This document shows, one piece after another, positions 1 through 34,389 of a DNA stretch of 34,389 nt. How positions within the stretch are numbered: position 1 is the stretch's first letter; each line of letters opens with the position of its first letter. Source of the stretch: an uncultured Spartobacteria bacterium (lineage in GTDB: Bacteria > Verrucomicrobiota > Verrucomicrobiia > Chthoniobacterales > Chthoniobacteraceae); contig CAIYUV010000272.1 in NCBI GenBank assembly GCA_903929475.1, positions 1 to 34,389 on the forward strand, read 5' to 3'. The translations under genes and the position numbers were made by a program. The notes under the pieces were generated by a model. The model was not told where the DNA came from. It did no database searches and saw only the letters and a list, made by a program, of their open reading frames with translations.

Positions 1-92
1 CCCCGCAGAGCCCTATCCTCCGTCACAGCCCCGCCACGCTGCACACCCGCGTCTCCCTGCCAATCTCTTTCCGGCGCATTCCAGAATTTTTA

Positions 93-131
93 CAGTTTTG
101 ATCGCACAGACCTTTCCAGTTTTGATCGCAC
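93..131 (+). promoter_or_regulatory. Direct repeat upstream of rpsU, possible operator
   Basis: The 15-base sequence CAGTTTTGATCGCAC occurs twice (93-107 and 117-131), with starts 24 bases apart, about 135 bases before the rpsU start. Two exact copies on the same strand upstream of a ribosomal protein gene suggest a regulator site or a duplicated promoter element. No regulator is recognised, and the repeat could be chance or a remnant. The rest of 1-265 holds no convincing gene. Confidence 0.3.
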
Positions 132-248
132 CACGACAGGATTTTCGCCGCATCTGTGCGGGGCTGCTGGAAACAAGCATTGACGGCGCTTCCAAGGGCG
201 ACTACCTATTATCACAGCCCAATTTCCAAATTAGCAACCTGCACCCGA

Positions 249-256
249 AAGGAGGG
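249..256 (+). promoter_or_regulatory. Strong Shine-Dalgarno of rpsU
   Basis: AAGGAGGG ends nine bases before the ATG at 266. It fixes the rpsU start over in-frame upstream codons. It is the strongest Shine-Dalgarno in front of any gene that begins a transcription unit here; most other first genes have none. Confidence 0.8.
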
Positions 257-265
257 AAACCACAC

Positions 266-469
266 ATGCCAGAAGTCCAAGTCCGAAAAGGAGAACCCAT
301 TGATCGCGCTCTCAAGCGCTTGAAGAGCAAACTCGAAACCGAAGGGATCATGGATGAAGTGCGCCGTTTGCGCGCCTTCGAGACGCCGACGCAAAAGACG
401 CGTCGCAAAGCCAAGGCCAACGCGAAGCGCGCCAAGGCCAAGAAACAGCGTTTCAATTTCGCCCAGTAA
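266..469 (+). CDS. rpsU: 30S ribosomal protein bS21
   Basis: This encodes a 67-residue, very basic protein of the bS21 family, a small-subunit protein near the 3' end of 16S rRNA that affects mRNA start-site recognition. The family signature is visible: an N-terminal segment VQVRKGEPIDRALKRLK, then EVRRLRAFETPTQKTRRK, then a Lys/Arg-rich tail. Length matches the usual 60-70 residues. The reading frame is open upstream to about position 98, but the Shine-Dalgarno at 249-256 and family length place the start at the ATG at 266. It appears monocistronic, with a terminator right after it. Its strong ribosome binding site contrasts with the weak or absent sites of other first genes and may point to translational autoregulation, as proposed for Bacteroidota; that is inference. 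Confidence 0.93.
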   Translation: MPEVQVRKGEPIDRALKRLKSKLETEGIMDEVRRLRAFETPTQKTRRKAKANAKRAKAKKQRFNFAQ

Positions 470-503
470 ACAACTGCGGCATTGCCGTCGTATTTCAAAA
501 GAG

Positions 504-537
504 ACCCGCCGATTTCAAAGTCGGCGGGTTTTCTTTT
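504..537. terminator. Bidirectional intrinsic terminator between rpsU and the SUMF1-domain gene
   Basis: An 8-bp perfect stem (CCCGCCGA at 505-512 with TCGGCGGG at 521-528, 8-base loop) is followed on the plus strand by TTTTCTTTT. Read on the minus strand, the same stem is followed by TCTCTTTT. It lies between convergent genes ending at 469 and 556 and probably stops transcription from both sides. Confidence 0.85.
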
Positions 538-555
538 GCCACGGCTGCTCACGGA

Positions 556-2319
556 TCAGTCGCACTCACACACGATTCGAAAGCCGACATCATTTGCGAG
601 ATAGGCGGCAATGTTGCCGTTTCGCGAGCAGGCTCGCAGGCTTGCTGCACGCGACTTCCATGAGCCTCCACGATAGATGCGTTTCTGGCCGGATTTTGTG
701 TTGCAGGGATTTGTCAGTTCCTTCCCTTTGTAGGCGTCCATATTGTCCATGCACCACTCGAAGACATTGCCTGACATGTCTTCGACACCAAATGGGCTGG
801 CTCCGAGCGGGAATGCGCCGACGGGTGAGGTTTCGGCGAATCCATCGTCAATGGAAGGGTCACGCCAGACGAAGTTCGTCTTTGCATCGGCAAAATTGGC
901 GAGGTTGCCCGCGTTCAGACGATCACCCCAAGGAAACTGATGGTCGGATTCTCCTCGTGCAGCAAATTCCCACTCAGCCTCGGTCGGCAGGCGGTAACGC
1001 CGTTTTTCGTGTTGCGATAGCCATTTGCAAAAAGCCTCCGCCTCCTTCCAACTCACGTAGATGACCGGGTGATTGTCGTCCGCCCACGGCGGGCGCTTGC
1101 TGCGATGCACGGAGTCGAACTGCTCATACTGGATATTCACGACCGGGAACCGGGCAATGTAGAAGCATGAAAGTTTCACTGGCGTGACAGGTCGCTCGTT
1201 CGCCTGAGCGTCGGGCTTGCTGCATCCCATGATGAACTGACCGCTGGGAATCAGAAGCATCTGCATGCCTATGCTGTTGGTGTAATTGCCGTATTTCTGT
1301 CGCTCCAGTGCCCGACCGGCTGGCGTCAGATTGATTTCCTTCGCTGGTTCTTTACTCGCACCCGCTGCCGCCGGTCGTGCTGGCGGAGCGTTTTGTGTGG
1401 CAGGCTTCGTAGCTGCCTGCTTCACAGCGACCGGCCCTGCTGTGTTTTGTGCGGGGCGCACTGGCACTGGAGGGCGAACTGGAGCACTCGCAGGCCGCGC
1501 AGGCGTGTTCATCGGTGGCGGTGGCATCGCGGCTGTCATTTCGAGGTATTCGTCAATCAAGTCCTCAGCTTCGCCGCCTGTCAGACCGAGGCTTTCCCCC
1601 ATGTTGCACATGGCATCGCGCTGATCGTCGGTCATGTCATCACCTTCGATGCAGAGTCTGGACATGACGAGCAAACGGCGAAATTCATCCTGCGGACTCC
1701 CGCTTGCGGCGACCGGGGCGGATCGCTGGACGGATGCTGACTCCGCCTGTGAGGTTGGCTGGGATTTGGGTAAAGCAACTTCCTGCTGAGGCGGGGGCGG
1801 AGGTGGAGGCTCTTCTTTTTTAGAAACCCGTTTGGTGCCTGTGCGCACAAGTTCGGCCTCGACCACGGGCTTCATGTCTTCGCGCATGAGGCCAAGTTTT
1901 TCGCCCGCCATGTAAAGCCTCTCCTCGCCCTCTTCGCTCAAATCCTGGCCTGAAATGGTGAAGCTGAGCAGTTTTTTGAACTCCTCCATCAACTTCAAGA
2001 CCACCTGTTGATGCAGCGCCACGTCAATTTGACGGCGCTCTGCAGGATCGAGCAGTTTGGTGCGCGCCTCGACAAGGAACTGTGGCGCTTCGTCAAGCCC
2101 CTGCCGGAGCATCTGTGCAATCGGATTGCTGGGCTGATTTTTTAGCGGGAGCTTTTTCTGCCACCAGACGAGCAACTGGCGGCAGTTTTCCTCGATGATG
2201 TCGGTGCTGGCGTTACTTGTGTAATCGAGGCAAAGCCTTTCGTAAAAATTGGGCGAGTGATAATGCTTCCAGCCGTCCCACCTCAACGGATTGTCTGGCA
2301 GCGGATTTGGAAGTGCCAT
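556..2319 (-). CDS. J-like / helical repeat / SUMF1 (FGE-type) domain protein
   Basis: This is a 587-residue multidomain protein. Residues 22-105 resemble a J-domain fold (NFYERLCLD, then a CRQLL helix, then LLDPAERRQIDVAL) but have no HPD motif. Residues about 110-158 and 212-262 form two related helical repeats (LSEEGEERLYMAGEKLGL and MTDDQRDAMCNMGESLGL). Pro/Ala-rich linkers follow each, including PPPPPPP at 171-177. Residues about 345-587 are a formylglycine-generating-enzyme/SUMF1 domain, with YRLPTEAEWEFAARG, GNVFEW, YRGGSW and VGFRIV. The two cysteines that define active FGE are not in the GGSW segment, so sulfatase activation is unlikely and a binding role is more plausible. It is the third gene after a GrpE-like and an Hsp70 gene, 21 bases behind the Hsp70 stop, so it may act as their J-type partner or targeting subunit. 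No Shine-Dalgarno is visible. Confidence 0.8.
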   Translation of the reverse strand: MALPNPLPDNPLRWDGWKHYHSPNFYERLCLDYTSNASTDIIEENCRQLLVWWQKKLPLKNQPSNPIAQMLRQGLDEAPQFLVEARTKLLDPAERRQIDVALHQQVVLKLMEEFKKLLSFTISGQDLSEEGEERLYMAGEKLGLMREDMKPVVEAELVRTGTKRVSKKEEPPPPPPPQQEVALPKSQPTSQAESASVQRSAPVAASGSPQDEFRRLLVMSRLCIEGDDMTDDQRDAMCNMGESLGLTGGEAEDLIDEYLEMTAAMPPPPMNTPARPASAPVRPPVPVRPAQNTAGPVAVKQAATKPATQNAPPARPAAAGASKEPAKEINLTPAGRALERQKYGNYTNSIGMQMLLIPSGQFIMGCSKPDAQANERPVTPVKLSCFYIARFPVVNIQYEQFDSVHRSKRPPWADDNHPVIYVSWKEAEAFCKWLSQHEKRRYRLPTEAEWEFAARGESDHQFPWGDRLNAGNLANFADAKTNFVWRDPSIDDGFAETSPVGAFPLGASPFGVEDMSGNVFEWCMDNMDAYKGKELTNPCNTKSGQKRIYRGGSWKSRAASLRACSRNGNIAAYLANDVGFRIVCECD

Positions 2320-2340
2320 AAGCCGCGATGCCGATCAGCG

Positions 2341-3915
2341 CTAAGAGATGTTCAATTGTGCCAGATCGGCGGTGGCCGTTTCGAGCTCGTTATCCGAGAG
2401 TCCGGTGTTTCTGGCAATCGCCACGCGGCTGGTTCTGCCATAGGCTTCCACAACGACTTCGAGAACCTGATTTTCGTTATAGTGATAGGTCAGTTCCACA
2501 GGTGAGCCTTTCGGCAGGAACGGGGGTAATTCTATATCGCAAATGCCCAGCGGCGTGCACTCGCTCGGCATGGTGCTCTCGCCTTCCACGACACGGATAA
2601 CGGCGTTTTTCATGTTCGCCTTGGCAGTGCCAAAACTATTTTTCACCTCGACGGGAATCGGCGTCATCTTCGGAATCATCGAGAAAACGTATTCCTCCAC
2701 CTTGCCATCGTCCCAAAGCACCACGCCGAGCGTGTGCGTGGTGATGTTGGTGACTTTGATCAAAGAGCCATCCCCTGCCGAAAACTGGTCGCGCACTTCC
2801 TGATTAATTACATGCTCGCCCGTTCTGTCCTCCTCGTGCAGTAGCGCAAGCATCCCTTGAATGGCCGCACCGAGGGCGACGGCCTCATCCGGGCTTACAT
2901 CCTCGGCGATTGGGCGGTTTGAAATTTCCGCAACCATCGAACGCACGGAGGGCATCCGCGTCATGCCACCCGTGAGCAAAACGCGGTCTATCTGCTCCCA
3001 CTGCATCCCCGCCTCCTGCATCACGATTTCGCAGATCGCCTTGCATTTTTCAAGGAGATGCCTCGTGCGCTCCTCGAAGTCTTCGCGCGTCAAATCGAGC
3101 TTCACGCTCTTTCCATTATAGCTGTGGACGAGCGTCGTGCGCGAGCGGGTGGAAAGTTGAATCTTCGCGGTGAGCGCGCGGTTGTAGAGATCCTGATAGC
3201 TTTGCAGATCAAGCAGCGGACTTTCCCCGTGCTGCTTGTCAAATTCATCAGCCACCCAGTTCACAATCACATCATCCCAATCCTTGCCGCCGAGCCGGTG
3301 ATCGCCATTGCTCGCCATCATGCGGATGTGGTGCCCCTCGATGCGCATGATCGTTACGTCAAAGGTGCCGCCGCCGAGATCGAATACGAATACTGTCTGA
3401 TTCTGATCCAGCTTGTCCATGCCGTAGGCAAGCGCGGCGGATGTTGGCTCGTTGATGATCTGCAAAACATTCAGCCCCGCAAGTTGGCCCGCGTGCAGCG
3501 TGGCCGTGCGTTCCGCATCGTTGAAATATGCGGGGACGGTGATCACGGCGTCCGTCACTTCCTCGCCCAGATATTTTTCCGCGTCGTTTTTCAGTTTCCG
3601 GAGGATAATCGCCGAAAGTTCCTCTGCGGAATAAACCTTGCCGCCAAATGTCCGGCTGAATTGCGCCTTCGATTTGCCCATCTCCCGCTTCACGAAATCT
3701 ACAATCTTGTCCGGCTCCGCCACCGCATTCTGTTTTGCAACGGAACCCACAACGGCGTTCGCTCCGTCGAATAAAATCACTGATGGCGTAATGCGCTCGC
3801 TTTCAGCGTTGGGAACGATTTGGGGCTTGCCGTATGCGTCTATGTGCGCAATCGCGCAGAATGTTGTTCCGAGGTCAATGCCTACGGCTTTTCGATTGAT
3901 GGGCTGGTCGGACAT
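2341..3915 (-). CDS. Hsp70-family chaperone without lid (DnaK-like)
   Basis: The 524-residue product is a cytoplasmic ATP-dependent chaperone of the Hsp70 family. Nucleotide-binding motifs are intact: GIDLGTTFCAIAHID (12-26), INEPTSAALAYG (154-165), VFDLGGGTFDVTIM (177-190) and LLTGGMTRMP (313-322). Residues about 385-500 match the beta substrate-binding domain, with THTLGVVLWDDG. The protein ends about 24 residues later, so the alpha-helical lid and C-terminal tail of standard DnaK (about 610-640 residues) are missing. Length is closer to HscC-type Hsp70s. It lies 42 bases downstream of the GrpE-like gene and 21 upstream of the J-like/SUMF1 gene, suggesting a dedicated chaperone operon rather than the housekeeping dnaK. 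No clear Shine-Dalgarno precedes the ATG. The stop is TAG. Confidence 0.9.
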   Translation of the reverse strand: MSDQPINRKAVGIDLGTTFCAIAHIDAYGKPQIVPNAESERITPSVILFDGANAVVGSVAKQNAVAEPDKIVDFVKREMGKSKAQFSRTFGGKVYSAEELSAIILRKLKNDAEKYLGEEVTDAVITVPAYFNDAERTATLHAGQLAGLNVLQIINEPTSAALAYGMDKLDQNQTVFVFDLGGGTFDVTIMRIEGHHIRMMASNGDHRLGGKDWDDVIVNWVADEFDKQHGESPLLDLQSYQDLYNRALTAKIQLSTRSRTTLVHSYNGKSVKLDLTREDFEERTRHLLEKCKAICEIVMQEAGMQWEQIDRVLLTGGMTRMPSVRSMVAEISNRPIAEDVSPDEAVALGAAIQGMLALLHEEDRTGEHVINQEVRDQFSAGDGSLIKVTNITTHTLGVVLWDDGKVEEYVFSMIPKMTPIPVEVKNSFGTAKANMKNAVIRVVEGESTMPSECTPLGICDIELPPFLPKGSPVELTYHYNENQVLEVVVEAYGRTSRVAIARNTGLSDNELETATADLAQLNIS

Positions 3916-3957
3916 AGTGCTTGGACTTTAGAAACTCACGATTGATAAATGCAATTT

Positions 3958-4815
3958 CTATGCCCGGCTGGCGAGGGGTTTATTTACAGTTTGTATAGGA
4001 TTAAGCGCGACGAGAAATCCTTCCTTCCATTTTTGGATGACAACTTCCTCGGGACGGATGACGCGATCTCTGCATTGGAAACCGCGCTTCAAAATGCGGA
4101 CTATGTTTTGATCTTCGTCAGGATCCTCAGCGACTTCGACCGACATGGCGCGCTGCGTGCGCTTGTCCAGCTTGCCAGTGTTGGTCGGAATACGCGTGAC
4201 CTCCATGCGCTCCAACACCTCAAGGATGAAATGAACATTGTGTTCGAGATTCACGGCCATTTGCTGGACGCTTTCAAGAAGCACCACCCCTCCGCCGGTA
4301 ACACCGCCACGCGCTTCTTGATCCGTAATGCTCGCATTCATCTGTCGGTGGATTTCCAAAATGTCGTCGTAGAGCGAAATCAGATCGCGGATAATCGGCC
4401 TCAGCACATTCTCAATGAGAAATCCGTCCTTGTAGCCCTTTAACTCGGTATGCAGGGCTTCGAACATAGCCTTGTTCACCGTGCTTCGTTGGTCGAGAGA
4501 CTGCTTTGTGTCAGCAAGCAATTGGGGCAGCGATTCCTGAGCGGTCAGGGATTTCTCGATTTTTTCGAGCGTATTTGAGTGATCGTTTTGCGCTCTCGAC
4601 AGTGCCTCTATCCCGAGAATCAGCGGACGCAACATCTGCGGCAGCGATTGCAGACTTTGTAGTGCCTTGCGCTCATCATCCGCCAAAGAATCCACCACTG
4701 CGCGAACCTCCGAACGCTTTGACGTCCTGTCCACAGTGCTTTGCTCCGCTTCGATCACCAACGCTTGGAGTTGGGCGGAGAAATCATCTTCAGTGCTGGC
4801 TGTCTCGTCTGGCAT
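3958..4815 (-). CDS. GrpE-like nucleotide exchange factor
   Basis: The 285-residue protein is probably the nucleotide exchange factor of the downstream Hsp70. Residues about 118-262 match GrpE: a long helix with GYKDGFLIENVLRPIIRDL, an acidic helix, then the beta-domain segment NIVRILKRGFQCRDRVIRP (238-256), the typical GrpE ending. Residues 30-115 form an additional charged, probably coiled-coil N-terminal part, making it longer than usual GrpE (about 200). It is the first gene of the chaperone operon. A degenerate promoter may lie in 4816-4864, but I cannot define it. Sequence similarity to canonical GrpE is low, so the assignment rests on the C-terminal motif and on adjacency to Hsp70. Confidence 0.8.
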   Translation of the reverse strand: MPDETASTEDDFSAQLQALVIEAEQSTVDRTSKRSEVRAVVDSLADDERKALQSLQSLPQMLRPLILGIEALSRAQNDHSNTLEKIEKSLTAQESLPQLLADTKQSLDQRSTVNKAMFEALHTELKGYKDGFLIENVLRPIIRDLISLYDDILEIHRQMNASITDQEARGGVTGGGVVLLESVQQMAVNLEHNVHFILEVLERMEVTRIPTNTGKLDKRTQRAMSVEVAEDPDEDQNIVRILKRGFQCRDRVIRPEEVVIQKWKEGFLVALNPIQTVNKPLASRA

Positions 4816-4864
4816 GTCGCGCTTGCACTAGCCAAATCTGCGCCAGCAGTGTGAATTTTTTGCC

Positions 4865-6394
4865 TTACGACGCCTTGAAGAACTTACTAATGGCAGAAAC
4901 GAGCCCCTGAATATCATACTGCTTCGCCTCGATATCCACCGCGAGCCCCAGCTCCCGCATCGTCTTCGATGTCACCGGCCCGATGGACGCCGTCTTCAAT
5001 CCCACAGGCAGCGGCAGCTTCAGCGCCATGAAATTTTCCGCCGTCGAGGAACTGGTAAACGTCACCAAATCCGCGCCCTCCTCGCGAAAGCGCGCCTGGC
5101 CTCCGCTCATATCGTCCGTCTCCGGCACGGTGCGGTAGGCCGCCACCACATCCACAATCGCTCCGAGCTTCGTCAATTCCTGCGGCAGCACATCGCGCGC
5201 GGTTTCAGCGCGGGCGATGAGCATTTTCAAATTCTCAATCGAGCCGTCGTTTTTGAAAGCCGCGACCACCGACTCCGCCACATATTCCTCCGGCTGCAAA
5301 TCCACAGCCAGTCTGTATTCGCGCACCTTCGCCGCAGTCGCAGGGCCGATGGCCGCGATGCGCACGCCGCCGATTTCTCGCGCATCCTTGAAGATTCGAT
5401 AAAACATCTCGAAGAACGCATCCACGCCGTTCGGCGAAGTGAAAACCAGCCAGTCGTAAGTGTGCGCGTGCGCGACTGACTCGCCAAACTCCCGCACATC
5501 CGTCGGCGGCTCGATACGGATCGTCGGCAACTCGATCACATCCGCGCCGAGCGCGCGCAGCCGCGATGTGAGCGCGCCCGCCTGCTTGCGCGTGCGCGTG
5601 ACGACGATGCGCTTTCCCGAAAGCGGCCGGCCCTCAAACCACGACAACTTGCCGCGCAATTTCACTACATCCCCGATGACACAAACCGCCGGAGCCTTGA
5701 AACCCGCCGCCTCAACCTTCGCCGCGATGTCATCCAGCCGCCCGACGAGCGTCTGCTGCCGACCCGTCGTCCCCCATCGCACCAACGCCACGGGCAAATC
5801 CGCCCGCGCGCCGTGCTTGATCAATTCCCCCGCGATAATGCCCAGCCGCTCCACGCCCATGAGCATGATCTTCGTGCCGGGATTCGCCGCGATCTGCGCG
5901 TAGTCGAGCTTGCTCTCCGGCTTCGTCGGATCTTCGTGCCCGGTGAAAATGGTGAGCTGCGCCGTGTGCTCACGGTGCGTGACCGGGATGCCCGCATACG
6001 CAGGCGCGGCAATCGCCGAAGTCACGCCGGGGATGATCTCGAAATGCAACTTCGCCTTCGCCAGCTCCTCAGCCTCCTCGCCGCCGCGCCCGAAAAGAAA
6101 CGGATCGCCGCCCTTCAATCTAACCACGCATTTCCCCTCGCGCGTTTTCTCCACGAGCAACGCGTTCGTCTCCTCCTGTTTCAGCGCGTGCTGGTTCGAC
6201 CGCTTCCCGGCGTAGATGATCTCCGCGCCCTTCGGTGCCCATTGCAAAATCTCCGTGTTGCACAGCGCATCATACACGATCACATCCGCCTGCTCGACGA
6301 CCTGCTTCACCTTCAACGTCACAAGCCCGATGTCGCCCGGCCCCGCTCCCGCGAGGTAACAAATGCCCTGCTTTTTCTTTTCAGTTTTTGCCAT
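4865..6394 (-). CDS. cobA-hemD: Fused uroporphyrinogen-III C-methyltransferase / uroporphyrinogen-III synthase
   Basis: This 509-residue bifunctional enzyme joins two steps of tetrapyrrole synthesis. Residues 11-248 are an SAM-dependent uroporphyrinogen-III methyltransferase (SUMT/CobA), with GAGPGD (16-21), VVRLKGGDPFLFGRGGEE (90-107) and PGVTSAIAAPAYAGIPVTHR. It makes precorrin-2 for sirohaem and corrinoids. Residues about 258-509 are HemD, which closes hydroxymethylbilane to uroporphyrinogen III, with KRIVVTRTRKQAGAL, VFTSPNGVDAFF and a final ASIGPVTSKTMRELGL block. Such fusions are known in several phyla. The start is uncertain: an in-frame GTG at 6415 would add seven residues, but the ATG at 6394 fits better. 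It lies 38 bases after hemC as the last gene of the operon, so substrate passes from HemC to HemD within one transcription unit. Confidence 0.95.
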   Translation of the reverse strand: MAKTEKKKQGICYLAGAGPGDIGLVTLKVKQVVEQADVIVYDALCNTEILQWAPKGAEIIYAGKRSNQHALKQEETNALLVEKTREGKCVVRLKGGDPFLFGRGGEEAEELAKAKLHFEIIPGVTSAIAAPAYAGIPVTHREHTAQLTIFTGHEDPTKPESKLDYAQIAANPGTKIMLMGVERLGIIAGELIKHGARADLPVALVRWGTTGRQQTLVGRLDDIAAKVEAAGFKAPAVCVIGDVVKLRGKLSWFEGRPLSGKRIVVTRTRKQAGALTSRLRALGADVIELPTIRIEPPTDVREFGESVAHAHTYDWLVFTSPNGVDAFFEMFYRIFKDAREIGGVRIAAIGPATAAKVREYRLAVDLQPEEYVAESVVAAFKNDGSIENLKMLIARAETARDVLPQELTKLGAIVDVVAAYRTVPETDDMSGGQARFREEGADLVTFTSSSTAENFMALKLPLPVGLKTASIGPVTSKTMRELGLAVDIEAKQYDIQGLVSAISKFFKAS

Positions 6395-6432
6395 GCCAGA
6401 ACGTGCGCAAGCCACCCGCCGTGCGGCAAGCC

Positions 6433-7350
6433 TTACCGCAACTGCGCGACCAGTTCCCGCGCCACGGCCTCCGGCTCCGCGCCCTCCGCAAGAGCCGTCC
6501 TCGGAGCCTCGCCTTCCTGTCCAAAAAGAACGCCGTGCAGCACAAGCACGCCTCCGCGAATTTCACTGCGCACTCCCACCGGCAGCGAGCAATCACCCGA
6601 AAGCAGTCGCTGCACTTCGCGCTCGGCGCGAATGGCGAACATCGTCGGCGCATGATTGATCGCCCGCAGGACTTCGATGACTTCAGGACGATCACTGCGG
6701 GCCTGAAGTGCGACCGCGCCCTGCCCGATTGCAGGCAGCAATTTCTCCGCGAGCGATGCCGCGTAAAACTCCCCGCCCTCGCATTTCAAACGACCGTCCT
6801 CCATCACATAACCAAGTCGCCGCAGCCCCGCCTCGGCGAGCACCGTGGCGGCGACATCCTCGCGCTCGCGCAGTTTGCGAAGGCGCGTCGGAACGTTGCC
6901 GCGCCATTCTTCGATCCGCAAATCGGGCCGCAGCCACGCAAGTTGCCGTGCGCGCCGGATGCTGCTCGTGCCCACTCTCGCGCCTTGCGGCAATCCATCC
7001 AGTCCGCCGGGCAACTTGCCCACGAGCACATCGGCGGTCGGCGCGCGTTCGAGGACGGCAACAATCTCAAGCCCCTGCGGATTGTGTCCCGGCAAATCTT
7101 TCAGGCTGTGAACCGCGACATCAATCGTCCCCGCCGTGAGCACGTCCTCCAGCTCGCGCGTAAATAAACCCTTCCCTCCGCCCTCGCCTTTCACGAGTAA
7201 ATTCAAATCGAGCTTCTGATCGCCGCGCGTGATGAAAATCTGACGCACCGTGGAAAGTTCCGGCAGCACTTTCGCCAGCGCGGCCTCCGTCAAATTCACC
7301 TGCGCCAGCGCGAGCGCAGAGCCTCTTGTGCCGATGACGAGTCTTTTCAT
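6433..7350 (-). CDS. hemC: Hydroxymethylbilane synthase (porphobilinogen deaminase)
   Basis: The 305-residue cytoplasmic enzyme polymerises four porphobilinogens to hydroxymethylbilane. Motifs visible are IGTRGSALALAQ at the N-terminus, HSLKDLP (81-87) with the catalytic Asp, GTSSIRRARQL (127-137), and the cofactor-binding Cys254 in SGDCSLPVG, which carries the dipyrromethane primer. The frame extends upstream to 7407, but the ATG at 7350 gives the family start (MKRLVIGTRGS) and overlaps the hemA stop as ATGA. A GGAGGAGG site in the end of hemA precedes it, so the two genes are probably translationally coupled. Length agrees with the usual 300-320 residues. It feeds the downstream CobA-HemD fusion. 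Confidence 0.96.
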   Translation of the reverse strand: MKRLVIGTRGSALALAQVNLTEAALAKVLPELSTVRQIFITRGDQKLDLNLLVKGEGGGKGLFTRELEDVLTAGTIDVAVHSLKDLPGHNPQGLEIVAVLERAPTADVLVGKLPGGLDGLPQGARVGTSSIRRARQLAWLRPDLRIEEWRGNVPTRLRKLREREDVAATVLAEAGLRRLGYVMEDGRLKCEGGEFYAASLAEKLLPAIGQGAVALQARSDRPEVIEVLRAINHAPTMFAIRAEREVQRLLSGDCSLPVGVRSEIRGGVLVLHGVLFGQEGEAPRTALAEGAEPEAVARELVAQLR

Positions 7351-8381
7351 TTCGCCTCCTCCGGCTGTGCACCCATCGGCATCGAGGTGCGCGGCGTGGC
7401 GAGCCACTCGGAAAATTCAGCGACGTGACGCTCGATCATTTCCTCGCAACGGGCCAGTTCCGAACGACGCACCTGCATCGAGGCGTCGGCGATACCCTGG
7501 AGGGCGTCAATGTCGTAGAGATAAACTCCATCGAGATCGTTCACGCTCACTTCAAAATCACGCGGCACCGCGAGGTCTATGCAAAACAACGGCCTGTCCG
7601 CACGACGCTGCATGAGCGGCACGAGCTTCTCGCGGCTGACCACCGCGTGCGGCGCGCCCGTCGAGCCGATGACAATGTCCAGCGAGTGAAACTCACGCTC
7701 CCACTCATCGAAATGAATCGCGCGTCCGCCCAGTTGCTCCGCCAGCGAATGTGCCCGCTCGTAAGTGCGATTGGATACAAAGATCGCCTTCGCGCCGCGT
7801 GATTGCAGCGATCGCGCCGTCATCTCCGCAGTCTCGCCGGCTCCGAGAATCATCACATTGCAGTGATCCAGTTTTCCGAAAATCTTCTCCGCCAAATCCA
7901 CCGCCGCACTCCCCACGCTCACTGCGCCGCGCGTGATGCTCGTCTTCGTCCGCACTTCCTTCGCCACGTTGAACGCACGCTGAAAAAGCTTGTTCAAATG
8001 CCGCGCCGTCGTGCCCGCCGCTTGCGCAGTGAGATAGGCCTTCTTCACCTGCCCGAGGATTTCCGTCTCGCCGAGCACCATGCTTTCCAGTCCGCTCACC
8101 ACGCGAAAAAGATGCCTGATGCTCTCCGCGCCGCGCATTTGCTGAAAGACAGACGGATCGCCAACACGCCGTGTCAGCACGGTCAGCGCCGCCGCTGCAT
8201 CCTCGCTGGCGACGTAGTATTCCACACGATTGCACGTCGAAACAACCACCGCCTCGCCAATCTCCGGCACACTCGCGATCTGCACCGCCACCTCGCCGAG
8301 ATGCGCGTCGCCGATGGCGAACTTCTCGCGAAGTTCGACCGGCGCGGTCTTATGGCTGAGGCCGAGGCAGACTACTTGCAT
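7347..8381 (-). CDS. hemA: Glutamyl-tRNA reductase (short form)
   Basis: This enzyme reduces glutamyl-tRNA to glutamate-1-semialdehyde, the first committed step of the C5 haem pathway. Visible motifs are LGLSHKTAPVELRE at the N-terminus, STCNRVEYYV with the nucleophile Cys50, SGLESMVLGETEILGQVKKAY (95-115) and the NADPH-binding GAGETAEM (180-187). The product is 344 residues against about 420 for common forms: the C-terminal dimerisation domain is cut after its first helix. The frame continues upstream to 9068, but that part is antiparallel to nothing and simply overlaps the hemX gene in another frame. The ATG at 8381 gives the family N-terminus and overlaps the hemX stop by one base (TGATG). 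No Shine-Dalgarno is seen, which fits coupling to hemX. Confidence 0.95.
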   Translation of the reverse strand: MQVVCLGLSHKTAPVELREKFAIGDAHLGEVAVQIASVPEIGEAVVVSTCNRVEYYVASEDAAAALTVLTRRVGDPSVFQQMRGAESIRHLFRVVSGLESMVLGETEILGQVKKAYLTAQAAGTTARHLNKLFQRAFNVAKEVRTKTSITRGAVSVGSAAVDLAEKIFGKLDHCNVMILGAGETAEMTARSLQSRGAKAIFVSNRTYERAHSLAEQLGGRAIHFDEWEREFHSLDIVIGSTGAPHAVVSREKLVPLMQRRADRPLFCIDLAVPRDFEVSVNDLDGVYLYDIDALQGIADASMQVRRSELARCEEMIERHVAEFSEWLATPRTSMPMGAQPEEAK

Positions 8382-9166
8382 CACTTGTTGAGGTGGAAAA
8401 AACTGAGCGCACCCAGCGATGTGAGCGCGACGATGAAAGCAGCGACGGACAGCCACGCAAAACGGCGCGACGAGTAGCGATGCGTCCACCTCAACGTGAG
8501 CACGAGTCCGTAAGGCAGCCACACACTCACCGCCATCATCTTGATGGCATCGCGGGCGCTCCCCGCAAAAAACCCGCCTATCAGGCCGAGCGTAAAAAGC
8601 ACGAATCCCGCGAGCATCACCCGCTGCGTCGCGGCGGCGAGAGTCGCGATGGGCGGCAGGTTTTGAAAAACCCCGCCAGTCTGCCGCCGCTTCAGCAGAC
8701 GCTCCTGCACGAGAAACATCACACCCGCGACGCACGCCAGCGCGAACGCGCCATAGGCCATCAAAGACACCGCCGCGTGCAACTCCGCCCAGAATCCGGC
8801 GCTCACTTTTTGCACCGCCGGGAGCGACGCAGACGGGAGAAGTTGCGCGAGCGTCTGGATCAAAAAAACGAACGGCGCGGTGAACGTGCCGAGCAGTGAA
8901 AGCCGATACGTCCCGCCGACGACGAAATACAACAGCACGACCGACCAGCTTAAAAAAACGAGCACCTCGAAAAGATTTGTCACCGGGCATCGTCCGACAG
9001 CCTGTCCCCGCTGATGAAGATATTCCGTCTGGCAGATGAAGCCGGTGAGCATCACCAAAAAATTCCACCGCGAAGGCCGCGCCACACCCGCGCCGAGCGC
9101 GAACATCGTGTAAGCAAAGCCGACTAGAAAGCAGAGCGTAGATGCGTTGAGAAACCAGCGTTCCAT
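8381..9166 (-). CDS. HemX/CcsA-family membrane protein
   Basis: The 261-residue integral membrane protein belongs to the cytochrome c assembly family that includes CcsA, ResC and HemX. About eight hydrophobic segments are visible. Family marks are GRCPVTNLFEVLVFLSW (58-74) and His130 in WAELHAAVSLMAYG, a position used for haem in CcsA proteins. The tryptophan-rich WWD loop of true CcsA is not obvious, so HemX is the closer match. In Bacillus the homologue sits next to hemA and limits HemA levels; the same gene order here (hemX-hemA-hemC-hemD) supports that role, though a cytochrome c maturation role is also possible given the multihaem cytochrome at 11101. The ATG at 9166 is chosen because it starts directly at the first membrane segment and lies just after a promoter-like sequence. 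Confidence 0.82.
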   Translation of the reverse strand: MERWFLNASTLCFLVGFAYTMFALGAGVARPSRWNFLVMLTGFICQTEYLHQRGQAVGRCPVTNLFEVLVFLSWSVVLLYFVVGGTYRLSLLGTFTAPFVFLIQTLAQLLPSASLPAVQKVSAGFWAELHAAVSLMAYGAFALACVAGVMFLVQERLLKRRQTGGVFQNLPPIATLAAATQRVMLAGFVLFTLGLIGGFFAGSARDAIKMMAVSVWLPYGLVLTLRWTHRYSSRRFAWLSVAAFIVALTSLGALSFFHLNK

Positions 9167-9176
9167 TGATTGAGCG

Positions 9177-9205
9177 AAGGTAGTGGGCGAGGCGCGGCTT
9201 GGCAA
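9177..9205 (-). promoter_or_regulatory. Candidate promoter of the hemX-hemA-hemC-cobA/hemD operon
   Basis: On the minus strand TTGCCA (9205-9200) and TACCTT (9182-9177) are 17 bases apart, and the latter ends 10 bases before the hemX ATG. The layout predicts a transcript with only a few leader bases. The match to sigma-70 consensus is fair at -35 and weaker at -10. Confidence 0.4.
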
Positions 9206-9227
9206 AGCCTCAACTGTTAAGCCTGCT

Positions 9228-10982
9228 TTACACGAGTGCGGTGCCGCCGGTGAGCAGGCGTTTGCGGACGCGCTTGCCGTCTTTGAACGTGTAGATGATG
9301 TCCTTTGCCACCCACGTTCCGTGCGTGGAAATTTCCGACGTTTCGCTGGCTATGTTTCCCTTTTCCTTCTCCAGCCACTTCGCAAGCGCGTCGGGCGTGC
9401 TGGCGGATTGCTGCCAGAATTCGGCCACGTCATACGCCATTTCGCGGCATCGCTTTTCCACGAACGCACGGTCGAGAAACGCGAGAAGGTTGCCGGCTTT
9501 CGGCCCCGCCTCGCGGTCGAGAAATACGCGGTAGAGCGCTTTGAACGCCTGCGGTTGCTCGATGGGTGTCATGCGCGCGACCTCGAAGACGCGGCTCTGG
9601 ATCGCGTCGTCCTCCCACGTCTCCGGCAGCGCATCGGCGAGCGCGTGGAGGAACGCGCGCTGCACGTGCGACAGCTCCGCGGCGCGCGCGGGCAGCGTTT
9701 CCTGCAAGCGCGTCTTTTCCTCCTCGGCTGCGAAATTCGTCACCCATTCGCGGGCGCTCGCAAGTCGTTCGTCGAGGTGACGCTCGTCGTCGGGTGTGAG
9801 CGTCCCGAGGCGCTTCGCCATTTCTGCGCGTGCATTGAGATGCGGCATTTGCACGAGCGCCGTGGCGAGCTGGATGTTTGCGGGCTTGTAAGGCTGCGGC
9901 TCGCGGAGGCACGCGAGGCGGTAGGTCATCGCTTCATCCGGCGTCGCCTGCTTGGCAAAATAGCGCATGTGCGCGCGGTCGAATTCATTGAAGAGCTTCA
10001 CGATTCCATCTTCGTGCGTGTCGAAATTCACGGGCGAATTCGGCTTCGTCCGCATCATCAAAAAGCGCAGCACTTCCGGCGGAAGCAGATTCGCCATGTC
10101 GCGCGCACTGGCGCCGATGCCTTTGCTCGACGACATCTTCGCGCCGCCCACGAGGAAAAATTCATACGGCACGCGCAGCGGCTCCTCCGCGCCGTAGATC
10201 GCCTTGTAGCACGCCGCGCTCACATCGCGTGAACCGCCGCGCGTCGAGTGATCCTTGCCAGCGCCCTCGATGGTCACGGGGAATTGCTTCCACTTTGCGA
10301 CCCACTCCAATTTCCACGGCAGCTTTCCATTTCCACCAAAAGGCGAGATGCGCCCCTCGTGGCCGCAGCCTTTGCCGAGGCCGAGCTTTGGATTCACCAT
10401 GCGCGAAGTAAGGCAGCTATAGGCCACAGTCGTGCCGTCGTAATCGCTCACCTCGGTCGTCGCGATGCAGCCGCACTTTTCGCAAATTACCTGGAATGGC
10501 AACCAGTGCTCGGGCCTCACCGCACCGCTCACCTCTTTATATACAGCGCGCACTTTGTCCGCATTGCGAAGGATCGTATCAATCTCCGCGTCGAATTTTC
10601 CCGCGCGATAAATGTCCCGCATCCGGTAACGCTCCACCTTCACTCCAAGCTCGTCGAAAACCTGCCAGAACTCCCGGATGTAAAACTCCGCCATGTCGCC
10701 CTCGGCCCCGCACGGCGCTGGCGTGTTGCACAGCGGCTTGCCGATGTGCCGGCCAAAGTGCGCGTCCTCGCCCTTCGGGATTTCATCCACGGGATCGTAG
10801 TCATCCACGCCAAAAAGATACCGCACTTCGACACCCCGCTCTATTAGTGTGCGGAAAATCGCGTCGTGAATCAGCACGCCGCGCAGCGCGCCAACATGCA
10901 CACGCCCGCTTGGCGTCTTCGAGTCATTGATGATCTGCGGCCCGGCGCCAGCGCGCTCCGCCACTTCTTCGGTCCAAAACAT
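9228..10982 (-). CDS. lysS: Lysyl-tRNA synthetase, class I
   Basis: This 584-residue enzyme charges tRNA-Lys and is of the class I (archaeal-type) fold, unrelated to the class II LysS of most bacteria. Class I signatures are TPSGRVHVGALRG (23-35, the HIGH region) and KMSSSKG (282-288, the KMSKS loop). A zinc-type cysteine cluster is present at CEKCGC (167-172) with CGH at 206-208, and GAGKDHSTRGGSRDV (241-255) is a class I LysRS motif. The frame is open to 11087, but the ATG at 10982 is preferred: it follows a promoter-like sequence and gives the usual N-terminus (FWTEEVAER). It is divergent from the cytochrome gene at 11101 and upstream of the haem operon on the same strand. Class I LysRS occurs patchily in bacteria, for example spirochaetes and some alphaproteobacteria. 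Confidence 0.95.
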   Translation of the reverse strand: MFWTEEVAERAGAGPQIINDSKTPSGRVHVGALRGVLIHDAIFRTLIERGVEVRYLFGVDDYDPVDEIPKGEDAHFGRHIGKPLCNTPAPCGAEGDMAEFYIREFWQVFDELGVKVERYRMRDIYRAGKFDAEIDTILRNADKVRAVYKEVSGAVRPEHWLPFQVICEKCGCIATTEVSDYDGTTVAYSCLTSRMVNPKLGLGKGCGHEGRISPFGGNGKLPWKLEWVAKWKQFPVTIEGAGKDHSTRGGSRDVSAACYKAIYGAEEPLRVPYEFFLVGGAKMSSSKGIGASARDMANLLPPEVLRFLMMRTKPNSPVNFDTHEDGIVKLFNEFDRAHMRYFAKQATPDEAMTYRLACLREPQPYKPANIQLATALVQMPHLNARAEMAKRLGTLTPDDERHLDERLASAREWVTNFAAEEEKTRLQETLPARAAELSHVQRAFLHALADALPETWEDDAIQSRVFEVARMTPIEQPQAFKALYRVFLDREAGPKAGNLLAFLDRAFVEKRCREMAYDVAEFWQQSASTPDALAKWLEKEKGNIASETSEISTHGTWVAKDIIYTFKDGKRVRKRLLTGGTALV

Positions 10983-10991
10983 AGGGCGCGT

Positions 10992-11019
10992 GAGATAGCC
11001 GCGCGCACCGCAAAGTCCA
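10992..11019 (-). promoter_or_regulatory. Candidate lysS promoter
   Basis: On the minus strand TGGACT (11019-11014), a 16-base spacer and TATCTC (10997-10992) precede the lysS ATG by nine bases. The joining sequence CGCGCCCTATG is identical to the one before the bamD-like gene at 12229, which supports a shared promoter and start layout. Confidence 0.4.
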
Positions 11020-11100
11020 GCGCCCACTACAATACGTCCTGCGGGACTCCATCCACTTGCGGGCTTGGCGAAACGCCCGTGCTCCATTTATACACCACGC

Positions 11101-12144
11101 GTGCGCCTTCTGTTTACTCTCCTCATCTGCATCACAGCCGCCCGCGCGGGGGATCACTTCCTTGGCTGGCAAAGCTGCGCATCCTCCGGATGTCATGGCG
11201 GCGGCAAAGGCGACGACCAGATGCTCGTCTGGCAAAAATCCGACGCCCACTCCCGCGCTTACGGCACGCTCATTTCCGAACGCAGCAAGCGCATCGCCGA
11301 GGCGCTCGGCGTCGGAGAAGCAGCGAAGAGCAATCAATGCACCGTCTGCCATTCGCCAATGGAAAGCGCGGCCACTGCAAAAATTGCGAACGCTTTAAAA
11401 AATCCGAATCACGGCGTTTCGTGCGAAGCGTGCCACGGCCCGGCGGAAAACTGGATTCGCTTTCACACGCGCAAGGACATCTCGCACGCACAGCGAGTCG
11501 CCGCCGGAATGCGCGACCTCGACACCGCCTACCAGCAATCGAACACCTGCGTGGGATGCCACGGCAATCTGCCTGCGGGGCTTGCCAAAGCGAGCCATCC
11601 CACTCTGCGATTTGAACTAGCCCGCCAGCTCGTGGAGATGCCCGCGCACTGGGAAAATTTCGACGCAGGACAATCCGCAAAAGCGTGGCTCACAAGTCAG
11701 GCCGCATTGCTCCGCGAACTTTGCTGGCTTTCGGAAAAAGGCAACGCGCAGCCCGAACGAATCGCCGCGCTTCAATGGGTGCTGCGTGAAACGGCCAGCG
11801 GAGCCGAGTTGCTACCAGCCGACCCAGCGCCCGCACCTCTCCGCACCGCCGCCGACAAACTCGCCAAAGCAGCCAGCAAGATAAAATGGACGACCGAAAA
11901 AACGCGCACTCAATTCGACCGCACCGCCGCACTCGGAGGACAGGTAAAAGATTTTGCACAAGCCGAGGCGCTCGTGCCTGCACTCCGGGCGCTGGTGCTC
12001 GGCCTTGATCCAAAAGTGATGCCGAGAGCGAAGGACTCACTCGTGTCGCTCGATCTGGCCATCCGCTCCCCCGCCCTGTTCGACGCAAAGAAATTCTCCG
12101 AAACCGTCGCCCAACTTACGGCAGCCGTTTCAACGAAACCTTAA
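11101..12144 (+). CDS. Secreted multihaem cytochrome c (c554-like)
   Basis: The 347-residue protein is exported and probably binds four c-type haems. A signal peptide occupies residues 1-16 (MRLLFTLLICITAARA). Haem sites are C26-x4-C31-H32 (an unusual CX4CH), CTVCH (80-84), CEACH (108-112) and CVGCH (150-154). Spacing and the CASSGCHG start resemble cytochrome c554/c-prime-type electron carriers. Residues after about 200 carry no haem motif and look helical and charged. The GTG at 11101 is chosen because it begins the signal peptide; a TTG at 11065 would add 12 polar residues and is less likely. No Shine-Dalgarno is visible. It is divergent from lysS, and no partner reductase is adjacent, so its redox partner is unknown. 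Confidence 0.82.
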   Translation: MRLLFTLLICITAARAGDHFLGWQSCASSGCHGGGKGDDQMLVWQKSDAHSRAYGTLISERSKRIAEALGVGEAAKSNQCTVCHSPMESAATAKIANALKNPNHGVSCEACHGPAENWIRFHTRKDISHAQRVAAGMRDLDTAYQQSNTCVGCHGNLPAGLAKASHPTLRFELARQLVEMPAHWENFDAGQSAKAWLTSQAALLRELCWLSEKGNAQPERIAALQWVLRETASGAELLPADPAPAPLRTAADKLAKAASKIKWTTEKTRTQFDRTAALGGQVKDFAQAEALVPALRALVLGLDPKVMPRAKDSLVSLDLAIRSPALFDAKKFSETVAQLTAAVSTKP

Positions 12145-12191
12145 CCATCTCTCCAATTTCGCCATTGTAGCGACACATTTGAGCAGTCGGC

Positions 12192-12219
12192 TTGACTCAT
12201 TCCTCTCCGCCCCTACCCT
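12192..12219 (+). promoter_or_regulatory. Candidate promoter of the bamD-like/lptE/rsmI operon
   Basis: TTGACT (12192-12197) and TACCCT (12214-12219) are separated by 16 bases, and the -10-like element ends nine bases before the ATG at 12229. The transcript would be leaderless or nearly so. No Shine-Dalgarno is present, consistent with this. Confidence 0.5.
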
Positions 12220-12228
12220 GCGCGCCCT

Positions 12229-13596
12229 ATGCGAAAGCCAGCGTTTCTTTTAACCCTCTCGATCTCCACGCTCGTGCTCGCGCCGTTGCCAGCGAGCGCA
12301 CTAGATATTTTTGGTTGGAAGCCCTTTGGCTCTGACGCGAAGCCTGTGGCAAATGCACCATCCAGCGCTGAAGAAGGCGCTGCCGCCGAAGAACTCCGCC
12401 GGGGGGAATCGCTCGAAAACAGCGGTAAAGTTGACGATGCGGTGAAGGTCTACCGCAGCATCGTGAAAACCAACGGCCTCACGGCAGCAGCACCAAAGGC
12501 ACAGGCGCGCATCGGTCGTATTCTCGAACGTCAGGGCAGCTACAAAAACGCATTCACAGCCTACTCGGACTACACAGCAAAATATCCACGCGGCGGGGAG
12601 TTTGACGTCGTGATTCAAGCACAATTTGAAATCGCGAAGCTCTTCCTTAACGGACAAAAGAAAAAGCTGCTCGGGGTGCCAATCAGCACGGACTACGATA
12701 AAGCGAAGGAAATGTTCGAGGAAATCGTGAAGCGCGCTCCTTTCCACAAGCTCGCTCCGCTCGCGCAATTCAACGTGGGGCAGGCTTTGGAAAAAGCAGG
12801 CAAGCCCTCGGAAGCACTCAGCGCGTATCAGGAGGTTATCACGCGCTATCCCAGCGACGCCATTGCGGACGACGCGCAATATCAAATCGGCTACGTCCAA
12901 TTTCACGAGGCGCAGGACGGAAGCTACGATCAATCCGCCAAGCTAAAAGCGCGCGAGGCCTTCGAGGATTTCGTGAACCGCTACCCAGCGAGCGAGAAAG
13001 TCGCGCAAGCCAAACTGAACATCCAAGCGCTCAGCGGCAGCGACGTAAAAGGCACGATCGAAGTCGCTCGCTTTTACGACAAGACGAAGAACTACAAAGC
13101 CGCCGTCGTTTACTACAACGAGGTGATCCGCAACTCACCCGGCAGTGCAGAGAGCGGTCTGGCCAAAAAGAGGATCGATGAATTGAAGAGCCTCGTCGGC
13201 GCGGACGCGCTCCGCTCAGGACCCGAGCGTGCGCAGAGCGGAGACACCGCGCTCGCCCGCCGTCGAGCACAGGCGCTCGTGGACGTGTCGAGCCGCCCGG
13301 ATTTCAACGGCCCGCCGATCAGCTATCCATATCCCACAGTAAATGGACGCCCCTCCATGCGCACAACGCCACTCGGACCCATCGTCGAGCCTGCGCTCCC
13401 CACTGGCGACCCACTGCAAAGTGCCCCCGGTGCGCAACCGTCGGCACCCGCGAGTGGCGATCCTCTGATCCCGCCCACCCTGCCACCACCGCCAGCCGAA
13501 GGAGCAAAGCCTGCGGAGGCAACCAAAGCCGACGCGCCGAAAACTGACGCTGCACCAGCGGATGCTGACAAAACCAAAAAGCAAAAAAGCAAATGA
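12229..13596 (+). CDS. BamD-like TPR periplasmic protein
   Basis: The 455-residue exported protein has a signal peptide (1-24, ending PASA) and tetratricopeptide-like helical repeats over about 55-320. These carry typical TPR elements such as SGKVDDAVKVYRSIV, AGKPSEALSAYQEVITRYP and NYKAAVVYYNEVI. The arrangement resembles BamD (YfiO), which helps insert outer-membrane beta-barrels. The lipobox cysteine of classical BamD is absent, so it would be soluble or anchored otherwise. Residues 355-455 are a Pro/Ala/Lys-rich low-complexity tail, absent from Escherichia coli BamD. The stop overlaps the start of the LptE-like gene by four bases (ATGA), placing it in an envelope-biogenesis operon and supporting the BamD reading. 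A generic TPR protein remains possible. Confidence 0.75.
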   Translation: MRKPAFLLTLSISTLVLAPLPASALDIFGWKPFGSDAKPVANAPSSAEEGAAAEELRRGESLENSGKVDDAVKVYRSIVKTNGLTAAAPKAQARIGRILERQGSYKNAFTAYSDYTAKYPRGGEFDVVIQAQFEIAKLFLNGQKKKLLGVPISTDYDKAKEMFEEIVKRAPFHKLAPLAQFNVGQALEKAGKPSEALSAYQEVITRYPSDAIADDAQYQIGYVQFHEAQDGSYDQSAKLKAREAFEDFVNRYPASEKVAQAKLNIQALSGSDVKGTIEVARFYDKTKNYKAAVVYYNEVIRNSPGSAESGLAKKRIDELKSLVGADALRSGPERAQSGDTALARRRAQALVDVSSRPDFNGPPISYPYPTVNGRPSMRTTPLGPIVEPALPTGDPLQSAPGAQPSAPASGDPLIPPTLPPPPAEGAKPAEATKADAPKTDAAPADADKTKKQKSK

Positions 13597-14123
13597 GGTT
13601 CACGTTCTCCCTCTTCCTCGCCGTCCTCGCAGTCACATTTGGCGGCTGCGCAGGCTACACTGTCGGACCGATCAAACCCAGGCCGATGAAGCAGGTTCGC
13701 CGCGTTTGCGTGAAGAATTTTAAAAACGACACACTCGAACCGCGCATGAGCGCACTGCTTGCAAATGCTGTCATACGTCTGATGCAGCAAGACGGCACCT
13801 ACGAAATCACAGACGAGGCGCACGCCGATGCGATTCTCGATGGGAAACTCGAACAAATTCAACGCCGCCCGGCCCGCTCGCTTCGCGGAAACATTCTGCA
13901 GACACGCGAATATCTTCTTACTCTGCGGGCAAACTACACCGTCACACGGACAACAACCGGCACACTGCTCGACAGACGCAATGTCAATTCCAGCACCAGT
14001 TTCTACGTCTCGGACGCCAACCTGCTCACTGCGGACTCAAATCAGAATGAACGTCAGGCGCTACCACTTGCCGCCGAAGATATGGCATCGCGAATTGTGA
14101 GTCTGGTCTGCGAAGGCTGGTAG
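13593..14123 (+). CDS. lptE: LptE-like LPS-assembly lipoprotein
   Basis: The 176-residue lipoprotein has a short signal ending in FGGC, with the lipidated Cys19. The mature part has the LptE pattern: GYTVGP at the start, then VCVKNFKNDTLEPRMSALLA, a LEQIQRRP strand, an arginine/threonine-rich strand region and a C-terminal ALPLAAEDMASRIVSLV helix. LptE plugs the LptD barrel that delivers lipopolysaccharide to the outer leaflet. Its start overlaps the bamD-like stop as ATGA, with no Shine-Dalgarno, so translation is probably coupled. The stop is TAG. Its presence indicates a Gram-negative outer membrane with LPS export. LptD is not in the window. LptE families diverge strongly, so the call depends on the fold pattern and neighbourhood. 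Confidence 0.75.
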   Translation: MRFTFSLFLAVLAVTFGGCAGYTVGPIKPRPMKQVRRVCVKNFKNDTLEPRMSALLANAVIRLMQQDGTYEITDEAHADAILDGKLEQIQRRPARSLRGNILQTREYLLTLRANYTVTRTTTGTLLDRRNVNSSTSFYVSDANLLTADSNQNERQALPLAAEDMASRIVSLVCEGW

Positions 14124-14130
14124 GCGGCCG

Positions 14131-14814
14131 ATGCTTTATCTCGTCGCCACACCCATAGGAAACCTAGGTGACATCACCCTCCGCGCGCTTGATGTGCTGC
14201 GCGCTGTGGATCTAATCGCTTGCGAAGACACCCGCCACAGCGGAAATCTGCTTCGGCATTTTAATATCCAGAAGCCACTCGTAAGTTACCACGAACACAA
14301 CGAAGCGCGGCGCACTGCCGAACTCATCGAGCAGCTTGTCGCAGGAAAAAAAGTCGCCGTCATATCCGACGCCGGCCTGCCGGGAATCAGCGATCCCGGC
14401 CATCGTCTTCTACGTGCCTGCCAGCAACGCGGCGTGCCATATACAATTCTCCCGGGACCGAGCGCCGTCCTCACCGCCCTAATCGGATCGGGATTTGCCG
14501 CGGAACATTTTTTCTACGGCGGATTTCTCCCTGTGAAAAGCGGCGGACGTGAGCGCGAACTGCGCGCAGCGGCGGAACGTGACGAGACAAGCGTATTTTT
14601 CGAATCACCACACCGCTTGGTCAAAACACTCGGCGCGGCGGTCGTCCTGCTTGCAACTCGACCCATTTGTGTCGCGCGCGAATTGACCAAGACCTTCGAG
14701 GAATATCGAAGGGGAACGGCTGCCGACTTGCTCGCACACTACACGGCGCACCCTCCAAAAGGTGAAATCGTAATAGTAATCGCAGGCGGCGACTCGATGG
14801 ATTGCCGCGAGTAG
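14131..14814 (+). CDS. rsmI: 16S rRNA (cytidine-1402 2'-O)-methyltransferase
   Basis: The 227-residue enzyme is an SAM-dependent methyltransferase of the tetrapyrrole-methylase fold that modifies C1402 in the ribosomal P site. Diagnostic motifs are YLVATPIGNLGDITLRAL at the N-terminus, LIACEDTRHSGNLL, VSYHEHNE, VISDAGLPGISDPG, LPGPSAVLTAL and VFFESPHRL. It is shorter than the roughly 285-residue E. coli protein: the small C-terminal helical domain is missing, as in several other phyla. It begins seven bases after the lptE stop, so it belongs to the same operon. The stop is TAG. The gene product acts on the ribosome and has no evident functional link to the envelope genes. Confidence 0.95.
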   Translation: MLYLVATPIGNLGDITLRALDVLRAVDLIACEDTRHSGNLLRHFNIQKPLVSYHEHNEARRTAELIEQLVAGKKVAVISDAGLPGISDPGHRLLRACQQRGVPYTILPGPSAVLTALIGSGFAAEHFFYGGFLPVKSGGRERELRAAAERDETSVFFESPHRLVKTLGAAVVLLATRPICVARELTKTFEEYRRGTAADLLAHYTAHPPKGEIVIVIAGGDSMDCRE

Positions 14815-14873
14815 CCACCGAACGCACACTCGACTCCCGCGATTTCACCAGTTGCAATACCTCCCCGCCGACA

Positions 14874-15257
14874 ATGCACCGCATTTTTCTAATCTTTATA
14901 CTGGTGATTCTCGCGTCGTGCTCCGACCCGCGCGCCAGCGCCAAAAACCGCCTAAAGGGTTTGGACACACAAGCACTCCGGTTCGATGCCGCGAAGCTTT
15001 ACAAACAAATCTACGCCGCGCCGGGGCCTGATTATTTCCCGATCAAACAATCGCAGTGGCCGCAAACTTTTAGCACCCTCGGGCCTGTCAGCGTCAGTTG
15101 CCACCGCGACGGTATTTCAGTCGTGCTCACCGACGACCCGACGCATGAAACGGGCCTTCACATCCAGCCGCTTGGAATCTCAACGCCTCCCTCCGCCGCT
15201 TCCATCAAATTCGAACGCATTGAGGAAGGCATCTACTGGTATTCCCTCAGTAAATAA
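14874..15257 (+). CDS. Small lipoprotein of unknown function
   Basis: The 127-residue product begins with a lipoprotein signal (MHRIFLIFILVILASC, lipid-bearing Cys16). The frame is open from 14802, overlapping rsmI, but the ATG at 14874 gives the signal peptide directly. The mature part contains RLKGLDTQALRFDAAKLYKQIY followed by a beta-rich region with two more cysteine-poor strands and ends YWYSLSK. I do not recognise a family. It is the last gene of the plus-strand envelope operon, 59 bases after rsmI, and is followed by a terminator. A role at the outer or inner membrane is inferred only from the lipobox. Confidence 0.7.
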   Translation: MHRIFLIFILVILASCSDPRASAKNRLKGLDTQALRFDAAKLYKQIYAAPGPDYFPIKQSQWPQTFSTLGPVSVSCHRDGISVVLTDDPTHETGLHIQPLGISTPPSAASIKFERIEEGIYWYSLSK

Positions 15258-15258
15258 A

Positions 15259-15292
15259 AAGCCCCGCCCATTTTTCAGGCGGGGCTTCTTGA
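15259..15292. terminator. Bidirectional terminator between the lipoprotein gene and rpmA
   Basis: A 10-bp perfect stem pairs AAGCCCCGCC (15259-15268) with GGCGGGGCTT (15278-15287) around a 9-base loop. On the minus strand it is followed by TTTTTATTTA, a good terminator for rplU-rpmA. The plus-strand tail (CTTCTTG) is weaker. Confidence 0.85.
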
Positions 15293-15308
15293 AAGCTGTA
15301 TAGCGCGT

Positions 15309-15566
15309 TTAGTTCGATGATGCTACAGGCACCACATTCACGCGGCGACCACCACGATCAAAGTGCACCCTGCCGTCCACAAGCGCGAAGATAGTGTAAT
15401 CCCGGCCCAAGCCGACATTCCTTCCGGGAACAAACTTCGTTCCGCGCTGGCGGATGATGATGTTACCAGCAACAACGACTTCGCTGCCGAATTTTTTAAC
15501 GCCGAGCCTTTTGCTGACGCTGTCGCGTCCGTTTTTGACGCTTCCTTGACCTTTCTTATGAGCCAT
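15309..15566 (-). CDS. rpmA: 50S ribosomal protein bL27
   Basis: The 85-residue basic protein is bL27, which lies near the peptidyl transferase centre. Family motifs are [16 protein letters not shown] at the N-terminus, [28 protein letters not shown] and [13 protein letters not shown]. The first residues (AHKKG) are complete, with no cleavable extension as in Firmicutes. It follows rplU by 21 bases on the minus strand, the conserved L21-L27 order. No Shine-Dalgarno precedes the ATG. The usual downstream gene obgE is not found; a terminator comes directly after. Confidence 0.97.
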
Positions 15567-15587
15567 ATTGAGAGTATTGGTTAAAAA

Positions 15588-15899
15588 TTACGCGTTGATT
15601 TCAGCCACCTTCACCTTGGTTAGCTTCTGACGATGACCCACCGTGCGGTGATAGCCCTTGCGGCGGCGATATTTGTATGCGAGCACTTTGTCTCCTTTTA
15701 TCTGCGCAACGATTTCACCGACGACGGTTGCACCCTTGAGTTCTCCAGCGAGCCGAATATCGGCACCTTCACCGACCATGAGGATGTCCTTAAAAGTGAC
15801 TTTTGAGCCTGGTTCACCTTCAAGTTTTTCGATGGTGAGCGTTTCGCCGGTGGCGACGCGGTATTGTTTCCCGCCTGTTTTTAAAATTGCGTATGACAT
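15588..15899 (-). CDS. rplU: 50S ribosomal protein bL21
   Basis: The 103-residue protein is bL21, which binds 23S rRNA. It begins MSYAILKTGGKQYRV and has IEKLEGEPGSKVTF, GEIVAQIKGDKVLAYKYRRR and the conserved ending KGYHRTVGHRQKLTKVKV. Length is typical (about 103). It is the first gene of the rplU-rpmA pair. The 90 bases upstream contain a short perfect hairpin that may belong to its leader. There is no Shine-Dalgarno close to the ATG. Confidence 0.97.
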   Translation of the reverse strand: MSYAILKTGGKQYRVATGETLTIEKLEGEPGSKVTFKDILMVGEGADIRLAGELKGATVVGEIVAQIKGDKVLAYKYRRRKGYHRTVGHRQKLTKVKVAEINA

Positions 15900-15922
15900 A
15901 TCTATTTTTCGAAAAGGGCGCG

Positions 15923-15939
15923 GACGCTGCCACAGCGTC
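15923..15939 (-). promoter_or_regulatory. Hairpin in the rplU leader region
   Basis: GACGCTG (15923-15929) and CAGCGTC (15933-15939) form a perfect 7-bp stem with a 3-base loop, 24 bases upstream of the rplU ATG. Leader structures that bind L21 are known in other bacteria, so this may be an autoregulatory element, but it does not match a leader I recognise. Confidence 0.3.
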
Positions 15940-15989
15940 GCCGCACTGACAAGGGATTTCCTCTCATTTTTCAGAATCTTTTCTCAAAC

Positions 15990-16460
15990 TCAGTGCTGCT
16001 GGGCCAGTTCGACTGACGTCTCAGCATTCCTTGCACTCTTCTTTGCCTTCTCGGCCGGTTTTGCAGGAATCTCGGTGTGCGGTGCCATCGCCACGCCTTG
16101 TTGGTTGCGATTGCTCACATTGGCATAGCTGCGAAGCCCGCCACCCGTGGTCTTGAAGTCAGCTTGCGGGATAAAAACAGCGGAACGAGGCCCCATATAG
16201 TCCCCTAACATGCTTTCAACACTCTCCGTGCTTTGCGAGTATCGGTATGAGATGACTCCGTTTTTAGTGTAGTAATGCTGCGTCGGTTTCAACACGGAAA
16301 CCCGCCAGCGCATGGAACCATTTGGGTCGGCTGCGGTGCGTGGAATTGGCTGATATAGATTTGCCACGGGGGCATGCTCCTCTACCGGAGCCTTTTCTTT
16401 GGCCTGCATCTGTGGAGCGGAGAGAGCGGCAATGGCAAGTGTGAGCAAAAGTTTGTTCAT
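15990..16460 (-). CDS. Small secreted protein of unknown function
   Basis: The 156-residue product has a clear signal peptide (MNKLLLTLAIAALSAPQMQA) and a mature part of about 136 residues. The core includes MRWRVSVLKPTQHYYTKNG and MLGDYMGPRSAVFIPQADF, and the tail is rich in Lys, Ala and Glu. The frame is open to 16610, overlapping livF, but the signal peptide places the start at the ATG at 16460. I do not recognise the family. It lies between livF (58 bases) and rplU (90 bases) on the same strand and may be an independent gene. An outer-membrane or periplasmic location is inferred from the signal peptide only. Confidence 0.65.
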   Translation of the reverse strand: MNKLLLTLAIAALSAPQMQAKEKAPVEEHAPVANLYQPIPRTAADPNGSMRWRVSVLKPTQHYYTKNGVISYRYSQSTESVESMLGDYMGPRSAVFIPQADFKTTGGGLRSYANVSNRNQQGVAMAPHTEIPAKPAEKAKKSARNAETSVELAQQH

Positions 16461-16518
16461 GGTGCGAGTAGGTTGCAGGCAGAGATAGCGCATTTTTGCC
16501 CCGCGTCCATTCCGAAAA

Positions 16519-17226
16519 TCAGCCGCCCAGATATGCTTCGCGCACCTTCGGATTTTCGCGAAGCGCCTCCGCAGTGTCCTGGAGCAGAATGCGCCCGGTC
16601 TCCAGCACATAACCGTAATTACTCACCTCCAGCGCGAGATTCGCGTTTTGCTCCACGAGGAGGATGGTCAGCTTCAACTCGCGGTTAATCGCCACGATTT
16701 GCTCGAAAATGGTCTTTGTCAGCAGCGGCGCAATGCCGAGTGACGGCTCGTCAAGCAACAGGAGTTTCGGTTTACTCATCAGCGCGCGACCGATGGCTAG
16801 CATCTGCTGTTCGCCGCCACTGAGCGTGCCCGCAGTCTGTTTCACGCGCTCCTTCAAGCGCGGGAATACGCCAAACACATAATCGAGATCCTTCGCGATG
16901 CCCGCCTTGTCCCTGCGCAAATACGCGCCCATGCGCAGATTTTCGAGCACGCTGAGATTGGCGAAAATCATCCGTCCCTCCGGCGATTGCGCGATGCCTC
17001 GCGCGACGATTTGATGCGCAGGGAGACCGGAAATTTCCGCGCCGTCGTAGGAAATGCGTCCGCTCTTCGGCTTCACAAGTCCGCTAATCGTGCGCAGCGT
17101 CGTGGTCTTCCCCGCACCATTGCCGCCCACGAGCGTGACGATGGTCCCCTGCTCCACGCGCAACGAAATGCCATGCAGCGCTGTGATGCCGCCATAGGCG
17201 ACTGTCAGTTCGTGCAACTCAAGCAT
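16519..17226 (-). CDS. livF: Branched-chain amino acid ABC transporter ATPase LivF
   Basis: The 235-residue protein is one of two ATPases that drive uptake of leucine, isoleucine and valine or related substrates. It has Walker A (GGNGAGKTT, 34-42), the LivF-type segment RGIAQSPEGRMIFANLSVLENL, the signature LSGGEQQMLAIGRAL and Walker B LLLLDEPSLGIAP. The SPEGR segment and the short length distinguish it from LivG. It overlaps livG by eight bases, and a strong AAGGAGG site lies six bases before its ATG. It is the last gene of the livKHMGF operon. Confidence 0.93.
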   Translation of the reverse strand: MLELHELTVAYGGITALHGISLRVEQGTIVTLVGGNGAGKTTTLRTISGLVKPKSGRISYDGAEISGLPAHQIVARGIAQSPEGRMIFANLSVLENLRMGAYLRRDKAGIAKDLDYVFGVFPRLKERVKQTAGTLSGGEQQMLAIGRALMSKPKLLLLDEPSLGIAPLLTKTIFEQIVAINRELKLTILLVEQNANLALEVSNYGYVLETGRILLQDTAEALRENPKVREAYLGG

Positions 17227-17998
17227 CGTCCGCCTCCTTTCCCAAATAGGCCGCGATCACCTTGGGATTCGCCTGAATTTCCGCAGGCGTTCCCTCGGCA
17301 ATCTTAATTCCATAATCGAGCACCGCGATGCGCTCGCAGATGCCCATGACGACCTTCATGTCGTGCTCGACCAGCAGCACCGCGAGTCCGAATTTTTCCT
17401 GCACGAAGCGGATCAGCTTCATCAACTCCACCTTCTCCGTCGGGTTCATCCCGGCGGCGGGTTCGTCGAGCAGCAGCAGCTTCGGCTTCGTCGCAAGCGC
17501 GCGGACGATTTCCAAGCGGCGCTGGTCGCCGTAGGGGAGCGACTTCGCCATTTCGTCGCGCTGCTCGTGCAGGCCGAATATTTCCAGCAGTTCCATCACC
17601 TGCCGCTCCACCTCGGCCTCGCCGTGACGGAAGCCGCGCATCCGCACGAGCGCGTCGCGGATGCCGTGCGGGCGGTGGACCTGCACGGCGGTGCGCACGT
17701 TGTCGAAGACGTTCATCGAGCCGAACAGCCGGATGTTTTGGAAAGTGCGCGCGACACCGCGACGCGCGAGCTGACTCGGTCGCGCGCCGATGGTGGGCTT
17801 GCCGTGGAAACGGATCGCGCCGTCGCTCGGCTGGTAGATGCCGGTGATCAAATTGAACGCCGTCGTCTTGCCCGCGCCGTTCGGGCCGATGAGGCCGACG
17901 AGTTCGCCCTCGCCGATGCGCAGATCGAATTCCGACACGGCGGTGAGGCCGCCGAAGCGGATCGTCACGCGGTCGAGTTGGAGAAGCGGCGCGTCCAT
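17219..17998 (-). CDS. livG: Branched-chain amino acid ABC transporter ATPase LivG
   Basis: The 259-residue ATPase partners LivF. It has Walker A GPNGAGKTT, the LivG-specific GVARTFQNIRLFGSMNVFDNV segment, the motif LPYGDQRRLEIVRAL in place of the standard LSGGQ signature (typical for LivG), Walker B LLLLDEPAAGMNP and the switch region LVEHDMKVVMGICERI. The end (EGTPAEIQANPKVIAAYLG) also matches the family. It begins directly after the livM stop on the minus strand and overlaps livF by eight bases, indicating one polycistronic transcript. Confidence 0.94.
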   Translation of the reverse strand: MDAPLLQLDRVTIRFGGLTAVSEFDLRIGEGELVGLIGPNGAGKTTAFNLITGIYQPSDGAIRFHGKPTIGARPSQLARRGVARTFQNIRLFGSMNVFDNVRTAVQVHRPHGIRDALVRMRGFRHGEAEVERQVMELLEIFGLHEQRDEMAKSLPYGDQRRLEIVRALATKPKLLLLDEPAAGMNPTEKVELMKLIRFVQEKFGLAVLLVEHDMKVVMGICERIAVLDYGIKIAEGTPAEIQANPKVIAAYLGKEADDA

Positions 17999-19153
17999 TT
18001 AGAGTTGGGCTTTCCGTTTCCCACCAAAGGCAAAAAGGCCCTGCGGGCGCAGAAGCATCATCGCGATCAAAAGTCCGGCGTAGAGCAGCGGGCGGTATTC
18101 TTTCAGCGCGCTGAGCTTGTAGTTTGCGACCGTGAGCAGGAACGCCGCGACGACGACACCGCGCGTGCTGCCCATGCCGCCGAGGATGACCATCGCCACG
18201 ATCTCGATGCTGCGGTTGAAGTCGTAGCCCTTGGGATTGATCGTCGTGTTGAAGTGCGCATCCAACCCGCCCGCGATGCCGGCGAAGAACGCGCCAATGA
18301 CGAACGCGACGACTTTGTAGCGCGTGGTGTTCACGCCCATCGCCTCGGCAGCGACTTCGTCGTCGCTCACGGCGAGAAAGCCGCGCCCGTAGGTGCTGTG
18401 GACGAGCGTGGAGACGACGTAGATCGCCAGCGCCGCCGCTGCGAACACCCAGCCGAGATCGGTCGTGAGCGGGATTTGATCGAGGCCGAGAGCGCCGCCG
18501 AGCGCGGGAATGTTGCGCAGAATCACGGCGATGATTTGCCCGAAGCCGAGCGTGACGATGGCGAGGTAATCGCCGCGCAGCCGCAGCGACGGAGCGCCGA
18601 CGAGGAAGCCCGCGAGCGCCGCCATCGCTCCTCCTGCTAACAACACAAAGCCGAACGCCGCTGCACCCAGTATTCGCACCATCCAATCTCGGGTCATGAA
18701 ATGCAAACCGACCATTACAGCTACGCCAGCAATCACCAAACTGCTCGACACAAACACCAACACCCTGACTGAGGGGGAAAGCCGCCAACGCCCGGTTACA
18801 AATCGCGCTATATATGCACCAATCAACGCTGCAACACATGCAAAGCCAATCAGCAATCCCCAAATTAACATCTGCCCCCGATCACCAATGATAAGCTGAA
18901 GGAAAGTTGGCTTGGTATGCATCGTCAGCGCCGCCGCCGTGTATGCGCCCACGGCCATGAAGCCCGCGTGTCCGAGCGAGAACTGGCCCGTGTAGCCGTT
19001 GATTAAATTCAAGCTCACCGCGAGGACGATGTTGATTCCCGCAACGACCAGCATGTCCGCGTAGTAGAGATCAATGCTGTCGTGAAAGTGCGACGCGACA
19101 AAGCTGCCGAGCAGCGCAAGCAGGAGCCAGAGACGTGTGCGACCGAAGAGCAT
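17999..19153 (-). CDS. livM: Branched-chain amino acid ABC transporter permease LivM, with extra membrane block
   Basis: The 384-residue permease forms the translocation pore with LivH. Family motifs are SLNLINGYTGQFSLGHAGFMAVGAY near residue 55-75, LRLRGDYLAIVTLGFGQIIAV, and GFLAVSDDEVAAEAMGVNTTRYK. Between GAYTAAAL (about residue 76) and LRLRGDY (about 175) lies an extra stretch of roughly 80-90 residues with additional hydrophobic segments, where most LivM proteins have about 20-30. The DNA of this stretch (about 18,640-18,910) is near 50% GC by hand count, against roughly 60-70% in flanking lines. The start is the ATG at 19153, which overlaps the livH stop (TGATG). The frame continues upstream but runs inside livH. 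Confidence 0.92.
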   Translation of the reverse strand: MLFGRTRLWLLLALLGSFVASHFHDSIDLYYADMLVVAGINIVLAVSLNLINGYTGQFSLGHAGFMAVGAYTAAALTMHTKPTFLQLIIGDRGQMLIWGLLIGFACVAALIGAYIARFVTGRWRLSPSVRVLVFVSSSLVIAGVAVMVGLHFMTRDWMVRILGAAAFGFVLLAGGAMAALAGFLVGAPSLRLRGDYLAIVTLGFGQIIAVILRNIPALGGALGLDQIPLTTDLGWVFAAAALAIYVVSTLVHSTYGRGFLAVSDDEVAAEAMGVNTTRYKVVAFVIGAFFAGIAGGLDAHFNTTINPKGYDFNRSIEIVAMVILGGMGSTRGVVVAAFLLTVANYKLSALKEYRPLLYAGLLIAMMLLRPQGLFAFGGKRKAQL

Positions 19154-20043
19154 CAGACTTTCTCCCTCTGCATTTTGCCCAGCAGCCCCGCTGGGCGGAA
19201 GAGCAGGATTACGATCAGCAGCGTGAACGAAATCGCCTCCGTCCACGTGCTCCACGGGCTGCCTTTTACGAAAGCCTCGATGACACCGATGAGCAGTCCG
19301 CCGAGCGCCGCGCCGGGCAAATTGCCGATGCCGCCGACGACCGCCGCGACAAACGCCGTGATGCCCGGCAGCACGCCGAGGCTCGGCTCGATCTTCGGAA
19401 ACTTGAACGCCCACAGCACGCCCGCCACCGCCGCGAGCGCGGAGCCGAGGCCGAAGGTGAAACTGATGATGCGCCCTTGGTTCACGCCCATCAGCGCCGC
19501 GGCCTGCGGATTAAAAGACACTGCGCGCATCGCCATCCCAAGCCGTGTGCGATGCACAATGAATTGCAGCAGCACGATGAGCAGCACCGTGACCACGAGC
19601 ACCGTCACGTCCTTGCTCGAAATGACCACGCCGCCCACATTGAACGTCGCCGCCGGGAACACCATCGGGAACGATTTTACGTTCGGGCCGAAAATCATCC
19701 GCACCACATTTTGCAGCAACATCGAGACGCCGATGGCCGTGATCAAAACGGTGAGCTTCGAGCGTTCTCGCAGCGGGCGGTAGGCGAGGAACTCAATCGT
19801 GATCCCCAGCGCCGCGCACAGCACCATAGCAAAGAGCACCGCCGCCATTCCGCTGAGGAACGTCCCTTCCGTGAACCGCTGCCCAGCGACCATCCCCGCG
19901 TATGCGCCGACCATGAAGACGTCGCTGTGCGCGAAATTGATGAACCGCAGCACACCATACACGAGCGTGTAGCCAATCGCGATCAATGCATACAGCGAGC
20001 CGACGGAGAGGCCGTTGATGAGCTGCTGAAAGAAGGTAATCAT
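19153..20043 (-). CDS. livH: Branched-chain amino acid ABC transporter permease LivH
   Basis: The 296-residue integral membrane permease starts with QQLINGLSVGSLYALIAIGYTLVYGVLRFINFAHSD-type sequence characteristic of LivH, has the LTVLITAIGVSMLLQN and RTRLGMAMRAVSFNPQAAALM segments, and ends with the typical LLFRPAGLLGK. Eight or so hydrophobic segments are visible. It lies 22 bases after livK and shares one base with livM. Length agrees with the family. It forms the transport channel with LivM, powered by LivF and LivG. Confidence 0.94.
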   Translation of the reverse strand: MITFFQQLINGLSVGSLYALIAIGYTLVYGVLRFINFAHSDVFMVGAYAGMVAGQRFTEGTFLSGMAAVLFAMVLCAALGITIEFLAYRPLRERSKLTVLITAIGVSMLLQNVVRMIFGPNVKSFPMVFPAATFNVGGVVISSKDVTVLVVTVLLIVLLQFIVHRTRLGMAMRAVSFNPQAAALMGVNQGRIISFTFGLGSALAAVAGVLWAFKFPKIEPSLGVLPGITAFVAAVVGGIGNLPGAALGGLLIGVIEAFVKGSPWSTWTEAISFTLLIVILLFRPAGLLGKMQREKV

Positions 20044-20065
20044 CGCCCGGCGATCCCGTTCCGGC

Positions 20066-21217
20066 TTACGGGTTCACCGTCTCGCGGTAGGCGAATTTGC
20101 CTGCCTTGATCTCGATCATCACCGCCGATTTCCGCGCGTTGCGCTCGGCGTCCAGCGTCATCTTTCCCGTCACGCCCTCGTAGTCCTTCGTCGCCGCGAT
20201 GGCGTCGCGCACCTTCGATCCGTCCGTCGTGCCCGCGCGCTTGATCGCATCCGCCAGCACCATCGCGCTGTCGTAGCCGAGCGCGCCCATCGCGTCGGGT
20301 TTCGCGCCGAAACGCTTCGTGTATTTCTCCACGAACTCCTTCGCCTTCGCGCCGTCCTGATCCGGCGAGAAGTGCGTCGAGAAAACGCAGCCATTGAGCG
20401 TGCCGTTCGCGCCCTGGAGAAGCTCCGGCGCTTCCCATCCATCGCCGCCGAAGAGCGGCACCGTGATGCCAAGTTCACGCGCCTGCTGCGCGATGAGATT
20501 CGCCGGGCCGTAATAGACCGGCAGGAAAATCGCTTCCGGGTTCGTGCCCTTGATCGCCGTGAGCTGCGCCTTGTAGTCCTTTTCGCCGGACGCGCACTTT
20601 TGCTCCGCCACGATCTGCCCGCCGCTCGCGAGATACTTGTCTTTGAAATACTGCGTGAGCCCCACGCTATACGCCTGCGAGACATCCGTGATGATCGCCA
20701 CGTGCTTCGCCTTGAGACTCTCCAGCGCGAACTTCGAGAGCACATCGCCGCCCTGAAATTGATCCGTGAAGCAAACGCGGAAAATGTAGTCGCCGCTCTG
20801 CGTCACCTTCGGGTTCGTCGAGGAGGGCGAGATTTGGGGAATCTTCATCTGCTGGCAGATGGAGGCCATTTCCAGCGAGCGCGAGGAGGCGACTTCGCCG
20901 AGCAGCGCCACAACTTTGCTCTGCGAAATAAGCTTCTTCGTCGCCGTCGCAGACTCGCCTTTCTTCGACTGATTATCCTCCGTCACGAGCTTGAGTTTTT
21001 TGCCGAGCAACCCGCCCGCCGCGTTCAGCTCCTCGATGGCGAGCAGCGTGCCGTTGTGCGAGGAATTGCCGAACGAAGCCTCATCGCCCGTCAGCGAAGC
21101 GACCTCGCCCACGATAATATCGCCTGCCGTGTTCGCATCCTTGCAGCCCACAAGGCTGAAAGCGGCGGCAGTTGTAAGTAAAAGAAGTGTGCTTTTCATA
21201 AATGGAGTTCGGCTCAT
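20066..21217 (-). CDS. livK: Branched-chain amino acid ABC transporter substrate-binding lipoprotein
   Basis: The 383-residue protein is the periplasmic-binding component, here lipid-anchored: the signal ends in SLVGC with Cys25. The mature part is a Leu/Ile/Val-binding (type I periplasmic) fold, with IIVGEVASLTGDEASFGNS, ELNAAGGLLGKKLKLVTEDNQ, ALLGEVASSRSLEMASICQ, PQISPSSTNPKVTQ and MGALGYDSAMVLADAIKRAG. An internal ATG at 21199 (residue 7) is an equally good start, since it also leaves a complete lipoprotein signal. It is the first gene of the operon. Substrate specificity cannot be told from sequence; the family also binds amides, urea and aromatic compounds. Confidence 0.93.
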   Translation of the reverse strand: MSRTPFMKSTLLLLTTAAAFSLVGCKDANTAGDIIVGEVASLTGDEASFGNSSHNGTLLAIEELNAAGGLLGKKLKLVTEDNQSKKGESATATKKLISQSKVVALLGEVASSRSLEMASICQQMKIPQISPSSTNPKVTQSGDYIFRVCFTDQFQGGDVLSKFALESLKAKHVAIITDVSQAYSVGLTQYFKDKYLASGGQIVAEQKCASGEKDYKAQLTAIKGTNPEAIFLPVYYGPANLIAQQARELGITVPLFGGDGWEAPELLQGANGTLNGCVFSTHFSPDQDGAKAKEFVEKYTKRFGAKPDAMGALGYDSAMVLADAIKRAGTTDGSKVRDAIAATKDYEGVTGKMTLDAERNARKSAVMIEIKAGKFAYRETVNP

Positions 21218-21302
21218 TGTTTGTTGGGATAGTTTGAACGGCAGCGAGCGTTAGCGGGCGCGGGCCGGGTGTGCAAGCGGGCAGCCTTGGTAAAATAAAA
21301 CC

Positions 21303-22250
21303 TCACCGGCCCGCAGCACACGCCCACGAGACGACGAGCAGCAGCACCGCGCCGACGCCAGATGCGATCTGCCTGCGCGCCGAGGCACCGCCTTTCCAGC
21401 CCGCTGCGAAAAATCCTGCGCCCAGCAGCGCCCCTGCAAACAGCCCGAAAAGATGCGCCAGCACATCCACATTCCCTGCATCGAGAATCGTCGTGCCGTC
21501 TGCCTTCGCTCCTCCTCCGCCATAGATTGCGAGAAAGGCGAAGCCTGCGCCGATGGGGACAATGATCCGCCATCCGGACTGCGGACCGCGATGCGCAAGC
21601 CGTGCGAAAATTTCAGCGCCAGCGAGCAGGCCCAGCCCCGCGAACAGCGCAGTGGACGAACCGAGGCTCAGATGTGGACGCGAAAGGTGCGCGAGAACAT
21701 TCAGCCCGTTACCGAGCGCACCGCCGAGCACAATGCCGAGCAACCCGCATCCCACTCCGAATCGCCACAGCACAAACGCAAACACAAACACGGCGAGGGA
21801 GAGATTCGAGACGAGATGCTCCGTGTTTCCATGCAGCGTGAGCGCGGTGAAAGTGCGCCACCACTCGCCGTGGCGGATTGCCGTATCATCCGCCACTCCA
21901 CGCCCGATGAATTCACGCGCCAGCCCCGTCTGCACGCGGTAACAGGCTGCCATCACAAGCAGCAGCGTCATCAACGCAAACTTCGGAATTTTCAGCGGCT
22001 CCAACTCCCGCAGCGCAGGACGCGCACGCTCGTCCGATTCAAATTCTGCGAGCGCAGCAACCACACGCTCACGCGATGCCTCCTCCACACGCAGCGCATA
22101 TTCGCGCCCCTCTCTCACGACCCAGTGCGGCAATTCCATCGCTGCAACGACCAGTCCACGCTCTCGCGCATCCGCGAGATGCGGATAGCGGCCCACTTCA
22201 GCGAGGGGTATCGGTGGCGGCTCATCTTCAGGCACGGCGCGATTGCCCAT
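21303..22250 (-). CDS. Rhomboid-family intramembrane serine protease
   Basis: The product (315 residues from the ATG at 22250) has a soluble N-terminal part of about 90 residues, of the kind seen in many bacterial rhomboids (VVREGREYALRVEEASRERVVAAL). About seven membrane segments follow. Catalytic features are present: the HGEWWRTFTALTLHGNTEHLVSN region with His140 and Asn149, the GxS motif GSSTALFA with Ser199, and His266 in DVLAHLFGL. An in-frame GTG at 22346 would extend it by 32 residues into the end of the upstream PEP-CTERM gene; the start is unsettled. It is on the same strand 45 bases after that gene, so the two may be co-transcribed. Confidence 0.88.
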   Translation of the reverse strand: MGNRAVPEDEPPPIPLAEVGRYPHLADARERGLVVAAMELPHWVVREGREYALRVEEASRERVVAALAEFESDERARPALRELEPLKIPKFALMTLLLVMAACYRVQTGLAREFIGRGVADDTAIRHGEWWRTFTALTLHGNTEHLVSNLSLAVFVFAFVLWRFGVGCGLLGIVLGGALGNGLNVLAHLSRPHLSLGSSTALFAGLGLLAGAEIFARLAHRGPQSGWRIIVPIGAGFAFLAIYGGGGAKADGTTILDAGNVDVLAHLFGLFAGALLGAGFFAAGWKGGASARRQIASGVGAVLLLVVSWACAAGR

Positions 22251-22294
22251 TTCCCGCAGCCAGTTGTCAACCGCCGATTGCCGTTGCAGGATCT

Positions 22295-24994
22295 CTACAC
22301 AACCGTTGCGCGACGGCGGCGGCTCGCGAGCAGGCAGAGGCTGCACGAAACATAGAAAGCACCCGCAGGCTCGGGGACGACGGTGAGAACGACGTCGTTC
22401 CCGTCTCCACCATCGTAATCAATGCGAAACCCGGTGCCCGCAGCAGTGAAGGTCGTGCCGCCTGACAGCCCTTCAAAATTTCCATTCACCGGATTTGAAA
22501 GCGTCGAATTGATGATGATGGTGAATGTGTCACCCGCCGTCGGCGTGAAGCCATTGATGAGGGAAATGAGCAGATCACCGCCGATGGTAATACTGCCGTT
22601 GACTTTGACCTGATCAAAAGTTCCCGGTGCCGTGCCGCCGATTTCGATTTGCAAGACGGCGCCCGGCTCAAGATCAAGCACGCCTGCTTCCAAAGTTCCG
22701 GTAGCAATGCCCGGCGTTCCGGGGCTGAACACGCTGTTCGTCTCGAAAAAGATATTGTCCACCTGCGTGCCGGTCTGGCTGATGCCGCCGAATACACCGC
22801 CATTGCGGACAAGGACGCTGGTCGCGAGGCCGCCAGAGACGAAGAGATGCCCGCCATCCACACCAACGGGCTCCACGATTAAATTGACCGGCTTCGTGAT
22901 GAAAAGACGGCCCGCACCGGTGACGAGGAGGCCGTTCGACACGCCGGTGCCCGTGGATAAATCGAGTCCGCCTGAAAAAGTAATGTTCACGCCGGACTCG
23001 ACTGTGATCCTGTGCGTGTAGTTTGCACCGGCGGCTTTAAAGAGCGTGACCGGCGCGGTGAAATCCATGTTGTTGCCCGCGAAATCCGCACCGACTCCGA
23101 TTTGCCCGGCACCGATGGACATGGATGTGGAAATCGCGCTCGCACCGGTGAGCGGCGCGGCGGCGGAGAGCGTCCCTGCATTGAAACGGAACTGGCCATT
23201 CGTGCCGGTGCCGCCGGGACCGAGGGCATTGTTGTCGTGAATGATCAACGTGCCGCCGTTCAGCGCAGCGGCAGGTGTGGCTCCGGTGCTGCCGAGTTGG
23301 ACGCCGCCAATGAGCGCCGTGTTGTTGCCACGGAGATCCAGTGTGCCGTCACCGAGTTTCAGCAACCGCCCGTTCACAGTGGCGCTGAGCAGATTCGCGG
23401 ACAAGATGAGATCAACCGGCGCAAGGCCATCCGCCACGATGAAGGTGCGCTGCGAAGAACCAAGCTGGAGCGCGCCATTGATTGTCGCAGTCCCCACAGT
23501 GTAGCTCGTGGTCACGTTGCCGTTCAAAGCCAGCACGTCCGCAGTCGCACCGACCTCCGAGGGTTGCGTGAAAATCATCCCGGCAACCGCAGGAGAGCTG
23601 CCGGTAAATGTGACAGTGCCCGTGTTGGTGAAAGTGAGTGTGTTCACATTCACGACGCCCGATATGACGAGTTGTGTGGATGGTGAAACATCGAGGCTTC
23701 CCGTGCCGCTGAGAGTGCGCGTTGCCGCAAGGGCAACATCAGCCGTGGTGCGCAGCGTGCCACCGCCAAGCGTGACCGCCCCCGCTGCATCACCGAGCTG
23801 GTTGTCGTTGCTGATTTCCACCACACCCTGCGTGATCGTCGTGCCGCCGCTGTAGCTGTTCACGCCGCCAAGCACCAATTTGCCGGCACCCGTTTTGCGA
23901 AGTCCCGTGCTTCCGCTGAGAGACGCACTGATCGTCGCCGTGTCTGTGGCCCGCGGCACTTTGATCGTGGGTGTGGCACCGGTGAGTGTGAGCGTGCCGC
24001 CCGACAGCGTATAGCCGTTCACATCGAACTCGATGTCGGCATCGGTCGTCGCACCGGCACCAATGGTCACAATCGTAGGAGAACCGTTTCCGGTGAAATA
24101 GATCTTTCCACCAGCGGGCAGGGATTGCGTGGCACCGGTGCCATCCGCCAGCGGATTAAACGTGAGCGATGTCGCGTCCCAAATCCCCGCACCTCCAACG
24201 CCCGCGGCGCTTCCGTTCGCGTCCCAGTAAAAAATATTCGAAATGGCCCCGCCTCCATTGATCGTAATGTTGAAGTTATCTAGGGACAGACCCGCGTCGC
24301 TGCCAGTCTCATCAACATCCTGCCAGCGCAGAAAAAAACTTTCCCCCGGCGCGACGGTGATGCCGCTAAAGGTGAAAGTGCGCACGACTTGGTTCGCGGC
24401 AGAATTTCCATCCAGCGCGCCGTTGCTTGCCACAGGCACCGGCCCCACCAAATCAAGCGCGCTCGCCGCACTAAAACCGGATGAACTCGTCAGAAACGTA
24501 GCCGCAGTAGCTCCGGTCAACGTCGAAGCCCATGACGAGGCCGCTGTATTCACAGAGACGGTAGAGGAGCGCCAGTTTTCCTGCGTGAAGGAAATTGTGA
24601 TCGTGCTGATGTTCGTGCTCGCGCTCAAATTTTTAAGCTCAAAGCCGAAACCCATGATGTTTGAAGCCGCCGCAAGAACTCCCAATGCGCGATCCGTTGA
24701 AGCCGCAGCTCCGTAGCTGTAAATGCCCCCGGTGGTCGCAGTGCCTGCACTGGCGGCGAGGTTGGTAGCGGAGGCTCCACTGCCGGCGACCTTCGTGCCG
24801 AGAAACTGTGTGCCGCTGATCACCGTCTGCGTGCCGATTGTGGCGGAGAAAACCCCGGTGACCGTGGATGTAGGCATCCCATCGAAAGTTTCCGTGATGC
24901 CGGAGTTCGTGCCGTCATAGATGTAGGCAGCCGATGCAGTGCACACACACACAACCCCGATGAGGCTGATAAGAATGACACGGGGCATTATCAT
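22295..24994 (-). CDS. PEP-CTERM protein with autotransporter-associated beta-strand repeats
   Basis: The 899-residue surface protein has an N-terminal signal peptide (ending TASA, about residue 22). It has a Gly/Ala/Thr/Ser-rich body with at least one clear autotransporter-associated beta-strand repeat, around LRKTGAGKLVLGGVNSYSGG and continuing to about residue 430. The C-terminus is a PEP-CTERM sorting signal: VPEP, a short hydrophobic segment containing two cysteines, then RRRR. Such proteins are exported and their tail is removed by an exosortase, none of which is encoded here. The body is probably a long parallel beta-helix. ATG codons at 24994 and 24988 are both possible, and a TTG at 24997 is less so. 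A weak AAAGGA lies about 14 bases upstream. It ends with TAG. Confidence 0.85.
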   Translation of the reverse strand: MIMPRVILISLIGVVCVCTASAAYIYDGTNSGITETFDGMPTSTVTGVFSATIGTQTVISGTQFLGTKVAGSGASATNLAASAGTATTGGIYSYGAAASTDRALGVLAAASNIMGFGFELKNLSASTNISTITISFTQENWRSSTVSVNTAASSWASTLTGATAATFLTSSSGFSAASALDLVGPVPVASNGALDGNSAANQVVRTFTFSGITVAPGESFFLRWQDVDETGSDAGLSLDNFNITINGGGAISNIFYWDANGSAAGVGGAGIWDATSLTFNPLADGTGATQSLPAGGKIYFTGNGSPTIVTIGAGATTDADIEFDVNGYTLSGGTLTLTGATPTIKVPRATDTATISASLSGSTGLRKTGAGKLVLGGVNSYSGGTTITQGVVEISNDNQLGDAAGAVTLGGGTLRTTADVALAATRTLSGTGSLDVSPSTQLVISGVVNVNTLTFTNTGTVTFTGSSPAVAGMIFTQPSEVGATADVLALNGNVTTSYTVGTATINGALQLGSSQRTFIVADGLAPVDLILSANLLSATVNGRLLKLGDGTLDLRGNNTALIGGVQLGSTGATPAAALNGGTLIIHDNNALGPGGTGTNGQFRFNAGTLSAAAPLTGASAISTSMSIGAGQIGVGADFAGNNMDFTAPVTLFKAAGANYTHRITVESGVNITFSGGLDLSTGTGVSNGLLVTGAGRLFITKPVNLIVEPVGVDGGHLFVSGGLATSVLVRNGGVFGGISQTGTQVDNIFFETNSVFSPGTPGIATGTLEAGVLDLEPGAVLQIEIGGTAPGTFDQVKVNGSITIGGDLLISLINGFTPTAGDTFTIIINSTLSNPVNGNFEGLSGGTTFTAAGTGFRIDYDGGDGNDVVLTVVPEPAGAFYVSCSLCLLASRRRRATVV

Positions 24995-25086
24995 CAAACG
25001 AAAATGAATCCTTTTTCCAACAACTCAAGCAGACGTAGCATAAAAATGCGCGTGTCCGCGAGGGCGCCAGATTTGTGGCCGTGCTC

Positions 25087-25145
25087 ATTTCGAGCTTCAT
25101 CCGCAGGGCGTCCTCAGTCATCCGTCTTCCGCACATGGCCCGACA
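25087..25145 (+). repeat. 59-bp direct repeat, copy A (second copy at 30908-30966)
   Basis: This segment matches 30908-30966 at 57 of 59 positions in the same orientation. Copy B carries the bases just before and the first codons of the helicase gene. Copy A has the same ATG at 25135, but its frame closes after about 21 codons, so it is a stub. The two copies enclose the FG-GAP/DUF11/octapeptide block. The rest of 25001-25286 shows no convincing gene or terminator. Confidence 0.9.
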
Positions 25146-25286
25146 CTGCACTTCGGACCGCGCCATCCGAGCCCCGCTTCGGCGACTGCTCACGCGCTGA
25201 TGACCGCCAATCAACAATCGGCTGCCGCTTGAGCAAAACAACTTCGCCCAGGGCGGGATTCCAAACGTAAATGCAAACGGAACGCT

Positions 25287-25973
25287 TCAGTTCCCGCCGC
25301 CCTGGGCCACGATATTGCCGCCGCCTTGGGCTACGATGCTGCCACCGTCATTGGAAATAAGGTGGCCGGAGCTAACGCTTAATATCCCTGCTGCGTTCTG
25401 TCCTAGAAAGCTCCCGCCATCTTGTCCAATGAGCGCGTTCGGAGAGAGGACATTTCCACCACCTTGGGCCACGATATTGCCGCCACCCTGAGCAACGATA
25501 TTTCCACCACCCTGGGCGACAATATTGCCGCCACCTTGAGCCACGATATTTGCAGCAATGGCTGAGATTGCGATGGACGCCCCTCCAACGTGGTTGCTGA
25601 GTGCTGAAAAACCGGCGCCATCCTGACCGATCAGATTTCCAGCGCCTGAGGCTACGATATTTCCACCACCTTGAGCCACGATACTGGCGAAATGGTCAAG
25701 GATATAGCTGGCCGTCTGCGTGCCGAGGCCGGCGGTATTTGTTATGGAGATGGCGTTGCCTGCACCGCTCGCAACGATGTTTCCTCCACCTTGGGCCACG
25801 ATATTGCCGCCGCCCTGAGCGACGATATTTCCACCGCCTTGGGCCACGATTTCTGCGCCCAAGACAAAGACTTGCTCTCTACCTAGTTGGAACACAGATA
25901 CACCGTTTGTGAGGTGGACGCCGTCGCTAGCGCAGACTGCTCTGACTTGGGAAGTGCCGGTGAGTGCATTCAC
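25287..25973 (-). CDS. IVAQGGGN octapeptide-repeat ORF (possible C-terminal part of the upstream ORFs)
   Basis: The 228-codon ORF encodes a protein dominated by the octapeptide IVAQGGGN: ten exact copies in runs of three, one, four and two, plus two IVASGAGN and looser forms such as LIGQDGAG. Short non-repeat linkers separate the runs, and the protein ends exactly with two repeats and a TGA. No signal peptide is visible at the N-terminus. The first codon (GTG at 25973) follows directly after the TAA of the preceding ORF, in the same frame. A GGAG lies 16 bases upstream, too far for a standard ribosome binding site. It may therefore be the C-terminal domain of a larger protein. I do not recognise a named family; a repetitive beta-structure with Asn and Gly turns is inferred. 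Confidence 0.7.
   Translation of the reverse strand: MNALTGTSQVRAVCASDGVHLTNGVSVFQLGREQVFVLGAEIVAQGGGNIVAQGGGNIVAQGGGNIVASGAGNAISITNTAGLGTQTASYILDHFASIVAQGGGNIVASGAGNLIGQDGAGFSALSNHVGGASIAISAIAANIVAQGGGNIVAQGGGNIVAQGGGNIVAQGGGNVLSPNALIGQDGGSFLGQNAAGILSVSSGHLISNDGGSIVAQGGGNIVAQGGGN
25290..25850 (-). repeat. 24-bp coding repeat array (IVAQGGGN)
   Basis: Four clusters of 24-base units lie at about 25,775-25,850, 25,640-25,683, 25,455-25,555 and 25,290-25,337. Copies differ mostly at third codon positions of Gly, Ala, Gln, Val and Ile codons (for example CAG or CAA for Gln) while the peptide is kept. This points to selection on the protein rather than recent slippage. Confidence 0.85.
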
Positions 25974-25976
25974 TTA
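25974..25976 (-). other. In-frame TAA between the DUF11 ORF and the octapeptide-repeat ORF
   Basis: The TAA is followed directly by GTG in the same frame. Without it, DUF11 and repeat sequence would be one continuous reading frame. Confidence 0.95.
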
Positions 25977-28900
25977 ATCAGTGAGTGCACTCCGATTGGT
26001 CGCATTGATTGGGATGCCTAGGTGCTCGCAGAAGCAGCCGAGGACTTCCCATTTCGAGGTATCGAAAGGTTTACCGATCACCCATGTGCCAATGGGGTTC
26101 GGGGCGAGCACGGCTGAGGCGGCGTTATCAGCGCTGATGTAGAGTGAGTGATCTTTCACGCAGTTATCAGCAAAGTCGCCGCTGATCTTTACTTTCAAAA
26201 GGATTGCGCCAGCAGAGTGCGCGGGCAGTGAGGCAAACTTCCATGTGATAATATCCGGCCCGGAACCTGTGACTTTCACCTGCGCCGCGCTGCGTGGCTT
26301 GGTGGTGTAGGGTGTGAGGCTCGGCGTAGGAACTACAGTGGTGCCATTGAAGGCGTTGATGACTCCATTCGTAGCGGAGACGAACTGCGTGAAGTAGGGA
26401 ATCTGCATTCCCACGGTCACGTTCGTTGCGTCTGAGTCGCCGGAATTCGCGAAGGCGATGGTGTAGGTGAACTCGCCGCCTTTCTGCACGGTATATGGAG
26501 AGCTACGTGCGAGGGAAAGAGTCGGATCAACCGAATTTCTTACGAGCACAGGCTGCTTCTCAGTGGCAGTGGATGAGGCTGTGAGGACTGGTGTGCTAAG
26601 ATGAGTGCGCCCACGGAGAGCCAGAAGCGTTGGAAACACAGGCGTTCCTTTGATGACGGGGTCGGTTTCAAAAAATATAAACTTCTTTTCTGCCAGCGCA
26701 GGATCCAGCGGTGTGTTCACCTGGAGATTGATGCGCAGCTTGCGGGTTTCCTGCGCAGCGCTCGTGCCGATGGTGAGGCGCGCAGCACTATTATTGACGC
26801 TCGTCAGAATCGTTCCTCCTGCGCCGTCGGTGAAGGCGGGCGCATTCTGCCCGGAGGTAAGCAGAGTGGTGCCGATTGGAATGACGAGATCCATATAGCA
26901 ATTCGCCGCGTCAATGTCGCCGTTCTGCGTGTAGGTGAAATCGAAGGGCACGATGTCACCGGGCTGCGCGCTAAAAGCCCCCTTTGTATAATGAATATCC
27001 CACGAAACGTCCGATACGACTTTCACCAAAGTGTCGTCCGGGGTTGCGGGGACAACGCGAAGGAGGTCGGCGCAAGTGATGTAGGCCCCCTGCTCCGGAT
27101 CGCTTCGACGAAGCTTGGGATTAAATCCCCCCAGCGCATGGATGAAAGTAGCCGGCTTGCCACGGGGAGCCGGAGCAGCCGTGGTGCCGACGGTGTATCG
27201 GATCACACCGTATTCACCAGCAGGCAGCGGCGTGAGGTTATCAAACTGACTCAACCGAATATCCATGGAATGCACCGAGGTGATGTTCGAGCCGGTCACG
27301 TTCGGGATCACATTCCCAGCAGCATCGTAATACGTGAACTGCTGCGCATTCATTGGCGCGGGCGCAGCACCATTCACGGACTGCGAGAAAAAACCGAGCA
27401 ACTGCGCACCTTCTGGGATGACATCGTGCAACACGATGTGGTGTGCGGTGGCGTCTCCACTATTGATGTAGAGGATTTCGTAATCAAAGCCGTGATTCTG
27501 CACCGCAGTCGTGACTTCGCCGAGGCCGGCGATTTGCTGGGAACCGTTGCCGTGGACGATGGAGTTGTTCAAATCGTGTGAACCCACCGCAATTTTTCCG
27601 AGGCCGACGACTGGCTTCGTCACGGGAGGCGCGGCGGTCACTGTGCTGGTGAGCCCGCTGGTGCTGGGAGGATTTCCGTAAAGTGCGGAGATGCCGCCGG
27701 AGATTGTGAAGTCATAGTCGTCATTGACGATCTGTGTGGGCTGCGCGGTGATGCTCGCGTTGGGGTCTGCGATGTCATAGAGCACGCGGACGGTGAATTT
27801 CACCTCCACTTGAGATTTCGCGGCAATCAATCCGATAGGCCACTTCACCTCCTCCGCGATCAAGTGGGCGTCCACCAGTTTATTGACCGTGTCGGTATCG
27901 AGGATGGAGATGTCCACCTCGGCTCCCTTTTTCTTGCCGAGGAATTTTGCATCGGCGAGCAGCACATAAACCAGAGCTGGGTTGGATACTGCGCTGGGGT
28001 TTGGCAGAACGGTATTGGTCGAGTTCCCGTTCGCATCCGGCACATAAACACTGTCGAGGATTGTCCCGAGCGGGATACGGTCGCGCACCACGACTTGATT
28101 CACGGAATTCGCCGAAGTGTTTTTCGCAGTGAGAGTGTAGGTGATGAGATCGCCGCCCTTCACAGTGTCAGACAGACTGGGCCTCGATACGGAAAGTTGG
28201 ATCGGACCGAGGATTTCTGTGTCGAAGTGCTCGCGCAGAAGTGGTGCCGCTTTGATGCCCTGCGCAGGAGCCGAAAGCGTATGCCCTTTCATCGTGAGGA
28301 TAGTGCCGAAGCCGTTCGGGTGTTTTTTTTGCTCCTTTGCTGTGAACATCGAGGCGATGTCTATTTGCACGAGCAGATCTTCGGTGAATGTCGTCTTTGG
28401 GAGCGATGTGAAATTCCAAACAATTGCCGTAGTCACGCCTTTCTTGTCCCGCACTTGCGTAAACGGCCCGTGGATATTCGTGGCATTGAGAAATGTCGTG
28501 TGTTTTGGAATCGGCACCGTGAGCACGGCGGGTGTCGCCGCGCCGTCGTTGGTCACATTCGCCGCGCTGAAGTGATACGTGATTACTTCGTTCTCGTGCG
28601 CAGTATCACCCGAAGCGTCACTATCCGAAATAGCGCTCACATTCAGCGCAAGCTCCGGCCCGCCGATGACGGCGAAGGGCTGCGTGGGCGCGCTGATTTG
28701 ATCGGGATATCCGTCCGCCTTGGTCACGGCACGGAAGTAGAGCTTGTTGCAAACCAACGGGTGCCGATCCACCACACTCCACATCGTGCCCTTGCCATGA
28801 ACGAGCGTCTTGTAATCCAGCCATATCGTCTTATTCGGCGAGAATTGCAATTTCACGGTGGCGTTCGTCGCATCGGCAGGCAAAGGGCGGGTGATTGAGA

Positions 28901-28997
28901 AATTCCAGTCCGAGCCCGTGCGCGCGGCGATTTTCACGTCCTTTGCAATGTTACCCGGAATCGGTTTCACGAGATTCGTCGGCTTCACGAGAAGCAC
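25974..28997 (-). CDS. DUF11-repeat extracellular protein (probably continues the upstream ORF)
   Basis: The 1007-residue ORF contains about five DUF11-type (conserved repeat) immunoglobulin-like domains, starting near residues 112, 270, 500, 665 and 825. Each has the pattern of a Gly/Asp-rich turn, then ITYxxxxxN, then VxxxIPxxTxF, for example GGEFTYTIAFANSGDSDATNV. DUF11 domains occur in large exported surface proteins, yet this ORF has no signal peptide or lipobox. Its first possible start, the GTG at 28997, follows a weak AAAGG five bases upstream. The same frame is open upstream to the TAG at 29031, where the FG-GAP/Calx-beta ORF ends. Downstream it ends in TAA with the octapeptide ORF following in frame. 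It is best viewed as the middle part of one interrupted gene; independent internal translation is the alternative. Confidence 0.75.
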   Translation of the reverse strand: MLLVKPTNLVKPIPGNIAKDVKIAARTGSDWNFSITRPLPADATNATVKLQFSPNKTIWLDYKTLVHGKGTMWSVVDRHPLVCNKLYFRAVTKADGYPDQISAPTQPFAVIGGPELALNVSAISDSDASGDTAHENEVITYHFSAANVTNDGAATPAVLTVPIPKHTTFLNATNIHGPFTQVRDKKGVTTAIVWNFTSLPKTTFTEDLLVQIDIASMFTAKEQKKHPNGFGTILTMKGHTLSAPAQGIKAAPLLREHFDTEILGPIQLSVSRPSLSDTVKGGDLITYTLTAKNTSANSVNQVVVRDRIPLGTILDSVYVPDANGNSTNTVLPNPSAVSNPALVYVLLADAKFLGKKKGAEVDISILDTDTVNKLVDAHLIAEEVKWPIGLIAAKSQVEVKFTVRVLYDIADPNASITAQPTQIVNDDYDFTISGGISALYGNPPSTSGLTSTVTAAPPVTKPVVGLGKIAVGSHDLNNSIVHGNGSQQIAGLGEVTTAVQNHGFDYEILYINSGDATAHHIVLHDVIPEGAQLLGFFSQSVNGAAPAPMNAQQFTYYDAAGNVIPNVTGSNITSVHSMDIRLSQFDNLTPLPAGEYGVIRYTVGTTAAPAPRGKPATFIHALGGFNPKLRRSDPEQGAYITCADLLRVVPATPDDTLVKVVSDVSWDIHYTKGAFSAQPGDIVPFDFTYTQNGDIDAANCYMDLVIPIGTTLLTSGQNAPAFTDGAGGTILTSVNNSAARLTIGTSAAQETRKLRINLQVNTPLDPALAEKKFIFFETDPVIKGTPVFPTLLALRGRTHLSTPVLTASSTATEKQPVLVRNSVDPTLSLARSSPYTVQKGGEFTYTIAFANSGDSDATNVTVGMQIPYFTQFVSATNGVINAFNGTTVVPTPSLTPYTTKPRSAAQVKVTGSGPDIITWKFASLPAHSAGAILLKVKISGDFADNCVKDHSLYISADNAASAVLAPNPIGTWVIGKPFDTSKWEVLGCFCEHLGIPINATNRSALTD

Positions 28998-29030
28998 GCC
29001 GGCCTTTGGCAGACCTGCGGGTTGTTGATC

Positions 29031-29033
29031 CTA
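29031..29033 (-). other. In-frame TAG between the FG-GAP/Calx-beta ORF and the DUF11 ORF
   Basis: The residues before the stop (ATAIVTI) and after it (DQQPAG) together resemble the last strand of a Calx-beta domain (VTIxD). The frame is open on both sides. Confidence 0.95.
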
Positions 29034-30698
29034 GATCGTCACAATCGCCGTGGCCTTCGGCGGCAGGTTCGCCGCATCTATTGGCTCCGCATCACCGATT
29101 GGATTTTGCAGAGTGAGGACGATCGTTTGCGCAGACTCGGAACTTTTTGCAGCACTTGCGACGATGTGGATATTCTTTTGATACTCGCCCGCCGCGAACA
29201 CGACTGCCTGTGACTGCTGCGGCGGATCGGTGATGCTGTAGTCAGAGTTCTTTACCTTCGATCCTGCCTGCACAGCCGATCCACCCACGGTAAAATAAAC
29301 CACCACCTGCCCGGTGCTGTCCGATCCACGCACCACACTCACATCCAGCGCTTCGCCCTCCGTCACGCTCAGCGTCGTCTGCGCAAACTCCACCTTCCGC
29401 CCCGTCGGCAACGTTGGCGTGCTATTGAGAAAAAGTGCGAACTGACTGTGCTGCGTCGAGCCGAAAATTGTGGAACTGGTGCCAATCAGCACATCGTTTT
29501 GCGTATCCCCGTTGAGATCGCCGACTGCGACACTTCCGTAGCTGATGAAGTCCGAGAGCACATTGTCCTGTCCCTCGATGGCAAGGTTTGCGCCTGCACC
29601 CGTCCATCGCGTGACGATGAAGCCGTCAAACCCATTCACCGAGATCGTCCCCGGCACTTCCACCGGCGTGATGATCTCCGCCAGTCCGTCGCCATTCAGA
29701 TCCGCCGCCTCCACCACGTTCGCACTGATGTTCTTGCCTCCATTCGCCGTAAAACCAAAGGCCTTCCCGTCGCCAAACGTCCCATTCCCGCCATTGTTGA
29801 GGTTCACCGAGAGGTAGAATGTGTTGTTAAGCGTTGCCGCGTCGTGAACGTAGCCCGTCACCACGAGGTCTGGAAAATGATCGCCATCCACATCCGCCAC
29901 GGCAATCGCATTTGGGCGAAAACCCGCCAGTGCTGTCGTCCCGTAGCTTGCTTCCGCCACGAGTGTTCCATCGCCTTTATTCAAAAGCACACTCGCCGTG
30001 GCTTGAGGAATCTTGCTGTTCACAAAAGCCACATCCGCTAGTCCATCTCCATCCACATCCATCGCCACGATGCGGGAGTAGGTCGAAACCCCGCTTGCCG
30101 CATACGCAACCGGCGTCCCAAATGTCCCCATCCCGTCATTCGGAATCCACACTATGCCTACGTCTCCGAAATTATCACCCACCACGATATCCTGACTGCC
30201 CGCCGCCGTAAGATCGCCAACCGCCACTTTTGTCGCGACTATCGTGCTCGCCGTAAGATCAATCGTGTGTGTCTTCGTGAAACTCCCGTTGTTCTGCCAA
30301 TCATACACCTGCACGGAGTTCCCTGCCGCGAAGACCAGTTCCGCCTTTCCATCGCCATCGAGATCACCCACTGCGATCCCTCGGTATTGGCTATTGCTCG
30401 TAGTGATCGTGAAGTTCACCACTGGACTGCGAAAACCGCCTGACCCATCGCCGAACTGCACTTCCACGTAGCCCGTCGTCGCATCCAAAACCGCTACATC
30501 CACATTGCCATCCTTGTCAAAATCCCCCGTCACCATGTTATCCACGCGATGAACGGTGCTTGGGTATTGTGGAGTGCTGAAAGTCGGCGCAGCAGCTTGG
30601 GCGAATGGTTGAAGCACCCAAGAGCAAAGGATGGTAAAAAAAGCAGCGGCACGAGCTGATAGACGCTGTGATGTGAAGAAACGAACGCGTGTTTTCAT
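29031..30698 (-). CDS. FG-GAP beta-propeller plus Calx-beta surface protein
   Basis: The 555-residue product is exported, with a long signal peptide ending AQAAA (about residue 37). Residues 50-420 contain seven Asp-rich FG-GAP/VCBS-type calcium loops (for example GDFDKDGNVDVAV at 58-70, GDLDGDGKAELVF, MDVDGDGLADVAF, ADLNGDGLAEIIT), one of them degenerate (GDLTAAGSQD). This predicts a seven-bladed propeller. Residues about 436-555 are a Calx-beta domain (VTEGEALDVSVVRG, then VVFAAGEYQKNIHIV). The ORF stops with TAG within the last strand of that domain. It is first in the block and the only ORF of the three with a signal peptide. No Shine-Dalgarno is visible. It probably functions in adhesion or at the cell surface, but its ligand is unknown. 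Confidence 0.82.
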   Translation of the reverse strand: MKTRVRFFTSQRLSARAAAFFTILCSWVLQPFAQAAAPTFSTPQYPSTVHRVDNMVTGDFDKDGNVDVAVLDATTGYVEVQFGDGSGGFRSPVVNFTITTSNSQYRGIAVGDLDGDGKAELVFAAGNSVQVYDWQNNGSFTKTHTIDLTASTIVATKVAVGDLTAAGSQDIVVGDNFGDVGIVWIPNDGMGTFGTPVAYAASGVSTYSRIVAMDVDGDGLADVAFVNSKIPQATASVLLNKGDGTLVAEASYGTTALAGFRPNAIAVADVDGDHFPDLVVTGYVHDAATLNNTFYLSVNLNNGGNGTFGDGKAFGFTANGGKNISANVVEAADLNGDGLAEIITPVEVPGTISVNGFDGFIVTRWTGAGANLAIEGQDNVLSDFISYGSVAVGDLNGDTQNDVLIGTSSTIFGSTQHSQFALFLNSTPTLPTGRKVEFAQTTLSVTEGEALDVSVVRGSDSTGQVVVYFTVGGSAVQAGSKVKNSDYSITDPPQQSQAVVFAAGEYQKNIHIVASAAKSSESAQTIVLTLQNPIGDAEPIDAANLPPKATAIVTI

Positions 30699-30907
30699 AG
30701 GTGAAGGTAAATTTGGAGTCGCCGCTATCTGGTAAAAAGTTTCTCGAGCCCCTGCTCATCCACCGCGAATCGAACGCCAGACAGATTGCTCCTATAGGTC
30801 ATACTCACACTTCCTCAATAGGATATTGTATTTAAATAGCAGACCAACGCGCCAGCCGACGAACACGCTTCAAGAAATCCCAATTAACCGTTTAGCGCTT
30901 ACTTTAG

Positions 30908-30966
30908 ATTTCGAGCTTCATCCGCAGCGCATCCTCAGTCATCCGTCTTCCGCACATGGCCCGACA
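30908..30966 (+). repeat. 59-bp direct repeat, copy B, spanning the helicase start
   Basis: This copy differs from 25087-25145 at two positions. It covers 48 bases before the helicase ATG and the first codons. The rest of 30699-30955 is AT-richer, with no defined promoter that I can support. Confidence 0.9.
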
Positions 30967-33094
30967 ATACACACTTCACCGCAACGCGCCCGCCGGGCCG
31001 CGCATTGATTTCGCTGCGGAACTGAATCCCCAGCAGCTCGCCGCCGTTACCGCGCCGCCGGGGCCTGCGCTGGTGATTGCGGGCGCGGGGAGCGGCAAGA
31101 CGCGGACGCTCACCTACCGCGTCGCGTATCTTTTGGAAAACGGCATCCGCCCCGAGCACGTGCTGCTGCTCACGTTCACCAACAAAGCTGCGAGAGAAAT
31201 GCTGGATCGTGTCGCCGCGATTTGCCCGCATGACTTGGCTGGCTTGTGGGGCGGGACTTTCCACAGCATCGGCAATCGCATCCTCCGCAGGCATCCGAAT
31301 GAAGCGGGCTTCGCTCCCGGCTTCAGCATCATGGACCGCGAGGATGCGGAGGACATGCTCGACGGCGTCGTCGCCACGCTCGGCTTTGATCCAAAAGAGA
31401 AGCGATTTCCGAAGGGCCAGGTCGTCGCGGACGTGCTCAGCTACCAACTCAACACTGGGCGCTCGCTGGAGGACGTGTTGCTGGAAAAGTATCCGCACTT
31501 TTTTGAGTTCGCCGCAGAGTTGGAGCAGGCGCGGGTGAAATACGAGGCGAAGAAGAAGAAGGCGAATGCACTCGATTTCGACGACCTGTTGGAAAAGACC
31601 GTGCGTCTTTTGAAATCAAACGCCGCGCTCGCGGAACACTACCAGCGGCAGTTTCAGTTCGTGCTCGTGGACGAATACCAGGACACCAACCACCTCCAGA
31701 ACGACTTCATCGAAATCCTCGCCGCCCGGCATCACAACGTCATGGTCGTCGGCGACGACGCCCAGAGCATCTACTCGTGGCGCGGTGCAGACTTCCGCAA
31801 CATCCTCGAATTTCCCAAGCGCCATCCCGGCGCCGTCGTGTATAAAATAGAAACCAACTACCGCAGCGTGCCGCAGGTGCTCGCAGTGGCCAACGCAGCC
31901 ATCTCCGCGAACAAGCAACAGTTTCAGAAAGTGCTGCAAGCCGCGCGTCAAGAAGGTGCGCTCAAACCCGCGATGGTTCCCCTGCCCGACTCGCAACAGC
32001 AGGCGCAATTCGTCGCGCAGCGCATGTTGGAACTGCACGAGGAAGGCATCGCGCTCGACGACATGGCCGTCCTCTACCGCGCGCACTTTCACTCGATGGA
32101 ACTGCAGATGGAACTCACCCGGCGGGGCATTCCCTTTGAACTCACGAGCGGACTGCGCTTCTTCGAGCAGGCGCACATCAAAGACGTCGGCGCGTTTTTG
32201 AAATGGGTCGTCAACCCCCGCGACGAAGTCGCCTTCAAGCGCATGTCGCGTCTGCTCCCCGGCATCGGCGCTCGCAGCGCGGATGCACTTTGGGCCAGCG
32301 TGAGCGACGCCCTCAGCGCGGCGGACGCCCCGCTTTTGAAAAAAGAAACCCCTACCCCCGTCATCGCGCCCGTCGTCGTGGAAGCGCAAGCCGAGCAGCC
32401 CGTTTCGCCCATCGCACCTGCCGAGACGCCCACGCAGGAACTCCCCGAGACCATCGCAAATCCGTGGGAAGGACTGCCCGCCATCAAAGAATTGCTCCTC
32501 CCTCTCAAAGTCCCTGCGAAAGCCAAAGCCGCGTGGGAACAACTCGTATTCACCCTCGATGAACTCGCACCCGGCGGCCACCTCGCCCCGCCGCAGGAGA
32601 TGATCCACAGCGTGCTCGAAGCCGTGTATGACGACTACGCCCGCGTCAATTTCCCCAACTACGACCAGCGCCGCGAAGACCTGAACACCCTCGCCAACTT
32701 CGCCCGCCAATACGAAAGCACGCAGGCCTTCCTCGACCAGCTCGCCCTCCTCACCAGCCTCGACGCCACCGCGCGCACGAACGAAGAAACCGAGCGCGTC
32801 ACCCTCACGAGCGTCCATCAAGCGAAGGGGCTGGAGTGGAAAGTCGTCTTCGTCATCTGGCTCGCCGACGGGAAATTTCCCAGCTCCCGCTCCTTGGAAA
32901 GCAGCGAGACCGTCGAAGAAGAGCGCCGCCTCTTCTACGTCGCCGTCACCCGCGCGATGGACGAACTCTACCTCACCTACCCCTGCATGTCCTTCAACTC
33001 CGCCTACGGCGACCCGCTGCAAAGACCCTCCCGCTTCCTCGGCGAAGTGCCCAAGACCCTCATCGAAGAATGGGAAGTCGGCGGCGTTTTCTAG
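30956..33094 (+). CDS. UvrD/PcrA-family ATP-dependent DNA helicase
   Basis: The 712-residue protein is a superfamily 1A 3'-5' helicase acting in DNA repair or replication restart. All motifs are present: I (GAGSGKTRTLTYR), Ia (LLTFTNKAAREM), II (VLVDEYQDTN), III (VGDDAQSIYSWRGA), IV (ETNYRSVPQV), V (VTLTSVHQAKGLEWKVVF) and VI (EERRLFYVAVTRAMDELY). A Pro/Glu/Ala-rich insert lies at about residues 460-505, within the 2B region. The C-terminal Tudor-like extension of PcrA, which binds RNA polymerase, is absent. The ATG at 30956 lies in the 59-bp repeat; there is no Shine-Dalgarno. It stands alone, divergent from the FG-GAP gene. It ends with TAG. Confidence 0.93.
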   Translation: MARQYTLHRNAPAGPRIDFAAELNPQQLAAVTAPPGPALVIAGAGSGKTRTLTYRVAYLLENGIRPEHVLLLTFTNKAAREMLDRVAAICPHDLAGLWGGTFHSIGNRILRRHPNEAGFAPGFSIMDREDAEDMLDGVVATLGFDPKEKRFPKGQVVADVLSYQLNTGRSLEDVLLEKYPHFFEFAAELEQARVKYEAKKKKANALDFDDLLEKTVRLLKSNAALAEHYQRQFQFVLVDEYQDTNHLQNDFIEILAARHHNVMVVGDDAQSIYSWRGADFRNILEFPKRHPGAVVYKIETNYRSVPQVLAVANAAISANKQQFQKVLQAARQEGALKPAMVPLPDSQQQAQFVAQRMLELHEEGIALDDMAVLYRAHFHSMELQMELTRRGIPFELTSGLRFFEQAHIKDVGAFLKWVVNPRDEVAFKRMSRLLPGIGARSADALWASVSDALSAADAPLLKKETPTPVIAPVVVEAQAEQPVSPIAPAETPTQELPETIANPWEGLPAIKELLLPLKVPAKAKAAWEQLVFTLDELAPGGHLAPPQEMIHSVLEAVYDDYARVNFPNYDQRREDLNTLANFARQYESTQAFLDQLALLTSLDATARTNEETERVTLTSVHQAKGLEWKVVFVIWLADGKFPSSRSLESSETVEEERRLFYVAVTRAMDELYLTYPCMSFNSAYGDPLQRPSRFLGEVPKTLIEEWEVGGVF

Positions 33095-33163
33095 CCCGGT
33101 TCCTGCGTAGATTTTTAAAAGACGAGCACCCCGACCTCGCCACCCAGTTCACCCCCTGCCCCT

Positions 33164-33277
33164 GAGCTACGCGAGAAAATCGAACGCCTCCTCATCATCG
33201 AAACCGTCAGCTTCGATTGGAACTGCCCCCAATACATCACCCCGCGCTACACGGCGCAGGAGTGGGAGGCGCGGTAG
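33164..33277 (+). pseudogene. C-terminal remnant of a pyridoxamine-phosphate-oxidase-like flavoprotein
   Basis: A 37-residue open stretch reads ELREKIERLLIIETV followed by SFDWNCPQYITPRYTAQEW and a TAG. The block FDWNCPQxITPR is typical of the C-terminus of pyridoxamine 5'-phosphate oxidase-related FMN-binding proteins. No N-terminal part is found in any frame upstream (33095-33163 holds nothing recognisable), so this looks like the tail of a lost gene behind the helicase. Identification is from remembered family sequence only. Confidence 0.55.
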
Positions 33278-33299
33278 CTGCGGCGCATAGGGGCTGCGG

Positions 33300-33871
33300 T
33301 CATTTGAATGAGTTCCAAAGTTCTTTTTCGTGGTCGCGTGAGTTCGCATGTTGCCAGCGCAGGGCATCGTAGCCCGCTGCCCGAAGAATACCATCAAGCT
33401 CGCTGGCAAAATCACGGATGGAAGCCGGGAAGTTGTTATCAAAGTAAGTCGCCTTCTGTCGCTGGCCCTGTCGAATCCAAAGCACCCATTGCGTGCCGTC
33501 CATGACGTTCGTGTGATACTCCTTGGCTAGACGCGGCAGACCATGACGAGAGCCACGGCCTGAGCTACCGCTCGAATGTGCTCAGGAGAGAGGCGTAGAG
33601 ATGAGTGCTCCCAACTGAAGTCACGGCGCAAGCGATACAAGGAAGTCTGGCCGTCTTGTGCTATCGCAACGGTATCGAGGCCGTGCCCTCCGCTACCGCG
33701 CCCGAAATCGAGCTTGAATGGTTGCGTGGCATCGAAAGGCAGTGGGCCAGCAGGGTCAGAGACCGTCCGTCCACCAGCGAAAACGCAATGCACGAGAAGA
33801 CCGAGAGATACAAGAACGCCCAAGGCCCAAGGCCAACGAAGACGGGAATCTCTCGAAACTGATATGTTCAT
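33300..33871 (-). pseudogene. Frameshifted small membrane-anchored or secreted protein
   Basis: Two overlapping minus-strand frames appear to form one gene. The first (33871 to 33527, 114 codons) starts MNISVSRDSRLRWPW and a hydrophobic segment, continues with GLDTVAIAQDGQTSLYRLRRDFSWE and RLSPEHIRAVAQAVA, then runs off into an unrelated end. The second, read back from the ATG at 33503, continues upstream as GLPRLAKEYHTNV, then MDGTQWVLWIRQGQRQKATY and FDNNFPASIRDFASELDGIL, ending at 33300. Joined near 33,535-33,550 they make a plausible 180-190 residue protein with a membrane anchor and a YRLRRDF...DGTQW...YFDNNFP core. The function is unknown. A sequencing error could also cause the shift. 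Confidence 0.6.
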
Positions 33872-33977
33872 GGGCTTTCGTTTCTGGGGACGCGCGTAGC
33901 AATGCCTAACATAGTATTGAGCCTAGGGGGAGTTGGCAGGGGCGGAATGCGATTGGCATGGCGGACGGAGGGGAGCG

Positions 33978-34205
33978 GGTTTGCGCTACCTTGGCAAACC
34001 GAAAGTGGGCGGGGTTCTCGGTCGGGCGGAATGAAGTCCCGGCAGGGACGGCAGAGCGGTCCTTTCGTCCCTGACGGGACTCATTGGCTTGGGCGGGCAG
34101 ATTTCCCGGCCATAAATGACCGGGCTATTGTCAGGGCGCAACGGTTCTCGCCCGTCGGGCTGGTTCGCCGGGGTGCTCGCCGCCCCTCTTGGGCTACAGA
34201 GGGGC
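33978..34205. repeat. Cluster of four extragenic hairpins
   Basis: Four inverted repeats follow each other in non-coding DNA. They are 33978-33984/33994-34000 (7 bp, perfect), 34035-34049/34067-34081 (14 of 15 bp), 34105-34113/34116-34124 (8 of 9 bp) and 34182-34189/34198-34205 (8 bp, perfect). None has a clear T-tract. The mosaic resembles REP-like extragenic elements rather than terminators. Nothing protein-coding is supported between 33872 and 34221. Confidence 0.6.
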
Positions 34206-34221
34206 TTCTCTGAGGAAAAGA

Positions 34222-34389
34222 GGAGCGTTACCGAACGGCGGAATGACGTTATTGGACGGTGGAGTAACGTTATTGGACGGTGGAGTAACGTTATCGGACG
34301 ACGGAGTAACGTTATTGGACGGCGGAGTAACGTTATTGGACGGCGGAGTAACGTTATCGGACGGCGGAATAACGTTATTGGACGGCGGA
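34222..34389. repeat. 21-bp tandem repeat array running off the window
   Basis: Seven contiguous 21-base units (34243-34389, consensus GTAACGTTATTGGACGGCGGA) follow a degenerate copy (34222-34242, 16 of 21 matches). The array reaches the last base, so its length is unknown. Units differ at a few positions (TTG/TCG, GGT/GGC/GAC, GTA/ATG/ATA). Because 21 is a multiple of three, two frames stay open: VTLLDGG on the plus strand from an ATG at 34243, and PPSNNVT on the minus strand. There are no spacers, so it is not CRISPR. Confidence 0.9.

Follow-up and report, generated by a model that had tools for sequence, protein, structure and literature searches.

We find that the 228 residues encoded on the minus strand at 25287-25973 of the window (the whole stretch of DNA analysed here, 34,389 nucleotides of contig CAIYUV010000272.1 from an uncultured Spartobacteria bacterium) contain an array of octapeptides that is constrained at the protein level, and that this array is the C-terminal tail of a larger gene, interrupted by two in-frame stop codons. 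The reading that we favour, at a probability of roughly 55%, is that the array is a modular octapeptide β-solenoid that gives secreted proteins a rod or an attachment segment outside the cell, and that its carrier in this genome was probably inactivated recently.

Translation of the minus-strand frame yields ten exact IVAQGGGN and two IVASGAGN units together with the looser octads LIGQDGAG, LIGQDGGS, FLGQNAAG and LISNDGGS, and the unit counts given in the original prediction thus hold. The units are arranged in the blocks listed in Table 1, the last of which directly abuts the stop codon TGA at 25287-25289 with no residues in between. Sequence similar to the 41 residues ahead of the array also precedes the arrays of Verrucomicrobial relatives, and an N-terminal cap is suggested for this stretch.

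Table 1 Features of the carrier gene, the octad array and their surroundings (positions in the window)
Feature	Position	Strand	Basis
First gene segment: signal-peptide-like N-terminus, six FG-GAP stretches, Calx-beta; ends at TAG 29031-29033	29031-30698	-	Pfam
Second gene segment, same frame: four DUF11 stretches; ends at TAA 25974-25976	25974-28997	-	Pfam
Pre-array stretch of 41 residues, NG turn stretch VHLTNGVSVFQLGREQVFVLGAE	25851-25973	-	sequence
Octad block 1: IVAQGGGN x3, IVASGAGN	25755-25850	-	
Interruption of 24 residues AISITNTAGLGTQTASYILDHFAS, a multiple of eight	25683-25754	-	
Octad block 2: IVAQGGGN, IVASGAGN, LIGQDGAG	25611-25682	-	
Interruption of 21 residues FSALSNHVGGASIAISAIAAN, out of register	25548-25610	-	
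Octad block 3: IVAQGGGN x4	25452-25547	-	
Octad block 4: LIGQDGGS, FLGQNAAG, ILSVSSGH, LISNDGGS, IVAQGGGN x2	25290-25433	-	
PATR autotransporter-type repeat protein with PEP-CTERM-like end, directly downstream of the array	22295-24997	-	
Rhomboid-domain gene	21303-22346		
Branched-chain amino acid ABC transporter genes (ATPases, permeases, binding protein)	16519-21217	-	
21-bp tandem repeat, about 7.4 copies, consensus ACGGCGGAGTAACGTTATTGG, running off the contig end	34235-34389	+	

Differences among the 12 strict units are not random with respect to codon position, amounting to 21, 41 and 285 at positions 1, 2 and 3, respectively, and pS/pN among the same units is 0.66/0.06; both the counts and the ratio are partly circular, since the strict units were chosen by their peptide. 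Synonymous sites are nearly saturated between copies while the peptide is constant. Between the window and its closest relative, genome G007, omega is 0.18 over the collinear array and 0.18 over the DUF11 part, and constraint has therefore lasted through most of the divergence of the two. The near-saturation of synonymous sites, the omega of 0.18 and the eight-residue register described below bear out the proposal that the array reflects selection on the protein rather than recent slippage.

The register was counted in 80 proteins (the window and 79 ORFs among the pattern matches listed), not all of which are independent; in these, 46 of the 75 gaps that separate strict units have a length divisible by eight, as against about 9 expected (p = 3e-23). 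The octads inside the gaps fit a looser form, h-h-[AGS]-x-[GDN]-G-[GA]-[NSTG], where h is hydrophobic; the hydrophobic pair at unit positions 1-2 is conserved, and glycine accounts for about one third of the unit residues. Residue 4 is homogeneous within proteins (median 1.0 versus 0.30 between proteins), even though the median synonymous difference between copies of one protein is 0.52. Which residue occupies the position depends on the protein: A, Q, S, G, T and P all occur, with Ala commoner than Gln among the matches listed, and the array of G007 has Thr at nearly all sites where the window has Gln. A conserved Gln ladder, part of the Asn/Gln ladder originally envisaged, is thus not borne out. 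The uniformity within proteins fits either stacking of like residues or copies that were homogenised longer ago and then held by purifying selection. Whether copies have kept their positional identity since the split from G007, which would have meant Q/T replacement in parallel in each copy, was examined by position: pS was 0.567 for orthologous copies and 0.622 for shuffled copies (p = 0.17).

Scanning of genome contigs with a pattern of two tandem units returned at least 119 stretches, of which 80 were listed, giving the 79 ORFs. As labelled in their records, the matches listed come from about nine phyla, i.e., Verrucomicrobiota, Acidobacteriota, Pseudomonadota, Bacteroidota, Cyanobacteria, Chloroflexi, Actinomycetota, Gemmatimonadota and Planctomycetota, with Cyanobacteria represented by a single genome, RYN_339. 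The tandem pattern is patchy, being present in 7 of 40 genomes of the family to which the window belongs and in 2 of 288 in a sample of the phylum. Arrays usually comprise 2-11 octads, often just 3-5 closing off a folded domain, and are C-terminal in many proteins; their partners include ricin-type (ricin-B) lectin, DUF11, DUF4214, and NHL or other propellers. Of 56 array ORFs whose N-terminus is complete, 46 have a signal-peptide-like start, as assigned with a crude caller, compared with 70 of 290 other ORFs. In several RYN_339 lipoproteins the array comes after the lipid-anchor region. A phage or plasmid origin was considered and rejected, as the tandem pattern had no match in the viral contigs scanned and tblastn found nothing among phage and plasmid records.

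Two groups among these proteins are worth recording. The genome of Cyanobacteria bacterium RYN_339 (G342; L038 and other contigs) contains 112 tandem octad matches, and many of its arrays lie just after lipoprotein-like N-termini and ahead of propeller domains. A small secreted family with an LYNxGxWxxYxEL-like stretch (L063, L079, L097, L105, L107 from Hymenobacter, L045, L065, L051, L053 and L070) has relatives in Bacteroidota, Acidobacteriota and Gemmatimonadota; most members carry about four octads, and the C-terminal β-like end closes with a basic residue.

An AlphaFold model of the window array, built on a 22-sequence alignment, has a 4-residue strand every 8 residues (residues 42-45, 50-53, 58-61, 66-69, 74-77 and 143-146, 151-154, 159-162, 167-170) at a mean pLDDT of 51.9, with arrays at about 50-71, which renders the repetitive β structure put forward at the outset plausible at low confidence. 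A Hymenobacter protein whose array is flanked on either side was modelled as well; here the N-terminal flank is better predicted than the array itself. Judging by sequence, β-helix-like stretches adjoin the array in some Spartobacterial and filamentous-haemagglutinin-like loci (L068, L075, L093 and L077), in keeping with a solenoid. A β-solenoid rod is the likeliest structure; the low AlphaFold confidence and the lack of a significant structural match in the PDB count against it. An arrangement of two octads per coil was considered and is unsupported by the lengths of octad runs, 62 of which are even and 52 odd, with no clear preference for even numbers.

The array is a module of the looser octad form given above, carried on secreted proteins. 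We propose that residues 1-4 of each octad (I-V-A-Q) most likely form one short β strand followed by a tight glycine-rich turn (G-G-G-N). Consecutive octads would stack into a short, rigid β-solenoid, with ladders along it formed by the Asn that recurs at position 8 and by the residue 4 shared within a protein. Such a solenoid would probably provide a rod or an attachment segment outside the cell, at the C-terminus of lectin, DUF4214 and FG-GAP/DUF11 proteins, and in lipoproteins a spacer beside the lipid anchor. More tentatively, and at somewhat less than even odds, the arrays may together make up an unclassified octapeptide β-solenoid family in which the eight-residue register is strict and like residues stack in a ladder at position 4; secreted lectin, DUF4214, DUF11 and propeller proteins in about nine bacterial phyla would share it as a rod or for attachment at the cell surface, with a huge expansion in one Cyanobacteria-labelled genome. 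If the fold is real, a portable repeat of very short period on many unrelated secreted bacterial proteins has been missed by Pfam and NCBIfam, and its recognition would aid the annotation of many hypothetical surface proteins; likewise, the uniformity of residue 4 in each protein despite extensive synonymous change would make these arrays a natural case for testing whether solenoids stack like residues in ladders.

The low AlphaFold confidence and the high glycine content are also compatible with an unfolded, flexible linker or tail rich in glycine, of which the composition alone is kept. We consider this unlikely, given the strict eight-residue register across interruptions, the conserved hydrophobic positions 1-2, the sameness of residue 4 throughout a protein, and the frequent location of the array at the extreme C-terminus, where there is nothing beyond it to link.

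The window array matches no model in Pfam or NCBIfam, and its motif strings were not found in the openly accessible literature searched; to this extent, the initial view that the unit belongs to no named family stands. Curlin repeats contain a Q-x-G-x-G-N part within a unit of about 22 residues, and those of CsgA/CsgB resemble the array in having a strand followed by a Gly/Asn-rich turn and recurring Gln and Asn; however, the octad is an 8-residue unit on large multidomain proteins. The visual likeness of Q-G-G-G-N to the curlin part, the low-complexity Q/G/N composition and the strand periodicity of the AlphaFold model would suit a functional amyloid or polymerisation module, in which octads stack between molecules through Gln/Asn ladders in an extracellular matrix, as in curli or FapC. 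Our data do not lend support to a curli-type form of the amyloid-like stack that was first suggested, and a module of this kind appears improbable, slightly more so than the flexible tail: neither the curlin repeat (Curlin_rpt, PF07012) nor the CsgG secretion channel has a match in the genome, whereas the E. coli positive control for the former and four control genomes for the latter matched; moreover, Ala outnumbers Gln at position 4 among the matches listed, and the array often consists of 3-5 octads only, closing a folded domain. The RTX nonapeptide β-roll is alike in its short strand and glycine-rich turn, and in being tandem, often C-terminal and secreted, but its unit has 9 residues as compared with 8 in the array, the main octad is without the calcium-binding Asp, and RTX HemolysinCabind gave no Pfam match at E ≤ 1.

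The carrier gene can be followed in a single frame from ATG 30698 to TGA 25287 on the minus strand, 1,803 codons before the final stop when the two internal stops are counted; the TAG and the TAA listed in Table 1 are the only stops inside it. As the array ORF is in frame with the two ORFs upstream and parted from them by these codons only, it belongs, as its tail, to a larger gene that is interrupted, a point missed in the original prediction, and does not encode a free-standing 228-residue protein. The frame encodes, in order, a signal-peptide-like N-terminus, FG-GAP, Calx-beta, DUF11 and the octad array. DUF11 (78.6 bits, cut-off 24.6) and FG-GAP_3 (124.6 bits, cut-off 26.9) score above the curated Pfam cut-offs and Calx-beta (23.9 bits, cut-off 27) below; the carrier belongs with the DUF11/FG-GAP secreted surface proteins, and its octad tail is an extra module outside the Pfam models for DUF11, FG-GAP and Calx-beta. 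A comparable protein is encoded in one open frame in four more distant relatives (2082, 1844, 2671 and 1872 residues), with the array at or near the end; the 2671-residue relative appears to carry other N-terminal repeats in the place of FG-GAP.

At the sites of the two stops, G007 has GAG (Glu) for the TAG and TAC (Tyr) for the TAA, but its orthologue lacks 928 bp within the FG-GAP/Calx-beta part, which shifts the frame (L030, G007:C20, around 812-821); ten bases are shared at the junction of the deletion. The gene therefore looks recently inactivated in the lineage; recent, independent inactivation in the window and in G007 is the simplest reading, and the copy with its two nonsense codons in the source genome is probably a recently inactivated one. 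That the stops are read through or recoded, with all 1,803 residues of the protein still being produced, could be argued from their being in frame, each one base away from the sense codon of G007, and from the constraint still visible downstream of them. Recent loss accounts for that constraint as well, the other relatives keep an open frame, and G007 bears a different frame-breaking lesion, as decay would predict, so that readthrough has in our view a small probability, well below that of either the linker or the amyloid. The stops may also be an assembly error.

Two further readings of the array itself are less probable still. One is an ice-binding or water-organising solenoid, as in the bacterial ice nucleation protein or the ryegrass antifreeze protein. 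Foldseek of the array model against the PDB gave no match at E ≤ 0.001, which is not evidence of a new fold, and a PDB sequence search with the array gave nothing below E 0.1; the top two Foldseek rows are ice-binding proteins, with non-significant E-values of 2.4 and 2.8. The latter belongs to the Lolium perenne ice-binding protein 3ult, a plant protein with a short-repeat β-roll, which also ranks first by VIA-align (Z of 7.1 over 102 residues, rmsd 8.2); a Z under 8 may reflect only a common arrangement. The ice nucleation protein is itself a β-solenoid with a 16-residue coil of consensus AGYGSTQTAGEESSLT (PMC9418140), and its central domain resembles the array in being a tandem extracellular repeat of octad-related period with inward and outward ladders (PMC9418140). 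The array, in contrast, has a different consensus, short runs, and no TxT or Tyr ladder, its residue 4 varying among six residues, and the ice nucleation repeat had no Pfam match at E ≤ 1; ice binding is accordingly very improbable. The other reading, that the repeat is a neutral outcome of slippage or recent duplication, has the 24-bp tandem period of the array DNA in its favour and is scarcely credible in view of the near-saturated synonymous sites between copies with unchanged peptide and of the presence of the unit in many phyla with its eight-residue register retained.

Elsewhere in the window, the segment 22245-25178, which contains the PATR gene, is missing from the syntenic place in G007. 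The tandem repeat at the contig end (Table 1) would in one frame give a heptapeptide such as DGGVTLL.
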